From Lentisphaera araneosa HTCC2155 (GTDB lineage: Bacteria > Verrucomicrobiota > Lentisphaeria > Lentisphaerales > Lentisphaeraceae), in NCBI RefSeq assembly GCF_000170755.1, contig NZ_ABCK01000003.1, positions 186,001 to 250,000 of the forward strand: a stretch of 64,000 bases of DNA, read 5' to 3'. The notes below the pieces were generated by a model, which ran no database searches, was not told the DNA's origin, and saw only the letters and a list, made by a program, of their open reading frames with translations. This document shows, piece after piece, positions 1 to 64,000 of this stretch; positions within the stretch are counted from its first letter, which is position 1, and each line of letters begins with the position of its first letter. Both the position numbers and the translations under genes were made by a program.

Positions 1-1235
1 TCGGAATTAATTAAAATGTTGCGTGGAGTGAGGTGGTGATGGAACTGCTTGTGGCGACTGTATTCAAGTAAGCCTTTACTCACTTCATGGAGTGTTTTTA
101 GGCAGGCATTGATCGGCAGTGAGCCATTGGCTTTGGCAATAAAGTTTTCCAATGAACGTTGATTCATGAATTGGCTAACCATAAAGAATTGGCCTTCATG
201 AGTTCCAGAAGTGTAAATCGGAACAATATTTTGCTGTGTGAGAGTCGCACTGAGGCTGAGTTTCTCAATTAAGGTTTTGACAAGCTCTTCATTAGCCGAA
301 ATTTCTTTACTGAAAATTTTAACACATACTTCGCGGTTGAGAGAGAGATCAAGGGCGCGATAGACGGCAGAAAACTTGCTGTCAGAGAGTTGATCCTCTA
401 AAAGAAAATGCTGAAAACGCTTAGGAACAATGATAGGCTCAGAGCATTTTTGACAAGGGACTTTTTCAAAAGCTTTTTCTTTGGAGAAATCATTAAGCGC
501 TCCGCATGAATGACATTTAACTTTGTTAAGTCCATTATTGCTATCTTCACTTTCTTCCTCAGTGCTACTTTCATCCTTAGCCGCTTGCGGCGCTTCTTTA
601 ACTTCAGCTTCGTTTGCTTCAGCGGTCTCACTTGTTGTGATTGTTTCTTCGCTTGGACTAGAGGTGTCTTCGGTGGGCTTGCTTTCGGGAAGTTTATCTT
701 GGATAGTCGGGGTAGTATTTACATCGACTTTATCTTTTGTTGTCGCGGCGAGAATTCTTTGTTTCGCAGCAGCAATTTTATCTTCTAGTTCCTGAGATTC
801 ACTTTTTTCAGGCTTAGGCTCAGGTTTTGTCTCATTGACACCATCTGAATTGGAAGCTAAAACTCTTTGTTTCGCAGCCGCAATTCGACTAGCGATATCA
901 CTTGCGGATCCAGCCTCTTCATTTTTAGTGGCTTTTGCGGGAGAGGGCTGAGCAGTTTTTTGGCCGGGAAGTTTGATGTCAGTACCAAGTGCTTTTTTAG
1001 CTAAATTTTTGACATCCGTTTTTTCTTCAGTTTTAGGGGGTTCAGGTAAAGACGCTGATTTCTTATTGTAGCCAAGAGTGAGTTTTTCTTCTGGGACTTC
1101 GATTTTGGCATTACAGCCAGGGCAGTAAAATTTTGATCCTATAACAAGGCCAGATACATTGAGCTTGGCATTACATGCCGGGCAGAAAATTTTGCTTCCT
1201 TCAGGTAAAGAAGGTTGGCTTACTTGGTCAGACAT
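1..1235 (-). CDS. Zinc-ribbon protein with a kinase-like domain, partial (runs off left edge)
   Basis: Reading back from ATG at 1235 gives 411 codons with no stop, so the C-terminus lies outside the window. Near the N-terminus is a CPAC...CPGC zinc ribbon. A long acidic, low-complexity linker follows and contains two copies of an AAAKQR-type helix. A second ribbon (CHSC...CQKC) precedes a Ser/Thr kinase-like fold. The VAIK-type lysine is recognisable in CVKIF. The glycine-rich loop position reads LSDSKFSAVY without its glycines. The catalytic-loop position reads FHHHLTPRNILIN where active kinases have HRDLKPxN, so the catalytic Asp is His and the Lys is Thr. This predicts a pseudokinase or a very divergent kinase. 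Upstream bases carry a GGAG-like ribosome site. The fold assignment is good; the function is unknown. Confidence 0.8.
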   Translation of the reverse strand, partial: MSDQVSQPSLPEGSKIFCPACNAKLNVSGLVIGSKFYCPGCNAKIEVPEEKLTLGYNKKSASLPEPPKTEEKTDVKNLAKKALGTDIKLPGQKTAQPSPAKATKNEEAGSASDIASRIAAAKQRVLASNSDGVNETKPEPKPEKSESQELEDKIAAAKQRILAATTKDKVDVNTTPTIQDKLPESKPTEDTSSPSEETITTSETAEANEAEVKEAPQAAKDESSTEEESEDSNNGLNKVKCHSCGALNDFSKEKAFEKVPCQKCSEPIIVPKRFQHFLLEDQLSDSKFSAVYRALDLSLNREVCVKIFSKEISANEELVKTLIEKLSLSATLTQQNIVPIYTSGTHEGQFFMVSQFMNQRSLENFIAKANGSLPINACLKTLHEVSKGLLEYSRHKQFHHHLTPRNILINS

Positions 1236-1280
1236 TAGAACTCCTAAGCTAATAAAAAATAATCAGATAAATTAAACGGA

Positions 1281-1320
1281 AAACCCCGAATCACAACGTT
1301 TATACGTGTGTTCGGGGTTA
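1281..1320 (-). terminator. Rho-independent terminator after ileS
   Basis: A two-tier hairpin: AACCCCGAA pairs with TTCGGGGTT, and inside it CACACG pairs with CGTTGTG-type bases around a TATAAA loop. It lies just past the ileS stop on the minus strand and is followed by a T-containing run (TTTTCC). It separates ileS from the kinase-like gene. Confidence 0.7.
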
Positions 1321-1342
1321 AATATTGAATGAGAATAGTATC

Positions 1343-4300
1343 TTAGGCTCTACTTAGAGCCAGTTCTAAAGCGTAGTCTTCGATTTTAAATTCAAAATCG
1401 TAGGAATTAACACCCTCAAAAGAAATTGAATCTGTGAGGGTTTCTCCGCAAATATATTCTTGGTGCTCTTCAATGGCGAGCTGCAAGTTTTCGTCACTCT
1501 TAATGCTAAGAGCAATTCTGTCACCTACATTGAAGCCAGCGTCTTTTCGGGAGCGTTGGATGCGGTTGATGACTTCGCGTGCAAGTCCTTCGCGGAGAAG
1601 TTCTGGGCTGAGTTCGCAATCGAGTTCTAAAGAAATGAGGCTATTGGATAGGGCTTCATGACCTTCGCGAGCTTCGCGGAAAATGTCAATATCACCATGA
1701 GTGAATACTTCGCAGTCAAGTTCGATGGAGCCAGTTTCTTCAAAGCGGGCAATATCTTTTTCGCTTAGTTTTTTAATCAAACCAGTGAACTTACCCATTT
1801 GCTTACCAAGGCGTTTGCCAAGAGCAGGGAAATTAGGTTTCGTGAAGAAGTTAATGTATTTAGCTTCGTCCTGATCGTACTCAACCGATTTGATGTTGAG
1901 CTCGGTTTTGATGTAGTTCTCTAAGCGCGAGATCTCTTGAAGGAGTTCCTTGTCCTTGTGAATGACCGTAAGGCGTTGAAGTGGAGTTTTTACTTTGATT
2001 TTTACTTGGTTGCGTTTCTGTCTACCAAGTAAAATGATCTGATTCATGCGGTCAACCGCATCTTCAAGAATGGTGTTGATTTTGCTTTCATCAGCCGTGG
2101 GATAAGTGCAAAGATGGACTGACTCGGGAGCTTCGCTAGCTGAGTCCATACCTTTGAGTTCTTGATAGATGAACTCAGAGAAGAAAGGTGCAAAAGGAGC
2201 CATGCTAATGCTCAGTTCCTTTAGAGCTGTGTAAAGAGTTGAGTAAGCAGAGCATTTGTCGTCTTCTAGACCTTCGGCCCAAAAACGTCCACGGTTGAGG
2301 CGGATGTAAGTATTGGTGAGATCTTCGATGAAAGTGAAGAGGGCAGGCACGACGTTGTAGAGTTGGTACGCGTCCATTTCCGTAGAAATGTTTTTCTTTA
2401 GAGTCTGAAGATTAGAGATGAGCCAGTTATCAGTAATGTTGTCGCCTTCCACGTAATGCTTAGCAGGATCCCAGCCGTCGAGATCAGCATAAGTTTTGAA
2501 GAACTTGAATGAGTTAAACCACGGGAGCAGAGCCGTTCTTACCATGTCTTTAACTCCTTTGTCATCAAACTTCTGTTCTTCGCCTTTTACAAGGCCTGAG
2601 GTGATGAGGTAGAGGCGTAGGGCATCGGCGCCAAATTCTTCCATGAGGTTATCAGGAGCAGTGAAATTGCGTTCCGACTTTGACATTTTACGGCCATCTT
2701 TGGCAAGGACAAGTCCGTTGACAATAACGTTTTTGAATGCTGGCTTGTCGAAAATTGCTGCAGAGAGAACTGTAAGTGTGTAGAACCATCCACGAGTTTG
2801 GTCGAGGCCTTCTGCAATGAATTCTGCAGGGTAGCCTGCATCAAAGACTTCTTTATTCTCAAATGGGTAGTGGAATTGAGCATAGGGCATAGATCCGGAC
2901 TCAAACCAGCAGTCGAAAACTTCAGTGATACGCTTATAAGTCCCTTCTTCTCCTGGGATCGAGAAAGTGACATCATCAGTGTTCTCACGGTGGAGATCGT
3001 CGAGTTCAACGCCTGAAAGCTCTTTGAGCTGCTCAATAGATGAGACACAAATTTTGTTTTCGGTCGTATCGTTGATCCAGATGGGGATAGGTGTTCCCCA
3101 AACACGATTACGTGAGATAGCCCAGTCTCTTGCGCCTTCGAGCCATTTTCCGAAACGACCTTCTTTGATGTGGTCAGGAACCCAGTGGATTTGCTTGTTG
3201 GCCGCGATCATTTTTTCTTTGACCGCTTCGACATTCACGTACCAAGAAGGGATCGATTTGTAGATGAGTGGTGTTTTTGAACGAGGACAGAAGGGGTAGG
3301 AGTGAAGGTAGGAACTGCGCTCGTAAAGTCTTCCATTTTCTTTGAGGTCTTTGATGATTTCTTTGTCAGCATCTTTGACGTAAGCACCAGCATAATCAGT
3401 GATTTTAGCTGTGAATTTACCTGCATCATCAAGAGGGCATACGGAAGCTTTGATATCGGCTTCTTGCATGACGCGATTATCGTCTTCACCAAAGCCAGGA
3501 GCGAGATGGACAATACCTGTACCACTTTCAGTGGTTACATAATCGTCGTTAAGGATCTGGAAGCAGTTCTCTTCTGCGAGTTCCGCAAAATAAGGGAAGA
3601 GAGGTTCGTATTGACGGCCTTTTAAGTCTGAACCTTTGATGGTTTCGAGAACTTCTAAAGTGTTCTTCTTGCTGTAGTGTTCAAGGCGGGCTTCAGCCAT
3701 GTAGAAAGTTTTACCTGCATCTTCGTCACGGACTTTGACGTAGTCAATGTCGGCGTTGGTACAGAGGCAGAGGTTTGACGGTAGGGTCCAAGGCGTGGTC
3801 GTCCATGCTGCGAGGTAAGCGTCTTCATCTTTGAGTTTGAAGAAGATTGTGACAGCAGGGTCTTGCACGTCTTGGTAGTTTGAACTTGCTTCAAAATTCG
3901 AGAGTACAGTGCCAAGAGCTGTGGAGAAGGGGACGACTTTTGTGCCTTGGTAAATGAGGCCTTTTTCCCAGAGTTGGCCAAAGACCCACCAAACGGATTC
4001 CATGAAGTCAGTATCCATGGTTTTGTAATCATTCTCGAAATCAACCCAACGGCCGATACGTGAAATAGTTTTTTCCCATTCCGAAGTGAAACGCTGCACG
4101 ATACCACGGCATTCTTCGTTGTAAGCTTTTACACCAATTTTTTCTACGGCATCTTGAGCGCTCATGCCGAGTTTCTTGTCGATTTCGTGTTCAATCGGAA
4201 GACCATGGCAATCCCAACCAAAACGACGTTCGACGTAGCGACCTTTCATGGTGAAATAACGCGGAATGATATCTTTTAGGGTCGAGGCAACTAAGTGGCC

Positions 4301-4471
4301 GTGGTGAGGGAGACCTGTGGCAAAGGGAGGGCCATCGTAAAAAATGTAAGGGGGGCAGTCTTTTGTTTGCTCAAGAGACTTCTTGAAGACATCTTGTGTT
4401 TTCCAGAATTCGAGGATTTTTTTCTCGCTCTCAACGAAAGAGAAATTCTCGTTTTGATTCTCGGTTTCCAT
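1343..4471 (-). CDS. ileS: Isoleucyl-tRNA synthetase, eukaryote-like (IleRS2) type
   Basis: A class Ia aminoacyl-tRNA synthetase that charges tRNA-Ile with isoleucine in the cytoplasm and edits misactivated valine. The protein is 1042 residues. The HIGH signature is HHGH at about residues 56-59 and the KMSKS loop is intact near residue 595. The CP1 editing domain lies between them, with WTTTPWTLPSN and GTGIVHLAPGFGEDD visible. The length, the style of the N-terminal catalytic block and the lack of the C-terminal Cys zinc finger of the E. coli enzyme fit the IleRS2 clade shared with eukaryotes and archaea. That clade is known for tolerance to mupirocin. The gene is monocistronic, with its own terminator downstream. 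Confidence 0.97.
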   Translation of the reverse strand: METENQNENFSFVESEKKILEFWKTQDVFKKSLEQTKDCPPYIFYDGPPFATGLPHHGHLVASTLKDIIPRYFTMKGRYVERRFGWDCHGLPIEHEIDKKLGMSAQDAVEKIGVKAYNEECRGIVQRFTSEWEKTISRIGRWVDFENDYKTMDTDFMESVWWVFGQLWEKGLIYQGTKVVPFSTALGTVLSNFEASSNYQDVQDPAVTIFFKLKDEDAYLAAWTTTPWTLPSNLCLCTNADIDYVKVRDEDAGKTFYMAEARLEHYSKKNTLEVLETIKGSDLKGRQYEPLFPYFAELAEENCFQILNDDYVTTESGTGIVHLAPGFGEDDNRVMQEADIKASVCPLDDAGKFTAKITDYAGAYVKDADKEIIKDLKENGRLYERSSYLHSYPFCPRSKTPLIYKSIPSWYVNVEAVKEKMIAANKQIHWVPDHIKEGRFGKWLEGARDWAISRNRVWGTPIPIWINDTTENKICVSSIEQLKELSGVELDDLHRENTDDVTFSIPGEEGTYKRITEVFDCWFESGSMPYAQFHYPFENKEVFDAGYPAEFIAEGLDQTRGWFYTLTVLSAAIFDKPAFKNVIVNGLVLAKDGRKMSKSERNFTAPDNLMEEFGADALRLYLITSGLVKGEEQKFDDKGVKDMVRTALLPWFNSFKFFKTYADLDGWDPAKHYVEGDNITDNWLISNLQTLKKNISTEMDAYQLYNVVPALFTFIEDLTNTYIRLNRGRFWAEGLEDDKCSAYSTLYTALKELSISMAPFAPFFSEFIYQELKGMDSASEAPESVHLCTYPTADESKINTILEDAVDRMNQIILLGRQKRNQVKIKVKTPLQRLTVIHKDKELLQEISRLENYIKTELNIKSVEYDQDEAKYINFFTKPNFPALGKRLGKQMGKFTGLIKKLSEKDIARFEETGSIELDCEVFTHGDIDIFREAREGHEALSNSLISLELDCELSPELLREGLAREVINRIQRSRKDAGFNVGDRIALSIKSDENLQLAIEEHQEYICGETLTDSISFEGVNSYDFEFKIEDYALELALSRA

Positions 4472-4605
4472 GCTTTAGCTCGCTAATAAATTTAAAAGTC
4501 CGCTAATATGCTTTTTATTTGCTTTTATGCCAATCAATTTTTGTGATTCACTCGGCAATCGAGGAGATGAAATTAATTTCTTTTGGATGAAGGCTTTAGA
4601 AACAC

Positions 4606-4633
4606 AAAAACCCTTTATTTCTAAAGGGTTTTT
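4606..4633 (-). terminator. Rho-independent terminator after clpX
   Basis: AAAAACCCTTT and AAAGGGTTTTT form an inverted repeat around a short TTTCT-type loop, 20 bases past the clpX stop. The T-run lies on the 3' side in the minus-strand direction. It closes the tig-clpP-clpX operon. Confidence 0.8.
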
Positions 4634-4652
4634 GAAAGTGGTGGGACTGAAC

Positions 4653-5942
4653 TTAGGAGCTCTTTTTACTCTTGGCCTTTTTGAGTATGTACTCAGGTTC
4701 AGTGCCTTCAGAAACAAACTCTTTGCTGATGATAACTTCTTCCACGTCTGTGCGGCTGGGAAGTTCGAACATGAGTTCGAGCATTGATTTCTCTAAGATA
4801 GAGCGTAAACCACGAGCGCCAGTGCCTTTGTCAATGGCCTGGTGAGCCATTTCTTTGAGTGCTTCATCACTAAAGGAAAGTTTAATACCATCACTCATAA
4901 GGATGTACTGATACTGCTTAATGATTGAGTTTTTTACATTCGTAAGAATGTGGACTAAATCTTCTTCTTTGAGTGGGTTGAGAGTAGAGATGACGGGCAG
5001 TCGGCCAATAAGTTCAGGAATAAGTCCGTATTTGACGAGGTCGCCAGGTTCTACTTCACGCATGATCTCTTCGATTTCCGCATCGGATTTCACGCCGTTG
5101 CCTTGATCGGCAAAACCGATAACGCGACGCCCTAAGCGACCGCGAATCACGTCTTCGAGCCCGACAAATGCACCTGCGCAAATAAAGAGGATGTTTCGAG
5201 TGTCGATTTGAATATAATCTTGATTGGGGTGCTTGCGTCCGCCCTTGGGTGGAACGTTGCAGTGTGTGCCCTCAATAATTTTTAAGAGAGATTGTTGAAC
5301 GCCTTCACCAGATACATCACGAGTGATTGACATGTTTTCGCCTTTTTTGGCTTTTTTGTCAATCTCGTCAACGTAAATAATGCCGTATTGAGCTTTCTCA
5401 ATATCACCGTCAGCTGCTTGGATGAGTCTGAGGATGATGTTTTCAACATCTTCGCCAACGTAACCAGCTTCAGTTACTGTGGTGGCATCAAAAATAGTGA
5501 AAGGAACATCGAGGACTTTAGCTAAAGTTTTAGCGAGAAGTGTTTTACCGCAGCCACTTGGGCCGAGTAAAAGTACATTACTCTTTTCCATTTCGAGGTC
5601 ATGTGCACCTTCTGGATGGAAAAGGTTGTTTTGTACGCGTTTGTAATGGTTATATACGGCAACAGAGAGAGTTCTTTTGGCGTAATCTTGGCCAATGACG
5701 TAGTCGTCTAGGACGTGCTTAATTTCTTTCGGAGCCAAAAGGTTGAAAGGAATTTTCTGAGCTTGTGCTTGTTCTTCGCCTTCTGCAACATCAGCCATGC
5801 TCTGTTGGGGGAAAAGGATCTCAGAGCAGATCTCTACGCAATCACGGCAGATAAAGCTGCCGGTTGGGCTCGCAATAAGTTCGCCAGTTTGCTCTTTGTC
5901 ACGTGAGCAGAAAGAGCATGTGCTGTTTTTCTCTTTGGACAT
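4653..5942 (-). CDS. clpX: ATP-dependent Clp protease ATP-binding subunit ClpX
   Basis: An AAA+ unfoldase that recognises tagged substrates and threads them into ClpP. It is 429 residues, the normal family size. The N-terminal zinc-binding domain has C9, C12, C32 and C35. Walker A is GPSGCGKT at about residues 124-131 and Walker B is IIYVDEIDK. The substrate pore loop region (GYVGEDVE) and sensor II (GTGARGLR) are present. Only one base separates it from the clpP stop, so the two genes are surely co-transcribed. It is the last gene of the tig-clpP-clpX operon. Confidence 0.98.
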   Translation of the reverse strand: MSKEKNSTCSFCSRDKEQTGELIASPTGSFICRDCVEICSEILFPQQSMADVAEGEEQAQAQKIPFNLLAPKEIKHVLDDYVIGQDYAKRTLSVAVYNHYKRVQNNLFHPEGAHDLEMEKSNVLLLGPSGCGKTLLAKTLAKVLDVPFTIFDATTVTEAGYVGEDVENIILRLIQAADGDIEKAQYGIIYVDEIDKKAKKGENMSITRDVSGEGVQQSLLKIIEGTHCNVPPKGGRKHPNQDYIQIDTRNILFICAGAFVGLEDVIRGRLGRRVIGFADQGNGVKSDAEIEEIMREVEPGDLVKYGLIPELIGRLPVISTLNPLKEEDLVHILTNVKNSIIKQYQYILMSDGIKLSFSDEALKEMAHQAIDKGTGARGLRSILEKSMLELMFELPSRTDVEEVIISKEFVSEGTEPEYILKKAKSKKSS

Positions 5943-5943
5943 A

Positions 5944-6543
5944 TTAGGCTTTCTTCGTCATGATGTGATCAACTAAGCCGTATGCTTTAGCTTCCTCACC
6001 ACTCATGAAGTAATCTCTATCTGAGTCTTCTTCGATTGTAGGGTAATCTTTGCCTGTATGGTGGCTTAAGATATCGTAAAGTTCTTTTTTGAGACGCTTG
6101 ATCTCAGCTGCCTGAATCGTGATGTCGGCAGCTGTACCGCCAGCTCCGCCAGAGGGTTGGTGGATCATGACGCGTGAGTGCGGTAGACAGTAGCGTTTGC
6201 CAGCTGTGCCAGCAGAAAGTAATACAGCACCCATGCTCGCAGCTTGACCAATACATACGGTTTGTATGTCGCAGGATAAGATCTGCATAGTGTCGTAAAT
6301 CATTAAGCCAGCAGTGACTGAGCCACCTGGGCTATTGATGAAGAACTGAATGTCTTTCTTGGGGTCCTCTGCCTGGAGGAAGAGGAATTGAGCGACAAGA
6401 AGGGATGCTACGTGATCATCTACTGGAGTGCTCAGCATGACAATTCGGTCTTTTAATAGTCGTGAGTAAATGTCGTAACCGCGTTCGCCGTTAGCACTTT
6501 GTTCGACAACCATGGGTACGTAATGACTGTTTTGTGGATTCAT
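5944..6543 (-). CDS. clpP: ATP-dependent Clp protease proteolytic subunit ClpP
   Basis: A serine protease that forms the tetradecameric chamber of ClpXP. The protein is 199 residues. The nucleophile serine lies in [11 protein letters not shown] (about residue 102), the histidine in [10 protein letters not shown] (about 127), and the aspartate further on in the usual place. The N-terminal region ([15 protein letters not shown]) is typical of mature ClpP with almost no propeptide. It sits between tig and clpX in the order also found in E. coli. Confidence 0.98.
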
Positions 6544-6568
6544 ACTGAGTTTCTCCGTTTAGAATGAA

Positions 6569-7906
6569 TTAAGCGTTTTTGCCTGAAGCGATGTCAACAA
6601 TTTTGTCTAATGTCTTGTCCATGAGAACGTGATCTGTGAACTCGTGAAGAGAATTAGTTTCTTGGAGTTGCTTAGTGAGATCTTCAACGCTCATATTGTA
6701 GTGTTGAGCCATGGAGTAAAGCTGCATTTGAACTTCGTATTGGTTGAGTTCAACTTTTTCTTCTTTAGCAACTTCTCTTAAGATCATGCGAGTCTTGAGA
6801 TCTTTTGTTGCAGCAGCAAGAGCTTTTTCTTGAGTTGCAGTTTCGGCAGCAGTTTTCTCTTCGCTAGGGCAGCAGTCATGCTTTTCGTCAGAGTCATTAT
6901 GTCCACATTGTTCTGGAGCTTCAATACCTTCTTCAGCCATGATCGTGTGAACTTGACGGTGAGTTTCTTGCTCGAGGAGGTGTTGTGGAAGGTCGCAGTC
7001 AAAACCTTCGAGGAGTTGAGCAACGATTTCGTCGCGCTTTTCACTGCGCTGCTTGTTTTCAAATTGGCTCTTGAGTGATTCTTTGATTTTTTCTTCGATG
7101 TCAGCGAGGTCTTTTGCACCAGCTTGAACAGCGATTTCGTCGCTGAGTTCAGGAGCGTTGCGACCGTGAACTTCGATGATGTCAGCTGTGTACTCAACAG
7201 ATTTACCAGCGAGTTCAGCATTGTGGAAGTCTTCAGGGAAGTCTGCAGTCCAAGTAACTTTGTCGCCTTTGCTTTTGCCAGAAAGTGCTTCAGTAGCACC
7301 AGGGATGAAACCATTTTCAGTGAGTGGGATCCAGCGATCTTCGCCAGCGAGCACGTCTTTTGTAGCTTCAGTAGCTTCGAGATCAGTAGAGAAGTTTGAT
7401 TTCACGAAATCTTCTTTCTCAGCAGGGCGATCAACAACTTCCATTGTAGAGAAACGAGCGGCCATTTCTTCGAGAGATTCTTTTACTTTAGCTTCGTCTT
7501 CAACGTATTCTTCAAGCTCAACTTTAACTGATTTGTAATCAGGGAGAGTGATAGTTGGGTAGATGTCGAGAGTGATTTTGAAAGCACAGTCTTCGTTATA
7601 CTTGGGTGTGAAATCAGCAACGTCGAGGTAGCCAGCGATTTCGAACTTTTCACTTTCGCGTGCTTGATCAACAGCTTTTGAAACGAGTTTTTCGGAGATT
7701 TCTTTTTTGATTTGTTCGCCATACTTTTGGAGGATGAGTGTGCGAGGAACTTTGCCATTACGGAAGCCAGGAAATTTAGCTTGTTGGCCAATTTGTTTGC
7801 AAACATTGTTAAAAAGTTGTGTAACTTCTTGTGCGGGTGTGTTGACTTCGAGTTCTTTGCGACAAGCTGAGAGCTCGTTGATAGAGTAAGTAAGTGCTTG
7901 ACTCAT
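6569..7906 (-). CDS. tig: Trigger factor (ribosome-associated chaperone)
   Basis: A chaperone that docks at the ribosome exit tunnel and shields nascent chains. The 445-residue length is normal. The ribosome-binding signature GFRNGKVP is at residues 47-54. A central FKBP-like prolyl isomerase domain follows (GFIPGATEALSGKSKGDKVTW), then the helical C-terminal arms. Unusually, the C-terminal domain carries a Cys/His/Asp-rich stretch (CGHNDSDEKHDCCPSEEK, about residues 336-353) followed by an Ala/Glu-rich segment. This looks like an inserted metal-binding loop. It is the first gene of the tig-clpP-clpX operon, with AGGA upstream of its ATG. Confidence 0.97.
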   Translation of the reverse strand: MSQALTYSINELSACRKELEVNTPAQEVTQLFNNVCKQIGQQAKFPGFRNGKVPRTLILQKYGEQIKKEISEKLVSKAVDQARESEKFEIAGYLDVADFTPKYNEDCAFKITLDIYPTITLPDYKSVKVELEEYVEDEAKVKESLEEMAARFSTMEVVDRPAEKEDFVKSNFSTDLEATEATKDVLAGEDRWIPLTENGFIPGATEALSGKSKGDKVTWTADFPEDFHNAELAGKSVEYTADIIEVHGRNAPELSDEIAVQAGAKDLADIEEKIKESLKSQFENKQRSEKRDEIVAQLLEGFDCDLPQHLLEQETHRQVHTIMAEEGIEAPEQCGHNDSDEKHDCCPSEEKTAAETATQEKALAAATKDLKTRMILREVAKEEKVELNQYEVQMQLYSMAQHYNMSVEDLTKQLQETNSLHEFTDHVLMDKTLDKIVDIASGKNA

Positions 7907-8223
7907 ATTAGGTTTCCTAAGTTTTGTTTTTATTAAAATTTTTGGTGCTTTTTGCCTATGACCGAATATTTCTCAATAGAGCAGGCAAAAAATACGGACT
8001 CTAAAAATGAAGTGAGATGATTATTTTTCCACCCGTAATAAGTTTTTTTTGAATAAGTGCTAAATAAAGTTGAAAAGTGAGCTTTGATGGGCGAGATAGG
8101 TTAAAAGGGGCTTAATTCGAAATGCATTTTTAAATATGAGCCGTTTTTGAACTTGTAGTTGGTGAATCAAGGGAGGATATTAATTTAAGTGTAAATAGAA
8201 TGAATCAATAGGATTTGAGTAAT
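7907..8223. other. Divergent intergenic region between tig and the zinc-ribbon membrane protein gene
   Basis: An AT-rich 317-base spacer between divergent genes. It must hold the promoters of the tig operon (minus) and the 8224 gene (plus). No hairpin repeat or RNA gene was seen, and no convincing promoter pair could be assigned by eye. Confidence 0.5.
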
Positions 8224-8997
8224 ATGGAAATTCAGTGCGACAAATGTGGTAACCAAAACCCCTTAGGTGCAATTTTCTGCAGAACTTGTGGAGAAAAACT
8301 TGAGATGAAAGAAATGCAGCCGAAGGTGACTCAGTCGGCTAATAAAAGGAAAATGAATTCTTTTATGCTGCGTCAGCTAATTTCATTAATTGTTTTTATA
8401 TTGATTGCTTTAATTGGCGTTGGTGCATTTATGAAGCAAGATGTACCAGTCTATGAAGAGGATGAGCTTAAGAAAGATGTCATCGTCAAGAAGCAAAAGT
8501 ACTTATTTAATCGCCTTAATAATGATGCTAGGTATAAAAAGCTCAAAAAACTGACTTTGACTGAAGCTGAGCTAGCGGCGGTAGTGACTCAAGATATGAA
8601 AAGCCGTTGGGAATCCGAAGATGGCAAAGCTGCCGCAGAAGAAGCACTCGTTATTCCCCAAGAGTTTTATGTCGATATTCTAGATTCGGAACGCATCAAG
8701 TTCATTTTGAGAGTTAAATTGAATCGTCTTTTCGAGACGGATCTTTATTCATCAGTAGTTTATAAAATCGTCAATGATGAAGAGACTGGACAAGCTGAAT
8801 TTGTTTTAGATGGAACAAGTCAAGGTTGGGTTCCAGTTCCCACGGCGGCTAGTATGACGATTAAAGCTAACTTCAAAGCTATGTTGGCGGAGTCAGATAA
8901 GCCAGAAGAAATGGTGAAGCAAGTGGCGAGTGTTGAGCTCGATCCAGAAGCGGGTTCCATTGTTATTAATTTTGTTCAAGCAAGTAAAAAGAAGTAA
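8224..8997 (+). CDS. Zinc-ribbon membrane-anchored protein of unknown function
   Basis: An N-terminal zinc ribbon (C5, C8, C19, C22; CDKCGNQ...CRTCGEKL) is followed by a basic stretch and one membrane segment at about residues 51-70. The remaining approximately 185 residues, presumably periplasmic, are charged and of unknown family. The frame is open from a TTG at 8215, but AGGA at 8210-8213 is only one base from that TTG and ten bases from ATG 8224, so ATG 8224 is preferred. The next gene, for a symporter, begins 15 bases downstream, so the pair is probably co-transcribed. Ribbon-plus-TM architecture is common in PVC bacteria. The role is unknown. Confidence 0.8.
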   Translation: MEIQCDKCGNQNPLGAIFCRTCGEKLEMKEMQPKVTQSANKRKMNSFMLRQLISLIVFILIALIGVGAFMKQDVPVYEEDELKKDVIVKKQKYLFNRLNNDARYKKLKKLTLTEAELAAVVTQDMKSRWESEDGKAAAEEALVIPQEFYVDILDSERIKFILRVKLNRLFETDLYSSVVYKIVNDEETGQAEFVLDGTSQGWVPVPTAASMTIKANFKAMLAESDKPEEMVKQVASVELDPEAGSIVINFVQASKKK

Positions 8998-9012
8998 GCT
9001 TCCCCCAAGTAA

Positions 9013-10692
9013 ATGAAACGAGCAATATTTTTACTATTATTAACATTATGTACATCGATCTCCGCTGATAGTAGTGTAGAAAAAAATGATCCCGTAGTGG
9101 TTCAAGAACTAGAGCCTGCCCAGGCGCAGCAAGAGTCGGAGTCAATTGAGGCTTCTTCAACGGCTGCTGTTAGCCCTGTTGTTAATTCAGAGGCTGAAAA
9201 GGAAGATGGCGGTTTTATTTCAAAAGCGACAGCTTCAATGGATAAGATTATCGGTAAGATCACCAGTGTCTTATTTAGCGTTATCATGTTTGATATTGCC
9301 TTTGGCTTATTAGGTACAAGTGTGCCTTTAGTTGTGGTTACCTTGATGGTAGGTGCGATATTTTTCACTTTCCGTTATAACTTTATTACCTTTAAGCTTT
9401 TTGCTCATGGTATACAGGTCGTACGCGGTAAGTTTGACAAAGAAGGAGAAGCTGGAGAAGTTAATCATTTCAAGGCTTTAACATCTGCTCTTAGTGCAAC
9501 AGTCGGTTTAGGTAATATTGCTGGTGTCGCAATTGCCGTGCACCAAGGTGGTCCAGGGGCTGTTTTTTGGATGATCTTAGCCGCATTTTTTGGTATGGCC
9601 TCTAAGTTTTCCTCTTGTACACTCGCTCAGAAATACCGCGTGATTAATAATGATGGTTCTTTTTCTGGTGGTCCGATGTATTATTTAGAAATGGGTTTGA
9701 AAGAAAAGGGCTTAGCAAAACTTGGTACTGTATTTGCTGTAGCCTATGCCTTGATGATTATTGGTGGAGCCATGGGTGGAGGTAATATGTTTCAGGGCAA
9801 TCAAGCCTGGGGAGCTTTACAACAAGACTTTTTAGGCGGTTCACAAGATCCTAAAGCTGCATGGATTTTTGGTATTACTTTAGCTTCTTTAGTGGGGCTC
9901 GTGATTATTGGAGGGATTAAACGCATTGGTAAGGCGACAGAATTTATTGTTCCCTTTATGTGTGGGCTTTACGTAATTGTTTCACTCTATATAATTGGGA
10001 TGAATGCGAGTCAGATCATTCCATCACTCAAATCTATAGTCACTATGGCCTTCTCTCAAAATGCAGCTTTTGGTGGTTTTATAGGGGTGTTAATTATGGG
10101 GGTTAGACGTGCCGCCTTCTCCAATGAAGCGGGTGTGGGTTCGGCAGCAGTTGTCCATGCGGCAGCAAAAAATGAAGAGCCAGTGATGGAAGGTGTCGTG
10201 GCTATGTTAGGCCCTTTTATTGATACAGTTATTATATGTTTAATGACAGCCTTGGTAATTATTATTACGGATGTGAGTGCGCAGTACCCTGCAGAGTTTA
10301 GTAAGGGGGCTATCATGACGGCAAAGGCATGGAGTAGCGCAGGTACTTACATGCCTAAGGTCTTAACAGTTTGCATTGTGCTCTTTGCTTTTTCAACCAT
10401 GATTTCGTGGTGTTATTACGGTGAGCGAGGTTGGATATATTTAGTAGATAAATTTTTCGGCAAAGGTAAAGGAATTAGCTCATTAATTATTTACCGAGCT
10501 TTATTTGTTTTTTGTGTTTTCCTTGGAGTTGTAGTCAATGCGGGTGCAGTCCTAGATTTTTCTGATGCCATGATTTTGGGTATGGCTTTTCCTAATATTA
10601 TAGGCATGATTATTTTGTCGGGAAGAGTAAAAGGCTGGGCAAAAGATTATATGAATAAATTAAAATCGGGCGAAATTGCCCCAACAAAGTAA
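9013..10692 (+). CDS. Sodium:alanine/glycine symporter, AGCS family
   Basis: An inner-membrane Na+-coupled amino acid transporter of 559 residues. The family core is clear: ALSATVGLGNIAGVA, GPGAVFWM, the GGPMYY motif and the FSNEAGVGSAA motif, across about ten hydrophobic segments. The N-terminus is longer than in E. coli-type members. It begins with a signal-like segment (about residues 1-18) and an acidic Ser/Glu-rich stretch of about 60 residues before the first core helix, so an extracytoplasmic extension is likely. Substrate is inferred from the family only (alanine or glycine). It lies in a plus-strand run with a secreted propeller-like protein downstream. Confidence 0.93.
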   Translation: MKRAIFLLLLTLCTSISADSSVEKNDPVVVQELEPAQAQQESESIEASSTAAVSPVVNSEAEKEDGGFISKATASMDKIIGKITSVLFSVIMFDIAFGLLGTSVPLVVVTLMVGAIFFTFRYNFITFKLFAHGIQVVRGKFDKEGEAGEVNHFKALTSALSATVGLGNIAGVAIAVHQGGPGAVFWMILAAFFGMASKFSSCTLAQKYRVINNDGSFSGGPMYYLEMGLKEKGLAKLGTVFAVAYALMIIGGAMGGGNMFQGNQAWGALQQDFLGGSQDPKAAWIFGITLASLVGLVIIGGIKRIGKATEFIVPFMCGLYVIVSLYIIGMNASQIIPSLKSIVTMAFSQNAAFGGFIGVLIMGVRRAAFSNEAGVGSAAVVHAAAKNEEPVMEGVVAMLGPFIDTVIICLMTALVIIITDVSAQYPAEFSKGAIMTAKAWSSAGTYMPKVLTVCIVLFAFSTMISWCYYGERGWIYLVDKFFGKGKGISSLIIYRALFVFCVFLGVVVNAGAVLDFSDAMILGMAFPNIIGMIILSGRVKGWAKDYMNKLKSGEIAPTK

Positions 10693-10706
10693 GCGGAGAG
10701 AGTGAT

Positions 10707-12410
10707 ATGTGTAAAAAATTGATTTTGGGGGCCCTGTTATTTTCAAGCATGGCTATTTCAGCTGATGAACACGGAAATCGTGTAGGTGAGATTTCTTTCG
10801 ATAAATCAGGAAGTGAATACCTCGTAAGTGGTCGTGATTTAGTTTTACTCAATCAGAATGGCGAACAAAAATCCTTGCTCAATAGAAATGCTTATCCAGT
10901 CTCTGCAGCAGAATTTAGTTCAGATGAAAGTTATGTAATTACCGTAACAGGAAAAACAAAGCACTTAAAAGTTTTGGATAAGCAAGGTAAAGAAAAAGCG
11001 TCTTTAAGACTTGGTTTTGTTCTTCCTGAAAATATAGAAATGCAAGTTGTGGGTTACGATAGCACGATTGTTTTGAGCTCAAATAACCAACTATTTTTCT
11101 ATGAATATAAGAATGGTAAGATTGTCAAAAGAGCTGAGTTACCTTTCCCAGATACATCCTTTGTGAATGCTTACGATGTAAGTGCCGATGGCAAGTACGT
11201 TTTTATCAATGATCGCCGTTTTCTCATTTTAAAATCTCCCAAATCATGGATCTTTAAGCCCGCAAAAAGCTTTGTTAAAGTAACGGGTAAAATCCGTAAA
11301 GTTCGCATCGCAGATAATGGGAAACAAGTGATGGTACTCCACCAAAATGGTCGTGGTATCTCGGTTCACAATGCCGAGAATGGTGAAATGGTGAAGAGCT
11401 ACTTATTGACCTCACCAATTAATGAAGTTGAGTGTGATGGTAAGTTAAGCAAAGCTTACTTTAACGGAGGTGTACTAGACCTAGTCACGGGTGCTGCGGA
11501 AGTAAGTAAAAAAATGCCGAATGGCAGAATGAATATAAATGTGGATTCCAGTGCCGTTTCTGTTGGAGCGATTATCAAGAAAAATGGTAAGCTCTATGAC
11601 TATACAGCCCCGTACCAGACTTTTAGTTCGGCGCAATTTGAAGGCGAGACACTAGTTGTTAATGAAGCAGATAAAACCTATGAGATTAATGCTAAGGATA
11701 AAACGGCTAGAAAAGTTGCAGCAAAAACTTTTTATAAAGGTCGCTTTAAAGGTTTAGTTGGCAAGAGTGATGATGGTCGTTATGGAGTAGATTTCTCTGG
11801 GCGAGTTTATGATTATCGACAAAAAGCTTTCGTGGGTCGACCGCTATTCGGAACAGGTGGATACGTATTAAAAGCCAGTATTTCCGATAATGGTAACATC
11901 GCTTTTGTAGGTGCTAATAAAGTATATATTTATAATCACTTGAAGAAAAAATCGATTACTAATTTTGATTTGCCAGCGAGTCTCAATCAAGAGAGTGATG
12001 TGAGTGTGAGCCTAAGTCCTAGTTCTAAGCATTGTGCAGTTTCTTATATGACAGCCGATGGGTCAGTGGAGGTTTATGTGTATAATTTAGCTGAATCGAG
12101 ACCAGGTGCCTTGTCACGAAAAATCAGCGGTGCAAAATCGCTGCTTTTTACATCGGATGAGACACTCCTTATTGCAGGTGGTAAAAGTATTTTGACCACG
12201 GAATACAATGGTAATAAGTGGGTGATTAAAGATGCACAATCACTCTTAGTTGAGTCAGGTACTTTGAACAGAGTTCTCATGCAAGGAGACTATGTGGCAG
12301 GCTTGAATGAAAACGGTCGCATTCACTTGTTTGATTACAGAACTGGAGGTGAAATCTACACCGTTGCCCTGAAAGCCAATGAAACAACAATGCGCTCAGT
12401 AGGAAAATAA
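10707..12410 (+). CDS. Secreted beta-propeller-like (WD40/YncE-type) protein
   Basis: A 567-residue protein with a clear signal peptide (MCKKLILGALLFSSMAISA). Repeated strands follow a pattern of S.DGKYVF, D.GKQVMVLH and FSSDESYVITVTG, the hallmark of seven- or eight-bladed propellers. GEISFDKSGSEYLVSG and the final RIHLFDYRTGGEIYTV are further blades. No catalytic motif is visible. It begins 14 bases after the symporter stop, and the HAD gene begins 3 bases after its own stop, so it is probably in the same operon. A binding or scaffold role is likely but unproven. Confidence 0.8.
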   Translation: MCKKLILGALLFSSMAISADEHGNRVGEISFDKSGSEYLVSGRDLVLLNQNGEQKSLLNRNAYPVSAAEFSSDESYVITVTGKTKHLKVLDKQGKEKASLRLGFVLPENIEMQVVGYDSTIVLSSNNQLFFYEYKNGKIVKRAELPFPDTSFVNAYDVSADGKYVFINDRRFLILKSPKSWIFKPAKSFVKVTGKIRKVRIADNGKQVMVLHQNGRGISVHNAENGEMVKSYLLTSPINEVECDGKLSKAYFNGGVLDLVTGAAEVSKKMPNGRMNINVDSSAVSVGAIIKKNGKLYDYTAPYQTFSSAQFEGETLVVNEADKTYEINAKDKTARKVAAKTFYKGRFKGLVGKSDDGRYGVDFSGRVYDYRQKAFVGRPLFGTGGYVLKASISDNGNIAFVGANKVYIYNHLKKKSITNFDLPASLNQESDVSVSLSPSSKHCAVSYMTADGSVEVYVYNLAESRPGALSRKISGAKSLLFTSDETLLIAGGKSILTTEYNGNKWVIKDAQSLLVESGTLNRVLMQGDYVAGLNENGRIHLFDYRTGGEIYTVALKANETTMRSVGK

Positions 12411-12413
12411 AAC

Positions 12414-13145
12414 TTGTTAAAAGCATTATTTTTTGACATGGATGATACGCTTTGCGATACGCAAAGCGCTAACCAAAAAGCGGTAGATTGGTTGCTTGCG
12501 GAACTCGCAAGTCATGGTGATTTTGATCATGAAGTTTTTATCAGTCAGTACTTATCTGCAATTTATCGCGAGTTGGATGATCAACTTAAGCAGTTGACGG
12601 ATCCAATTAAAGATGAATCGGATTACCGTCATTTTGTTTTTGATTACTTCTTAAAGCAACATCAAATTGAGCCGAACGATGCCCTTATGTCTTATGTGGC
12701 ATTATTTGATCATAAACGAATTGAGTTCTTTGATTTTTATCCTGGCGTCAAGCAGATGCTAATCGACTTGAGAAGTCAGTATAAGTTGGTTTTAATTACC
12801 AATGGTCCTGCATATTCGCAAGTACCAAAAGTGGAGCAAGTCAAAATGTCTGAGTACTGTGATCATGTTCTAATTGGCGGGCTTGAGCCCGAACAAAAGC
12901 CAGCCAAAAGTATTTTTGATAAGGCTTGTCGATTAGCAGATTGCTTAGCTAATGAAACGCTTCATGTGGGGGACTCTTTGGGTTCCGATATTAAAGGCGC
13001 CAAATGTGCGGGTATTAAATCTTTTTGGATTTTGCCAGAATTTACAGAGTTTAGTGCAGTTAATCCTGAAAGTGATTATGTAGCTGATAGTGTTTTGCAT
13101 ATTGATAAGGTTCTTGAATTAGAAGCACAAGCTCATCATGCCTGA
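12414..13145 (+). CDS. HAD-superfamily phosphatase (YjjG-like)
   Basis: A haloacid dehalogenase-type hydrolase, 243 residues. Motif I is DMDDTLCD right at the N-terminus, motif II is LVLITNG, the motif III lysine is in EPEQKPAKSIFDKA, and motif IV is GDSLGSDIKGAK. The helical cap sits between motifs I and II. This fits nucleotide 5'-phosphatases such as YjjG. The start is TTG at 12414, forced by the nearness of motif I and the upstream stop. The end overlaps the dGTPase-like gene by 8 bases, so both may act in nucleotide turnover. Exact substrate is unknown. Confidence 0.88.
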   Translation: MLKALFFDMDDTLCDTQSANQKAVDWLLAELASHGDFDHEVFISQYLSAIYRELDDQLKQLTDPIKDESDYRHFVFDYFLKQHQIEPNDALMSYVALFDHKRIEFFDFYPGVKQMLIDLRSQYKLVLITNGPAYSQVPKVEQVKMSEYCDHVLIGGLEPEQKPAKSIFDKACRLADCLANETLHVGDSLGSDIKGAKCAGIKSFWILPEFTEFSAVNPESDYVADSVLHIDKVLELEAQAHHA

Positions 13146-14580
13146 AGATAAAGCCTTCATAAAAGCTTTTTGGGAAAAAGCTATGTGCCCCATCAGAATG
13201 AAGGATATAGCCAACTCCAGAGATCCTTTGCCTAATGCTTATACAGGAACGCGCACAGCCTTTGAGTCAGATCACGATAGAATTCTATTTTCGACTCCCT
13301 TTCGACGTTTAATCGACAAGACGCAAGTTTTTCCCCTAGAAAAAAAATATGATACGATTCGCAGACGTTTAACTCACTCCTATGAAGTGAGTAGTCTAGC
13401 TCGAAGCTTTGGCAATGACCTGGTTTTTAATTCACCCGAACTTTTCCCCAATTCGATTTCACCCCAACGAAATATACCCGTCGTACTTGCCACAATTGGC
13501 TTAGTTCACGATATGGGTAATCCCCCTTTTGGTCATGAAGGTGAAAGTGCCATTCAGTACTGGTTTCGATGCCGCGTGGAAGATAATCCTAACTTTTTTG
13601 AAGGCTTTTCAGAGCGGCAACAACAAGATTTTTTGAAGTTTGAAGGCAATGCTCAGACGGTTAGGATAGTGACTCACCTACAAGTCTTAAATGATTTGTA
13701 TGGTCTGAATTTAACTTTGGGAAGTTTGTCAGCTTTATTAAAGTATGTCGTTCCCTCAGATAAAGTGAATAAAAAAGAAGACCTTGCCAAAGGTAAATTT
13801 GGTTATTTCTCCTCAGAGAGAGAAGTTGTAGCAGAAATGGAATCCTATACTGGGCTTGTTGAGCAACGTAACCCTTTGACTTACATTATGGAAGCCTGTG
13901 ATGATATTGCCTACTCAGTTCTCGATATAGAGGATGCCGTGAAAAAAGGCGTGATTTCCTATGCTGACATTATTTCTTATCTAAAATCAGAAAATGAAAA
14001 AGAAGCAGATCACTACATTTCAGAAGTGATTGATCGTACGTCAGCAGACTATGGTAATTATTCTGGAATAGACGACCTATCTTATCATGAGCTCAATGAT
14101 ATTGCGATGGTGAAATTCCGTGTGTATGCAATCAATACTTTAATGCAGAGTGCACGTCAGTCTTTTGCAGATAATTACTCATCAATTTTAAGAGGTGAAT
14201 TCAAGCAAGACTTATTGAAAGTCTGTGGGGCGAACCGTTTATCAAAAGTGCTTAAAACTTTTTGTTATCGTCATATATACCGCAATCGCGATGTCTTAGG
14301 TTTGGAACTCCAAGGCTTCAACACTATAACGGGCTTATTAGATATTTTTTGGGATGCTATTAACGATTGTGAAGATAAAGGAGATCTCGCGAGTCCTTTT
14401 TCAAAATATGTTTTTGAGCGAATTTCCGAAAATTACCGCAGAGTTTTTCATCACACAGTGAGCCAGAAGAAATTACCTGAAGCCTACTGCCGCATGCAGT
14501 TAATGACCGATATGTTGGCAGGTATGACGGATACTTACGCGGTGACGACTTACGAAGATTTACATCAGAGAAGGAAATAA
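13138..14580 (+). CDS. dgt: Deoxyguanosinetriphosphate triphosphohydrolase-like protein
   Basis: An HD-domain dNTPase that hydrolyses dGTP (or other dNTPs) to the deoxynucleoside and triphosphate. It is 480 residues. The metal-binding HD motif reads RRRLTHSYEVS (H80), then GLVHDMGNPPFGHEGE (H125, D126, H134), and D258-type aspartate in ACDDIAYSVLDIED. The DRILFSTPFRRL segment near the N-terminus is typical of the family. Coupled to the upstream HAD gene by an 8-base overlap. A terminator follows directly. Confidence 0.92.
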   Translation: MPEDKAFIKAFWEKAMCPIRMKDIANSRDPLPNAYTGTRTAFESDHDRILFSTPFRRLIDKTQVFPLEKKYDTIRRRLTHSYEVSSLARSFGNDLVFNSPELFPNSISPQRNIPVVLATIGLVHDMGNPPFGHEGESAIQYWFRCRVEDNPNFFEGFSERQQQDFLKFEGNAQTVRIVTHLQVLNDLYGLNLTLGSLSALLKYVVPSDKVNKKEDLAKGKFGYFSSEREVVAEMESYTGLVEQRNPLTYIMEACDDIAYSVLDIEDAVKKGVISYADIISYLKSENEKEADHYISEVIDRTSADYGNYSGIDDLSYHELNDIAMVKFRVYAINTLMQSARQSFADNYSSILRGEFKQDLLKVCGANRLSKVLKTFCYRHIYRNRDVLGLELQGFNTITGLLDIFWDAINDCEDKGDLASPFSKYVFERISENYRRVFHHTVSQKKLPEAYCRMQLMTDMLAGMTDTYAVTTYEDLHQRRK

Positions 14581-14611
14581 AAAAAGCTGCAGTTGAATGC
14601 AGCTTTTTTAT
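14580..14611 (+). terminator. Rho-independent terminator after the dGTPase-like gene
   Basis: AAAAGCTGCA and TGCAGCTTTTTT form a perfect hairpin around GTTGAA, ending in a T-run immediately past the stop. The A-run on the other side may let it also serve the convergent MscS gene. Confidence 0.9.
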
Positions 14612-14628
14612 TTAAGTGGATGAGAGAC

Positions 14629-15534
14629 TTAGGAAAGTTTGTCGCCGCCAGAGACGATGTGTAAATCGCGTTGTGGGAAGGGAATTGAAATTCCTTGCGC
14701 ATCAAATTCTTTCTTGACTTTTTCATGCATGTCAAAATAAACATTCCAATAATTCACTGCTTTCACCCACGGACGAACGGCATAGTTAATACTTGAGTCC
14801 CCGTGTCCAGAGATGGAAACCATTGGAGCAGGATCTTGTAAAACTCTTTCATCTGCTTTGAGGATGTCCATGAGAACTTGCTTAACTTTATCGTTATCAT
14901 CACCATAGCTACAGCCAAAAGTAAGGTCCACACGAATTTCTTCAGTCTCAGTAAAGTTGATGATTTTGTCGGCAGTGAGAAGTGAGTTAGGAATGACGGC
15001 AGTTTTGTTGTCTGGGGTAATCAGTTTGGAAGTAAAGAGTTCAATTTCTCGAACTGTTCCCACCGTGCCACCAGCATCAATGAGGTCGCCGACTTTAAAA
15101 GGTTTGAACATGATGATTAAAATACCAGCAGCAAAATTGGAAAGAGCTCCTTGTAAAGCAAGACCAATTGCAAGGCCTGCCGCACCGACAGCAGCAACCA
15201 TCGAAGTAGTGGGCATGCCGAGCTTAGTCAGTGCGCCAATAATAACAAAGACAACGCCCGCGGCATTGATGAGATGGCGCGCAAATTTAACGAGAGTTTC
15301 GTCAGTTTTTCCTTTGGTCATGAGGTGGCAGATGTAACGAGTTACATACTTAACAACTTTGATGCCGATCCAATAGATGGCTATCGCGTGCAGTAGGGGC
15401 ACACCATAGATGCTTAATAGCTCCATGCTCTTTTCTGCGATGGGGAACGTAGCTTCAGATGCAGGGCTGTCTCCAATGACAGAGGCGTCTTCAACAACAG
15501 GTGTGTCTGCGGCTGCAAAAATAAAGTTTAACAT
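14629..15534 (-). CDS. mscS: Small-conductance mechanosensitive channel, MscS family
   Basis: An inner-membrane channel that opens under hypo-osmotic stress. It is 301 residues. Three N-terminal membrane helices lead to the pore-lining helix rich in Gly/Ala (MVAAVGAAGLAIGLALQGALSNFAAG). The beta domain follows (FKPFKVGDLIDAGGTVGTVREIELFTSKLITPDNKTAVIPNSLL), and then the C-terminal vestibule. The length is close to E. coli MscS (286). It converges with dgt and has its own upstream spacer. Confidence 0.95.
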   Translation of the reverse strand: MLNFIFAAADTPVVEDASVIGDSPASEATFPIAEKSMELLSIYGVPLLHAIAIYWIGIKVVKYVTRYICHLMTKGKTDETLVKFARHLINAAGVVFVIIGALTKLGMPTTSMVAAVGAAGLAIGLALQGALSNFAAGILIIMFKPFKVGDLIDAGGTVGTVREIELFTSKLITPDNKTAVIPNSLLTADKIINFTETEEIRVDLTFGCSYGDDNDKVKQVLMDILKADERVLQDPAPMVSISGHGDSSINYAVRPWVKAVNYWNVYFDMHEKVKKEFDAQGISIPFPQRDLHIVSGGDKLS

Positions 15535-15609
15535 ACTCTTCTATCCTAATTTTGTTGAGTTATGAAAACAGTATCGTTTCTATGTGAAAATCCCAAATAT
15601 TCTTAAAAA

Positions 15610-16284
15610 TTAATCGAAAGATTTTAGCTTGTTTTCGAGTTGTTTTGTGATCGAAAGGGACATTAAGACAGTGAGGGAGTGGTAGATGAGTACAGCGTTG
15701 ATGCCAGCGTCACCTTGAGCGAGTTCTTGAACTCGATGACTGAGATTAGTGAAGAGATCGTTTAAAACGTTGAGAAAATCAGCATCTTTCTTGTCGTCAC
15801 GACTCTCGTTTTGGAGTTTTTGCACGGCAAAAAATAGCGTGAAGGCATGGATGACTTCGTCTTTTGTAGGGAAGGGGGGGATGAAGTCAATGATTTTGCG
15901 AGCTTCGCGACCTACTGGGCAGGCAGATTGGAAAACGGCGATGCGTACGAGTTCTCCGATTATATCCTGTAATTCACGGTCTTTGTATTCGATGTATCGT
16001 CCCGAGCTTTCCCAAACTTTTACTGTGGCTTTATCAATCGATTTCTTTTTGATAATATTTCGGGCATAGGAATTAAGCGCACGAGCAGCGGGACATAAAG
16101 GGAAGTCACCTTGGGATAGGGTACAATTAGCACATTTGTGGTTTTCAAGTTTTAACCACTCTTGGGGATTTTTACTTTCATTAGCATCGAGATTAATACT
16201 CTTGGTGTTGGTATAATCAAAACTCCAGCTGAGGGGCTCGCCATCAGCTTCGTTATTAAAAATAATTTCCATTTTCTTTATCAT
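15610..16284 (-). CDS. Unknown protein with clustered cysteines
   Basis: About 224 residues of no recognised family. The N-terminal third looks beta-rich. The middle holds CANCTLSQGDFPLCPAA and, later, SACPVGREAR, which together could bind a metal or a cluster. The C-terminal half is helical with hydrophobic segments but no clear membrane helix. The frame is open from a TTG at 16290. ATG 16284 is taken here; ATG 16272 (MEIIFNN) is also possible because no strong ribosome site decides. It is divergent from ruvA. Function is not assigned. Confidence 0.7.
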   Translation of the reverse strand: MIKKMEIIFNNEADGEPLSWSFDYTNTKSINLDANESKNPQEWLKLENHKCANCTLSQGDFPLCPAARALNSYARNIIKKKSIDKATVKVWESSGRYIEYKDRELQDIIGELVRIAVFQSACPVGREARKIIDFIPPFPTKDEVIHAFTLFFAVQKLQNESRDDKKDADFLNVLNDLFTNLSHRVQELAQGDAGINAVLIYHSLTVLMSLSITKQLENKLKSFD

Positions 16285-16343
16285 GTACAAAGATAAACTT
16301 TAAAAGCTGAGCAAGCAAAAAATTTCATCAGCTTTATCTCAAA

Positions 16344-16371
16344 TTGTCGGGAAATGAAGCCAGTTTAATCT
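16344..16371 (+). promoter_or_regulatory. Possible sigma-70 promoter of the ruvAB run
   Basis: TTGTCG (16344-16349) and TAATCT (16366-16371) are 16 bases apart and lie about 40 bases upstream of the ruvA start. Judged by eye only. Confidence 0.3.
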
Positions 16372-16411
16372 ATATTCTTAGTTAATTATAATTTTATTGA
16401 AGGCGATGCTG

Positions 16412-17032
16412 ATGATAGCGCATTTAAAAGGACAATTGGTAGAGCTCGAATTGAGCAATGCAGTGATCGATGTGGGAGGCGTAGGCTATTACGTCGATAT
16501 TCCTATGAGTACTTATGATCGCCTACCAAAAGTAGGCTCGCCAGTGGCTTTGCGAATTCACATGACCGTTCGCGAAGATGCAATGAATCTATATGGTTTC
16601 GCAACAGATGAAGAACGTAGCTTTTTTAGAATGATTACTTCAGTGAGTGGGATTGGACCAAAGATTGCCTTAGCAGCGCTATCAGCTTTGCCGACAGAAA
16701 CCTTTTGTGAAGCGATTCAGGAAGGCAATATAAAATTGCTGAGTAAAATTTCCGGCGTGGGTAAACGTATGGCGGAACGCATGGTTGTTGAGCTAAGAGA
16801 TAAAGTGGGTGCCTTGGGCATGACCTCAGCCTTTGTCGCAAAAGTAGCTGATGATGATATGTCGGCCCAAGATAAGGAAGCTTTTAACGACTCTATCATG
16901 GCCTTGGAAGCATTGGGTTACCGTCCCGATACAATTCGCAAGACTGTTAAAACGATTTTTGATGGCCTAAGCCCCGCCCAACGCAGCTCTGAAAATATTA
17001 TTAAAGCGGCCTTATCCGCAATGAATAGCTAG
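16412..17032 (+). CDS. ruvA: Holliday junction branch migration protein RuvA
   Basis: The tetrameric junction-binding subunit of the RuvAB branch-migration motor. With the start at ATG 16412 the protein has 206 residues and opens MIAHLKGQL, as RuvA usually does. A GAAGGCG ribosome site lies 6 bases upstream, so the longer reading from TTG 16397 is disfavoured. The OB-fold domain comes first, then two helix-hairpin-helix motifs (SVSGIGPKIALAAL and KISGVGKRMAERMV). The C-terminal three-helix domain that contacts RuvB ends the protein. ruvB follows after 7 bases. Confidence 0.96.
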   Translation: MIAHLKGQLVELELSNAVIDVGGVGYYVDIPMSTYDRLPKVGSPVALRIHMTVREDAMNLYGFATDEERSFFRMITSVSGIGPKIALAALSALPTETFCEAIQEGNIKLLSKISGVGKRMAERMVVELRDKVGALGMTSAFVAKVADDDMSAQDKEAFNDSIMALEALGYRPDTIRKTVKTIFDGLSPAQRSSENIIKAALSAMNS

Positions 17033-17039
17033 GTCCTCT

Positions 17040-18065
17040 ATGTCTGAAAACTTTTTTGAGTCAACTTTAAAGAAAGAGACTGGCGAAAACGACAATATCT
17101 TACGCCCTAAAACTTTTGAAGAATTCCCTGGACAAGATCAAGTAAAAGAGCGCCTCTCAATTTTTGTGGAAGCCGCAAAAATGCGTGATGAAGCCTTGGG
17201 GCATTTTATTTTGAGTGGACCACCCGGCTTAGGCAAAACAACTTTGGCCTATATCGTCGCTAATGAGCGTGGCAAAGGCATAAAGACTTCTTCTGGTCCA
17301 GTATTGGAAAAGCCCGGTGATCTAGCTGGATTACTGACTAGTTTGAGTGATGGCGACATTTTATTTATTGACGAGATCCACCGTCTTCCGATTGCGATTG
17401 AAGAGTACTTGTACTCGGCCATGGAAGACTTTTTTATTGACATCATGATTGACCAAGGTGTAGGAGCTCGCTCAGTGCGACTCAATATTCCTAAGTTCAC
17501 TTTGGTAGGAGCCACGACGCGTTTAGGTTTATGCTCAGCGCCATTACGCTCAAGATGTCAGCATGTCCACCGCCTTGAATATTATAGTGACGAAGAATTG
17601 GGAAGAATTGTTAAGCGCTCTTCCGATTTAATTAATTGTGAAATGGATGAGAAGGCGAGCCATGAAGTGGCTGGCCGGAGTCGTGGCACACCCCGAATTG
17701 CCAATAATTTATTGCATTGGGTACGAGACTACGCGCAAGTTAAAGCAGATGGATTTGTGACTTGGGATTTAGCTAATAAAGCCCTCAATATGCTGAATAT
17801 TGATAGCAATGGCTTAGATGAAATGGACAAGAAGATCCTCAATACAATTGCCTATAACTTTGACTGTGGCCCCGTGGGGATAAAAAATATTGCCGTCAGT
17901 GTGGGAGAAGAAGTGGGGACTTTGGAAGACGTCTACGAGCCATTTCTCATACAAGAAGGCTATTTAGTCCGAACTCAGACAGGACGAGTTATTTCTCAAA
18001 AAACAAAAAATATGCTAGGGATCAATTCAAACTCTAGCGATGAACAGGATTTACCAAATTTATGA
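17040..18065 (+). CDS. ruvB: Holliday junction ATP-dependent DNA helicase RuvB
   Basis: The AAA+ motor of the RuvAB complex, 341 residues. Walker A is GPPGLGKTTLA, Walker B is LFIDEIHRL, sensor I is in TLVGATTRLG with the AP.LRSR arginine finger region, and a winged-helix domain ends the protein. The opening LRPKTFEEFPGQDQVKERL is diagnostic. It is 7 bases after ruvA and overlaps the next gene by 4 bases (ATGA). Confidence 0.98.
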   Translation: MSENFFESTLKKETGENDNILRPKTFEEFPGQDQVKERLSIFVEAAKMRDEALGHFILSGPPGLGKTTLAYIVANERGKGIKTSSGPVLEKPGDLAGLLTSLSDGDILFIDEIHRLPIAIEEYLYSAMEDFFIDIMIDQGVGARSVRLNIPKFTLVGATTRLGLCSAPLRSRCQHVHRLEYYSDEELGRIVKRSSDLINCEMDEKASHEVAGRSRGTPRIANNLLHWVRDYAQVKADGFVTWDLANKALNMLNIDSNGLDEMDKKILNTIAYNFDCGPVGIKNIAVSVGEEVGTLEDVYEPFLIQEGYLVRTQTGRVISQKTKNMLGINSNSSDEQDLPNL

Positions 18066-18934
18066 AAAGCATGACGGGCTATGGTCGCGGTGAAGCGACT
18101 TTAGAAGATTTTAGTATTGTGGTTGAACTCTCGACTGTAAATAGAAAAGGCTTGGATATGCGCGTTAATTATCCACGTGAACATTTAGCTCTCGAGGGTT
18201 TAATTCGCAAGAAAATTGGTGGGGTTTTATCTCGTGGTATGGTGACAGGTAGTTTAAACCTTTCATTTAATGCGGGTGCGATGTCCGCAAATGTAAACAA
18301 AGATTTGATCAAGTCATACATTGAGCAACTCCAAGAAGTTCACGAAAGTATGGGCATGGAATATACTCCAGACACGGTGCGCTTGATGAGTTTGCCAGGT
18401 GTTTTAGAAGACAGCGGTAAAAATATTGATGAAGACTTACTCATGAGCTGCGCAGCAAAAGCTTTGGATAAAGCTCTTGAGCAACTTTTAGAAAACCGCG
18501 TGCGAGAAGGTTTGGAAATGAAAAAAGATTTTCTCGAGCGCTACGAAACAATGTTGAGCCTTCACGAGCAAATTGAACAGACTTATCCACAAGCACTGGC
18601 AGACTATCGTGAACGTCTGACGACGCGAATTAAAGAAGCCGCATTAGACGTGGAAATTGATGAAGATCGTTTAGCTCAAGAACTCGTTATCTACAGTGAC
18701 CGCAGTGATATCACTGAAGAAGTGGTCCGGCTCAATGCACACCTTAAACAATTCAAAGTTCTCTTGGATAAAAGTGAACCCATTGGACGTGAAATGGATT
18801 TCCTCATGCAGGAGATGGGTAGAGAAGTGAATACCACTGGTTCAAAATCGAGCAATGCAGATTTGTCCGCCCTAGTTGTGAGTTTTAAAGCAGAACTCGA
18901 AAAATGCCGCGAGCAGATGGCTAATGTCGAGTAA
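18062..18934 (+). CDS. yicC: YicC-family endoribonuclease
   Basis: A 290-residue member of the YicC/YloC family, a group recently shown to be endoribonucleases in E. coli. The opening MKSMTGYGRGEA and the C-terminal GREMDFLMQEMGREVNTTGSKS are the two conserved family blocks. Acidic residues in the C-terminal domain (EIDEDRLAQEL) match the expected metal site. Overlapping stop/start with ruvB and an 11-base overlap with the pseudouridine synthase gene indicate translational coupling. Confidence 0.95.
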   Translation: MKSMTGYGRGEATLEDFSIVVELSTVNRKGLDMRVNYPREHLALEGLIRKKIGGVLSRGMVTGSLNLSFNAGAMSANVNKDLIKSYIEQLQEVHESMGMEYTPDTVRLMSLPGVLEDSGKNIDEDLLMSCAAKALDKALEQLLENRVREGLEMKKDFLERYETMLSLHEQIEQTYPQALADYRERLTTRIKEAALDVEIDEDRLAQELVIYSDRSDITEEVVRLNAHLKQFKVLLDKSEPIGREMDFLMQEMGREVNTTGSKSSNADLSALVVSFKAELEKCREQMANVE

Positions 18935-19910
18935 AGAGCCGAAAACACCAGAAGAATTAGAAGAGATGTTGCGCGTTGTGCGCAAAAAAATTACTCCAGA
19001 AACAGAAGGGCACGGGGTCTTAGATTTCCTCTGTACTAAATTCACTTACCGTTCTCGTGAGGACTGGCAGGAAGCTTTGCTTGATGGGAGCTCCCAGATC
19101 AATGGTAAGCAAGTTGAGGATTATAATGCCATTTTAAAAGCGGGTGATGTGATATCACTCGATGTGACCAAGATTCCCGAACCAGATATTGATCGTGATT
19201 TTAAAGTTGTTTATGAAGATGACGATATTTTGATGGTCGAAAAAACGGGAGACCTTCCCGTTCATCCAGCCGGTAGCTTCTTTAAAAACACGCTTTGGTA
19301 CATGCTGGTTAAACAATTCGGCAATGTCCATATCATGAATCGCCTCGACCGTGAAACCTCTGGATTAGTTTTAATTGCGCGTCATCATAAAGCCGCTTCC
19401 GTATTAGGTAAGCAATTTGAGCGTCGCCAAGTTGGCAAGGAATACGATGTCTTGGTAGAAGGCCTAGTCTCTTGGGATCAGTATGACGCCCTGGGTTATA
19501 TGGGTCCTGCCGTATCGAGCAAGATACGTAAGAAGTTTTCTTTTACTGAAGCTGAAGATTGGCAAGATTATGGCAAGCACTCGGCGAGAACAGAATTTTC
19601 TGTTTTGCGTAGATCGCATGAATTGAGTCATTTACATTGCCGTTTGCATACGGGTAGGACTCATCAAATTCGTGCGACTTTACTCTCTTTGGGTTTTCCT
19701 TTAGTTGGCGATAAAATTTATGGCCTCGATGAGCAATTCTTTTTGTCCTTTATCGATGGAGCACTTACTGAGCAAGATTATCAAAAAATGCGTCTCAGAC
19801 GTCAGGCTTTGCACTGCTCATTAATGTCTTTTACTCATCCGATGAGTGGAGAAGATGTGGTTTTTGAAAGTTCTTTGCCGAAAGAATTAGCAGAGCTTAT
19901 ATTATCCTAA
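18924..19910 (+). CDS. RluA/RluD-family pseudouridine synthase
   Basis: A 328-residue enzyme converting uridine to pseudouridine in structured RNA, most likely 23S rRNA. An S4-like domain (about residues 28-75) precedes the catalytic domain. The catalytic Asp lies in HIMNRLDRETSGLVL, and the RTHQIRATLLSLGFPLVGDKIYG block is intact. Which rRNA site is modified cannot be told from sequence alone, so no symbol is given. The start at ATG 18924 lies inside yicC. Confidence 0.93.
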   Translation: MSSKEPKTPEELEEMLRVVRKKITPETEGHGVLDFLCTKFTYRSREDWQEALLDGSSQINGKQVEDYNAILKAGDVISLDVTKIPEPDIDRDFKVVYEDDDILMVEKTGDLPVHPAGSFFKNTLWYMLVKQFGNVHIMNRLDRETSGLVLIARHHKAASVLGKQFERRQVGKEYDVLVEGLVSWDQYDALGYMGPAVSSKIRKKFSFTEAEDWQDYGKHSARTEFSVLRRSHELSHLHCRLHTGRTHQIRATLLSLGFPLVGDKIYGLDEQFFLSFIDGALTEQDYQKMRLRRQALHCSLMSFTHPMSGEDVVFESSLPKELAELILS

Positions 19911-19923
19911 ACGGGATGAACTT

Positions 19924-20724
19924 ATGCTGAGAGAAATAAAACATAGCTGTGGGCACATTGAGACCTACCAAATTCCCCATGGGAAATTCTCTCGCATGAA
20001 AAATTTTTATCAAGAACGTGTCTGTAAAGAGTGCTGGAAAACCCAAGAACAGGAAAAAGAAAAGTTAGCCAAAGAAAGCAACGCTCGCGCAGGTTTACCC
20101 AAGTTAATGGGTTCACATAATTCCATCCCGGGTGCCGAACTCATACGTTATGATTTTTTTAAATTTGTTGCCGATAATACCGAGAATCTAAAAGAAAAGG
20201 GCGAGCCTTTTCAAATTGCCGTCGATCTTTTGCGATCTAAGCAAAAAGCTTCTTGGTGGCATGCTCACAAGCGTGAGCGTTTTGTACATTTATTTGACGT
20301 TGCCATGGATCACGCAGCACATCAAATGCGTCTAAAGGCTTTGAGACCAGAAATTGACCAACGTTTACGTGAATTGCATTTGGTGCCTTTGTCAGGGTCC
20401 ACAAAACAGATTCAATGGGCGCAGACGATACGCAATAAAATCCTTCTAGATCTCATTGGTGTGGAACTCTGCCTCGAGGAAGCTTTAAGGGATAAGCAAG
20501 AGTGGGCTCAGTTCATGCTCAAACTCTGTCAGGACCTGGAACCCATTCCTCATCTTTTGGAAAAAATGTCAAAGGATCTGGCCTTAATGGATGCAGCGGG
20601 TCACTGGATCGAGATCCGTCATCATTCTTTGGAAGATTTGGTCCGCTGGATGAAACGGCCTGAATCATTGGCGCGAACCCTCCACTTAGTGCAGGGACGC
20701 TTTTTCTTTATTCTAAATCTCTAG
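19924..20724 (+). CDS. Unknown protein with N-terminal zinc-binding CGH motif
   Basis: A 266-residue protein. The N-terminus has CGHIETYQIPHG...CKECW, a likely zinc site. A long helical linker follows. The C-terminal half carries LSGSTKQIQWAQTIRNKILL and AAGHWIEIRH, motifs also seen in uncharacterised phage and bacterial proteins of the type 'LTGSxKQIxWAxxIR'. It is 13 bases after the pseudouridine synthase gene and ends two bases before the convergent DUF6172 gene. No function can be stated. Confidence 0.8.
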   Translation: MLREIKHSCGHIETYQIPHGKFSRMKNFYQERVCKECWKTQEQEKEKLAKESNARAGLPKLMGSHNSIPGAELIRYDFFKFVADNTENLKEKGEPFQIAVDLLRSKQKASWWHAHKRERFVHLFDVAMDHAAHQMRLKALRPEIDQRLRELHLVPLSGSTKQIQWAQTIRNKILLDLIGVELCLEEALRDKQEWAQFMLKLCQDLEPIPHLLEKMSKDLALMDAAGHWIEIRHHSLEDLVRWMKRPESLARTLHLVQGRFFFILNL

Positions 20725-20725
20725 C

Positions 20726-21010
20726 TTACTTTTTTAAGCGTTTAGCTGCTCGGCCAATGATTTCGATATAAAATGATTCGAGCTCATTTTTCTCAGCTTG
20801 ATCGATGTGTTTATCAATTTCAGAGAGATGAATTTCTTTGGCTTCAGCTTCAGTGTCGCCATATTTACAATCAAAATCCCAGTAATCGAAACCCTCGGGA
20901 AGAGTTTTACGACGGTTGCGTTTAAGGTATTTTCTGACTTCAGCTTTGACAGCTTCAATCATACGAGGGTATTTGATTTTTGGGTGAACGAGTTGAAAGG
21001 TTTTTTTCAT
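20726..21010 (-). CDS. DUF6172 family protein
   Basis: A small 94-residue protein matching the pattern of DUF6172: MKKTFQLVHPKIKYPR at the start, KYLKRNRRKTLPEGFDYWDFDCKYG in the middle, and a C-terminal basic tail. The family is widespread in marine bacteria but has no known role. The gene faces the previous one tail to tail with one base between the stops. Family call is from memory of the motif, not a search. Confidence 0.8.
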   Translation of the reverse strand: MKKTFQLVHPKIKYPRMIEAVKAEVRKYLKRNRRKTLPEGFDYWDFDCKYGDTEAEAKEIHLSEIDKHIDQAEKNELESFYIEIIGRAAKRLKK

Positions 21011-21182
21011 GAGAAATCCTAGTTTAATTTCGCCCAGTATAGTGGGTGGCTTAAATAGTTCGAACTAATTTTTAAATTTATTATTTTTCCTTTTGTACTC
21101 AAGGAGGGTGAATGGACTAAGGTGGTGAAGTTATATGACCTCTATTCACTTGCTAATTTGACTTAGGCTCGTTTTGCTATTA

Positions 21183-21214
21183 AAAAAAAGCTCCTTGTAT
21201 AAGGAGCTTTTATT
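21183..21214 (-). terminator. Rho-independent terminator after the DnaJ-zinc-finger protein gene
   Basis: AAAAAGCTCCTT and AAGGAGCTTTT pair around GTAT; in the minus direction the stem is followed by a run of eight T. It lies about 20 bases past the stop at 21234. Confidence 0.85.
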
Positions 21215-21233
21215 AAATCTCTGTAACGGTGTT

Positions 21234-22793
21234 TTAAATTTCGACATCCGTTGCGCTGTTCGCATAACCAATGACTTTATCATCTTGGTCCAAGACCAGG
21301 ATGCAGGCGCCACCAACTTGTAAAACACCATTAGATCCACAGCGCATTTTCCAGAATTCAAAGAGTCCAATTAGAATATCTTTTTTTCTTGCATCATCAA
21401 TAAAGTCTGGAGTGGCGGTTAAATAAAGCGTTGTTTTAAAGTTGCCTTTATTATCTTTATTGAGCGCGTAAATACGCGAAGCTAAAGTGACATTGTTTTG
21501 TCTTTGCTGAGCCTTAAGACGGTCGTAGAACTCTTCAAGAACTAGTTTGAGGTGTTGGGGCGTTTTGCTTTCAACAACGGTGCTGCCAATGGAGGGTGGA
21601 TCAAAATCAAAACCGCCACTCATAGTATCATTGTCTTGCATGGGTTCTTTTCTAACAATTGGTCGTTCTTTAACAGTGGTCTCAATAGATGTTTTTGGTG
21701 TTTCTGGTAAAATAATTGTATTATTTGAAGCCACTAAGTTAGGGTCGCGCATGTTGGGGTTCTTGGTGATCTCATCAGCAATATTTCTGAGTTGCGATAA
21801 TGATTCTACAAAAAGAATCGGAGCATTTTCAGAAGTAAAGAGTTTGCCCTTGCCTGCACATGAACGGCAATTGAGAAAAATTTTGCCAGCTCCGGCACAT
21901 TTGGGACATTTGCCAGTTCCCTTACAAGTAGGGCAGTCCTTACGAACGATTTTTGCATTGAGTCCTTTATAAACGATGATGCCGTTTTGGCAAGTATTAT
22001 TGGTACAACGACCGAGTTCACATGTACGACAATCTTTTTCAGTCTGACCTTCACCTTCACATGTTGGACAGGTCTTGAAAAAATCTGAGCCATAGGCAAA
22101 AGCGGTCATTTCTTTACCCATATTTTTTTCAACCGCAGCACGATAAGAACCCGTTTTTGGATGTTTGTTTTTTATCAAGCCGAGCAAAGTTGCCTTAGTG
22201 GCCGCCCCTTGAAGAATGGGGTTTTCTATCTTAAAACTAAGTTTAGCAAGAGTGTAGAGGCCTTTGTTTTCGTCTCCAGCAATTTCTTCGAGGGCTTGAT
22301 TAATAAGCTTCACCGTCTCTTTAAGTTCGTCTGCAGGACTGAGTGTCTCTTCTGGAAACTTAGTACCTTCAATTTTCACTTCTTCAACTTCTGCATTTTT
22401 GAAAATAATAGGATCAAGAGAAGTAATTGTATGGCCTTTGCTTTGTTCATCGTTAGCAGCACTCACCATGACGAGGAGGCGGAATTGATTTTTGAGTTCT
22501 TGATTTAAATTGGGGTTATCGAGCTTTTGAATCTTTGCAAGATAGGATTCACTTAAATCGGATTGATTGGCATCAAAATTATCTGCTTTGATTTGGTAGA
22601 GGCTGAGAAGTCTTGTGAGGATGATTTGCTCATTAGTATTTTGATTGTCTTCTAAAATAAGTTGTATTTGGGGAGCCCCAAAATTTGGGGCGGCATTATT
22701 AATTCCATTCTTAATTATCTGTAAGTCGGCAGAGTCTAAGGCAGATAGTGAATTTACTATTAATATGCAAAAGAGGATGAAGGTTTTTTTCAT
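21234..22793 (-). CDS. Secreted protein with DnaJ-type cysteine-rich zinc-finger repeats
   Basis: A protein of about 519 residues opening with a signal peptide (MKKTFILFCILIVNSLSA). Its centre has four or more CxxCxGxG-type units (CPTCEGEGQTEKDC, CPTCKGTGKCPKCAGAGKIF, CRSCAGKGK) like the zinc domain of DnaJ. There is no J domain. A Pro/Thr-rich linker leads to a C-terminal mixed alpha/beta region of unknown type. ATG 22793 is chosen over ATG 22808 because it places the signal peptide at the N-terminus and has GGAACAG upstream. Likely periplasmic or outer-membrane exposed; role unknown. Confidence 0.82.
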   Translation of the reverse strand: MKKTFILFCILIVNSLSALDSADLQIIKNGINNAAPNFGAPQIQLILEDNQNTNEQIILTRLLSLYQIKADNFDANQSDLSESYLAKIQKLDNPNLNQELKNQFRLLVMVSAANDEQSKGHTITSLDPIIFKNAEVEEVKIEGTKFPEETLSPADELKETVKLINQALEEIAGDENKGLYTLAKLSFKIENPILQGAATKATLLGLIKNKHPKTGSYRAAVEKNMGKEMTAFAYGSDFFKTCPTCEGEGQTEKDCRTCELGRCTNNTCQNGIIVYKGLNAKIVRKDCPTCKGTGKCPKCAGAGKIFLNCRSCAGKGKLFTSENAPILFVESLSQLRNIADEITKNPNMRDPNLVASNNTIILPETPKTSIETTVKERPIVRKEPMQDNDTMSGGFDFDPPSIGSTVVESKTPQHLKLVLEEFYDRLKAQQRQNNVTLASRIYALNKDNKGNFKTTLYLTATPDFIDDARKKDILIGLFEFWKMRCGSNGVLQVGGACILVLDQDDKVIGYANSATDVEI

Positions 22794-22900
22794 TTTAAAC
22801 TGTTCCATGTGGCGAAGTAAAGTATTTGTATATAAACGAAACTATAAGTGAGTTTATTGTCCCTGTCTATAAAAGCATCAATTATTAAATGGAAGTTAAA

Positions 22901-23581
22901 TTGAAAAGAAAGATTTTTGTTGGTGATATTCACGGCTGTTATGCAGAATTCAAAAAGTTACTGAAGAAAGTTAATTACGATGCTGATTGTGATCGTCTTA
23001 TTTCGGTAGGAGATATAGTCAACAAAGGACCTCAATCGGCCGCGGTTTTGGACTACTTTATCAAGAACAAAATCGAAGTCGTGAAGGGCAATCATGAAGA
23101 CTGGCTTTTTAGGGCTTTAAGTGGCGAATCACCCATGTATAAAGAGGGCGAACAAATTGTTCAAGAATCAGCTTATTCGAAAGAAGAAATCCTCCATTGG
23201 TTAAAAAACCTTCCCTGTTATATAAAAGGAGAAGATTTTGTGGCCGTTCACGCCGGGTTTTCACCCTACTGTAAACTGAAAGAGAATAATGAACGCGACT
23301 TGTTTACGGTTCGTTATGTGGATAAAGAGACTCAAGAGCTCTTCGCTAAAGATAATGGCGAACATAAGCTCTCACCATGGTATGAGGAATTCACTTATCA
23401 AAAGCCAGGCAAGAGAGAAATTATTCATGGTCATTGGGCTAAGAAAAAGATCTGTGAATATGGTCGAGTCATTGGTTTAGACACCGGCTGTGTCTATGGA
23501 GGGCACTTATCCGCCTACATTTTCCCAAGTAAAAGGATCGTCCAAGTCCCTAGCGAACAGCGCAAACAATACGATTATTAA
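22901..23581 (+). CDS. Serine/threonine-type metallophosphoesterase (PrpA/ApaH-like)
   Basis: A calcineurin-like phosphoesterase of about 226 residues. Metal-site motifs are FVGDIHGCYAEF, SVGDIVNKGP, VKGNHEDWL, AVHAGFSP and IIHGHWA, and the end has GLDTGCVYGGHL, as in bacterial PrpA and Ap4A hydrolases. An ATG at 22889 is in frame but has no ribosome site. GGAAG at 22891-22895 is 5 bases from TTG 22901 (KRKIFVGDIHG), so TTG may be the true start. Substrate (phosphoprotein or dinucleotide) is undecided. Confidence 0.9.
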   Translation: MKRKIFVGDIHGCYAEFKKLLKKVNYDADCDRLISVGDIVNKGPQSAAVLDYFIKNKIEVVKGNHEDWLFRALSGESPMYKEGEQIVQESAYSKEEILHWLKNLPCYIKGEDFVAVHAGFSPYCKLKENNERDLFTVRYVDKETQELFAKDNGEHKLSPWYEEFTYQKPGKREIIHGHWAKKKICEYGRVIGLDTGCVYGGHLSAYIFPSKRIVQVPSEQRKQYDY

Positions 23582-23608
23582 AGGACTTTTCAGTAATTGG
23601 GGCGAACC

Positions 23609-24553
23609 CTAATCAGCTTTAACAGCGATGCAGACGAAGGGGTTTTGCCCTGCCTTTGAGTTTTCTTGTAAACTAGAAAAATTAATTTGGCTGAAGCCCG
23701 CTTCTTGAAGCCATTCTTCGAGTTGAGCTTGATCAAAACCGAGCCAAACCGATCCAAAGCGTTCACGTGTACTCTCGTCTTCGTGATGATTCATATCCAC
23801 AATGATAATGCGGCCATTTTTTTCGCAACAACGGGCAATTGATTTGAGTAAGCTCTGGGGGCTGGGGATTTGGTGCATGACAAAATGCAAAAGCAGAGCA
23901 TCACATTTCGGGATATTGAGCTCACCAGAAGTGAGGTCACTCTGAACGAAATTGATCTTGTTTAATTTATTCTCTTCAGCGCGTTTTTGCGCTTTGGCCA
24001 ACATCACGTCACTTTGATCAACGGCATAGATTTCACCATCAAAGCGATCCAAAAGCGGAAGCAGTAGTCCCGTGCCGCAGCCGAGATCGGCAATCTTCAT
24101 ACCTTTAGGCGCAAAACCAGGCAAGGCAAAGACGGCAGCTCCTGGATGGTGAAGCGAAGAAATAACTTCGTCCCACTGATCAGCCAAGTCATGCATCACA
24201 TCGCGGCTTTCTTTAGCACGCTTGAGAATCACTTTCTCTAAGCGTGAGAGGTCGGGGTGATCAGAACCCACAAGAGTATTGATGTATTCAGATAAACTTG
24301 GGCAATTTTTTTCTAAGTTAACAGTGGTGTAAAAAATGCGAGTTCCATCACGTCGATCATTGAGCAGATTGGAGTTTTTTAAGACAGCTAAGTGACGTGA
24401 AATCTTGGGTTGGGGCAGGGTGGTGATTTCACAGATTTCCTGAACATTGAGTTCTTCTTTCTGTAAAATGCGGATGAGCCTCAAACGCGTTTCGTCGGCG
24501 AGTGCCTTGAGAATGAGTGTGTGATCTTCGTCACTAAAGCTATTTTTTAACAT
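23609..24553 (-). CDS. ArsR-family regulator fused to a SAM-dependent methyltransferase
   Basis: About 314 residues. The N-terminal third is an ArsR winged helix (ILKALADETRLRLIRIL and LPQPKISRHLAVLKNSNLL). The rest is a class I methyltransferase with motif I IADLGCGTGLLLPLL and the acidic GEIYAVDQSDVML. ATG 24553 is chosen because AGGAAGG lies just before it; the open frame upstream only shadows the preceding gene. It begins 7 bases after the KamA-like stop, so the two are co-transcribed. Fusions of this kind often sit near methionine or metal metabolism genes, but the methyl acceptor here is unknown. Confidence 0.88.
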   Translation of the reverse strand: MLKNSFSDEDHTLILKALADETRLRLIRILQKEELNVQEICEITTLPQPKISRHLAVLKNSNLLNDRRDGTRIFYTTVNLEKNCPSLSEYINTLVGSDHPDLSRLEKVILKRAKESRDVMHDLADQWDEVISSLHHPGAAVFALPGFAPKGMKIADLGCGTGLLLPLLDRFDGEIYAVDQSDVMLAKAQKRAEENKLNKINFVQSDLTSGELNIPKCDALLLHFVMHQIPSPQSLLKSIARCCEKNGRIIIVDMNHHEDESTRERFGSVWLGFDQAQLEEWLQEAGFSQINFSSLQENSKAGQNPFVCIAVKAD

Positions 24554-24560
24554 GTCCTTC

Positions 24561-25586
24561 CTAGAGATAATCCTGATAATCCACGAAAGTATCATGAATA
24601 GTCTGGATTTTCCATGTCTTATCATCCTTGGCTTGGATAAATTCTTTACCTGCGGGGACTTTTCCCAAACCTCCAGGCACATCGAGTACGTATAGGGGCT
24701 GGGCAATGCCAGATAAACTTTTGCGAAGTTCGCTAGTCACTTGGCGTCCTTTTTCTAAACTGACGCGGAAATGACTCGTGCCTTGGGCGAGGTCGGGATG
24801 GTGTAGGTAATAGGGACGTACACGGATTGCCACGAGACTTCTAAAGAGTTTCTCAAGTTTCTCGACCGAGTCGTTGATGTTTTTGAGCAAAACACTCTGA
24901 CTCAAGAGCGGGATCCCCGCACGGCTTAACTTTTTAATTCCAAAGCAAACATTATCACTGAGCTCTTTGTGGGAGTTGCAATGTAAAATCATATAGAGCG
25001 CTTTTTCACGATCGAGAACTTTGAGCAATTCATCACTAATTTTTTCGGGAGCGACCAAGGGAATACGGGTGTGAATGCGAATCACTTTGACGTGATCAAT
25101 TGCTTCTAATTGATCGAGGATGCTTGCGAGTTTGTCTGCTGAAAGGCTTAAGGGATCACCGCCAGTTAAAATCACTTCCCAAACTTCTTGGCGTTCGCGG
25201 ATATAATTGAGTGCGTTTTCGAGTTCATCTTGCTTTAAGATTTCATCGGCTTGGCCGACTTTTTCGCGTCGAAAACAAAAACGACAATAAACATTGCAGG
25301 TATGCAAGGGTTTCAGTAAAACCCGGTCGGGATAACGATGGGTGATGCCCTTGACGGGAGTGAACTTTTCGTCGCCAATCGGGTCGTTAAGCTCCTCTTC
25401 CTGAATCTCTAATTCTTCTTTTGTGGGAAGGTATTGCTGACGGATTTCGGGTTCGGCAATATTTTTAATCACTTCGGGACTCAAACTAATTTGGAACTTT
25501 TCAGCAACGCGATTGAGCAAGTCAGTATCATCGGCAGAGATTAAACCTTGTTCCTGCAAAGCCTTGGTATTGCGAATATAGTTCAT
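24561..25586 (-). CDS. KamA/EpmB-like lysine 2,3-aminomutase, radical SAM
   Basis: A 341-residue PLP- and SAM-dependent enzyme. The [4Fe-4S] motif is C97, C101, C104 (CNVYCRFC). TGGDPLSL, the VIRIHTRIPLV block and RPYYLHHPDLAQG follow; a lysine for PLP is expected near the C-terminal KVPAGKE-type region. Length is closer to EpmB and to short KamA-like proteins than to clostridial KamA. No epmA or ablB acetyltransferase lies nearby, so EF-P modification or beta-lysine osmolyte synthesis cannot be chosen. Confidence 0.88.
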   Translation of the reverse strand: MNYIRNTKALQEQGLISADDTDLLNRVAEKFQISLSPEVIKNIAEPEIRQQYLPTKEELEIQEEELNDPIGDEKFTPVKGITHRYPDRVLLKPLHTCNVYCRFCFRREKVGQADEILKQDELENALNYIRERQEVWEVILTGGDPLSLSADKLASILDQLEAIDHVKVIRIHTRIPLVAPEKISDELLKVLDREKALYMILHCNSHKELSDNVCFGIKKLSRAGIPLLSQSVLLKNINDSVEKLEKLFRSLVAIRVRPYYLHHPDLAQGTSHFRVSLEKGRQVTSELRKSLSGIAQPLYVLDVPGGLGKVPAGKEFIQAKDDKTWKIQTIHDTFVDYQDYL

Positions 25587-25645
25587 AAATTCATAGTTTT
25601 TTCATTAATAAATAAAATGCTGAGCCCAAAGAGGTATTAATTTAA

Positions 25646-25674
25646 TTGTGCTTAGAATAGGGCATCTTTACTAA
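25646..25674 (+). promoter_or_regulatory. Possible sigma-70 promoter of the pterin dehydratase gene
   Basis: TTGTGC (25646-25651) and TACTAA (25669-25674) are 17 bases apart and lie 24 bases before the start codon. An AGGAG ribosome site follows. By-eye assignment. Confidence 0.4.
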
Positions 25675-25697
25675 ATTAAAATTGCTAGGAGTTCCAG

Positions 25698-26024
25698 ATG
25701 AGTCAGTGGCTAGAAAAAAAATGTGAAGCTTGTGAGGGTGGTGTTGAGCCTTTGAGTGAAGAAATTATCAATGATTTCCTTTCGACCGTTCCAGGTTGGG
25801 AATACAAAGAGTTGCGTTTATCGCAAAAATTTGATTTCAAAAATCATTACGAAGCGATTTCATTCGTCAATGCAGTTGCATGGATTTCTCACACCGAGAA
25901 TCATCACCCCATTATGGAAGTCGGTTTTCGCGATGTGACCATCTTTTATTGGACACATGCTATCGACGGCATTAGTGATAACGATTTCATTTGCGCCGCC
26001 AAAGTTAATCAGCTTCTTAATTAA
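25698..26024 (+). CDS. phhB: Pterin-4a-carbinolamine dehydratase
   Basis: A 108-residue DCoH/PCD-fold protein that recycles pterin cofactor by dehydrating 4a-hydroxytetrahydrobiopterin. The catalytic histidine set is visible in ISHTENHHPIMEVGFRDVTIFYWTHAIDGIS. GWEYKELRLSQKFDFKNHYEAISFVN is the usual N-terminal part. No phenylalanine hydroxylase gene is in the window, and many bacteria with stand-alone PCD use it in other pterin contexts. A tandem repeat array starts directly after its stop. Confidence 0.95.
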   Translation: MSQWLEKKCEACEGGVEPLSEEIINDFLSTVPGWEYKELRLSQKFDFKNHYEAISFVNAVAWISHTENHHPIMEVGFRDVTIFYWTHAIDGISDNDFICAAKVNQLLN

Positions 26025-26027
26025 TCT

Positions 26028-26893
26028 GCTGGGTTAAGGGCCGGCAGGTCCTTACAGGGAGCTCGAGGGGCAGCACTCCCTCGTGTGCAAAGCATTCATA
26101 AAGGCAGAGAAGGCCTCAGGATTCAGGATTGTTTTTATATGCGTGCCGAAGGCACGAAGTATAAAGCTCAATAAAATTTCTTAGCCGCCGGGTTAAGGGC
26201 CGGCAGGTCCTTACGGGGAGCTCGAGGGGCAGCGCTCCCTCGTGTGCGAAGCACTCATAAAGGCCAAGAAGGACTCAGGAATCAGGACTCAGAAATGTTT
26301 TATAGACGTGCCGAAGGCACGAAGTATAAGCGAGCCTATGGTTTCAACCATAGGTACCGAGTTTAATATTATCTCCCGTTCTGAAGGAACGGAGCATAGA
26401 CTCAATAAAACTTCTTAGCCGCCGGGTTAAGAGCCGGCAGGTCCTTACGGGGAGCTCGAGGGGCAGCGCTCCCTCGTGTGCGAAGCACTCATAAAGGCCA
26501 AGAAGGACTCAGGAATCAGGACTCAGAAATGTTTTATAGACGTGCCGAAGGCACGAAGTATAAGCGAGCCTATGGTTTCAACCATAGGTACCGAGTTTAA
26601 TATTATCTCCCGTTCTGAAGGAACGGAGCATAGACTCAATAAAACTTCTTAGCCGCCGGGTTAAGAGCCGGCAGGTCCTTACGGGGAGCTCGAGGGGCAG
26701 CGCTCCCTCGTGTGCGAAGCACTCATAAATAGATGGAAGGTGTCTGGGTATCCTATATGCGTGCCGAAGGCACGAAGCATAAAGCTCAATAAAATTTCTT
26801 AGTCGCCAGGTTAAGGGCCGGCAGGTCCTTACGGGGAGCTCGAGGGGCAGCGCTCCCTCGTGTGCGCAGCACTCATAGAGCCACCCACAAGTT
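26028..26893. repeat. Tandem array of five copies of a GC-rich hairpin repeat
   Basis: Five copies of a module of about 90 bases begin near 26028, 26187, 26421, 26655 and 26805, giving spacings of 159, 234, 234 and 150 bases. Copies two and three are near-identical over their full 234 bases. The core contains GGGTTAAGGGCCGGCAGG, CGAGGG pairing with CCCTCG, and GTGC-GAA-GCAC. The 234-base units add further hairpins: GTGCC-GAA-GGCAC, CCTATGGTT paired with AACCATAGG, and CGTTC paired with GAACG. No open frame runs through it. It fills the whole space between the phhB stop and the convergent HAD stop. Confidence 0.92.
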
Positions 26894-26897
26894 CAAA

Positions 26898-27668
26898 TTA
26901 AACTTGTTTCACCTGAGGAATAAATTCCAAGGCCTCATCAAAATCTGTAATCACTTCTTCGAAACCCTTGGTCTTGAGTTTGCTTAATTTTTCCTGATCG
27001 CAACCCTTGCCATCTTCTTCGCTGATGGCTACGCCAATGCAGGGGCAAGCGAGCTCACGGCCCGCTTCAAGTTCAGTGAGGCCATCGCCAATGATGAGTG
27101 TGTTTTCATTATTATAAGCGTAATCTTTAATCGTTTTGCGGATGGATTCACGTTTGTAGGGCAGTTCCAAATGCTTTTCATATCCTTGGATATGAACAAA
27201 GTATTGACTAAGCTCTAAAGTCTCACATTCAAACAGAAGCTTTTCGTGGCTCGTGCCCGAGAGTAAATGCAATTCGTAGCCCAGTTCAATTAAATTTTCT
27301 AAAAATTTGCGAGCTCCGCAAAGCATCAGTTGGTCCAGTTGACCTTTATCCTTGAGCTCAGTAACACGAGCGTATTCCCAATCACTTGAATAAGTATCAA
27401 ATTCTTCGATGATTTGATCAAGTGAATGCTCAATCGAGCAAAAATTAAGGATTTCACTTAAGGCACCCATTTGTTGCGCAATCGTCGTTCCGGGTGCATG
27501 GCTAATCCATTCTTCTGTTTGGCTGAGCGCTTCTTCTTTTGTGGTCTCTGATAAATTTGCGGTTTCAGCAAAAAGTTTTTGATGAAAAAACTCTCGCATT
27601 TTATCTTCCCAACCACAACGAACACGCGTTAGGGTTCCATCAAAATCAATAATAGCGGCTTTATTCAC
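26898..27668 (-). CDS. HAD-superfamily phosphatase
   Basis: A 256-residue HAD hydrolase. Motif I is IIDFDGTLTRVRCGW, motif II is ELHLLSGTSHEK, the motif III lysine lies around LPYKRES, and motif IV is TLIIGDGLTELEAG. The helical cap is of the phosphoglycolate/phosphoserine phosphatase kind. It overlaps the tadA end by 8 bases and ends beside the repeat array. It is the last gene of the lolC/E-lolD-tadA-HAD operon. Substrate unknown. Confidence 0.87.
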   Translation of the reverse strand: MNKAAIIDFDGTLTRVRCGWEDKMREFFHQKLFAETANLSETTKEEALSQTEEWISHAPGTTIAQQMGALSEILNFCSIEHSLDQIIEEFDTYSSDWEYARVTELKDKGQLDQLMLCGARKFLENLIELGYELHLLSGTSHEKLLFECETLELSQYFVHIQGYEKHLELPYKRESIRKTIKDYAYNNENTLIIGDGLTELEAGRELACPCIGVAISEEDGKGCDQEKLSKLKTKGFEEVITDFDEALEFIPQVKQV

Positions 27669-28185
27669 TTTTCTTTTCCTTTTGGGCTAAACGACGCATT
27701 TTAAAAAAACTTTGAATCAATAAGCGACACTCATCTTCACAGCAATGGCCCTCGCTTTTCACTTTGTGCAGCAAGCCATCGTGATCGTGAATATGAAAAG
27801 AACCACCACAACCACCGCCTTTTTCGTCGGCGAGTCCAAAGACGACGCGGTCAATGCGCGAGTTAACGAGAGCGCCCGCACACATGGGGCAGGGCTCTTT
27901 GGTCACATAGAGTGTACAGCCATGGAGGCGCCAGCGATCGAGATGAGCTGAAGCTTGGGTGAGGGCTAAAATTTCAGCGTGCGCCGTGGCATCTTTGAGC
28001 ATTTCGACTTGATTCCATGCTTTGGCAATTACTTCACCTTCATGTACAACGACGGCACCAATTGGAACTTCGCCAGCTTGAAAAGCTTGTTCGGCCTGGC
28101 GTAAGGCCATGCGCATGTAGTGCTCATCTGAAAAAACGATCCTTTCGTTGGATTCATCTTCAGAGAAAAGCGCATCATCAATCAT
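27661..28185 (-). CDS. tadA: tRNA-specific adenosine deaminase
   Basis: A zinc deaminase that converts A34 to inosine in tRNA-Arg(ACG). It is 174 residues, slightly long, with an N-terminal acidic extension of about 20 residues before HYMRMALRQAE. Zinc and catalytic residues are in HAE (H69, E71) and PCPMC (C99, C102). The start ATG overlaps the lolD stop by 4 bases (ATGA), so the pair is coupled. A few residues later a second in-frame start (MRMAL) is possible. Confidence 0.95.
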   Translation of the reverse strand: MIDDALFSEDESNERIVFSDEHYMRMALRQAEQAFQAGEVPIGAVVVHEGEVIAKAWNQVEMLKDATAHAEILALTQASAHLDRWRLHGCTLYVTKEPCPMCAGALVNSRIDRVVFGLADEKGGGCGGSFHIHDHDGLLHKVKSEGHCCEDECRLLIQSFFKMRRLAQKEKKSE

Positions 28186-28853
28186 GAGCTCAGTTTACCT
28201 TTTTTGAGCGTAAAGACTTTGGAGGCATACTTTTTTAATTGGTGATCATGCGTCACCATGACGATTGTTTTGCCTTGTTTGCGAAGTTCGCTAAAAAACT
28301 CGATGAGTTCCTCAGAAGTTTTTGGATCGAGATTGCCCGTGGGTTCGTCGGCCAAGATGATGTCGGGGTCATTCACTAAGGCGCGACAAATCGCCACGCG
28401 TTGTTGTTCACCACCAGAAAGAGCTCCTGGGTGGTGCGTTGATCGCGAGGCCAAGCCAACGCGTTCAAGTAATTCCATGGAACGCTTTTTTGCTTGATTG
28501 CTCTGACTAGAGAATTGTGCCGGAAGCATGACGTTTTCTAAAGCTGTGAGTTCGGGGATGAGCTGAAAGGATTGGAAGACAAAGCCGAGTTGATCTTGAC
28601 GCAATTTGGCTTTAGCCATGGCAGAAAATTTCGCGTAGTTTTTCCCTTGGAGCAGAAGTCGACCACTATCGGCTTTGTCGAGGGTTCCCAAGATATTGAG
28701 GAAAGTTGATTTACCACTTCCTGAAGAGCCGATGAGCATCGCCCAGTCACCCTGTTGGATGTCGAGACTGACATTATCCAAAACCTGAATACGGCCTGCA
28801 TCAGCGGAATTGTAGTGTTTGCTTATATTCTGCGCGGAAAGAAAACTACTCAT
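28182..28853 (-). CDS. lolD: Lipoprotein-releasing ABC transporter ATPase LolD
   Basis: The cytoplasmic ATPase that powers release of lipoproteins from the inner membrane. It is 223 residues. Walker A is GSSGSGKST, the signature is [11 protein letters not shown], Walker B is [13 protein letters not shown], and the H-loop is VMVTHDHQ. The MacB/LolD class is indicated by the Q-loop [21 protein letters not shown]. It overlaps the upstream permease by 8 bases. Its presence implies an outer membrane. Confidence 0.95.
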
Positions 28854-30114
28854 TTGATTGCAAAGCCTTTACAGGGTTGACAGAGACAGCCACTAAGGCG
28901 GGGAAAAGAGAAGCGAGAGCACAAATGATAATCGCTCCCCAGAAAATGAGGTGCACATCAGAGGAAAGGATGAGCATCGGCACGCGATCCAACATATAAA
29001 AGTCGGCATCCCAATTACCTAAAATACCAACTACCCACTCACGCTTATCCAGCGTAAACAAACCACCAATAAGACCTAGGGTTGAGCCGAGAGAACCAAG
29101 CACGAGGCCTTGAATGAGGAAGACCCAAAGGATTTGTATGGGTGTAGCGCCAATGGCCTTGAGCACGCCGATTTCCCGCGTTTTTTGGAGTACCAGTGAG
29201 AACAAGCAGGCAGCAACCCCCACGGCAGCTCCGCCAACAATAAAGAATAACACCAAGGTCATCATCGTTTTTTCTTTCTTGACGATATCAAAGAACTGCT
29301 TCTTTTTATATTGCCAGGGATAAAACTGTGCTTTGGTATTAAAGAAATAGGGATCACGGGCAAGTTCTTTAGTGACTTCTTCCGCTTTTACGGGATCTGG
29401 GATCGAGAGGTCAATGCCGAGCGAAGCGCCCCAATCCTGTTCGAGTAATTCGTTTGCACTATCGAGATGAATGAACATGAGGTTTTTGTCGATGTCCACA
29501 TAACCCGTGCGGAAGATTCCACTCACCGTGAGTTCGAGTGCCATGTTGAGGTAGACGTCATCGACTTTCCCTTCTTCTTTTTGAAGCAGTAACTTGCCGT
29601 ACTTTTGCGGTGAGTGCACAATGATTTTATCCCCAATAGTGACGCCGAGCATTGCCGAGAGGCGGCTGGAAATCAGTGCTCCTTTGGGATCGAGCTGATA
29701 CTTACCATTTTCATCGAGGCCATCAATGATGTAAGTTTTGAGTTTCGAGGCTTCTTGATCATATTCGGGTAAGATACCCTTCGCTAAAAAGGATTTTATG
29801 CTCTTGTCTTGCTGAATGAAGATGGGCATTTGCGTGTAGGGGGAGCATTTGAAATCATACTTATTTTCGATGTGATCCATTAAGTCTAAGTAATCGGGGA
29901 AGAATTTGCCATCATAACGACTCATGGAAATATGCGATTCCACTTCCATGATCTTTTTTTGGATCTCGTGGGGATGACCATTCATCACACTCATGACCAC
30001 TAGCAAGACGCCGACTCCAAGCATGGGGCCGAGGCAGGAGAGCCAAGTGACGATTGATGAGATGTTTTTCTTTGGCTTCAAATAACGCCAAGTTAGAAAA
30101 AAGATGCCTTTCAT
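28846..30114 (-). CDS. Lipoprotein-releasing permease, LolC/LolE family
   Basis: A 422-residue inner-membrane subunit with the LolC/E layout. One membrane helix lies near the N-terminus (WLSCLGPMLGVGVLLVVMSVMNG), a large periplasmic MacB-like domain follows, and three more helices form the FtsX domain (about residues 285-415). The segment KTREIGVLKAIGATPIQILWVFLIQG is diagnostic. Only one such permease gene is seen here; it may form a homodimer or pair with a second copy elsewhere. Overlapped by lolD. Confidence 0.92.
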   Translation of the reverse strand: MKGIFFLTWRYLKPKKNISSIVTWLSCLGPMLGVGVLLVVMSVMNGHPHEIQKKIMEVESHISMSRYDGKFFPDYLDLMDHIENKYDFKCSPYTQMPIFIQQDKSIKSFLAKGILPEYDQEASKLKTYIIDGLDENGKYQLDPKGALISSRLSAMLGVTIGDKIIVHSPQKYGKLLLQKEEGKVDDVYLNMALELTVSGIFRTGYVDIDKNLMFIHLDSANELLEQDWGASLGIDLSIPDPVKAEEVTKELARDPYFFNTKAQFYPWQYKKKQFFDIVKKEKTMMTLVLFFIVGGAAVGVAACLFSLVLQKTREIGVLKAIGATPIQILWVFLIQGLVLGSLGSTLGLIGGLFTLDKREWVVGILGNWDADFYMLDRVPMLILSSDVHLIFWGAIIICALASLFPALVAVSVNPVKALQSNE

Positions 30115-30929
30115 TAAATTCCTCTAAGTGATTTCGCTCAAAATAAAGCAGGCTCATAAGCTTACAAGCAGACAGTCAACAACAAGTAGCGATTTAGTTA
30201 ACGCGCTTCGCGCTGAGATTACGGCCTTCGGCCTGAGAGATAGAGTTTAGATCGTTCGCAAGCGAACTGAAAGAAGCAAGACCGAGCTAAAGCTCTGAAA
30301 GAGATAAGAATTAAATTCATGGTTCAAGTTTTTTGACCTTCAATTCAAAATTAAGAATTCACCATTTAAAATTATCTTTTGCTGGGAGCGCGGGAATCCT
30401 TCCCGCATTATTTGGATACTTGATTAATGATAATCTCACGCAGAGGCGCGAAGTCGCCGAGTTTGAGTTATTGGGTTATATTTAAAATGACTCTATCTAT
30501 CCTATCAGTTAGATCTGTGATTAAATAAAGTTTTAATTCAATATTCAACTTCAAGTCTTCAAACTCAGCGCGAAGCGCGTTAACTCAGGAACTGGTTCCG
30601 TCAACTCAGCAATGCGTAAACTCAGAAGCTTTGCTTCGTCACCTAAGCTCGGAACGAGCGCTACCTAAACGCATGAAATGCGTGCAGCCTAAGGCTAAGT
30701 CGCTCCCCAAGCGCCGGCGCAACCCTAGGCGAAGCCGTCTCCACCCTCTTACAGCGAAGCGTTCTTTCAGTTCGCTTGCGAACGGTCTTAGCTCTAGTTT
30801 CTGAAGCTCCGCTTCATCACCTATGACAAAAAAATCTCATAAAAGCCCAAATTGCTGTCAATTTGTTACCCTCGACAGTTATTAATCAAGTATTCAACAC
30901 GAAACAAATTTATTAAGAGGAATCACCTT
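30115..30929. repeat. Intergenic spacer packed with short hairpin cassettes
   Basis: An 815-base non-coding region between divergent genes. At least ten short inverted repeats are visible: GCGC-TTC-GCGC (30203-30213), GGCC-TTC-GGCC (30223-30233), GTTCGC-AA-GCGAAC (30254-30267), GAGCT-AA-AGCTC (30284-30295), GCGGGAA-TCC-TTCCCGC (30390-30406). Between about 30565 and 30830 lie GCGC-GAA-GCGC, GGAAC-TG-GTTCC, GAAGC-TTT-GCTTC, GCTCG-GAA-CGAGC, ACGCAT-GAA-ATGCGT, AGCCT-A-AGGCT and GTTCGC-TT-GCGAAC. Units are joined by similar spacers (TGAG, TGAA, or their complements TCACCTAA and CTCA). No open frame or RNA gene was recognised. Confidence 0.85.
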
Positions 30930-33326
30930 ATGCAGTACGGCTATTTTGATGATAAAAACAAAGAATATGTAATTGAACGTCCCGATACACCAACTTCTTG
31001 GAGTAACTACTTAGGTTCCACTCGTTATGGTGCGATTATTACCAATAATGCGGGTGGCTATAGTTTCTTTAAATCAGTGGCTCAAGGTCGCTTCACACGC
31101 TTGCGTTTTAACGCAGTTCCCATGGACCAAGCGGGCCGTTATATTTATATCCATGATGCGGATACAAAAGATTATTGGTCAGCTTCTTGGCAACCAGTGG
31201 CTAAGCCTTTAGACGAATATAAATCTGAATGTCGTCATGGTTCTGCGTACACAAAAATTTCTTCTGATTACTCAGATATTGCGACAAACACAAATTTTTT
31301 CGTGCCACTTGATTCTGATTATGAATGCTGGCGCACAACAGTAAAAAATAATGGCGCCACTAAGCGTACACTGAAAATGTTCACTTACGTCGAATACGGC
31401 TGTAACTGGAATGCTAATGACGACCTCAATAATCTTCAGTATTCACAGTACATCACCGATATGAGCGTTGTTGATGGTATCATTAGCCATGCTTCAAACA
31501 CTAATCTTCCTGAGATGCCGGATAATTTAGAAGAAAAAGACCAGGCGCGTTATACTTTCCTCGGAGCTGTGGGTGTTGAGGTAACGGGCTACGATACAAG
31601 TCGTGAAGCCTTCATTGGCCCTTACCGTAGCTATGCAAACCCGATTGCCGTAGAAAAGGGTGAGTGTTCGAACTCACTTGCGAAAGCTGGCAACCCTTGC
31701 GGTACACTGCAGTTTGAGATTACTCTTGAGCCAGGCGAAGAGAAAGAATTCGCAATCTTCATGGGTATTGGCCGTGCAGAAAAAGAGGGTAAGCAAGTTG
31801 TTGAAAAGTTTGCTAACCTCGATCTCATTGACTCTGAGTTTGAGAAATTGAAAAATTACTGGCATTCAAAGATGTCACAAATGTCCGTACAAACTCCCGA
31901 TGGCGATGTCGACTCCATGCTCAATATGTGGAGTCAATTTAATAGCTTGATGACTTTCTTCTGGTCACGTGCAGCCAGTCTCGTTTATTCAGGAGCTCGC
32001 GATGGTCTCGGTTACCGTGATACGGTACAAGATATGCTCGGTGTGATGCACGCGATTCCAGAACTCGTTCAAGAGCGTTTGGAACTGATGATCACGGGGC
32101 AAGTAGCCAGTGGTGGTGCAATGCCAGTTGTGAAGCCTTTCGCTCATAAGCCTGGTTTTGAACCCGAGCCCAGCCCAGAAGAGTTCCGTTCAGACGATGC
32201 CCTCTGGCTCTTTAACGCCGTTCCTGCTTATGTGAAAGAAACGGGTGACCTCGACTTCTACAAAAAAGTACTTCCTTATGCCGACAAAGGACAAGATACG
32301 ATTTTAGCTCACTTGCGTAGAGCGCTTGAATTCAGCATTAAATACTCAGGAGCTCACGGTTTCCCATGTGGTATGTTAGCTGACTGGAATGACTGTCTCG
32401 AACTCGGTCAGCAGGGCGAAACAGTTTTCGTGGCTTTCCAATTGCGTTATGGCCTCAAAACTTATATCGAAATCTGTCAACTCTTAGAGACTTACGAAGA
32501 CGAAATTACTTGGGCTGTTGCGGAACTCGCAAAACTCGATAAAAACCTCCATGAGCATGCTTGGGATGGTGAATGGTTCCTGCGCGCTTATCGCGATGAT
32601 GGTCTTAAATTCGGTTCGAAAGAAAATGATGAGGGTTCAATCTTCCTTAATACTCAGACTTGGGCGGTGTTCTCTGATCACGCTTCACAAGAAGAAAAAG
32701 TTTCCGCGATGGATGCGGTTCACCGCGAACTGGCAACGGATTACGGCATCATGCTTTGTGCTCCTCCCTTTGTGAATACTGACTACAAAGTGGTACGTGC
32801 GGCACTCTTTAATCCAGGCCTCAAAGAAAATGCCGCTATCTTCACCCATACTCAGGGTTGGACGATTATGGCCGAAGCGATACTCGGACGTGGTGAGCGC
32901 GCTTTCGATTACTACAAATCAACGCTTCCTGCAGCATATAATGACCGTGCCGAGGTCCGCCAGATTGAACCTTATGTTTACTGTCAGTCAACTATTTCAA
33001 AGTTCCACCCCCAAGAAGGAGCTTCAAGACTCCCTTGGTTGACGGGTGCAGCCACATGGGCTTATTACGCAGCGTCGCAGTATATTATAGGTATCCAACC
33101 AGATTATAATGGCTTAAGCATCGATCCTTGTGTTCCAGCTAAATGGGACAAGTTCCAAGTGGAACGTCAATTCCGTGGAGCGACCTACCAGATCTCTGTG
33201 AGCAATCCCAATGGAGTCAATAAAGGCGTCGCCTCAATCAAACTCAATGGCGAAGCCATCGAAGGCCAATGCCTTCCCGTTTGCGCATCAGGTAGCAACA
33301 ACAAAGTTGAAGTCATCATGAGTTAA
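30930..33326 (+). CDS. GH94 disaccharide phosphorylase (cellobiose/chitobiose type)
   Basis: An inverting phosphorylase that splits a beta-linked disaccharide with phosphate to a sugar-1-phosphate plus a monosaccharide. With ATG 30930 the protein has 798 residues, and AAGAGGA lies 8 bases upstream; the open frame further upstream is not translated. The opening MQYGYFDDKNKEYVI, the GYRDTVQDMLG block and the catalytic-acid region GMLADWNDCLELG are diagnostic. Domains are N-terminal beta-sandwich, helical linker, alpha-barrel and C-terminal beta domain. Cellobiose and N,N'-diacetylchitobiose enzymes look alike here, so the substrate is left open. No signal peptide, so intracellular. Confidence 0.93.
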   Translation: MQYGYFDDKNKEYVIERPDTPTSWSNYLGSTRYGAIITNNAGGYSFFKSVAQGRFTRLRFNAVPMDQAGRYIYIHDADTKDYWSASWQPVAKPLDEYKSECRHGSAYTKISSDYSDIATNTNFFVPLDSDYECWRTTVKNNGATKRTLKMFTYVEYGCNWNANDDLNNLQYSQYITDMSVVDGIISHASNTNLPEMPDNLEEKDQARYTFLGAVGVEVTGYDTSREAFIGPYRSYANPIAVEKGECSNSLAKAGNPCGTLQFEITLEPGEEKEFAIFMGIGRAEKEGKQVVEKFANLDLIDSEFEKLKNYWHSKMSQMSVQTPDGDVDSMLNMWSQFNSLMTFFWSRAASLVYSGARDGLGYRDTVQDMLGVMHAIPELVQERLELMITGQVASGGAMPVVKPFAHKPGFEPEPSPEEFRSDDALWLFNAVPAYVKETGDLDFYKKVLPYADKGQDTILAHLRRALEFSIKYSGAHGFPCGMLADWNDCLELGQQGETVFVAFQLRYGLKTYIEICQLLETYEDEITWAVAELAKLDKNLHEHAWDGEWFLRAYRDDGLKFGSKENDEGSIFLNTQTWAVFSDHASQEEKVSAMDAVHRELATDYGIMLCAPPFVNTDYKVVRAALFNPGLKENAAIFTHTQGWTIMAEAILGRGERAFDYYKSTLPAAYNDRAEVRQIEPYVYCQSTISKFHPQEGASRLPWLTGAATWAYYAASQYIIGIQPDYNGLSIDPCVPAKWDKFQVERQFRGATYQISVSNPNGVNKGVASIKLNGEAIEGQCLPVCASGSNNKVEVIMS

Positions 33327-33487
33327 GGCGCTTCGCGCTGAGGGAGCGGCTTCGCCTAAGGGAGCGCTCGTTCCGTCAACTCAGGAATTTGTTCCGTCAA
33401 TTCAACGAAGCGCGAGGACTCCCTACACTCCCTAAGGTCTGCGGCCACTCCCTAAGGCCTACGGCCGCAACTCAAGCGCGTAGAGTT
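33327..33487. repeat. Hairpin-cassette cluster between the phosphorylase and manC
   Basis: Starts directly at the phosphorylase stop. Contains GCGC-TTC-GCGC followed by TGAG, AGCG-GCTTC-GC variants, GGAA-TTT-GTTCC, and GGTCT-GC-GGCC and GGCC-TAC-GGCC, joined by repeated ACTCCCTAA and CAACTCA spacers. Same style as the array at 30.1-30.9 kb. Non-coding. Confidence 0.75.
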
Positions 33488-34903
33488 TTACGCCCTACCA
33501 TAATTATCATCGAGTCGGACAATATCGTCTTCCTCCAAGTAAGTTCCACTTTGAACTTCGATAATTTCCAAATCTATTTTACCGGGGTTTTCTAGCCTAT
33601 GTTGAACTCCGATTGGAATGTAAGTGGACTGGTTTTCACTTAATAGAATTTCCTTATCTCCATTTGTGACGATTGCAGTTCCTGTAACGACTACCCAATG
33701 TTCGGCACGGTGATGATGTTTTTGTAGGGAGAGTTTTGCACCTGGATTGACTGAGATGCGCTTGACTTTAAATTGTGGGCCTTGATCAATGGTGTTGTAC
33801 CAACCCCACGGGCGATAAACTTTGCTATTTATATCCGCTTCGGGTCTACTTTGTTCTTTTAACTCTTCCACGATCTTTTTTACATCTTGAGCTTTGGATT
33901 TATGGGCCACCAGCAAGGCATCATCAGTATCTACAATTAATAAGTCGCTAACCCCTACAGTAGCAATAAGCTTTTTATTTGCGCGAATAAAGTTTCTTTC
34001 ACTATCAATGGTTAGGGTATCACCCACACAGCTATTTTCATAGGTATCTTCGCTGTGTTGATTAGCTAATTCTGTCCATGAACCGACATCAGACCAACCG
34101 GCATCTAAAGGGATGACTTTGACGACTTGCGATTTTTCCATAATTGCATAATCAATTGAGTCCTTGGGACAAGCAGCAAATTCTTCGACTCCCGGACGAA
34201 CAAAGTCCATGTCATCACTAGTGTTTTCAAAAGATTTTTCACAGGCTTCTAAAATGTCAGGACGGTATTTTTTAAGTTCACTAAGGTAAATATCCGCTCG
34301 AATGAGAAACATACCTGAGTTCCATAGGAAGTTTCCTTCACTAAGATAAGCTTCTGCTTTTTCTAAATTGGGTTTTTCAACAAAGTTATCCACTTGCCGA
34401 ATAGAGCTTACAAATTGCTCTCCTGCCTGAATATAACCATAGCCCGTTGCGGGATGATCAGGAACAATGCCAAACGTTAATATATGGCCTTCTGCGGCAC
34501 AGGGTGCTGCGTCTCTTACGGCTTGGCGAAAGGCCTCTTCATCTTGAATGAGGTGATCCGCCGCAAGTACTAGCATCAATGCTTCTGGCTCTTGTTTATG
34601 GACTTGAAGAGCAGCTAAAGCAACCGCAGGAGCAGTGTTTCTAGCACAAGGCTCTAAGATTATTTGTGGGGATTTCACCCCGATTTCGCGCAATTGTTCA
34701 GCAACTAAAAAGCGATGATTTTGATTGGCGACAACAAGTATTCGTCCCTCTTGCTCTAAGCCATCAAGACGCAAAGCCGTTTGCTGAAGCATAGTGAACT
34801 CTCCACAAAGTGGGAGGAATTGTTTAGGGTGAGTCGAACGAGACATCGGCCAAAGGCGACTGCCGCTGCCACCTGACATAATAACGGTATTAATTGAATG
34901 CAT
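33488..34903 (-). CDS. manC: Mannose-1-phosphate guanylyltransferase / mannose-6-phosphate isomerase
   Basis: A bifunctional enzyme (ManC/AlgA type) that makes GDP-mannose and can isomerise fructose-6-P. It is 471 residues. The nucleotidyltransferase signature GGSGSRLWPMSRSTHPKQFLPL is at residues 11-32. The C-terminal cupin carries RISVNPGAKLSLQKHHHRAEHWVVV, with the metal-binding histidines. GDP-mannose feeds gmd and fcl just upstream. It is the last gene of the surface-polysaccharide locus in the transcription direction. Confidence 0.96.
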   Translation of the reverse strand: MHSINTVIMSGGSGSRLWPMSRSTHPKQFLPLCGEFTMLQQTALRLDGLEQEGRILVVANQNHRFLVAEQLREIGVKSPQIILEPCARNTAPAVALAALQVHKQEPEALMLVLAADHLIQDEEAFRQAVRDAAPCAAEGHILTFGIVPDHPATGYGYIQAGEQFVSSIRQVDNFVEKPNLEKAEAYLSEGNFLWNSGMFLIRADIYLSELKKYRPDILEACEKSFENTSDDMDFVRPGVEEFAACPKDSIDYAIMEKSQVVKVIPLDAGWSDVGSWTELANQHSEDTYENSCVGDTLTIDSERNFIRANKKLIATVGVSDLLIVDTDDALLVAHKSKAQDVKKIVEELKEQSRPEADINSKVYRPWGWYNTIDQGPQFKVKRISVNPGAKLSLQKHHHRAEHWVVVTGTAIVTNGDKEILLSENQSTYIPIGVQHRLENPGKIDLEIIEVQSGTYLEEDDIVRLDDNYGRA

Positions 34904-34920
34904 TGGAGTTTCCTTTTGAA

Positions 34921-35892
34921 TTAAGCTTCTCTTAAATCGAGAGCGTTTTCTTTAAACCATTCATAAGTTTGCTTGAGACCTTCTTCTAACTGAATACCAG
35001 CTGTCCAGCCTAGTTTTTTGAGACGATCCACTTGCATCAGCTTACGTGGTGTACCATCGGGCTTACTGGTGTCAAAACTAAGTTCACCCTGGAAATTTGT
35101 GACCCGTGCCAGTGTTTCTGCTAGCTCTTTGATGGTGCAATCAATGCCCGTACCCACATTGATGTGAGAGCAGCGTTCATCGGTAAACTCATCATAAACT
35201 TTGCGTTCTAAATGGCAGATGTAAATTGATGCCGCCGCCATGTCATCCACATGAAGGAATTCACGCATGGGTTTGCCACTGCCCCAAATGATCACTTCAC
35301 TTGAACCATTTTCTACTGCTTCGTGAAAACGGCGCATCATTGCGGGTATTACGTGACTATTTTCGGGATGAAAATTGTCATTAGTTCCGTATAAATTTGT
35401 TGGCATTGCAGAGCGGTAATCAACACCATATTGACGATTGTAGGATTCGCAAAGTTTAATCCCCGCAATTTTTGCAATCGCATAGGGTTCATTTGTCGGT
35501 TCCAAATACCCATTAAGTAACTCGCTTTCCACCATGGGTTGAGTCGCCATCTTTGGATAGATGCAGCTTGAGCCTAAAAACAGTAGTTTTTGGACGCCAT
35601 TAAGATAAGCTTGATGAATGATATTAGACTCAATCATCAGGTTTTCATAAATGAATTGTGCGGGAAAGCTATTATTGGCGTGGATACCGCCGACTTTCGC
35701 TGCCGCAAGGTAAACCACATCGGGTTTTTCTTTTTGAAAAAACTCAGCAACCGCGCCCTGACTGCACAAGTCGAGTTCATGACGACTGCGGGTAATTATA
35801 TTGTTATAGCCTATTGCTTTAAGTTGTCTGATGATGGCAGAGCCCACCATTCCTCTGTGCCCAGCAACGTAAACTTTTGAATCTTTTTCCAT
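34921..35892 (-). CDS. fcl: GDP-L-fucose synthase
   Basis: An NADPH-dependent epimerase/reductase converting GDP-4-keto-6-deoxymannose to GDP-L-fucose. It is 323 residues with the SDR dinucleotide motif [12 protein letters not shown] at residues 9-20, FLGSSCIYP, and the catalytic YxxxK in [20 protein letters not shown] and the [14 protein letters not shown] end are typical of Fcl/WcaG. It sits between gmd and manC, completing the GDP-fucose pathway. Confidence 0.97.
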
Positions 35893-36066
35893 TTTTATTC
35901 CTAATTTTGTTTAGTGAGTTTCATACGTGCCTAATCTATAAAGCCTTAGCACCTTAATTTATTTGACTATTGGAAGTTCTTCTTTGCTTAATATGCCTTA
36001 AGGATAATACTTTGTTTTAAAATCCTAAGATGAGTGCATGTAATGAAGGCTACAAAGCCAAACTTA

Positions 36067-37185
36067 TTATTCCTTTGAAATATTGATATCATAACCATGA
36101 TCTTTTAATATGGCCGTTTTTTTGGCTTCGTCATAATCCACTTGGACCATTTCTTCGACCATCTCTTGCAAGGTGATTTCTGGCACCCAACTGAGTTCTT
36201 CTTTGGCTTTGGCGGGATTGCCAAGCAAGGTTTCCACTTCAGTGGGACGGTAATACTTGGGGTCAACAGCTACAATTCTTTGCCCAACTTTGAGCGAGAG
36301 GGTCTTATTACCCTCAATGGCTTTGATGATACCCACTTCTTGCTCTTCTGATCCCTGCCATTCAATTGTGATGCCGAGCTCAGCTGCGGCAAATTCAACA
36401 AATTGACGCACGGAGTACTGTACACCAGTGGCAATCACGAAGTCATCAGGAGTATCTTGTTGTAACATCAGCCATTGCATGCGCACGTAATCTTTGGCGT
36501 GCCCCCAGTCACGTAGGGCATTCATATTACCGAGGTAGAGGCAATCTTCCAAGCCTAAAGCAATATTGGCAATCGCACGGGTGATTTTACGCGTTACAAA
36601 AGTTTCACCACGACGAGGAGATTCGTGGTTAAAGAGGATGCCATTGCAGGCATAAATACCATAAGCTTCGCGATAGTTGACACAAATCCAGTAGGCATAC
36701 ATCTTGGCCACGGCGTAGGGTGAGCGAGGATAAAAAGGAGTAGTTTCAGTTTGTGGTGTTTCGCGAACATCACCGAAGAGTTCCGAAGTGGAAGCTTGAT
36801 AAAACTTTGTTTTCTTTTCAAGACCGAGCAAGCTAATCGCTTCGAGTAGGCGAATTGTTCCCATGGCATCCACATCAGCTGTGTATTCAGGGGATTCAAA
36901 AGAGACCGCAACATGTGATTGAGCCCCCAAGTTATAGATCTCATCAGGTTCAATATCTTTAATAATGCGAATCAAATTCGATGAATCGCTTAAGTCCCCA
37001 TAATGCAAGATGAAATTGCGATTGTCTGTGTGTGGATCTTCGTAAATGTGATCGACGCGCTCGGTATTGAATGAGGAAGCACGACGCTTTATGCCGTGGA
37101 CTTCGTATCCTTTTTCAAGTAAAAATTCAGCGAGGTATGAACCATCTTGTCCAGTAATCCCTGTAATTAGTGCTTTTTTCTGCAT
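36067..37185 (-). CDS. gmd: GDP-mannose 4,6-dehydratase
   Basis: A 372-residue SDR enzyme forming GDP-4-keto-6-deoxy-D-mannose, the first step to GDP-L-fucose. The motif [35 protein letters not shown] is the Gmd hallmark. STSELFGDV and YxxxK in [15 protein letters not shown] supply the active site, and [20 protein letters not shown] is the conserved central block. A 174-base spacer without visible features separates it from fcl. Confidence 0.97.
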
Positions 37186-37453
37186 TTTCTCCTTCTATCT
37201 TCGTATGTATTTTTAAAGTTATAGCTGCAAAATACTCAGATTGATAAAAATTGGAAGAGTCTTTGTGTTAAGGATTGAATATTTTTTCATAAATCGGGTA
37301 ATCAGGCCTTGCTAGACTAGGCACATGCCTGCTTTTTCGTACTTGAATTGTTATCTCTACCAGAGCTTTATCTCGGTCTGGCTTCTTTCAGTTAGCTTCC
37401 GAACGGTTTTATCTTTAGTTCCCAATGCTTTACTTCGTCATTTAAGGATGAGA
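37186..37453. other. Intergenic spacer with decayed hairpin cassette
   Basis: About 37375-37440 reads like a mutated copy of the block at 30765-30830: CTTTCAGTT.GCTT.CGAACGGT, then TTAG...GCTT.ACTTCGTCA. One arm of the GTTCGC hairpin no longer pairs. The remainder shows nothing recognisable. Confidence 0.5.
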
Positions 37454-39331
37454 TTAAATATCATGACCGTGAGTGAAAGTATTTTCAGGAACGTATTTTT
37501 GGGCAAGGTGCCTTAGAGCTATTTGCTCATTAGCTTGGATGTATTGCTGGATTAAATCGAGATCGACTTGTTCGTAAAGGCGCTTGGATTCATCCTTTTG
37601 CATTAGCCAAATTCGATCGTAGTCAGTTTCAATAACGTTTTCATCTTCAGTGAGAATTTCTTCATATTCTTTTTCTCCAGGTCGGAGTCCACAAAACTCA
37701 ATTTTCACATCGATATGAGGTTTGAGTCCAGAAAGCTCAATGAGACGAACCGCGAGATCGTAAATTTTGACGGGTTTACCCATTTCCAAGACCATTATTT
37801 GACTTGACTGGGCGACGGCACCCGACATCAAGACGAGATCAACAGCTTCAGGAATGGTCATGAAAAAGCGGCACATATCAGGGCTCGTAACCGTGAGGGG
37901 TTTGCCTTCTTTAATGAGGCGCTTGAAGAGAGGGATGACGGACCCTGATGAATCTAGGACATTGCCAAAGCGTACAGCGACAAATTCGGTTCCTTTGAAC
38001 TCTCGTTCTTGTATGTAGCGTTCGGCAATGCGCTTGGTCGCGCCCATGATATTGGAAGGGCGTACGGCTTTGTCTGATGAAATCATGATAAAGCGTTTGA
38101 CCCCCATTTCTTCGGCCGTGTCGGCGAGTACGGCTGTGCCTAAGACATTATTGCGAAAAGCCGCACTAATATTTTTTTCCATGAGGGGGACGTGCTTATA
38201 AGCCGCAGTGTGATAAATTAAATCGACTCCATCGAGCTGTTTAATCGCTTGTCGTATGTCTTCTTTAATGCGAACATCTCCGGCAATCGAAATAATGGGG
38301 GTAGATGTGAGGCTTTCCAGTAATTCTTTTTCTATTTTATAGAGTGCCAGTTCGGAACTCTCAAAAAGAATAAGGGCTCGAGGTTTATAAGTGAGAATTT
38401 GACGGCAGAGTTCCGAGCCAATACTTCCGCCGGCACCCGTCACCATGACTTTTTTATCTGCAATTGAATCAGCAATGCTATTACGGTCTAAATTAGCTTG
38501 AACTCGCCCTAAAAGGTCACTGACATCAACTTTACGGATCATGGAAACAGAAATGTCTCCCATGGCGAGTTCACCTAGAGCAGGGAGGGTATGGAAATGT
38601 GGTGAAACTCCTGCTTTCGCACAGGAATCAATAATGGTATTTGTTTCGACGGGTTTATTAAAAGGTGAGAGGATGTGAATGTTAGTGATATCGTAAGTTT
38701 TCACTATATATCCAATATCTTCCAATTTTTTAGGATAAACTTGCACGCCGTGGATATATCTTTTATGCGAGATTAAATCATCACTAATGATACCGCAAAA
38801 GAGTCCCTGGAAATCTTGCGAGCAGGCGCGAATAAAGAGGTCAGCTTCATCTAAGGCTCCACAGATGAGGACATTCTGTTTATACTCATTACTCTGGAGA
38901 ATTCTTTTTCGTCTTCTCTCTCTGATAAAGCGGACTCCCGCTCGACTAGCGGTTGACCAACCCGTTAATAATATAAATTCAATACCCAAAACCATACGTG
39001 ACATTTCTAGGTTTAAACCCAAAAGATCTTTTTTGATAATAAGTGTAAAGATAATCATAGTCATCACACATGCGGCGATAGTCTTGAAGAGGTCATTGAT
39101 AGAATAATATTTCCATATACCGGTGAACTGCTGGAGTAAAAAAAAGCATATTACGCTACAGACCATGAGGATGGGGTAGCTTATAAAAAATAATTCGACA
39201 TAATCGGGCAGTTCTTCATCAAAACGCAGAAGAAAAGCCAGATAATAAGTGACAAAAATCCCCAAGCAATGCCAGATCAAAATAATTGATTTTCTCATTG
39301 GCCAGGAGCGTAGTTGTGTACTTAGGTTCAT
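37454..39331 (-). CDS. CapD/WbpM-type UDP-sugar 4,6-dehydratase, membrane-bound
   Basis: A 625-residue protein. Four N-terminal membrane helices (about residues 12-130) and a CoA-binding-like Rossmann region precede the SDR domain. The SDR motif is VTGAGGSIGSELCRQI. The catalytic block SSDKAVRPSNIMGATKR lacks the usual tyrosine, as normal for the WbpM/PglF class. The product is a UDP-4-keto-6-deoxy-HexNAc, leading to QuiNAc, FucNAc or a diamino sugar. No matching aminotransferase gene is in the locus. It starts 3 bases after the initiating sugar transferase stop. Confidence 0.93.
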   Translation of the reverse strand: MNLSTQLRSWPMRKSIILIWHCLGIFVTYYLAFLLRFDEELPDYVELFFISYPILMVCSVICFFLLQQFTGIWKYYSINDLFKTIAACVMTMIIFTLIIKKDLLGLNLEMSRMVLGIEFILLTGWSTASRAGVRFIRERRRKRILQSNEYKQNVLICGALDEADLFIRACSQDFQGLFCGIISDDLISHKRYIHGVQVYPKKLEDIGYIVKTYDITNIHILSPFNKPVETNTIIDSCAKAGVSPHFHTLPALGELAMGDISVSMIRKVDVSDLLGRVQANLDRNSIADSIADKKVMVTGAGGSIGSELCRQILTYKPRALILFESSELALYKIEKELLESLTSTPIISIAGDVRIKEDIRQAIKQLDGVDLIYHTAAYKHVPLMEKNISAAFRNNVLGTAVLADTAEEMGVKRFIMISSDKAVRPSNIMGATKRIAERYIQEREFKGTEFVAVRFGNVLDSSGSVIPLFKRLIKEGKPLTVTSPDMCRFFMTIPEAVDLVLMSGAVAQSSQIMVLEMGKPVKIYDLAVRLIELSGLKPHIDVKIEFCGLRPGEKEYEEILTEDENVIETDYDRIWLMQKDESKRLYEQVDLDLIQQYIQANEQIALRHLAQKYVPENTFTHGHDI

Positions 39332-39334
39332 ATC

Positions 39335-39895
39335 TTAATGACTCACATTTTTTCCAAAAATAACACTATAGATAGTTAGCCAGATAATTTTCAAATCAAG
39401 CAAAAATGATTGATTTTGAAAGTACCACGCATCGAACTCAACTTTTTTAGTGATGGGGATTTCGTCACGGCCGTTGATCTGTGCCCAACCAGTAATCCCC
39501 GGGGTTAAAACGTGGCAACCGACTTTCGTCCGTAGTTCAATCTGATCATCCTGATTGAAGAGAGCGGGGCGTGGGCCAACAATGGACATGTCTCCTTTGA
39601 TGACATTAATCAACTGCGGTAGCTCATCCAAGCTCGTTTTTCGCAGGAATCCACCTACAGGTGTCAGCAGCGACTTGGGGTCTTTGAGTAAATGTGTGGC
39701 GACTTGGGGTGCGTTTACTCGCATGGTTCTGAACTTGATCATATCAAAATGATTATTATTGGCTCCAATGCGATCAGAGACATAAAAAATGGGACCGTTT
39801 GATGTTAAACGCACCGCAATCGCGCAGACGATAAATACTGGAAGGAAAAGTATTAGGCCAAAAAGAGAGGAAATTATGTCAAAAATTCGTTTCAT
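39335..39895 (-). CDS. Initiating sugar-1-phosphate transferase (PglC/WcaJ family)
   Basis: A membrane enzyme that puts the first sugar phosphate on undecaprenyl phosphate to start a repeat unit. About 186 residues, the short PglC-like form: one N-terminal hydrophobic hairpin (DIISSLFGLILFLPVFIV), then IKFRTM, LRKTSLDELPQLINVIKGDMSIVGPRP, and PGITGWAQINGR. ATG 39895 is taken; a TTG four codons upstream is possible but has no better ribosome site. Pairing with the WbpM-type enzyme suggests that a modified HexNAc is the first sugar. Confidence 0.94.
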   Translation of the reverse strand: MKRIFDIISSLFGLILFLPVFIVCAIAVRLTSNGPIFYVSDRIGANNNHFDMIKFRTMRVNAPQVATHLLKDPKSLLTPVGGFLRKTSLDELPQLINVIKGDMSIVGPRPALFNQDDQIELRTKVGCHVLTPGITGWAQINGRDEIPITKKVEFDAWYFQNQSFLLDLKIIWLTIYSVIFGKNVSH

Positions 39896-40201
39896 GTTGT
39901 TTGTCAATCGGAGGGCAGCTGTTAAGGAGTGCTAAATAGAACTTAAAAAGTTATTTTCTATTTTATAGTAATATACAAGGTAGTTCTCTGAAAGTAGTAC
40001 CTTTAATAAAATTAATGTGCTATAGATAATAAGATGTGACTCGAATTCATAGGTTTGGGGAGCAGCAGTAAGTTATTGATCTATTAGCCTATATAAATCT
40101 TCCACGCCAAAGTTCTTATTGATCGAGTTAGTCTCTATAGTGAGTAAGAATTGCCCATTATGCAAATTTTTAGAGCCATTCATATCAATGCTTTTACTGA
40201 C

Positions 40202-41338
40202 TTAGGGCTCATCATTATCCCACGCGCCATAAACTAGCAAAGTTTCTTTGATAACCCTTTCAATGGTGAACTCATTTTTCACTATTTTGCGTCCTTGTTT
40301 ACCCATTCGTTGCCTGAGTTTAGGGTCTTCTATTAAGGTATGAAGAGCATCGGCCAGTTCAACTGTACTGAAAAGGGGGACGAGTAAGCCATTCTCTCCA
40401 TCTCTGACGATCTCCCTACAGCCAACTACATCAGTTGTTACAATAGCTCGTCCACAGGAAGCAGCCTCCAAAAGAGCTTTAGGCAGACCTTCGCGATAGG
40501 ATGGCAGGCAGACAATGTGCGACTTCTCCAGTACTTTAGGCATATCGTCGCGCCGGCCCCACCATTCGACTAGGTTTGAGTTTACCCAGTGATCCATCTC
40601 ATGTTCACTGATCGCTGCGGGATTTTGGTAGTCTACGTCACCCACTAATGCAAATCGTGCTGCAATTCCTCTCTCTTTCAGAATACGTACGGCGGACACA
40701 AACTCGACCACTCCCTTGTCTCTCAGCATTCGCGCTGGTAGAACAATAATTGGTGGCTGCTCAGCAGCTTCGAGTGTATAGTCGAATTCTTTAATGTTTA
40801 CACCTGCACCACGGATCAGTACAGTGCGATCTTTAGAGATAACCTTATTTTCAATTAAAGAACTGATGTCATCCTGATTTTGCATGATCAGTTTGGAGTT
40901 TTTATCATTTAACAAAAACTTGAAAGCAAAATTGATAAAGGGGCGTAATAAGCGAGCTTTAAGTTCTTGAGAGGTGAAAATATATCCCATCCCCGTTATG
41001 GCATTAACGACATGCGGAACTCCAGCCAAACGCGCGGCAATGGTTCCCAAGAGAATGGGTTTGATGGCCACTTGATGAACCAGATCAGGCTTTTCCAAGC
41101 GATAGATTTTTGTAAGCTGGAGAATCAAAGACACAGCCTTGAAGGGGTTCATACTACCACGATCAAGATTATAGGGGATGACTCGAATACCAGCTTTTTG
41201 GATGCGTTCCCCATGTGCCTTTACATTGGTCACCACTGCTACATCGTAGCCCGCTTTTTTTGCGGCCACAGCTAAAGGCAGTCTGTGAGAACAAAAGACC
41301 CAGTCTTCTGTAATGAAATAAAGGATTTTTTTTGACAT
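40202..41338 (-). CDS. Glycosyltransferase family 4
   Basis: A 378-residue GT-B enzyme that adds a sugar to the lipid-linked repeat unit. N-terminal Rossmann half begins KILYFITEDWVFCSHRLPLAVAAKKAGYDVAVVTN, a style typical of WbpY/PglA-like transferases. The C-terminal half has the family signature VCLPSYREGLPKALLEAASCGRAIVTTDVVGCREIV, with the ExxxxxxxE motif. Donor sugar cannot be told. A 294-base AT-rich spacer with no seen features lies downstream. Confidence 0.92.
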   Translation of the reverse strand: MSKKILYFITEDWVFCSHRLPLAVAAKKAGYDVAVVTNVKAHGERIQKAGIRVIPYNLDRGSMNPFKAVSLILQLTKIYRLEKPDLVHQVAIKPILLGTIAARLAGVPHVVNAITGMGYIFTSQELKARLLRPFINFAFKFLLNDKNSKLIMQNQDDISSLIENKVISKDRTVLIRGAGVNIKEFDYTLEAAEQPPIIVLPARMLRDKGVVEFVSAVRILKERGIAARFALVGDVDYQNPAAISEHEMDHWVNSNLVEWWGRRDDMPKVLEKSHIVCLPSYREGLPKALLEAASCGRAIVTTDVVGCREIVRDGENGLLVPLFSTVELADALHTLIEDPKLRQRMGKQGRKIVKNEFTIERVIKETLLVYGAWDNDEP

Positions 41339-41625
41339 ATTTGTTCTAATTTTCGTTCATACCGTATTGTTTAGTGTTTGATTATTGAAAGTCTTCTTCT
41401 ATCAGCAGTATATCTTTTTTTGAGGTAAATTGATCATTTACTATTTCATATAGTATTCATAGAACTCAGTGATGCTGAATCTTACCTCTAATTAAAATGT
41501 GCCGCTTTTTCATAAGTTTTCCTAAAATTAAACTTCTTTTACATGAAAGATATTCTGTATTTTCGGGATGTGTGAAGTCCCTCAAATAGAGTGCTTGGAA
41601 TATTATCAAAAAGCAAAGTATGGCC

Positions 41626-43170
41626 TCATGATACTTTACGGGCTATTAAACTTTCTAGTATTTGTTTTGTTTTATCATACATATATTTGAACTCATCATT
41701 TTTTCGATAAATCAAATATACACATAAGAAAAATACAAGAGATGAAATCAGAAGTTTGCTTAGGGTGTGTATCAAATTGAATTCAAATTGGATTACTGAA
41801 CTGAGGAATGTGCCGATCAGTATTGAAGTAATAATAATTATTAAAAAATAAGAGTAGTTCAAAAAATATGTTGTAGGCTTTTTATCAAAACCATATTTGA
41901 ATAAAACTCGTGGTTGGTACCACCAGTTAGTTACTAATCGAGCAACTGCAGTTGCAGCTAGTACTCCTGAAATGCCCCATGATAAGCCAAAAAGTACGGA
42001 AAGTACTACATTAAAAATTGCGGTGAAAATTACAACAAGTCGCCCTTTGGTGAAAACGCCAAGAGAATTCATAAAAGTTCCAACTAAATTAATTAATCCC
42101 GACATAAAAAAATTTAGGCATAACAATGCACAAATTGTGTTATTCATAACATAATTTTCACCAAATAATAGGAGGATTAAATCATTAGAACATATAAAAA
42201 ACGCTAAACTTATCCAGCCATAACAAACAAAAGCTATGAAGCAAATATTATTGAATAACTTTGATGTGGATAGTTTATCAGATACCGCATTAAAATTACC
42301 TATGCCTGCACTTATAGAACCCATTAAGCTGAGTATGAAATTTTCTACGGTCTTAATTAAAAGTACATAGTTGGATAGGATTCCAACGCTTACTACTCCT
42401 ATAAATTTAGCGATTATTATATTATCAGTACCATTAACAAGAAATCCACTGATTCTACCCAGTGAAAGTTGCCAGACATTGCGGAATATTTGGCTCTTAT
42501 CTACTTTTGTTAAATTATATTTTTCAACTGTATGATGATCGGTATCCTTACGCACGATGTAAGCAATTAAAAAGAATTGAAGTACTGAGCCTAATACCTG
42601 AATTATCAGGTAATGGATGTAGTTTTTTGTTTGAAATAGAAAAAATATTTGCAGGCAACTTTGTATAATGGTTACAGTATAATTTACAGTTGTCACAATA
42701 TACTGTCTTTGTGATGCCATGAGAAATAGGCTTTGGTGAGCGAATAAATAAGTTATTGCAGTCGTAAATAGAAAGAGTAAGTAAATTTGTTCGAAACTTT
42801 CATTTATATTGGGAGGGTCTTTTATGAAAAAATTTAAATAGGGAATTATTGAGATTCCAATAACAATAAAAATAACAAAAATGATTTTGTAGACCTTAGC
42901 AAAGTATTGCATTAAAGCTTTAACTTTAGCCTCGTTTTTTTGAGCTATTGGCTTATAGAGTGCATGAGTCATGACAGCGCCCAGACCCAACTCGCTGAGT
43001 GAGAGCATCATTATGAGATTAGTAAATAAACCAGAGATACCTAAGTGCTCAGCTGTGAGGCAACGTACAAATACTATACGACAGACAAATCCAAGTAAGG
43101 TATTCAGGAAATATCCAGCTGTATTACTCCAGATATTTAACAGAGCATATTGTGTGCGGGTTCTAGTCAA
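41626..43170 (-). CDS. wzx: Polysaccharide flippase (Wzx/MATE-like)
   Basis: A 514-residue membrane protein with about 12-14 predicted helices. It flips the lipid-linked repeat unit across the inner membrane. The N-terminus NIWSNTAGYFLNTLLGFVCRIVFVRCLTAEHLGISGLFTNLIMMLSLSELGLG is characteristic of the oligosaccharide flippase family. Strongly AT-rich compared with the housekeeping genes, as often for Wzx. The IS256-family element lies directly upstream and may separate it from its original promoter. Confidence 0.9.
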   Translation of the reverse strand: MTRTRTQYALLNIWSNTAGYFLNTLLGFVCRIVFVRCLTAEHLGISGLFTNLIMMLSLSELGLGAVMTHALYKPIAQKNEAKVKALMQYFAKVYKIIFVIFIVIGISIIPYLNFFIKDPPNINESFEQIYLLFLFTTAITYLFAHQSLFLMASQRQYIVTTVNYTVTIIQSCLQIFFLFQTKNYIHYLIIQVLGSVLQFFLIAYIVRKDTDHHTVEKYNLTKVDKSQIFRNVWQLSLGRISGFLVNGTDNIIIAKFIGVVSVGILSNYVLLIKTVENFILSLMGSISAGIGNFNAVSDKLSTSKLFNNICFIAFVCYGWISLAFFICSNDLILLLFGENYVMNNTICALLCLNFFMSGLINLVGTFMNSLGVFTKGRLVVIFTAIFNVVLSVLFGLSWGISGVLAATAVARLVTNWWYQPRVLFKYGFDKKPTTYFLNYSYFLIIIITSILIGTFLSSVIQFEFNLIHTLSKLLISSLVFFLCVYLIYRKNDEFKYMYDKTKQILESLIARKVS

Positions 43171-43318
43171 CTGGTGAAATTTTACTTTTGTATAGAGTTT
43201 TTATGAGCGTATCTATTGGTTAGCAGTAGACCTCTATAGAGGATCGAAAAAGTATCAATGCATTTAGGCGTATTGTGAGTTTTGTATAATTTTGTGTTCA
43301 TGTAAAAGTTTAGCGATA

Positions 43319-44704
43319 GAGTCCCGTTGTTTCTGTAAATTGGTGTTGACCAATTTTAGTTAAACAGACAGATAAACTCTTTTTGTAGCTATCCAGGTTT
43401 CATCTAATTCCATAAGAATAGCGGATGCTAATCTAAGAAGTGAAGCTTCATTTGGGAATATAGATACGGTTCTAGTTCGCCTGAGAATTTCTCGATTCTG
43501 TCTTTCAATCATATTGGTCGTTCTCAGTTTTGTCCAACAAGAACGCTCGAGATCGAATACAGAAAAGCCTTCAGGAAGTGCAGATTCCATCCATTCAGAT
43601 AAATGTGAAGCCTTTTCTTCATACTTTAAGCAAGTAAGCTTTAAAAGCCTTTCAGCCTCAAGCTTTGAAGGTGCATTAAAGATATCTCTAATATCTTGAG
43701 CTACTTCTGAGCGCATAACTTTCTTAGGGACATAAGCACCAGCATTTTGCTGTAGGTGAAATTGACATCTCTGCCATGGGATAGAACCAAATACAGTCTT
43801 TAACGCTGCTTTTAGGCCCGAATGACTATCACTGGTAATCATCTTGAGGCCATGGAGTCCTCGAGCATTCAATGACAGAAAAAAGTTCCTCCAATGAACT
43901 TCCGCTTCACTTAAAGAAACACTTGTTCCGAGGACTGAACGTTTTCCTGATTCATCTATTCCATAGGCAATAAGTAAAGCACAATCTCGAACAGTCTTAT
44001 CTACTCTAACCTTCTCGTATCTCGCATCCACCAAAAGATAAGAATATTTACCTAAAGGACGGTTGCGCCACTTTTCTAAACTCTCATCTAGCTCAGTTAC
44101 CACACGGGATACCTGTGATTTACTTACAGATAGACCACACATTTTCTCTAAAAGTTTAGTCACCTTTCTAGTCGATGTCCCCTGAATATAACTCTCTGCC
44201 ATAGCTGTCATTAAAGCTCGTTCACTTCGCAAGCCTTTCTCCAAAGAACTTGGATAAAAATCAATTTCACCTCTGACTTGAGGGATATTAAGCTTCATTG
44301 CTCCAAGTCGAGTGTTTACAGTTTTATTTTTATAGCCATTAGCATAACCCAAGCGACTTTCATTACGTTCATATGGATCAGCTTCAAGAGAATTACTTCT
44401 CTCCACTTTCATCGCTTCATTTAATAAAACTCTCATCGCTTCAAGCATTCCGCTTTCGCCGTTTTCTGTAACTTGTTGGATCATTTCTAATAAGACGCTA
44501 CTGTTTTCTTGTGTAGAGTGGTGCATAATAATTCCTTGTGGGTTGTTTTGGTGCAACACCACTCTGCATCTTCTTTACCCCGAGTTACAAACAACTTCCT
44601 CAATTTCGCTCCGACGAGAAAGTTCCCATTCTCGCGAAGTCTCGGAAGCTATTCATAACTCTTAAAGTAGAGCAATAGCAGAATTTACAGAAAATTTGGG
44701 ACAC
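43319..44704 (-). mobile_element. IS256-family insertion sequence
   Basis: About 1386 bases bounded by imperfect terminal inverted repeats. The left end is GAGTCCCgttgtTTCTGTAAATT and the right end (reverse strand) GTGTCCCaaattTTCTGTAAATT. The element holds one transposase gene. No exact 8-9 base target duplication was found at the flanks, so either the boundary is a few bases off or the duplication has decayed. Confidence 0.85.
43360..44526 (-). CDS. IS256-family (Mutator-type) transposase
   Basis: About 388 residues. Family blocks are YANGYKNKTVNTRLGAMKLNIPQVR, LLVDARYEKVRVD (first catalytic Asp), MITSDSHSGLKAAL (second Asp), RCQFHLQQN and the C-terminal RTTNMIERQNREILRRTR, whose glutamate is the likely third acid. 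ATG 44526 has AAGGA 6 bases upstream and is preferred to GTG 44562. The frame is intact, so the element may still be active. Confidence 0.95.
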   Translation of the reverse strand: MHHSTQENSSVLLEMIQQVTENGESGMLEAMRVLLNEAMKVERSNSLEADPYERNESRLGYANGYKNKTVNTRLGAMKLNIPQVRGEIDFYPSSLEKGLRSERALMTAMAESYIQGTSTRKVTKLLEKMCGLSVSKSQVSRVVTELDESLEKWRNRPLGKYSYLLVDARYEKVRVDKTVRDCALLIAYGIDESGKRSVLGTSVSLSEAEVHWRNFFLSLNARGLHGLKMITSDSHSGLKAALKTVFGSIPWQRCQFHLQQNAGAYVPKKVMRSEVAQDIRDIFNAPSKLEAERLLKLTCLKYEEKASHLSEWMESALPEGFSVFDLERSCWTKLRTTNMIERQNREILRRTRTVSIFPNEASLLRLASAILMELDETWIATKRVYLSV

Positions 44705-44782
44705 GACCAGTTTAGCCGATATTATAATCGGCAGAGTATAATTTTTTAGAGTTGACTAGTGGAGGCGTCTTGACCCTTTAAT

Positions 44783-46675
44783 CTAGGGAAAAATTTTGTT
44801 AAGAGCAACAGTTAAGCGGTTTTTTAGAAGTTGACTACCGTAATCATTAAGATGGTTGTTGTCTTTGTAATACAGAATCCCGTTATTATCTGAAATTCTA
44901 ATAGACTTATCACTATTTGTAAATAAGTCCTCGGATTTTACAAATAGTGCTTTATCTCCTGCTTTCGAGAAGATGTTTTTTATTATTTTATTTGCTTGTT
45001 GTCTACTATTTTTGTTGTCTTCAGTTTCAAAAACTTTTGCACATATATAGTTGGTGTATTTTACTAAATTCTTTTTTTGGCCAGCAATAGGAGGCTGTTC
45101 AATGGTAATAACGTACGAATTGTATTTTCTTAGATCTATTACGAATTCAGTATATTTCTTCGTGAAGTTTTCTTTAAATTTATTATTAAAAGTATCTGCA
45201 TAATGATCTAGCGTGATGATTACTTTAGGCTTGTGTTTTTGAATAAGATTTTTTCGGTATTGATCAAATTTAAATCTTTCCGAAACAGTAAAATCCCCGG
45301 ATAATTTGGCTTGTTTATCAGTATCTAATGCTAACCAAGGTGATGGTGAGCCATTACTGCCAAGAAATGCAACAGTTAAATTTTTTGAATCACACAATTT
45401 TTTAATTAATGGGGAATGCATTAACGCATGAGAACTCCCTAAAACAACTACATCGAGTCTTTCTACGTTTATAGTTGTATCAGGTTTTTTCCAGTTATTT
45501 GTGACATTGTAATTTCTAGCCGTGTTAACTCCTTTGGTGTACGTAACTTTATTACGTAAGGGTTCCAGGCGTTTTTCTTGAATTGCGATAGAGCTTACTA
45601 TTGTAATTACTGTGGATATCAAGCAAATTTTCACGATGTTTTTGTTATGACTAATTCTCAAGGGGTTCTCAAAAAAATGATATGTGATTGATGATACGAG
45701 AAGACAAACAATAAACAGTAAAGTTAAGTGTAAATTTGTAGGATGATTTGGGAAAATCAACCATGAGAAATAAACAATTAATATCCAATGCCATAAATAG
45801 AGAGAATATGATATTTTACCAATATAGACCATAGCTTTACTAGCAAGTAATTTTTGAGAAAGTTGTGATTGTCCATCCCATAACAGTAAGCATGCTCCAG
45901 TAATAGGAAGAATGGCAATATAGCCTGGGAAAGCCATAGATTTATTAATAATTAAAAATGCTGTTATTATCATTATTATACCAATGAGGTCGAATGGTAT
46001 TTTTATTTTACTAAAAGATGTATTGTGTGGGGTGAAGCCCGATGTATGTAAAAATGCTACAAGACTACCGGCTAACAGTTCCCATGCACGAGTAGGTAAT
46101 AGGTAGAATGCAGCACTGGGCATACTTGCAGAGATATATATACTTAAAATAAAACTTAAAATAAAACCAGATATTAAAATAATAAAGGTAGTTTTTTTAG
46201 AGAATTTTTTCAATACTATGGTAAGAGCTATGACAAATACAATATAAAACTGCTCCTCAACACCAAGTGACCAAGTATGAAGAAGTGGGATATCTTCAGA
46301 AGCAGGACTCCAATAACCAGCCTGTTGCCATAAATTGATATTAGCGATCATTAAAAATAAGGCAGCTACTTGTTTACCTAGAGCTGCAAATTCATCTGGC
46401 AAAAAAATGAAATACCCAGCGATTAGAGAAAAAGTCGAGATTAGTAATAAAGTAGGGAAAAGACGTTTAACTCTACGAGCCCAAAACTGTTTTAGAGAAA
46501 AACTATGACTATCTATTTTATTGATAACTATATAAGCGATTAAATAGCCTGAAATCGCAAAAAAGATATCGACTCCAATAAACCCAGAAGGGAACAGGGA
46601 TGATGATAAGTGAAAAATTAGTACAGGTATGACAGCAATGGCTCTTAATCCATCAATTTCGGGTCGATATTTCAT
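44783..46675 (-). CDS. Acyltransferase family 3 with C-terminal SGNH domain (OafA/OatA-like)
   Basis: A 630-residue membrane acyltransferase that probably O-acetylates the polysaccharide. ATG 46675 opens MKYRPEIDGLRAIAV, the standard AT3 start; a longer frame upstream only overlaps the previous gene. About ten membrane helices contain FFAISGYLI and SLGVEEQFYIVF. The C-terminal periplasmic part has VVVLGSSHALMHSP (block I with the Ser) and DNNHLNDYGS (Asp-His pair), as in SGNH hydrolases. AT-rich. The IS256 element lies downstream. Confidence 0.92.
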   Translation of the reverse strand: MKYRPEIDGLRAIAVIPVLIFHLSSSLFPSGFIGVDIFFAISGYLIAYIVINKIDSHSFSLKQFWARRVKRLFPTLLLISTFSLIAGYFIFLPDEFAALGKQVAALFLMIANINLWQQAGYWSPASEDIPLLHTWSLGVEEQFYIVFVIALTIVLKKFSKKTTFIILISGFILSFILSIYISASMPSAAFYLLPTRAWELLAGSLVAFLHTSGFTPHNTSFSKIKIPFDLIGIIMIITAFLIINKSMAFPGYIAILPITGACLLLWDGQSQLSQKLLASKAMVYIGKISYSLYLWHWILIVYFSWLIFPNHPTNLHLTLLFIVCLLVSSITYHFFENPLRISHNKNIVKICLISTVITIVSSIAIQEKRLEPLRNKVTYTKGVNTARNYNVTNNWKKPDTTINVERLDVVVLGSSHALMHSPLIKKLCDSKNLTVAFLGSNGSPSPWLALDTDKQAKLSGDFTVSERFKFDQYRKNLIQKHKPKVIITLDHYADTFNNKFKENFTKKYTEFVIDLRKYNSYVITIEQPPIAGQKKNLVKYTNYICAKVFETEDNKNSRQQANKIIKNIFSKAGDKALFVKSEDLFTNSDKSIRISDNNGILYYKDNNHLNDYGSQLLKNRLTVALNKIFP

Positions 46676-46721
46676 AGTTGTCTTATGTTTAATTCGCTGA
46701 TAATACCCAATAACAATAGTG

Positions 46722-47891
46722 TTAGTTAGCCGCGACATCCTGAATTTTAGCATAAGCTCTTAAGCCAAAGCCCTGAGCAAAAGGCAGGGAATCATAGCGA
46801 GTTGAAAAAATTCCAACATCCTTTGTGTCACCTTGGCAGTTATCTAACTTGCCACTCATACGAGTCTTACTTTTTAGCATATCAAGAGATCTTCGAGAAA
46901 TCTCAGCGTACTCATTCTTCACGAAAATGTCATGGCAGCAAGCGTAGAAGTAGGCAAATATAGCTGTAGCTGAACTGTCATAGGTTTTTTTATCTTGTAG
47001 GAAAGTTCCAAAGCCTCCATCTTGACGCTGAAAGCGAGCGTAAAAGTCTGCCATTGCCAGGAGTTGCGAACGTAGTTTATTTTTTTCATCGGAATCACTC
47101 ATTTCAATAAATGAATCAAGGACGCCAATAATGTACCAACCCGTCCCTCGTCCCCAGCCGTATACCCCCATAGGGAGCTTGGAGTTAATTTCATAGGCAT
47201 GAGCGGGAAGGTAGGTGTTCTGGAAAAGGCCAACTTTATTAAATTTTCTAATTTGTTCATAAGCTAAATTTTGATACTTATGCTCCTTGTATATTTTTGC
47301 ATAGAGTACTAAAAAAGGGCAAACTAAGCCTAAAGTATCAACATAACGAAGGTTGGTTCGCTGGTTGTAGATGATCATTTGATCCTCATCAGAAATGAAT
47401 TTCTCAACGATTGAGATCATATAGTCCATCGCAGGTCTAATAAATTCGCTACGTTTAGAGTATTTTAGCAAAGAAAAAGCCAGCATGGAATTATCAACAT
47501 TTGTGGGTTTCTTTCTCCACATGCCTTCGGTATCGATAAAATGTTTGGTACACTTTTTTAAAAGCTCGTCAGTATCATTTTGCGTATATTCACAGGCACC
47601 TAAGACCAAGCCTGCTGTCTGCCAGGACTGCACGCAATTTCTACTGAATTTACCAGTGATTTTATCCCATAAAATCAAATGGGTATTATCAGAGATTTGA
47701 ACAGGCGGCGTTTTTGGTAACCATTTAATTACCGTTCGATTATAGCGTTTAATCCAAGATTGATGATTTTGCCATCGTCCTATTCGGTAACGGCTGTAAC
47801 GATCGATAAACCAATAATAAAAATCAACGCTTAGGAAAATTAAACCTACAACAAAAAAACAGGCTAGTAACCAATACACATACTGAAACAC
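46722..47891 (-). CDS. Membrane-anchored GH105/GH88-like glycoside hydrolase
   Basis: A 389-residue protein. An N-terminal membrane anchor (VYWLLACFFVVGLIFLSVDFYYW) is followed by an alpha/alpha-barrel. Motifs YVDTLGLVCPFLVLYA, VYGWGRGTGWYIIGVLDSF and YDSSATAIFAYF resemble unsaturated glucuronyl/galacturonyl hydrolases of the YteR type. Such enzymes act on the unsaturated uronic acid left by a polysaccharide lyase, and the locus also encodes enzymes for GalNAcA. A trimming or turnover role for the exported polymer is therefore plausible. Catalytic residues could not be confirmed one by one. Confidence 0.75.
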   Translation of the reverse strand: MFQYVYWLLACFFVVGLIFLSVDFYYWFIDRYSRYRIGRWQNHQSWIKRYNRTVIKWLPKTPPVQISDNTHLILWDKITGKFSRNCVQSWQTAGLVLGACEYTQNDTDELLKKCTKHFIDTEGMWRKKPTNVDNSMLAFSLLKYSKRSEFIRPAMDYMISIVEKFISDEDQMIIYNQRTNLRYVDTLGLVCPFLVLYAKIYKEHKYQNLAYEQIRKFNKVGLFQNTYLPAHAYEINSKLPMGVYGWGRGTGWYIIGVLDSFIEMSDSDEKNKLRSQLLAMADFYARFQRQDGGFGTFLQDKKTYDSSATAIFAYFYACCHDIFVKNEYAEISRRSLDMLKSKTRMSGKLDNCQGDTKDVGIFSTRYDSLPFAQGFGLRAYAKIQDVAAN

Positions 47892-47910
47892 TTATTTTTT
47901 CCTTTTTTGA

Positions 47911-49029
47911 CTATTGAGATGCCAGGTCGTTAACCGTTGAATAAAACAAGGGGGCAACTTTTTCCCAGTCGAAATTTAAAGAATAGGATCTAAGTTTATG
48001 ACTCATTTCAATTGTATATGTGGAGTTCTCTATCAGGTTTAGAGCAATTTTCACTAAGTCATCAGAGTTATTACCAATAGGGTATACTGACCCACCACCA
48101 TAACTCCTTATACCTCCGATATCATTGCTTACAATTGGACACCCGCAGGCCATGGCTTCCATTGTTGCATTGTTAGCTCCTGAATCAATAAAAGGAATGA
48201 GCAAAGCTGTAGCTAGCTGATATTCAGTTAGCAACTCTTCATCTGATAAACCAGATATGATTGTAACATTTGAGTTTTTTTCTGCCCAAGATAAGTCAAT
48301 TATTTTTAAGAAGTGTTTAGGGATGACTATTCTGAGTTCAACCTCGGGATATACATTCTGCAAGTTTTCAAATATTGACTGTAACATATCAAAATCACGA
48401 AGATACTGGCCACAGGCTAGGAATGATATTTTTTTACGTGGTTTGTTGCCAGGGTGGAAGAAATTAGTATCGATGCCATGGGGAACAAATGCAACTCTTC
48501 CGGGACCAACTAATTGCTCTATTTTAGGGATTTCCCGTTCCCAAAGAACGATGGCAGACTTAAGACGATGGCACATTTCATAGCCTTCTCTTATGAACCA
48601 TTTTGATGTGTGTATCTGACCATTTTCTGCCCATTGAGAAGTCGGTATGTGAATAACGCCAACTAGTGATTTTGGGACTGATTTCCAGTGTTTTAAAAGT
48701 TGCCAATTATCATCCATGTTAAGTACACATGAAATATTATTTTTCTTATTTCGTGTTTTATGATAAAAATTAAGTTGAGCACTACTTAAAAAATCATTTT
48801 CGTAGGGTTTGCCAAATCGCATGTTGTTTAATCGCCCTAGGATTTTACTAGGTAAATTATTTTTAGGTTTAAAAATCTTTCCTTTGAATGGTTGTTTTTT
48901 AAGACGTTTACCTAACTGCTCATAGAAACCTGAATGTCCCCCATACCACCCAGTATCTTTTGTCAAGATAGATAAGTCAGGTGTTTGTTTTGGGCTTATT
49001 TTTGAGTTTGTATCTTTCATATATTTCAA
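47911..49029 (-). CDS. Glycosyltransferase family 4
   Basis: A 372-residue GT-B fold protein. The N-terminus has WYGGHSGFYEQLGKRL; the C-terminal half has ISGLSDEELLTEYQLATALLIPFIDSGANNATMEAMACGCPIVSNDIGG, the donor-binding signature. Its ATG overlaps the stop of the pyruvyl transferase gene by 4 bases. Donor and linkage are unknown. Confidence 0.88.
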   Translation of the reverse strand: MKYMKDTNSKISPKQTPDLSILTKDTGWYGGHSGFYEQLGKRLKKQPFKGKIFKPKNNLPSKILGRLNNMRFGKPYENDFLSSAQLNFYHKTRNKKNNISCVLNMDDNWQLLKHWKSVPKSLVGVIHIPTSQWAENGQIHTSKWFIREGYEMCHRLKSAIVLWEREIPKIEQLVGPGRVAFVPHGIDTNFFHPGNKPRKKISFLACGQYLRDFDMLQSIFENLQNVYPEVELRIVIPKHFLKIIDLSWAEKNSNVTIISGLSDEELLTEYQLATALLIPFIDSGANNATMEAMACGCPIVSNDIGGIRSYGGGSVYPIGNNSDDLVKIALNLIENSTYTIEMSHKLRSYSLNFDWEKVAPLFYSTVNDLASQ

Positions 49030-50192
49030 CCATTAATAAAAGGTAGAATTGTTTCCTTGGCATTAGCTGCCTTGGCGGCATATTTAGGTATGAATGTTTT
49101 GAGTTTTGTACGGAGCTCGTTCTCTCGAGAACTTAAACTTTCAAATGCATCTATTAATTGATTAGTAGAATGGAGTTGTTGAACTGGAAGTACCATGTCA
49201 TCTTCACTTCCAAAAATATCTCTGGCAATACCACGTGCTTTGACACTGTAGCCTACGACGAAAGTAGGGACGTGACTGGAGTATGCAGCTATTGTCGCAT
49301 GAGTTCGTGCACCAATAAACATTCGACAGCGGGAAATAAAGCCCTTAAGTTCCAGAGCATTGTGGTCACCAATTTGCACAACTCTTCCACTGTCTTTAAA
49401 GTTCTCATACAATTCGGCCATGGTATCAAAATCACTATTGCCTTCTACAATGACATGGGGAATTAATGCTACACGCATATCTGTAGAATCTAAAATATGA
49501 TTTATTAACCCTGCGTAGGCGTTCATTGTAGCCCCATCTTCTTTTTCGTACTTCAAAATTAATGGACTAAGATTAATTCCTACGGTATTACCTTCTTCAA
49601 AGCCATTTGGAAGAGGGAGTTCAGTTTTATCAAGTAGAAAAGCCGGGTCGGGGTAGAGGTGAACATTATCGAGCCCTCTATCTCGCATAGCCTGGTAGCT
49701 TATAGTTTCACGAGTATTGATGACTGCGTGCCCTCTTAAATCATCTATCATTCTTTGATCCATCGCACTTGGCTCTACGGAGCAGCCCCACAAAACAGTA
49801 GTGACTCCTTTTTTTCGAAGGTATTTATTAAGACTGTAGAGGTACTCAACCCAGCCATAACAATAGTTATCACCGCCGATAGACAAGGCTAGAGTATTTT
49901 TATCTGCATGTTCAATAACAGGTGTATTTTGATATCGATAAAACTGTTCATCGCTACCTGAAATTTTATGTGACATTTTTATAAGTAATTTCTGTAAAGC
50001 ACTTATCTCTGATTTGGCTTCTGTAACATTGAGTATCTTATCAAGTCCCACAGATCTATCTGTTTCTGGCCGGTCAGAAAATAGTGTGGCATTCTCATAC
50101 ATTCCGTTGACAATTTTCATTGTTGTTCTAACAATGGCTTCACAGCCGTGGTTCCCACTGCCACCATGGGGATAAAGCATGAATTTTTTCAT
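49026..50192 (-). CDS. Polysaccharide pyruvyl transferase family protein
   Basis: A 388-residue protein of the PS_pyruv_trans family (PF04230), which adds pyruvate ketals to polysaccharides using phosphoenolpyruvate. The opening HGGSGNHGCEAIVRTTMK, ALSIGGDNYCYG, WGCSVEP and SRCRMFIGARTHATIAAYSSHVPTFVVGYSVKARGIARDIFG are family blocks. AAGGA precedes the ATG by 9 bases. It adds negative charge to the polymer if active. Translationally coupled to the glycosyltransferase downstream. Confidence 0.9.
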   Translation of the reverse strand: MKKFMLYPHGGSGNHGCEAIVRTTMKIVNGMYENATLFSDRPETDRSVGLDKILNVTEAKSEISALQKLLIKMSHKISGSDEQFYRYQNTPVIEHADKNTLALSIGGDNYCYGWVEYLYSLNKYLRKKGVTTVLWGCSVEPSAMDQRMIDDLRGHAVINTRETISYQAMRDRGLDNVHLYPDPAFLLDKTELPLPNGFEEGNTVGINLSPLILKYEKEDGATMNAYAGLINHILDSTDMRVALIPHVIVEGNSDFDTMAELYENFKDSGRVVQIGDHNALELKGFISRCRMFIGARTHATIAAYSSHVPTFVVGYSVKARGIARDIFGSEDDMVLPVQQLHSTNQLIDAFESLSSRENELRTKLKTFIPKYAAKAANAKETILPFING

Positions 50193-50497
50193 AAACTCAG
50201 TCCTTGTATTTTGAGTGGATTATTAAAAAAGAGTACAGATTACATGTTTTTTTACATATTCCTAAAACTAATAAATCTTTGTTATATAGAATACGCATAG
50301 ATGATTTAATATTTTAAATGTGATGTGAGTATTTGTATATTAAGAGTGTTTACGCTAGCGTAAATTAGACAATTTCACTTCTATAAAGCGTGGTGGTTCT
50401 AATTATAACTGTGATTTCTATCGAATAGAATGAATAAATCTGTTCAAGGATTTAATTAAAATGATTTTTATTTTGTAGAGGTTTCTAGAGTTTTTTA
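50193..50497. other. AT-rich spacer with a 16-bp perfect palindrome
   Basis: A 305-base spacer splitting the polysaccharide locus. The only structure seen is TTTACGCTAGCGTAAA at 50349-50364. It may mark an internal promoter and operator before the pyruvyl transferase gene. Confidence 0.45.
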
Positions 50498-51505
50498 TTA
50501 AAATTTTTGTTTTAAAGTCACTAGGAAAGCTTGCCTGTATTTATGCAAGAATAACATAATTCTAAGTTTGTACTTTACCTTGGGATATTTGTAGTTATGA
50601 AAAGCTTCTTTTAAATAAGGGTGCTTAAGGATGTTTTTGATTTCTTTATATCTTTTGAAGAACCCAACTTTTGACTTTGCGACTTCATTGATGGCATTAA
50701 ATGAAAAAAAGATCATAGTGGTTTTAAGTTGTTGAGTAAAATCAAATTCAGAAATATTGCCGAATAAATTCTTTGCTTCTTCGTAAACATGCAGGTTTAT
50801 ACCCCATTTATCTGTATTGTACACAGCTGTTGTGGAGTAAGGATTGAAATAGAAGTTATAGTTATGGTGACCTTTTAGGTGATACAGGCTTTTGGCGTGA
50901 TATGCAGCTTTGGCACCAAACAAAAAATCTTCGTTATATTTGGTTTTTGTATCATACCAAATGTCATTGTCGTTTAATAACTTCTTTCGAAAAAGGCAGG
51001 CCCAATTAGATATAGTGGGGGGATAATCGATGTCTTCTCGCATAAGTAGACAGGGGAAATATTCTTTGAGCATATCATCTTTATTATAATAGCCTTCTCT
51101 AATCGGCTGGACTACCTCAAAGGCATAATCTTCATACACTCTTTTGTAGTCACTGATCAGCAGATCGACATCATGTTTTTCTGTTTTTTCCATCATAACT
51201 TTATACATATCTAGTTCTAGCCAATCATCAGAATCAACGAAACCTATATATTTACCAGTAGCAATTTTTAAGCCTTCATTTCTAGCAGATGAAGTCCCAC
51301 CATTTTCTTTATGAATGACTTTTATTCTAGTATCTAGCTCGGCATTTCTGTCACAAACTAATCCAGTCCGGTCCTTTGAACCGTCATTAATCAGGATCAC
51401 TTCAAAGTCCCTAAAGGTTTGTTGTAGGACAGTGTCAAGGCATCGCTGCAGGTGATTTTCTGCATTATATACAGGCATGATTATACTTAGGGTAGGACTT
51501 ATCAC
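50498..51505 (-). CDS. Glycosyltransferase family 2
   Basis: A 335-residue GT-A enzyme. The start LSIIMPVYNAENHLQRCLDTVLQQTFRDFEVILINDGSKDRT is the classic GT2 opening. The DXD-type metal site is FVDSDDW, and the acceptor-side YNEDFLFGAKAAY follows. The C-terminal 80 residues are basic. It makes one linkage of the repeat unit; donor unknown. Confidence 0.93.
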   Translation of the reverse strand: MISPTLSIIMPVYNAENHLQRCLDTVLQQTFRDFEVILINDGSKDRTGLVCDRNAELDTRIKVIHKENGGTSSARNEGLKIATGKYIGFVDSDDWLELDMYKVMMEKTEKHDVDLLISDYKRVYEDYAFEVVQPIREGYYNKDDMLKEYFPCLLMREDIDYPPTISNWACLFRKKLLNDNDIWYDTKTKYNEDFLFGAKAAYHAKSLYHLKGHHNYNFYFNPYSTTAVYNTDKWGINLHVYEEAKNLFGNISEFDFTQQLKTTMIFFSFNAINEVAKSKVGFFKRYKEIKNILKHPYLKEAFHNYKYPKVKYKLRIMLFLHKYRQAFLVTLKQKF

Positions 51506-51526
51506 TTTTTTCTCTTTTAACTTTTT

Positions 51527-52726
51527 TTAGTCTAGGTCTACTAGTTGATAGATTTTTTTCAGTTCAGATCTATTGCTATAGTCACGTGAACTAGCTCCTT
51601 TAGCTAATTGCGAACGCAATTGAGTGTCTTTAATTAATGTTATTATTCCTTCCGCTATCCCTTCGGTATTGAGGGGGCAGATCAAACCGTCAACGCCATC
51701 TTCTAGTTGGCTTTTGGCTGTAGGGAAGTTTGGGATGAGTACCGGTTTACTAAGGATTTGTGCCTCCCTAACAGTTACGGCTTTGCCTTCGTAGCGAGAA
51801 GGTTGAACATAAATGTCGCAAGCTTTTATATATGGATATGGGTTTGTCTTCTTACCTAGTATTATGACCTTGTTCTCAACATTATGGTCTTTGATTTTTT
51901 CTCTGATCAAAGCTTCCCCTTTACCAAACCCTATTAGGTACCACTTTACAACAAGTCCCCGCTTCCCTAAGAGTTGTACTACGGCGGGGATGGATTCGAA
52001 GTTTTTGGCATAACAAAAGCGACCGACTGAGCAAACACTAATTTCTCCAGATGTGATTGGCATTTCTTCTGATATAACCTGTGATGACGCTTGTTGTCGA
52101 ATGAGTTCTGGAGATATAATATTTTCAATTATTTTTACACGTTCTTCAAGGTCTGGAAATACTTTTAAGAAGGTACTTCGAACACCATCGGAAACGGCTG
52201 CTATGTGATCTAAAGCCCCCCATGTAGGTGCTTCAAAGGAATGATCTACTCCACATTCCATTGTGCTGTAATCGGTGTGGATCCAACCAATCTTAGTTTT
52301 TGCGCGGACTTTTTTTAGCATTGGGTCATGGGGAGTAAGGAAACTAATTCCCAAGTCATACTCACCTTCAATAGAGGGAAGAAAAGGTAAGCTGTAGCGC
52401 ATACTTCTAAGTAGAAGAAAGCTTTTTTTTTCAAATATCAATAGCTTAGCCCAAGTGATGAATTTAGCGAGTAAACGGGCAAGGGCAATTGGGAATGTCG
52501 AGCTAAATAGAACATCTTTGATGGGGCGCTCTAAAGCAGCATAACGATTGTCTTCGGGTAACAAACGAATGTCTTGCGGGATACCATCCATTAATTCACC
52601 ATCATGAGACCAGAGGTGAAGTGTTATATCATATTTGTCGCAATCAAGTGCCTGCAATAATCCCAGCAGGCTTCGTTCAACCCCTCCGACACCTAAGCCA
52701 GATGCAGTTATAAGAATTTTTTTCAC
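51527..52726 (-). CDS. Glycosyltransferase family 4
   Basis: A 399-residue GT-B enzyme. The start KKILITASGLGVGGVERSLLGLLQAL contains the glycine-rich acceptor loop. VCSVGRFCYAKNFESIPAVVQLL and DIYVQPSRYEGKAVTVREAQILSKPVLIPNFPTAKSQL give the donor site. It overlaps the upstream acyltransferase by 4 bases (ATGA), so they are coupled. Confidence 0.93.
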   Translation of the reverse strand: MKKILITASGLGVGGVERSLLGLLQALDCDKYDITLHLWSHDGELMDGIPQDIRLLPEDNRYAALERPIKDVLFSSTFPIALARLLAKFITWAKLLIFEKKSFLLLRSMRYSLPFLPSIEGEYDLGISFLTPHDPMLKKVRAKTKIGWIHTDYSTMECGVDHSFEAPTWGALDHIAAVSDGVRSTFLKVFPDLEERVKIIENIISPELIRQQASSQVISEEMPITSGEISVCSVGRFCYAKNFESIPAVVQLLGKRGLVVKWYLIGFGKGEALIREKIKDHNVENKVIILGKKTNPYPYIKACDIYVQPSRYEGKAVTVREAQILSKPVLIPNFPTAKSQLEDGVDGLICPLNTEGIAEGIITLIKDTQLRSQLAKGASSRDYSNRSELKKIYQLVDLD

Positions 52727-53868
52727 TCCAGTTTCCTTCTAAGCCATTTTCGTAAGTAAGGTGTATTACATTCTGTTAGGAGTGAAAAAAAATACGCAAT
52801 AAACATAACAAAAACCATGAGCCCGAGGAACTTCATTAAATCAAAAAGGCCTCCTTCTAGCTTTAATCCATCGTTAAATAAGAAACCTGCATAAATAAAT
52901 ACCAAAATAGGGTTGTGTATAAGATAAAGGGTATATGAAAAGCTAGCCATTTTGTTATGAAAGCCAATTAAAGGGAATTGTGCCTTTGGCTTCAAATATG
53001 CTTTGACTTTGGTGGAGTACATAAATCCAGCAAAAACAATACTCAGAATCATATCAGTTATTAGTTGAATATACCAAAAATCCTTTACTGGGATGATGGT
53101 TCTTTCTAATCCGCGAATTAAAACGAATACTAAAAGTGTACAAAATCCAATTAACGGGTATTGCCAACGTATTCTTAGCCATTGTTTGGGTAATGGAAGA
53201 ACTGCAACAGCTACGCCTATTGACCAGATGATAAAATAAGAGGCCATACGAATTTCCATAAATAAAAGTAAGGGGATAAGTATCACAAACATGATCACAC
53301 GATGTCTTTTATTTTGCTTGCGATCTAGAGCTAAAACTATAACTGGGAAAAGTAGGTAATACCAAAATTCGTAACTTAAACTCCATAGTGGAGTATTAGT
53401 GCCATATGGCATTATATGTTGCGGCTGAATCATCAGGAGACTAGTTATCCAGTGAATAATAGAAAGACGATTTTCGGCACCAAAATAGTTTTCTATCCCC
53501 CATAGATTCATACCCAGATGATCAAGTAAGGCGGTTATTAGTAAAATAGGTATCAATACAATGTATAGCCGAGACATTCGGTTAATTAGATAAGTTGTCC
53601 AATTAAATTTCCCCTCTGTTACAGAAGCCAGAACTGATGAGCCGATGAAGTATCCACTCAAAACAAAAAAAATAATAACAGCTTGATGCCAGAATAGTGT
53701 AATAATATAAAATGTGGTATCCAGTATGGTTGGATTCTCAATATCTGAATACGAGCCATAGAACATACTGCGAGCATGACATAGTAGAACGACTAAAGCT
53801 GCAACCCATCGAAAAGCATCGAACATGCCAGAGGAATATGGTGGTGTTTTGAAACGAGTTGTTGACAT
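52723..53868 (-). CDS. Acyltransferase family 3 (membrane O-acyltransferase)
   Basis: A 381-residue AT3 protein with about ten membrane helices. Near the N-terminus are FDAFRWVAALVVLLCHARSMFYG, with the conserved arginine and histidine, and FFVLSGYFIG. TPLWSLSYEFWYYLLFP is the second family block. There is no SGNH domain, unlike the other acyltransferase of the locus. It probably acetylates a sugar of the repeat unit. Confidence 0.92.
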   Translation of the reverse strand: MSTTRFKTPPYSSGMFDAFRWVAALVVLLCHARSMFYGSYSDIENPTILDTTFYIITLFWHQAVIIFFVLSGYFIGSSVLASVTEGKFNWTTYLINRMSRLYIVLIPILLITALLDHLGMNLWGIENYFGAENRLSIIHWITSLLMIQPQHIMPYGTNTPLWSLSYEFWYYLLFPVIVLALDRKQNKRHRVIMFVILIPLLLFMEIRMASYFIIWSIGVAVAVLPLPKQWLRIRWQYPLIGFCTLLVFVLIRGLERTIIPVKDFWYIQLITDMILSIVFAGFMYSTKVKAYLKPKAQFPLIGFHNKMASFSYTLYLIHNPILVFIYAGFLFNDGLKLEGGLFDLMKFLGLMVFVMFIAYFFSLLTECNTPYLRKWLRRKLE

Positions 53869-53885
53869 AAATTAAAGTGAGGAAC

Positions 53886-54569
53886 TTATTTTCTTATTTT
53901 TGAAAGCGCTTTTTTAAGAGCACCCTTTACTTTAGCCCAAGGACCATGCCAAGATTTTCCATAATGGTGTATGGTATAGCTATCTTTGGATCGGGTCATT
54001 CTGCCGACTCTGGGGTCGTAGGGAGAAAAGAAACGCTCGGGTAAAACTATGTTATCTACTTCAATTACCTGCTTTGTACCGTTTAAAGAAAGCCCTTTGT
54101 TCTTTAAATAGTTAGTAACAACGCGAACATTGGTAGTGAGGTCTAGTGAATTATCCGAGTTTAAAAAATTACGGTCTTTATATTGTTCTAGGTAGGCTTT
54201 GATGTACTCATGTTTAGCTTCAGAACCTATAGTACTGGTCGCAATGTAATTGCCAGCCTCAAATCCCCAAAGTGAACGATTATTTAATAGATCATCAAAG
54301 GATTTTAGGACTTCTACATCTGTATCTAGATAAATCCCACCCATTTCATAAAGTGCATGCCCGCGAGCATAGTCACTAACAAAGGCAAACTTTCGTGCTT
54401 CATAGGCTTGCTCAACATAGGGACAAATATGAATGTTGAAGTTGCTCTCATTCCATTCTATAAATTCGTAGTCTGGCATCATTTTATGCCATCCTTCAAT
54501 GTATTTAAGTGCAGTTTTTGGCTTGTCTCCATGGCCGAACCAGCAATAATGAATTATTTTTGGGATCAT
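53886..54569 (-). CDS. DXD-containing glycosyltransferase (GT32-like)
   Basis: About 227 residues with ATG 54569 (MIPKIIHYCWFGHGDKP), the usual start of this family; the upstream extension is not supported. The sugar-binding region includes KFAFVSDYARGHALYEMGGIYLDTDVEVLKSFD with the DXD metal motif. The C-terminus GRMTRSKDSYTIHHYGKSW is typical of capsular transferases similar to mannosyl- or galactosyltransferases. Donor unknown. Confidence 0.9.
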   Translation of the reverse strand: MIPKIIHYCWFGHGDKPKTALKYIEGWHKMMPDYEFIEWNESNFNIHICPYVEQAYEARKFAFVSDYARGHALYEMGGIYLDTDVEVLKSFDDLLNNRSLWGFEAGNYIATSTIGSEAKHEYIKAYLEQYKDRNFLNSDNSLDLTTNVRVVTNYLKNKGLSLNGTKQVIEVDNIVLPERFFSPYDPRVGRMTRSKDSYTIHHYGKSWHGPWAKVKGALKKALSKIRK

Positions 54570-54655
54570 AATATAAGTAGAGTGTCTCTTTGGGGTGTAT
54601 ATTTCATGATTAAACTTCAACAATCAACATATTTAAAATTAATGTACCATGATGA

Positions 54656-55465
54656 TTAACGTAATTTTAGTTTGTGGTAAATAAGCATCAAACTATTAGG
54701 GATTAGACCAGCTATAAAAGGTTTCAGTATAAAAAAATAGCAGTACCAAGGGAAATTGAGTAGTTGGTATCCGGCAATACGGGTTTTAATACTATTTAAC
54801 CGTAAAGCAAAGGTTCGGCGTTTCATTCCTGATTCATCTAAACGAACCCGGTATAATATTTCTGAAGTGTTATACCCTACAAATGCCTTTGCAAAAAATT
54901 TAAACCATAAGTCAACATCTTCGCAACGTAAAGTACGAGGAAGATCAGTATAATATCCAATAGCTTCATAAGCTTCTTTTTTCATCATGATTGTAGCATG
55001 GTTAAAAGTACCACTTTTTAATAGGTCATATTTATTAGGAATTGCTTTTTTAATATCTTTTCCCCAATCACCATTGTTATCAAAGAAACTTATAGCCGAA
55101 CCAACTAAAGAAAATTCAGTATTTTTTTCTAAAAAGTCGCTTTGTTTTTGCAAACGATCAGGTACAGAAATGTCATCACCATCCATACGAGCGACGTATT
55201 TTCCCTGAACGTGTTGTAGACAGTGATTTAGTGCATAGGCTAATTTGGAGTTGCGTTCATTTCTCAAAACTTTGATCTGTTCAGGATATCGTTTGGCATA
55301 TTCGCAAACTATTTCGTAGGTTTTATCACTCGAACAGTCATCACAGATGATGAATTCAAAATCCTGACATGTTTGGTTAAGAATAGAGTCAATGGCTTCT
55401 GCCACGGTATCTTGGCAGTTGTAGACGGCCATAATGACAGAGATTTCAGGTTTTTTATTCATCAT
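54656..55465 (-). CDS. Glycosyltransferase family 2
   Basis: A 269-residue GT-A enzyme. EISVIMAVYNCQDTVAEAIDSILNQTCQDFEFIICDDCSSDKT opens the protein, VARMDGDDIS holds the metal-binding DxD, and LRCEDVDLWFKFFAK is the ED motif on the acceptor side. A C-terminal hydrophobic stretch may sit on the membrane. It is downstream of the rearranged acetyltransferase/wzy segment. Confidence 0.92.
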   Translation of the reverse strand: MMNKKPEISVIMAVYNCQDTVAEAIDSILNQTCQDFEFIICDDCSSDKTYEIVCEYAKRYPEQIKVLRNERNSKLAYALNHCLQHVQGKYVARMDGDDISVPDRLQKQSDFLEKNTEFSLVGSAISFFDNNGDWGKDIKKAIPNKYDLLKSGTFNHATIMMKKEAYEAIGYYTDLPRTLRCEDVDLWFKFFAKAFVGYNTSEILYRVRLDESGMKRRTFALRLNSIKTRIAGYQLLNFPWYCYFFILKPFIAGLIPNSLMLIYHKLKLR

Positions 55466-55525
55466 TATATATATTGTTGCTTAGTTTTGTCTTTATAAAA
55501 GTCATTCTAATCAAAGAAATTTTCA

Positions 55526-55748
55526 TTAATAAATAAAGCCACGGGTATAAAGCTCAAATGAAAAAAACAAAGTGTATGACAATACACAGCCAAATTTAAC
55601 TATACTTTTAATACTCACAGGAATATAAGATATTAAAAATACTGTTAAAGCTAAATGCATAAAAGGATCAAAGTACATGGCCATGCGTCCGAACATATTA
55701 GCCCCGATAAAAAGGGAGATGAACATGAAACACCAGCCGATCAGAGTG
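55526..55748 (-). pseudogene. Duplicated 3' fragment of wzy
   Basis: These 223 bases match the last 223 bases of the intact wzy (56192-56414) at a constant offset of 666 bases with no gaps; a hand count gives about 34 differences (roughly 85% identity). The encoded tail GWCFMFISLFIGANMFGRMAMYFDPFMHL is shared with the intact protein, and both end TRGFIY or SRGFIY. The 5' part is missing. It is fused at 55748/55749 to the acetyltransferase remnant. An open frame continues upstream of the junction only by chance. Confidence 0.85.
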
Positions 55749-56102
55749 GTTGAAAGGCAATATTGAAGTTTGATGGGCAATAGCGACATCATTGCCTATA
55801 GTGATGTTTCCTCCGGCATCAAAGTAACAGTTACTGTGAATACTGACATTATTGCCTAGAGATATGTTTTTTATATGAACTAACTCAACACCACTATCAA
55901 TCCTTACATTATATCCACAATGCTTACACCACGCTCGCAAAATACAATAACGTAAGCCTCTGGCTATATATCCATGCCATGAGATAATAAAGTCATAAAG
56001 TACCAATGAAAATCTATAAGGTAATAAGCGCATTAGTTTCACAATTAAGTTTATTGCAATTTGATACTTTTGCAGTTTGTCTCGGTTTCGTTGATTAGTC
56101 AT
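55698..56102 (-). pseudogene. Truncated hexapeptide-repeat acetyltransferase (WbbJ-like)
   Basis: The frame starts at ATG 56102 and encodes the N-terminal helices and the first left-handed beta-helix turns (GVELVHIKNISLGNNVSIHSNCYFDAGG, ITIGNDVAIAHQTSILPFNH). It then runs into the wzy fragment in another frame at about 55749 and stops at 55698. The remaining coils and the C-terminal tail that family members have (about 180-200 residues in all) are lost. The active-site His region may be present, but the trimer fold is probably broken. Confidence 0.78.
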
Positions 56103-56191
56103 TTATACGAATTTAAATATTTTAATAGAGGTGAGAGTTATAATTTTTTTGTTAAACAAGCTTAATTTAAGGAATAAATATCAAGTTGTAC

Positions 56192-57280
56192 CTAATAAAT
56201 AAAGCCTCGTGAGTAAATCTCATAAGTGAAGAACAAGGTATATGACAATACACAAGAACATTTAACTACACTTTGATTCCTAATAGGAAGATAAGATGTC
56301 AAAAATACTGTTAAAGTTAAATGCATGAAAGGATCAAAGTACATGGCCATGCGCCCGAACATATTGGCTCCGATAAAAAGGGAGATGAACATAAAGCACC
56401 AGCCAATCAAAGTGAAATTTGAAAAGAGAATGAGTGCTTTATCCTGACTCTGATTGATTTTCTTACGATAGACCCACGTCAATGTTGGAGTGGTACAATA
56501 AACAAGGAAGCGTAAAATATTCATTCCTTTACCAGATACCTCGCCATGTTTTTCGTATTTATATCCTAGCTCATTTGTGGTTGAATAGGCTATTTGAATG
56601 AATTGTTCAATAAGAAAACCAGACAAAACGGCTCCCAGAATAATTAAGGTTACTTTTTTTGACCAGACTCGGTTACTAAGAAAAAAGGCTCCTAAGAAAA
56701 AAATAAGATAGGGGTGGAAAGTGCATCCCAGTAGTATACAAGCAATGAATTTATAGGGGCGCTTGGTTAGATAATAGTGTACTCCAAGTAGGCCTATGCC
56801 CATCGCTATGATTTGTTTGATGGCAGCCATTGAAGCAAGAAACGTTCCCGAGGCAATAAAAAGAAATACGGTTAGCCATAACATCTGCGACCAACGCTGA
56901 TAGAAATAAAAAATTAAGCCAATGGAGGCAAGGGCATAGATAAATAGAAAAACTTGAGGGTTATCACTGATATAAGTTTTGATTAGCGTATTAAGGATAT
57001 AGAAGCCTGGATTCTCTGATAATTTCCAGTTTGTTTCTAATAGTGCATCCCATCCAGTATCAAGTCGTGAAAATTTTTTAATATACGCATAGGTGTCATT
57101 ATATCCTTTTCTTAAGCCAATGAAGAGGATTAAAATAGCCTGAATAAGAATGAGTAGGAATTTATTTTTGCGCAGTTTTATGCCCAGAAAAATACCATCT
57201 TGGTCAAAAGTAGGAATATTTTTTTGGGCAAAGTATGTTAAAAAAGTGGTACTAAATAAGACGCAGAAAATTGGAATCAT
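56192..57280 (-). CDS. wzy: O-antigen/EPS polymerase (EpsG/Wzy family)
   Basis: A 362-residue membrane protein with about ten helices. It polymerises repeat units in the periplasm. IQAILILFIGLRKGYNDTYAYIKKF and the central loop with conserved charged residues, followed by SMAAIKQIIAMGIGLLGVHYYLTKRPYKFIACILLGCTFHPYLIFFLG, match the EpsG family. It is AT-rich. Its 3' end has been copied to 55526-55748. Confidence 0.88.
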   Translation of the reverse strand: MIPIFCVLFSTTFLTYFAQKNIPTFDQDGIFLGIKLRKNKFLLILIQAILILFIGLRKGYNDTYAYIKKFSRLDTGWDALLETNWKLSENPGFYILNTLIKTYISDNPQVFLFIYALASIGLIFYFYQRWSQMLWLTVFLFIASGTFLASMAAIKQIIAMGIGLLGVHYYLTKRPYKFIACILLGCTFHPYLIFFLGAFFLSNRVWSKKVTLIILGAVLSGFLIEQFIQIAYSTTNELGYKYEKHGEVSGKGMNILRFLVYCTTPTLTWVYRKKINQSQDKALILFSNFTLIGWCFMFISLFIGANMFGRMAMYFDPFMHLTLTVFLTSYLPIRNQSVVKCSCVLSYTLFFTYEIYSRGFIY

Positions 57281-57306
57281 TATTTTTAATTAACAGCTCG
57301 TAGAGA

Positions 57307-58323
57307 CTAGTTATTGGTTTTTAAATTATTCCAGTACCAATCTACAGAGGCTTGGATGCCCTGATTGAAGTCATGGCTAGGTGAGTAATTGAGGAGTTTT
57401 TGAGCTTTTGAAATGTCCGCTTTTGAATGCTTGATGTCACCAGTTCTTTCTGGGCCATAAAATACTTTAGCTTGAGCAATCTGTGGATTAAATTTTGCGA
57501 GCAAATGACGAAGAGTTTCAAATAGGCTATTGAGGGTCTCATTCCCCCCACAGGCGGCATTAAAGACTTGGTTAATGGCATCAGGATTTGTCGTTAAGCT
57601 AGCCAGTTGATTGAGTTGAATGATATTATCTATATAAGTAAAGTCTCGGCTAGTTAAGCCATCACCATTAATCGTAATTGACTCTCCATTAATGAGCGCA
57701 GAGACAAAGGTGGGGATGACTGCGGCATAGGCGCCGTCGGGAGTTTGGCGTCGTCCAAAGACATTAAAATAACGTAGGCCAATCGTCTCGAGCCCATAGG
57801 ATTTATAAAAAACATCAGCATAGAGTTCGTTGGTATATTTTGTGATGGCGTAGGGGGAAAGGGGTTTGCCAATCGTATGTTCTACTTTGGGAAGTCTAGG
57901 ATGATCGCCATAAGTTGATGAGCTAGCGGCATAGATAAAGCGTTTGACTTTGGCATCGCGAGCTGCGACCAACATCTTGAGAAAGCCTCCGTTATTGACT
58001 TCGTCAGTGGTGACGGGGTCCTTAAGTGAGCGAGGCACGGAGCCGAGTGCAGCTTGATGCAAGACGTAATCTATGTCCTCGCAAGCTTGATGACAGTGGT
58101 CTTGCTTGCGAATGTCGCCCCTAATGAGCTCAAAGTTATTTGCAATGGGTCGCTGATTTTCAAAGTCGTAGAGATGAGAAAGATTTTTTTCTTTACCTGT
58201 AGAGAAATCATCAAGAACTCTCACTCGATTATTTTGCTTAAGTAAAACATCTACCAAGTTGGAGCCAATAAAACCGGCGCCACCAGTGACGAGGACGTGA
58301 CTATTTTCGATTGTTCTTTTCAT
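57307..58323 (-). CDS. tviC: UDP-N-acetylglucosamine(uronic acid) 4-epimerase, WbpP/TviC type
   Basis: A 338-residue SDR epimerase. The dinucleotide motif is VTGGAGFIGSNLVDVLL, followed by VLDDFSTGKEKNL, which is typical of WbpP/TviC. The catalytic SSST and YxxxK (SPYAITKYTNELYADVF) are intact, and RYFNVFGRRQTPDGAYAAVIP is the substrate loop. With the TviB-like dehydrogenase upstream it predicts UDP-GalNAcA. Between the two genes lies a GxxExxY pseudogene. Confidence 0.9.
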   Translation of the reverse strand: MKRTIENSHVLVTGGAGFIGSNLVDVLLKQNNRVRVLDDFSTGKEKNLSHLYDFENQRPIANNFELIRGDIRKQDHCHQACEDIDYVLHQAALGSVPRSLKDPVTTDEVNNGGFLKMLVAARDAKVKRFIYAASSSTYGDHPRLPKVEHTIGKPLSPYAITKYTNELYADVFYKSYGLETIGLRYFNVFGRRQTPDGAYAAVIPTFVSALINGESITINGDGLTSRDFTYIDNIIQLNQLASLTTNPDAINQVFNAACGGNETLNSLFETLRHLLAKFNPQIAQAKVFYGPERTGDIKHSKADISKAQKLLNYSPSHDFNQGIQASVDWYWNNLKTNN

Positions 58324-58337
58324 AATTTTTTGTTTAA

Positions 58338-58356
58338 ACCACAGATTTGACAGATT
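58338..58356. repeat. CCACAGAT-type dispersed element beside the GxxExxY remnant
   Basis: AACCACAGATTTGACAGATT is read just past the pseudogene stop. The same AACCACAGAT...GATTT core occurs again at 62360-62380. Such elements are often seen next to GxxExxY genes in other bacteria (from memory). Confidence 0.5.
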
Positions 58357-58364
58357 CAGCAGAT

Positions 58365-58757
58365 TTATTTTGTGTAAATAATTCGTTCATATTTAAGTTT
58401 TAGATGACTTCCGAAATTGATAAGATAAGCGACTGATAATCCAGTAGCTTTTAGGTAATTGAAAGTTTGTGCACGGTGTTCGTAGTCAAGTTTTTTGACG
58501 GCCTTGATTTCAATGATGATTTTATCATAAACAAAAAATTCGGGAATATATTTCTTCTGTAGTTGAGTGCCTTTATAAATTAATTTTATTTCTTTTTGTG
58601 CATCAAAGGTGATGGATTGAGAGCTGAATTCGAGTTCGAGACATTCTTGTTAGACCGCTTCTAAAAAACCTGGGCCAATTTCATTGTATACCTCAAAGCA
58701 TGCTCCTAATATTTTATACCCTTCATCTTTATATAAAAACTCTATGTCAATTTCCCT
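58365..58757 (-). pseudogene. GxxExxY protein pseudogene
   Basis: The minus strand reads, in one frame, EFLYKDEGYKILGACFEVYNEIGPGFLEAV, then TAA, then QECLELEF...KKYIPEFFVYDKIIIEIKAVKKLDYEHRAQTFNYLKATGLSVAYLINFGSHLKLKYERIIYTK and a normal stop. The stop codon at about 58648-58650 stands exactly where the tyrosine of the GxxExxY signature belongs. The expected start codon is AGG (58755-58757). Otherwise the frame is intact, so the gene was lost recently. The family is a PD-(D/E)XK-like group of unknown role. Confidence 0.88.
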
Positions 58758-58783
58758 ATCTGTTCCATCTGACTGATCTGTGC

Positions 58784-60085
58784 TTAAAGTCGTCCATCAA
58801 TTTGTGTGGGGTCGAGAACACATTTGATATCGTAAATGACGCTATTGTCATGGGTGATAGATTTAATATCGAGGTCTTTGAATTCCTTGTGAGCGACGGC
58901 GAGGATGACGGCGTCGTAATCAGAATCGAGTTCTTGGACGAGGTCGACCGCGTATTCATCTTTGACTTCCTGAGCATTGGCCCAAGGGTCGTGTACCGAA
59001 ACTTTGACATGAAAACTTTGTAATTCTTCAATAACATCGATAACTCGTGAATTGCGAATGTCAGGGCAGTTTTCTTTAAAAGTAATTCCTTTGACGAGGA
59101 CTTTGGCGCCAGCAATCGTTTGGCCTTTGGCAATCATCAGTTTGATAACGGTATTTGCCACATAAGCACCCATGCCATCGTTGAGGCGACGGCCAGCTAG
59201 AATGATTTCGGGTTGGTAGCCCACTTGCTGTGCTTTGTGAGTGAGGTAGTAAGGGTCGACACCAATACAGTGCCCGCCGACTAGCCCAGGGCGGAACGGG
59301 AGGAAATTCCATTTGGTTCCTGCGGCTTCGAGTACATCCAAGGTATCGATTCCTATTTTTTCGAAAATGAGGGCAAGCTCGTTGACAAGAGCTATGTTGA
59401 GGTCACGCTGTGTATTTTCAATGACTTTTGCGGCTTCAGCAACTTTAATAGAGGGAGCCAAGTGAGTGCCAGCCGTGATGATATTTTGGTAGAGCTTATC
59501 AATTTCTTGACCGATTTCGGGCGTGGACCCCGAAGTGACTTTCTTGATGTTTGGTAGTCGGTGAGTCTTATCTCCGGGATTGATGCGTTCGGGTGAGTAG
59601 CCGGCGTAGAAAACATCGTTTTCAGTTTTTAGAGCTTGGCTATTAGCTTCTAGGGTTTCAGTGGAAATATATTTTAGACCTGAGAGCTTTTCGATAATGG
59701 GGATACAAACTTCTTCGGTAGCCCCTGGGTATACGGTACTTTCGTATATGACAATATCACCTTTTTTTATGACGCTAGCAACAGTTTGTGAAGCTTTCTC
59801 TAGAGGGCTTAAGTCGGGCCGTTTGTGTTCGTCTATTGGGGTGGGAACCGTGACGATATAAATTTGTGCGTTTTTGAGTTCTTCAACATCATAAGTAAAG
59901 GTAAGTTTGTGCGCTTCTGTAAACTCATGTTCTTCAACTTCTAAGGTGGCGTCATGACCTTTATTGAGTTCTTTAATACGAGCTTGATTGATATCGAAGC
60001 CGAGTGTCGTAACTTTTTTCCCGAATTCAATGGCGAGGGGGAGCCCAACATAACCTAGGCCAATAATTGCGATGTTTTTATTCAT
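58784..60085 (-). CDS. tviB: UDP-N-acetyl-D-glucosamine/galactosamine 6-dehydrogenase, TviB type
   Basis: A 433-residue NAD-dependent enzyme oxidising UDP-HexNAc to the uronic acid. The Rossmann motif is [28 protein letters not shown]. The catalytic cysteine lies in [19 protein letters not shown] (about residue 272). [24 protein letters not shown] marks the TviB/WbpO group rather than Ugd. With tviC it makes UDP-GalNAcA. A 187-base AT-rich spacer precedes it. Confidence 0.94.
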
Positions 60086-60272
60086 AATAAGTTTTTTTTT
60101 GCTTGGGGGTTGAGATGATTTTGAATTTAAAATTAATTATTCTTTTACTCTACAAAGGGTATTTGAACTTTTTTTTGTTAGCTAGCTATAGTGCATAAAA
60201 AAAATGTTTGAAAGCTTAATTTGCTTAAAGAATGATGAAAGTTGTTTTTTGTGAGTTCTTTTTGATTTTGTG

Positions 60273-61427
60273 TCACCTTTGTCGATAGCCGGTAGCCAGA
60301 CCCGGGATGAGCGTTAACACTTTGAAGAAAATCAGTATTGGCCTGAAAAGAAAGTATGAATAATAGAGTTGTTTAGGTAATCTGATTTTATCCCATTCAC
60401 TTGTTTTGTAGAAATATTTCATACACAAGCGTGGCCAATTGTAATAAGGAGTCATCTGAAATCGTAATCTGTGTCTCATTACTTTTAGTTTTATTGCAAA
60501 TGCAAAGTATTCATGAGAACTAATGTTTGTTATGAAATCTCCCGTAAGTTTGGCGTCCGAAGCTTTAAACGGTAAGGGTACAGAGAGTATATCTTTAGCT
60601 AATGCGCAAGTCTCAAAAATGATTTTTTCTAGTTTGCGTTTCTTGGCTAAATTCAACACTTTATCCCAATTAAGAGTATTGTCATGAAGGATTTTTCCTA
60701 TATCCATTAGCCAATGTAACCTAGCCCAGTAGTGACTTGAGCCATGAACGCACAATTCAATAAAATTCATTTCTGGGTTTAGTACGGTTAAATTTGTGTT
60801 GTCAAAGTTAAAAGTGCTATGAAAGTTATTGTCCATGACCTCAGGTGACCTGATTAGAGAACAAACATCAGTTAAAACTTCAATGACAATCCCTTGCTTC
60901 ACATAGGCTATTTGGTGAGAGAATTTCTTGTGAAAATTAATGCGGTCATTATTGACCCATTTAAATTCTTTACATTTATATCCATTATCTAAAAGTAATT
61001 GATGTACTTTTAAACGGTCCTTTTTTTCAATAATTACATCAATATCACCTACTGTTCTTGTCGATATGTCACCCCAAAGTTTTAAAGATAAGATCAGTCC
61101 TTTAGTATAAAAATGCCTAATGGTATTTTGCTTTAGTAGACCTGATAGCTCCAATATGATTCTTTTGTGATGTTCTGAATTGAGTTTGTTTGTAATAGCA
61201 TGATTCTTTAGTATTGGTATTATTTTCACTTGAGTTAAACTATCTTTAAAGACTTCGTAGACCAATGTTTCGACTCGGTGCCTTCTTACTAAAAATAGAA
61301 ATAGCTTCCAATCAAGAGTATCTGGGATAAAGATTTTTTTTTCTGAAATTTTGGAAGATAAAATATGAAGTAAAAAAGCAAATTCTTCTGACTCTATTTT
61401 ATAATAAGTGTATTTTTTATTACCCAT
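60273..61427 (-). CDS. Nucleotidyltransferase-like protein (PF14907-type)
   Basis: A 384-residue protein of the 'uncharacterised nucleotidyltransferase' kind. KGLILSLKLWGDISTRTVGDIDVIIEKKDRLKVHQLLLDNGYK contains the G-D-x-D metal motif, and LNPEMNFIELCVHGSSHYWARLHWLMDIGKIL is the second family block. Members are found beside polysaccharide or peptide-modification genes, but their reaction is unknown. The gene is near the upstream end of the locus. Confidence 0.82.
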   Translation of the reverse strand: MGNKKYTYYKIESEEFAFLLHILSSKISEKKIFIPDTLDWKLFLFLVRRHRVETLVYEVFKDSLTQVKIIPILKNHAITNKLNSEHHKRIILELSGLLKQNTIRHFYTKGLILSLKLWGDISTRTVGDIDVIIEKKDRLKVHQLLLDNGYKCKEFKWVNNDRINFHKKFSHQIAYVKQGIVIEVLTDVCSLIRSPEVMDNNFHSTFNFDNTNLTVLNPEMNFIELCVHGSSHYWARLHWLMDIGKILHDNTLNWDKVLNLAKKRKLEKIIFETCALAKDILSVPLPFKASDAKLTGDFITNISSHEYFAFAIKLKVMRHRLRFQMTPYYNWPRLCMKYFYKTSEWDKIRLPKQLYYSYFLFRPILIFFKVLTLIPGLATGYRQR

Positions 61428-61455
61428 AAGGATTTGCCTGTAATTTATTAAACTC

Positions 61456-61622
61456 CTAGCAGTCTGTCGGACTTTGAGCTTCGTAAGGAAAAACGGAGTG
61501 AATAAAGTGGTTTTTGTCAGAGATGAGACGAATATTAGACATGTTTAACGAATTTCGGGCATGAACTCGGTGAAATTCAGCTGTTTTACAGTCTGACGGA
61601 GAGAAACCCGTCAGGCTGCTAG
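61456..61622. repeat. Possible MITE-like element
   Basis: A non-coding 167-base segment between CTAGCAGTCTGTCGG on the left and the reverse-complement CTAGCAGCCTGACGG on the right (about 12 of 15 match). The right end is also a hairpin: CAGTCTGACGG and CCGTCAGGCTG around AGAGAAAC. No transposase is inside. The boundaries are by eye. Confidence 0.5.
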
Positions 61623-61695
61623 CTTTATACGAAGGGGTTGAAATAAGTTGTTTGAGACGTAAGTAGATTGATTTACTAGGTAGTAAGTTCAGCGT

Positions 61696-62154
61696 TTATG
61701 ATGTAAAACTAGTGCCAACTTGTGCACTTCTATACCACTCACGAATGGCTTGATGCTTACCTTTTTCAGATGGTGCCCACTCAGCAAAATATGTAACTTG
61801 CTCTGGATTATAAGGCCCTTGTTTGATTTTCATTATGATAGTAACCGGATCTAATGGAACGATTGAATGCCAAGTTCCTGCGGGGATTTGTATAGCATGT
61901 AATTCAGACTTAAGTCCAAGTTCTACTTTTTTAGTTATGCAACTTAGCTCATCAAAAAAGAGTACTGCAGCGCGTCCTTTTACCGCGACTATCATTTCCC
62001 ATTTCTCTTTTTGTGGGTACATGTGTGGCGGAATATAGCTTTCTTGATCAATGGCAATGCATATTCTTTGAATCGGATCTTCAAAAGAATCATGCAAGTT
62101 AAGGTGCGCGCGTTTTCTAGCTGATTTATTTGCAGCGACTTCAAGTTTAATCAA
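61696..62154 (-). CDS. wbuC: WbuC-family cupin metalloprotein
   Basis: A 152-residue cupin found in many O-antigen loci. Family features are the N-terminal basic helix SARKRAHLNLHDSFEDPIQRICIA, PPHMYPQKEKWEMIVAVKGRAAVLFFD with the metal His/Glu, IPAGTWHSIVPL, and the final FAEWAPSEK. It is the first gene seen at the promoter end of the locus. Its reaction is not known. Confidence 0.9.
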   Translation of the reverse strand: MIKLEVAANKSARKRAHLNLHDSFEDPIQRICIAIDQESYIPPHMYPQKEKWEMIVAVKGRAAVLFFDELSCITKKVELGLKSELHAIQIPAGTWHSIVPLDPVTIIMKIKQGPYNPEQVTYFAEWAPSEKGKHQAIREWYRSAQVGTSFTS

Positions 62155-62785
62155 GTCTTCTTTACTAAGCGATTTCCTGTTTCTAAATTTTAGAATTCAT
62201 CTCTCGTCCATAACTTTCAACTCAGCGCTAAGCGCGTTTCCTTAGCACGAAGTGCGTTTTCTCAGCCTGACCTTACCAAAATTATTTAATCTTTTTTAAT
62301 TAATTGATGACGACTTCGACGATTTTATAGGGGCTAAAGCTCTGAAAGAAGCATGAGTTTAACCACAGATCATGCAGATTTAACTTTTATACTTAGCAGG
62401 GTCTGACCAATGGCGCTTGCGAAGTAGGAAAATAAAATCTGTGGTAGAGGTTTTTGCTTTCATTCAAATCGAGAATTAAAGATTCATAATTATTTTATTT
62501 TGTGAAAACTAGGCAGGCTCCGCATGAAAAATGGAGCGGGCATTTTTCATTAACTTTGTGCTTGATGACTACTTGTGACTATAGCTTGTTTTAAATGGCA
62601 ATGAAATAGGTGGATATTAAAAAAATATGATTATCTAATTCATACTTAAGTTTGTGATTAATCAAAAAGCGCAAATCGCGTAAGGATTAAGGGTATAATT
62701 AATTGATAATTATTTTTTGTGAGGGGCATACTTTTTGGAGAGGTGTTTTTTATGTAATAAGTTTAGGTAAATGAGGAGCATGCAA
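62155..62785. repeat. Intergenic region with hairpin relics, a CCACAGAT element and a 10-bp stem hairpin
   Basis: A 631-base non-coding gap between divergent genes. 62220-62275 has GCGC-TAA-GCGC and GCAC-GAA-GTGC in the usual CTCAGC/TTAGC setting. ACCACAGAT (62361-62369) and ATCTGTGGT (62437-62445) form a wide inverted repeat. ATGAAAAATG and CATTTTTCAT (62524-62550) form a perfect 10-bp stem around GAGCGGG. The promoters of wbuC and the stress protein must lie here too. Confidence 0.75.
62703..62732 (+). promoter_or_regulatory. Possible sigma-70 promoter of the stress protein gene
   Basis: TTGATA (62703-62708) and CATACT (62727-62732) are 18 bases apart, about 50 bases before the start codon. 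By-eye assignment. Confidence 0.35.
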
Positions 62786-63667
62786 ATGAAAAATATAGAA
62801 ACCATAATTGTTGGCGTTACTTCAAAGAAACAATTCAGTTTAGCTGTGCGAGAAGCGCAAAAGTTAAGTGAACTCTTCGGAGTGCTGATCTACCCCGTAC
62901 ATATCATTGAGCCGCTGAGTGTGAAATTACTCCACCCCACATCTACTGATGAGACAATAGATAAAATGATGATGAAACTGAGTGATGAAATACAGCGACT
63001 CTACCCCGATTATGGACATCATAAAATTGAGGCACCACTCATCAGTGTGGGTAATACGGCAAAAGAGCTTGCGCATATCGCAAAAAAAATTGGTAATTCA
63101 CTCATTGTTGTGGGGCGTCATAGTAGTGGTTTTAGGCATATGCTTGGCAAGAGTCATGCCGAACGCTTAGTGAAATACGCCGAGGGACCCGTGTGGATTC
63201 ATCCCGATAAAGCTTTTACTGGCATCCCCAAGAAAATTTTATGCCCCGTAGATTTTACCACGTCATGTCAAAAAGCGGCGGCGGAAGCCTTATCTTTTGC
63301 GGAACAAACAGGGGCGAAACTCGAGTTTGTGCATGTGCTTCCCGAAGTGATCAATTACTCAGATTTTGATGGCTACCTTAGCACAAATAGTGGGGTGACA
63401 GAAATTACCGATGACGTTTTCCGGAAAGAGGCTGAGACGCAGTTCCGTCGCCTCTACAATTTATTGAATATCGATGAAGAACGCCACCCTCAGCACGTGC
63501 GTTTCGGTGATCCCTCCGCACAGATTCATATTTTGGCAAAAGAAATGAAAGCGGATTTGATTGTCGTGAGTTCCTCCTCCAATCATAAACTCGAAAAGAT
63601 GATTACGGGTAGCACAGTACGCCACATCATTCATGATGCTAAAGTTGATGTCCTCGTTGTGAAATAG
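62786..63667 (+). CDS. Tandem universal stress protein (two UspA domains)
   Basis: About 293 residues with two UspA folds, roughly 1-145 and 146-293. The first contains IIVGVTSKKQFSLAVREA and LIVVGRHSSG, the second ILCPVDFTTSCQKAAAEALSFAEQTGAKLEFVHVLPEV, then LIVVSSSSNHKLEKMITGSTVRHIIHDAKVDVLVV. The second domain ends with the ATP-binding G-2x-G-9x-G-like pattern altered (ITGSTVRHI). ATG 62786 has GAGGAG 7 bases upstream and is preferred over ATG 62771 and 62780. A hairpin array begins at the base after the stop. Confidence 0.9.
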   Translation: MKNIETIIVGVTSKKQFSLAVREAQKLSELFGVLIYPVHIIEPLSVKLLHPTSTDETIDKMMMKLSDEIQRLYPDYGHHKIEAPLISVGNTAKELAHIAKKIGNSLIVVGRHSSGFRHMLGKSHAERLVKYAEGPVWIHPDKAFTGIPKKILCPVDFTTSCQKAAAEALSFAEQTGAKLEFVHVLPEVINYSDFDGYLSTNSGVTEITDDVFRKEAETQFRRLYNLLNIDEERHPQHVRFGDPSAQIHILAKEMKADLIVVSSSSNHKLEKMITGSTVRHIIHDAKVDVLVVK

Positions 63668-63927
63668 TTTACGCGCTTCGCGCTGAGTTTACGCGCTTCG
63701 CGCTGAGTTTACGCGCTTCGCGCTGAGAATACACGCTAGGTGCTGAGTTTACGCGCTTCGCGCTGAGTTGACGCACTGCGTGCTGAGTTTACGCGCTTCG
63801 CGCTGAGTTTACGCGCTTCGCGCTGAGTTGACGCACTGCGTGCTGAGTTTACGCGCTTCGCGCTGAGAATACGCACTGCGTGCTGAGTTGACGCACTACG
63901 CGCTGAGTTTACGCGCTATGCGCTGAG
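63668..63927. repeat. Thirteen tandem 20-bp hairpin units
   Basis: Thirteen head-to-tail units of exactly 20 bases. Eight carry or equal the consensus core ACGCGCTTCGCGCTGAG. The others have ACGCACTGCGTGCTGAG (three), ACACGCTAGGTGCTGAG, ACGCACTACGCGCTGAG or ACGCGCTATGCGCTGAG. Each unit is a hairpin with a 4-bp stem and 3-base loop; in the GCAC variants both arms change together (GCAC/GTGC). The first three bases of the unit vary (TTT, TTG, AAT). Non-coding. Confidence 0.95.
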
Positions 63928-63945
63928 TTATTATAGGAGGGGAAT

Positions 63946-64000
63946 ATGAATTTTGAAGATTTAGAAATTTGGAAGCGCTCGGTGAAACTGAGTATTGCTA
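63946..64000 (+). CDS. Four-helix-bundle protein (23S rRNA IVP/Avd-like), partial
   Basis: An ATG with a strong AGGAGG ribosome site 5 to 7 bases upstream opens MNFEDLEIWKRSVKLSIA and runs off the right edge. MxFxDLxxWKxSxxL is the typical start of the four-helix-bundle family, related to intervening-sequence proteins of 23S rRNA and to Avd of diversity-generating retroelements. Only 18 residues are visible, so the call rests on the opening alone. Confidence 0.75.
   Translation, partial: MNFEDLEIWKRSVKLSIA

Follow-up and report, generated by a model that had tools for sequence, protein, structure and literature searches.

Inverted hairpin arrays in a Lentisphaera araneosa spacer are probably a gene-less composite of repeats belonging to S23 elements

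The window, a 64,000-nucleotide stretch of the Lentisphaera araneosa HTCC2155 genome (contig NZ_ABCK01000003.1, positions 186,001 to 250,000), contains at 30115-30929 a spacer bounded by an FtsX-type permease gene (28846-30114, minus strand) on one side and a GH94 gene (30930-33326, plus strand) on the other. Rule-based counting identified 11 jointed hairpins in this spacer, including one doubtful case (30686-30696), with differing stems (GCGC, GGCC, GTTCGC, GAGCT, GGAAC, GAAGC, GCTCG, and ACGCAT). The rule required a perfectly paired stem of 4-8 bp containing two or more G/C, a loop of 2-4, and a joint, either CTCA, CTTA, CCTAA, or TTTCA preceding the hairpin or TGAG, TAAG, or TGAAAGA after it. 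Across 500 Markov-1 shuffles of the region, the same count averaged 0.25 (sd 0.53) with a maximum of 3, a contrast that is generous because the joint rule was framed after the region had been inspected; the remaining 815-nt steps of the window averaged 0.34 jointed hairpins. The original prediction of more than ten hairpins with unrelated stems and common joints was thus borne out. Any sequence contains many short stems, and on that ground the hairpins could be taken for a chance or low-complexity artefact, but the excess over the shuffles and the exact 20-nt tandem arrays leave such an explanation with negligible likelihood.

The two halves of the spacer are inverted about its centre (Table 1), with TGAG/TGAAAGA units on the left and CTCA, CCTAA, and TCTTTCA units on the right. 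Two pairs of inverted arms were detected, one of 25 nt (30196-30220 and 30561-30585, 96%) and one of 35 nt (30241-30275 and 30762-30796, 91%). Several joint types are present, as had been proposed, but they are not freely mixed: the TGAG orientation lies to the left and the CTCA orientation to the right. The REP in the centre belongs to a separate repeat family and resembles the REPs beside RAYT-like genes of the same genome. Elsewhere in the window, the spacer at 26020-26900 carries 2.5 copies of a 234-bp unit (97% matches) together with diverged copies, and hairpins such as GTGCC GAA GGCAC are frequent in it.

Table 1. Repeat features and S23 gene of the window (positions of the window; loops in lower case)
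Feature	Position	Strand	Remarks
Left half-array	30196..30303	-	four units, TGAG/TGAAAGA orientation; scored as a cluster of five minus signs
Left hairpins	30203-30213; 30223-30233		GCGC ttc GCGC; GGCC ttc GGCC
Left hairpins	30254-30267; 30284-30295		GTTCGC aa GCGAAC; GAGCT aa AGCTC
Centre between half-arrays	30304..30560	.	no S23 remnant by tblastn
RAYT-type REP, separate repeat family	30384..30410	+	GGGAGC + GCGGGAA tcc TTCCCGC + att
Right half-array, CTCA then CCTAA units	30561..30691	+	scored as a cluster of six plus signs
Right hairpins	30568-30578; 30588-30599; 30625-30637; 30647-30659; 30669-30683; 30686-30696		last one doubtful
Right half-array, continuation	30750..30822	+	TCTTACA/TCTTTCA units (AGCGAAGCG)
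Hairpins of the continuation	30770-30783; 30802-30816		GTTCGC tt GCGAAC; TGAAGC tcc GCTTCA
Second orphan hairpin array	33326..33480	.	immediately past GH94 gene
Tandem array	63666..63929	-	13 hairpin units, each 20 nt: GCGC ttc GCGC, GCAC tgc GTGC, others
S23 gene start	63946..64000	+	gene complete in L040

Transcription terminators, or hairpins that otherwise regulate the adjacent genes, would fit the intergenic position between two divergent genes and the GC-rich stems. However, clusters of these units reach 35, a search of the window against Rfam gave no match, the same units adjoin unrelated genes, and two congeners have different sequence in the orthologous spacer; terminators were therefore rejected, and a regulatory origin of any such kind is highly improbable. 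In these congeners (G059 and G060), the orthologous spacers carry other arrays, with plain heptamers in one case and an additional pair of genes in the other, which indicates fast turnover. The extra two-gene module in the orthologous spacer L184 (G060:C2:1831300-1832900) appears by eye to consist of a nucleotidyltransferase-like gene and a small partner.

The TGAG/CTCA joint is shared between units, as had been claimed, but is longer than four bases, the full joint of the main type being CGTNAACTCA. The pattern CGTHMACTYAG matched this genome 172 times and its reversed version 62 times, in line with the genome-wide excess that had been anticipated. Two genomes of the same genus yielded 67 and 38 matches, and the other 16 relatives searched yielded at most 24 each. 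The exact sequence CGCGCTTCGCGCTGAG occurred 35 times in the 6.02-Mb genome, mostly within tandem 20-nt arrays. Among 33 distinct CTCA-type cores in the sampled DNA of this genome, 18 had a stem of at least 4, compared with 0.9 expected from shuffled cores, consistent with the earlier statement that the stems retain their pairing but not their sequence. A tetranucleotide scan downstream of hairpins took in the whole of the sampled DNA, with dilution by coding sequence.

Four tandem arrays comprised 80 units (including two spurious register matches), of which 61 were fully paired, with GCGC/GCGC (42) or GCAC/GTGC (19) arms. One-sided changes were common among the same 80 units (eight A.C, six G.T, and two C.A). 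The frequency of one-sided changes and the restriction of the 61 fully paired units to two arm types both count against the S23-based reading favoured below. The loop was TNC (GNA on the opposite strand) in 71 of the 80 units, one spurious match being among the 71, a correction to the loop types described earlier. Intergenic triloop hairpins with a stem of at least 5 numbered 118 against 74.8 (sd 9.2) in shuffles, and those with GNA/TNC loops numbered 22 against 8.1 (sd 2.4). Mini-hairpins of the type d(GCGNAGC) are unusually stable DNA, and this stability hints at a role for single-strand DNA. A copying process, for example template switching within the hairpin, is a good candidate for the cause of the two-arm stem changes; the original prediction had invoked template switching inside replication forks, and its other suggestion, a barcode-like use, was not supported.

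A conserved short joint next to a hairpin is also the layout of REPs, and if the units were REP/BIME elements of RAYT transposases, this would further accord with the 16 matches to Y1_Tnp (PF01797) in the genome, several of them in longer frames as in RAYTs, and with the one RAYT-type REP inside the region. Nevertheless, the CTCA joint was found at none of the eight transposase loci inspected (of the 16 matches), whereas it is present at S23 loci, and the repeats flanking L033-L036 keep their stem and have other joints (GGTAC-GCCAAGC and GGGAGC-GCCGGCG). Because the RAYT-like genes (eight of 16 inspected) bear other, stem-conserved REPs and the stem sequence is unconserved here, we rejected a REP/RAYT origin as very unlikely, in agreement with the earlier view that the array is not of ordinary REP type. 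The RAYT/IS200-like genes at L030 and L032-L036 have their own REPs or stem-loops, with stems including GCCAAGC, GCCGGCG, GCGGGCG, and CGTGGGG. A CRISPR array was also considered and dismissed: the variable part is itself palindromic between joints, and the plasmid matches in cas operons are S23 genes located between cas genes.

The gene at the end of the window is one of four S23 genes (PF05635/TIGR02436, four-helix-bundle) in this genome, the products of which match TIGR02436 with E values of 1.6e-32 to 6e-30. The AlphaFold model of the window-end product had a pLDDT of 96, and its top PDB match was 2gsc (TM 0.94), the S23 protein XCC0516 of X. campestris. To our knowledge, no function has been assigned to the S23 family. 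The 13-unit tandem array stands immediately 5' of this gene, and more arrays lie 3' of it (L019, 284-690 and 713-1128); a tandem array is present within a few bases 3' of all four S23 genes of the genome. Their period scores were 49, 60, 38, and 60, and among 350 genes sampled in 450 kb, scores of at least 45 and at least 38 were reached by one and two genes, respectively, the sole gene with at least 45 being the one that precedes the S23 array of the window. The array units comprise CTCA units at L037 and L040, a 17-nt unit (AGCGAAGCGATACTTTG) at L038, and CCTAA units at L039. In the congener G059, the S23 genes at L154 and L174 have TCTTTCA/TGAAAGA units and L162 has another unit, but L166, an S23 locus of the same genus, shows no evident array, which counts against the association.

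The joints vary with the S23 proteins: the L037/L040 pair, with 86% identity, has the CTCA joint in common, whereas joints differ between pairs with 58-61% identity, as in L039, which is approximately 60% identical to L037/L040 and has CCTAA. All three joint types (CTCA, CCTAA, and TCTTTCA/TGAAAGA) are present side by side in 30115-30929, where the units of 30750-30822 have the same joint as the S23 elements L154 and L174. The layout is also shared. Ten unit clusters (at least three units) were detected in the 450-kb sample, and the two long clusters with two orientations both run from minus to plus, one behind an S23 gene (15 minus, 17 plus) and one gene-less (30 minus, 5 plus). The two clusters of 30115-30929 follow the same minus-plus order (5 minus, then 6 plus); two of the remaining clusters are minus only and four are short and mixed. 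At L037 and L174, in two Lentisphaera species, distinct S23 elements with distinct arrays lie behind a gene that seems to be common to both and is cysQ-like by eye, which points to a favoured site.

Since its joints match different S23 elements of the genus, the spacer 30115-30929 is read as a composite, and we conclude that it is probably an orphan, gene-less composite of inverted repeat arrays belonging to S23 elements. A point against this is that tblastn with four S23 proteins (E≤10) detected no S23 remnant in the centre (30304-30560). The observation behind the original prediction is confirmed and its interpretation partly supported; it did not include the connection with S23 genes, the two-sided inverted arrangement, or the assignment of the joints to different S23 elements.

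To evaluate S23 loci more broadly, we scanned species genomes and kept 80 S23 loci out of at least 582 relatives; 200-nt flanks were compared where both were present (72 of the 80 loci), with a cut of 14.5 corresponding to the 99th percentile of mismatched pairs. Among the matches listed, 42 of the 72 S23 loci, from many phyla, had inverted flanks above this cut, compared with 8 of 280 other genes of the same loci used as a control; flanks in direct orientation exceeded it at 5 of 72 loci. The other 30 of the 72 S23 loci among these matches did not reach the inverted-flank cut, which counts against a general link. For the matches listed, flank autocorrelation peaked at lags 7, 14, and 21 (lag 7, 0.340 versus 0.294), array units varied from locus to locus, and arrays outside Lentisphaeria were mostly plain heptamers with hairpin units in the minority, the last point again counting against the S23 reading. 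GCGNAGC was mildly raised in the listed matches (0.96 versus 0.60 per kb), and a universal GNA-hairpin rule for S23 arrays, considered across these 80 loci, was rejected as not general, although it holds in Lentisphaera and at L097. Where both neighbours were called and co-directed (53 of 70 loci among the matches listed), the S23 gene pointed the same way in 47 and the opposite way in 6. Co-direction on single sides among these matches (62/77 and 56/73) was not above the baseline (66/87), so only the conditional 47 versus 6 is telling; the neighbours of L077 and L085 were misplaced by the ORF caller (shadow frames) and were left as called.

S23 matches were also present in 20 plasmid records, of which 13 loci were examined. 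Eight of the 13 exceeded the cut of 14.5, and five exceeded the 99th percentile of mismatched pairs within the plasmid set, which is higher (24.0) because several loci share GGGAA-like units. Several cyanobacterial plasmid S23 loci have STRR-like heptamers, and GGGAACA-like arrays are present at S23 genes of cyanobacterial plasmids. At three loci on cyanobacterial plasmids (L254, L257, and L258), the S23 gene is flanked by cas6 and cas4 or by cas10 and cmr3. Upstream of the Vibrio salinus S23 gene (L126), TCAGTTA repeats are the reverse complement of the Beggiatoaceae TAACTGA heptamer.

One Pseudomonas site, the flanks of which were matched in all 59 genomes searched, allowed presence and absence to be compared at 50 sites (30 loci and 20 fetched; nine were left out). 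The whole unit was present at 10 sites, a remnant at 2, and 38 were empty; among the empty sites listed, the stop-to-start spacer was approximately 9-14 nt, compared with approximately 500 when filled. At least nine presence/absence changes were required on the tree, six of them forced by well supported branches. Filled sites clustered no more than shuffled labels did on this tree, so gain and loss are indistinguishable there, and the patchiness may reflect losses or homologous exchange rather than insertion. The Pseudomonas S23 proteins are under strong constraint, with a median dN/dS of 0.09, calculated from nine of the 10 genes and the 22 usable pairs out of 36. Array identity reached 0.875 and 0.953, whereas third codon positions of S23 gave 0.543 and the remainder of the upstream spacer gave 0.551; the downstream array may partly double as the ribosome-binding region of the next gene.

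These comparisons bear on the possibility that the repeats are quasi-palindromes propagating by replication slippage and template switching alone, with S23 genes merely sharing tolerant spacers. Two-arm changes of the unit from GCGC/GCGC to GCAC/GTGC, the wide variation of stems, and the complete turnover of orthologous spacers would all be expected from such a process. It is unlikely, though, given that arrays occur at four of four S23 genes against approximately one in 350 genes, that inverted flanks, rare at control genes, typify S23 loci across many phyla, and that the Pseudomonas arrays are kept well above neutral.

We therefore return to S23 elements as the source of the arrays. An S23 element is a short four-helix-bundle gene in a host-gene spacer, mostly co-directed with its neighbours, with a repeat array upstream and another, in reverse complement, downstream. 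From the association of arrays and S23 genes, which is observed directly, we infer how the units spread and what the S23 protein binds. Joint and hairpin would be recognised by the S23 protein, or else by the array itself as RNA or single-strand DNA. Arrays may lengthen via slippage, and template switching inside the hairpin could transfer a change from one arm to the opposite arm, whereby pairing would be kept while stems drift. Arrays may also outlast the S23 gene or travel without it.

More tentatively, S23 genes with inverted arrays could constitute one of the commonest unrecognised classes of bacterial elements, resembling intervening sequences (IVSs) and riding in operons, with the over-abundant prokaryotic heptamer repeats, cyanobacterial STRRs, TAACTGA, GGGAATC, and the Lentisphaera hairpin arrays as their footprints; the S23 protein might act on an RNA or single-stranded DNA version of the array and read the joint and hairpin shape rather than the stem sequence. 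S23 arrays may be a source of many unexplained short bacterial repeats, and S23 genes in cas loci, as described in PMC3936711, may be operon passengers and not Cas proteins. The link provides a handle on both protein and repeat: a defined protein, a lineage-specific cis repeat, and natural presence/absence sites. A literature search, with preprints outside its scope, found no paper making a general connection between S23 genes and repeat arrays beside them, which is weak evidence of novelty.

Several known systems resemble parts of this arrangement. RAYT REPs likewise combine a fixed short joint with a hairpin, are dispersed in spacers, and are tied to a protein gene, but S23 is not a Y1 nuclease, and the present stems are unconserved in arrays that are tandem and inverted around the gene. 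The S23 fold is shared with Avd of diversity-generating retroelements (Foldseek 4dwl_D, TM 0.80, probability 1.00, E 0.07), and a resemblance of PF05635 to Avd is noted in PMC10053308; in contrast to Avd, the names of S23 neighbours at the 13 plasmid loci include no reverse transcriptase, and no template repeat was noticed. An S23 protein structure is credited to Lin et al. (2006) in papers citing that work.

STRRs of cyanobacteria are heptamer repeats. With these and with the repeats TAACTGA of Beggiatoaceae (PMC4679880) and GGGAATC of Xanthomonas and GGGGA(T/C)T of Nostoc (PMC4692102), the S23 arrays have in common that they are short intergenic arrays of approximately 7 nt. In X. campestris, 70 heptamer-repeat cases are described as inverted pairs (PMC4692102). 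A term search of the text available from PMC4679880 and PMC4692102 gave no mention of S23 or four-helix proteins, and no link to a gene family was evident in it. The predominance of seven-base repeats among the long simple repeats of prokaryotes is cited in PMC4679880 as an open question (Mrazek 2007).

The closest known kind is the rRNA IVS. In the 23S rRNA IVS of Coxiella burnetii, an S23 ORF lies between complementary ends with direct heptamers (GACAGAT) 5' of the ORF, and the IVS is excised by RNase III (PMC4990558); S23 proteins are also reported in rRNA inserts of CPR bacteria (PMC11270868) and in cas loci (PMC3936711). The arrays form a repeat system, as originally predicted, but not a wholly undescribed one, given that IVSs with the same protein, inverted ends, and heptamers are described in PMC4990558. 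The likeness extends to the protein family, the ORF between complementary stem-forming ends, the heptamers of Coxiella, and insertion into a transcription unit. By analogy, the two arrays of an S23 element could pair in the transcript and lead to RNase III-type processing, so that the insert would be tolerated inside operons. S23 elements differ from rRNA IVSs in that they lie in protein-gene spacers and end in repeat arrays, copies consisting of the array alone are dispersed through the genome, and units of this genus contain a hairpin. The neighbours of 30115-30929 are protein genes and Rfam gave no match, so the spacer is not an rRNA IVS; the S23 ORF is present in the genome (four genes) and absent from the spacer itself, and we class 30115-30929 as an IVS-like, probably gene-less hairpin variant of S23-element arrays.

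What the first reader, a model, noticed from the sequence alone, without database searches (positions are those of the whole stretch)
63668..63927. Thirteen 20-bp hairpin units with compensatory changes
Every unit is exactly 20 bases, about two helical turns, so all hairpins face the same side of DNA. The GCAC...GTGC variants change both arms together and recur in alternation with the GCGC units, which implies that pairing is selected, or that whole units are copied from other arrays. The array lies between a stress-protein stop and the ribosome site of a four-helix-bundle gene. It could be a transcription buffer, a protein-binding comb or an RNA of repeated hairpins. This is the clearest candidate for an undescribed element here.
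Basis: partly seen in the sequence, partly recalled or inferred. Interest (0 to 1): 0.78.

Follow-up and report, generated by a model that had tools for sequence, protein, structure and literature searches.

The report
Tandem DNA mini-hairpins around four-helix-bundle genes
The 13 tiny hairpins belong to a genus-wide family of interchangeable DNA hairpin modules joined by a constant 11-letter linker, and such arrays bracket every member of one puzzling small gene family in this genome, a gene family that in many other bacteria is also bracketed by mirrored short repeats.

Summary
In detail: 13 units of exactly 20 bp at 63668-63927, directly after a universal-stress-protein stop codon and before a TIGR02436/PF05635 four-helix-bundle (4HB) gene. 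It is not a one-off. The genome (a Lentisphaera, very likely L. araneosa) has 186 matches to the tandem-pair pattern (reversed control 0), and two other Lentisphaera genomes carry related arrays. The constant part is an 11-nt linker (CTGAGTTNACG, CTTAGGTNGCG, CTGAAAGANCG and others). Between linkers sit interchangeable palindromes: 88 distinct short inserts, 83% of interior positions paired (arm-swap control 52%). Three-nt loops are usually C(GNA)G, the extra-stable DNA mini-hairpin loop, mostly on the non-coding strand. Periods run 16-24 bp, so helical phasing is not the rule, and RNA folding is no better than shuffles.

All four 4HB genes in this genome abut arrays. In 29 Verrucomicrobiota loci and 26 loci from unrelated genomes, PF05635 genes are bracketed by inverted, often 7-8-nt tandem repeats; toxin-gene controls are not. 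Best reading: a DNA-level mini-hairpin repeat system that hosts 4HB elements, an intergenic counterpart of the 23S rRNA intervening sequence. The descriptive part is firm; the mechanism is inferred.

The parts
63668..63927 (+). Array of 13 tandem 20-bp units (linker CTGAGTTNACG or close variant + palindrome GCGCTTCGCGC / GCACTGCGTGC and variants)
63665..63667 (+). Stop codon TAG of the universal stress protein gene; the first hairpin (63673-63683) starts 5 nt after it
62771..63667 (+). Universal-stress-protein-like gene (298 aa) whose 3' end carries the array; orthologues at 86-88% identity in two congeners
63928..63934 (+). Distal end of the array (GCGCTGAGTTATTAT ends here); the same terminal sequence recurs at the end of the second array beyond the window, then both diverge
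63935..63942 (+). Ribosome-binding-site-like AGGAGGGG of the four-helix-bundle gene
   Evidence: sequence
63946..64000 (+). Start of the PF05635/TIGR02436 four-helix-bundle gene (112 aa, continues past the window to G000:C3:250284), followed directly after its stop by a second array of 20 units
62221..62257 (-). Two tandem units of the same family (ACGCGCTTAGCGCTGAG, ACGCACTTCGTGCTAAG)
33326..33366 (+). Hairpin units directly after a stop codon, with mosaic linkers (CTGAGGGAGCG, CTAAGGGAGCG)
30201..30217 (+). Single unit ACGCGCTTCGCGCTGAG followed by other hairpin-linker modules
30564..30651 (-). Short mosaic array of family A modules (GCGCTTCGCGC, GGAACCAGTTCC, GCATTGC, GAAGCAAAGCTTC)

Best explanation
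The array is a tandem amplification of DNA mini-hairpin modules: an 11-nt linker that often contains a stop codon, plus a short palindrome closed by the linker's own G and C and usually capped by a C(GNA)G triloop. It belongs to a Lentisphaera-wide repeat system that sits at gene 3' ends and between genes, and in which PF05635 four-helix-bundle genes are embedded; with its bracketing arrays the 4HB gene is an intergenic counterpart of the 23S rRNA intervening sequence (4HB ORF inside inverted repeats). Proposed working (inferred): the palindromes fold on single-stranded DNA (template strand of the upstream gene), units are gained, lost and shuffled by slippage and recombination through the shared linkers, fold-back copying keeps the two arms complementary, linker stop codons make the array harmless at the end of a gene, and the 4HB gene uses the arrays as its landing and recombination ground. 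Shown: module anatomy, genus-wide spread, pairing excess, loop bias, stop-codon placement, 4HB bracketing here and in other phyla. Inferred: single-strand folding, fold-back copying, recombination as the route of the 4HB gene, any role of the 4HB protein.
For: Genome-wide spread: 121 exact units and 186 dimers in the own genome, 0 in the reversed-pattern control; arrays in a second congener and in Lentisphaera marina, dimers in no genome outside the genus among 289 of the phylum. Module anatomy: 436 units, 93 distinct inserts, the same palindromes under several linkers. Pairing: 203/245 interior positions paired on 88 distinct inserts, arm-swap mean 0.52 (max 0.62), shuffle mean 0.27; sliding the partner by one base drops pairing from 0.85 to 0.14-0.20. 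Loops: 27 of 41 distinct triloop hairpins are GNA on one strand (8/64 expected), 38 of 41 closed by C-G, 265 of 306 copies on the complement strand; GNA loops with G-C pairs give extraordinarily stable DNA mini-hairpins (PMC4686876). Stop codons: many arrays begin 4-10 nt after a same-strand stop. 4HB link: 4 of 4 own 4HB genes abut arrays versus 7 of 772 ORFs; three of the five examined have the same linker family inverted on both sides. PF05635 flanks elsewhere: inverted 7-mers 16.4 vs 7.1 direct, control ParE 2.8, p=2e-9; tandem repeats in 24/58 flanks vs 0/46; genomes of other groups 28/52 flanks. Same site in three species: array+4HB+array, a different 4HB gene in heptamer repeats, or arrays alone.
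Against: Most arrays have no 4HB gene beside them (about 69 arrays, 5 with 4HB in the sampled loci), so the arrays do not need it locally. The 4HB of this window has direct, not inverted, arrays immediately on both sides; an inverted array lies one step further. One of the 4HB genes in the congeners (L318) has no clear repeats. GxxExxY (PF13366) genes are also bracketed by inverted repeats, so 4HB is not unique. The loops are related by descent, so 27/41 overstates independence. Standard DNA energies give the 4-bp hairpins only about -2 to -4 kcal/mol and the 2-bp ones zero. No function is known for these 4HB proteins.
Confidence: 0.5

Rival explanations
1. RNA-level element: the arrays are 3' UTR hairpins that end transcription, block 3' exonucleases or insulate neighbouring genes, and pairing is selected in RNA.
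For: Many arrays start right after a stop codon in the gene's own direction, and orthologous genes in two species keep arrays at their 3' ends although the hairpins differ.
Against: The array folds worse than dinucleotide shuffles (z +3.92); no U-tract terminator; the stable GNA loops lie mostly on the non-coding strand; stop-adjacent hairpins are not general: about 4% of genes (14 of 332); many arrays lie away from any same-strand stop or in the opposite orientation.
Confidence: 0.17
2. REP/BIME-type palindromes mobilised by REP-associated tyrosine transposases (RAYT).
For: Short extragenic palindromes in mosaics; the genome has 16 Y1_Tnp matches; one linker variant reads CGTCAACTCAG on the complement, and CGTC-tagged REPs exist (PMC3733652).
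Against: None of the eight Y1_Tnp loci fetched has a unit within about 1.5 kb; [quoted passage not shown]
Confidence: 0.1
3. Neutral satellite: slippage-prone tandem repeats that spread without function, with the 4HB link only reflecting shared gene-poor, recombination-prone islands.
For: Broken-pair units are amplified as readily (nine GCCCTTCGTGC units in G195); hairpin content turns over between species; linker stop codons would make arrays tolerated at gene ends, as argued for TAACTGA heptamers (PMC4679880).
Against: Does not explain the pairing excess across unrelated stems, the GNA bias, matched inverted linkers on both sides of 4HB genes, or the inverted repeats around PF05635 genes in other phyla while ParE controls have none.
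Confidence: 0.18
4. Protein-binding comb: units at 20 bp place binding sites on one face of the helix.
For: Exact 20-bp spacing in this and several other arrays.
Against: Other arrays of the same linker families use 16-24 bp, often mixed within one array; what stays constant is the 11-nt linker.
Confidence: 0.05

Closest known systems
23S rRNA intervening sequences (IVS) with S23p ORF, e.g. Coxiella burnetii (PMC4990558)
   Same: A PF05635 four-helix-bundle ORF bracketed by inverted repeats that can form a stem; 4HB protein of the XCC0516 (2GSC) type.
   Different: Lies between protein genes, not in 23S rRNA; the bracket consists of tandem mini-hairpin arrays of up to dozens of units, not one ~28-bp terminal repeat.
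REP / BIME palindromes (GTAG and CGTC super-families, PMC3733652)
   Same: Short extragenic palindromes in mosaic groups.
   Different: Head-to-tail tandem arrays, constant linker with interchangeable stems, no RAYT neighbour found among eight loci.
Intergenic heptamer repeats: TAACTGA (PMC4679880), GGGAATC/GGGGATT (PMC4692102), cyanobacterial STRR (own knowledge)
   Same: Head-to-tail short repeats between genes, often carrying stop codons, some as convergent inverted pairs; heptamers of this kind flank 4HB genes in other genomes.
   Different: Here the unit is 16-24 bp with an internal palindrome; neither paper mentions S23p or four-helix-bundle genes.
d(GCGNAGC) extra-stable DNA mini-hairpins (PMC4686876, citing Hirao 1994 and Yoshizawa 1997)
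   Same: Loop GNA closed by C-G with a G-C stem; the shortest natural insert here is GCGAAGC on the complement strand (51 copies).
   Different: Described there as short DNA fragments used in aptamers; here the motif recurs as a natural tandem array.
Diversity-generating retroelement Avd proteins
   Same: Homologous four-helix-bundle fold (PMC10053308).
   Different: Reverse transcriptase and template/variable repeats were not searched for here.

Membership tests
23S rRNA IVS with S23p ORF | PF05635/S23p ORF | tested here: met
   PF05635 102 bits, TIGR02436 104 bits, PDB 2GSC E=9e-12
23S rRNA IVS with S23p ORF | Terminal inverted repeats able to form a stem | tested here: inconclusive
   Matched inverted linkers on both sides in C20, C5 and G195; in the window's own locus the adjacent arrays are direct and the inverted one lies further out
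23S rRNA IVS with S23p ORF | Inserted in 23S rRNA (helix 25 or 45) | tested here: not met
   Intergenic between protein genes; no Rfam family reaches its gathering score in the window
23S rRNA IVS with S23p ORF | Excised by RNase III | not testable with these tools
   needs RNA work
REP / BIME (GTAG or CGTC) | GTAG or CGTC tag next to a conserved stem | tested here: not met
   Linker is constant and stems vary; CGTC only in one linker variant, CGTA common
REP / BIME (GTAG or CGTC) | Mostly head-to-head or tail-to-tail pairs | tested here: not met
   Head-to-tail arrays of up to 36 units
REP / BIME (GTAG or CGTC) | RAYT gene flanked by the repeat (GTAG type) | tested here: not met
   8 of the 16 Y1_Tnp loci scanned, no units; the other 8 were not fetched
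Heptamer tandem repeats (STRR/LSSR) | Unit of about 7 nt | tested here: not met
   Unit 20 nt here, 16-24 in the family
Intrinsic terminator arrays | GC stem followed by a U-tract | tested here: not met
   Only one terminator-like site in the region, inside the 4HB gene
Diversity-generating retroelement | Reverse transcriptase with TR/VR pair near the 4HB gene | not tested
   No RT search was made

The most novel reading that the evidence does not exclude
PF05635 four-helix-bundle genes define a widespread element class: a small gene bracketed by mirrored short tandem repeats, of which the 23S rRNA intervening sequence is the rRNA-resident special case. The repeats are its landing and propagation sites, and in Lentisphaera they evolved into arrays of DNA mini-hairpins with interchangeable stems that the 4HB protein (perhaps with a host enzyme) recognises by structure rather than by sequence.
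Probability: 0.3. Interest if true: 0.85.

Novelty: new variant of a known kind. Interest (0 to 1): 0.62.

Why it matters
Proteins of the S23p/TIGR02436 family are found in many bacterial phyla and have no known function; a reproducible genomic signature (mirrored short repeats on both sides, in unrelated groups) turns that into a testable question about mobility or nucleic-acid binding and joins the rRNA intervening sequences with a much larger intergenic population. The Lentisphaera arrays also show a natural repeat built on the extra-stable DNA GNA mini-hairpin, with dozens of different stems, which makes it possible to ask whether paired substitutions in palindromes come from selection or from fold-back copying.

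Tried and rejected
Helical-phasing comb: rejected by variable periods. RNA hairpin chain or terminator: RNA fold z +3.9, no U-tract. General stop-adjacent hairpins in this genome: only 14 of 332 genes. RAYT-driven REP: no units beside eight Y1_Tnp loci. Spread of the exact repeat outside the genus: trimer scan of about 85,000 species genomes found none (own and near genomes may be left out there); A-linker dimers in other genera are mostly unrelated tandem repeats, the Mesorhizobium 22-bp repeat being a look-alike. Viral contigs: no dimer, four unrelated A-linker pairs. Rfam: nothing. A first flank test that relied on guessed ORF starts was replaced by one based on the domain match. Integron attC and CRISPR were considered and set aside on layout alone (20-bp units without intervening cassettes; recurring palindromic inserts).

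Full report
What was checked. The window holds 13 consecutive 20-base units at 63668-63927. Eight units have G-C at the variable pair, three A-T, one G-T and one A-C; eleven are fully paired. The core is found 17 times in the window at up to 3 mismatches against 0.04 expected. The upstream gene is a universal stress protein (Usp domain); the downstream gene is a TIGR02436/PF05635 four-helix-bundle protein related to XCC0516 (PDB 2GSC). The organism is a Lentisphaera: records of Lentisphaera marina carry the same linker and hairpin layout, and two congeners are held as G195 and G212. The 6.02-Mb size fits L. araneosa; that name is my inference.

Spread. In the own genome the unit pattern has 121 exact matches and the dimer pattern 186 matches with up to 2 mismatches, with none for the reversed control. 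Arrays of 2 to 36 units lie on several contigs. Among 289 genomes of the phylum, only the own genome and one congener have the dimer. No trimer was found in the genome collection, which may leave out near relatives.

Anatomy. TRF and direct reading of about 1.7 Mb show that the 20-bp array is one case of a broader design: a constant 11-12-nt linker (A CTGAGTTNACG, B CTTAGGTNGCG, C CTGAAAGANCG, D CTGCAAGATCG, E CTCAAAGTATCG) alternating with short palindromes. The last G of one linker and the first C of the next close the hairpin. I extracted 436 units with 93 distinct inserts; several palindromes (GCACTTCGTGC, GCTTCGC, GCACTACGTGC, GCTACGC, GGCAACAAGTTGCC) recur under different linkers. Periods follow insert length (16-24 bp), so equal helical facing holds only inside homogeneous arrays.

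Pairing. On the 88 distinct inserts of 7-16 nt, 203 of 245 interior positions are paired; swapping 3' arms among inserts of equal length gives 0.52 on average and never more than 0.62 in 500 trials; shuffles give 0.27. For 11-nt inserts, pairing is 0.85 in register and 0.14-0.31 when slid. Pairing is therefore kept across unrelated stems. Broken pairs exist and are amplified: eleven A-C and eight G-T units at the variable pair in the own genome and nine C-T units in G195. So either selection is loose, or pairing is restored by a copying mechanism such as fold-back template switching (a mechanism known to me; not shown here).

Loops and strand. Of 41 distinct fully paired inserts with a three-nt loop, 38 have a C-G closing pair and 27 have GNA on one strand (8 of 64 triplets expected; p=2e-15 if independent, which overstates it). 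By copies, 265 of 306 have GNA on the strand complementary to the linker as written. DNA hairpins with GNA loops and at least two G-C pairs are extraordinarily stable, GCGAAGC melting at 78 C (PMC4686876); the shortest common insert here is exactly that sequence. For arrays that follow a gene in its own direction, the complement is the template strand, so the mRNA would carry the other loop. RNA folding of the array is worse than shuffles (z +3.92). Both point to DNA rather than RNA, which is inference.

Place. Many arrays start 4-10 nt after the stop codon of a same-strand gene. The linkers contain TGA, TAG or TAA, and in some genes the last codons and the stop are array sequence (L110, L114). 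This gives a simple reason why arrays are tolerated at gene ends, as was argued for TAACTGA heptamers (PMC4679880). Stop-adjacent hairpins are not a general habit of the genome: 14 of 332 genes.

The 4HB gene. All four PF05635 genes of the genome have an array starting within a few nt of their stop, against 7 of 772 ORFs in an unbiased 1.03-Mb sample. In three of the five loci first examined (C20, C5, G195) the arrays on the two sides are inverted and of the same linker family. In G195 further 4HB genes carry C-type or new-type linkers or heptamers; in G212 two of three have heptamer or octamer repeats. Across 29 usable Verrucomicrobiota loci the near flanks share inverted 7-mers (mean 16.4, direct 7.1, far flanks 4.1), while ParE-toxin loci do not (2.8; p=2e-9), and 24 of 58 flanks contain tandem repeats, mostly of 7-8 nt, against 0 of 46. 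In 26 loci from genomes of other groups the result repeats (23.3 vs 8.7, p=1e-4; 28 of 52 flanks tandem; examples). PF13366 (GxxExxY) genes are also bracketed by inverted repeats but without tandem units. No paper found in the library links PF05635 to such repeats.

Same site in three species. After the Usp stop, the own genome has array, 4HB, array, spacer, inverted array; G212 has a different TIGR02436 gene inside TTTGAAT-type heptamers; G195 has only arrays. The two arrays around the window's 4HB gene end with the same GCGCTGAGTTATTAT and then diverge, as if the array had been duplicated when the gene came in. That is an inference from one locus.

Explanation and limits. I propose a DNA mini-hairpin repeat system that hosts 4HB elements, comparable to the rRNA intervening sequence, where an S23p ORF lies within inverted termini (PMC4990558). 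Whether the 4HB protein acts on the repeats is unknown; most arrays have no such gene beside them.

Noticed in passing
L281-L310 (PF13366 loci); own genome C34:23886, C9:55643, C7:89620: GxxExxY (PDDEXK_3) genes are also bracketed by inverted repeats (12.9 vs 5.0 shared 7-mers, p=5e-5) but without tandem heptamers, so 4HB genes are not the only small genes with mirrored flanks.
   Followed up: partly
window 58380-58727 (-): A PF13366 match with one TAA inside: probably a decayed GxxExxY gene.
   Followed up: no
L113 12295-12525 (G195): Array of GCCCTTCGTGC units in which the same inner pair is broken in nine copies, i.e. an unpaired variant was amplified.
   Followed up: yes
L037, L032 (contig C34): Several arrays end in the same dispersed sequence TTAGTGTAGATCAGTGAAGATTAGTGG; contig C34 is an island of arrays with nucleotidyltransferase-like, HTH-like, GxxExxY and ATPase-like genes.
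   Followed up: no
window 26148-26729: A 234-bp unit repeated 2.5 times (97% match), unrelated to the hairpin arrays as far as looked at.
   Followed up: no
L168, L173, L148, L155, L159, L162 (Mesorhizobium): A 22-bp tandem repeat CTGAGTTAACG CCCAAGGGCGC with the same linker letters and an internal palindrome; look-alike or distant relative.
   Followed up: partly
L031 12390-12830 (-) and L032 15999-16322 (+): Long open frames made wholly or mostly of array sequence; annotation pipelines may call them as genes.
   Followed up: no
L276 (G212): A second TIGR02436 gene sits at the same Usp 3' site in inverted TTTGAAT-type heptamers, showing a different 4HB element at the same locus in a congener.
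   Followed up: yes
L255/L264 (Mesorhizobium), several G303 loci: PF05635 genes broken by frameshifts or stops, suggesting frequent gain and decay.
   Followed up: no
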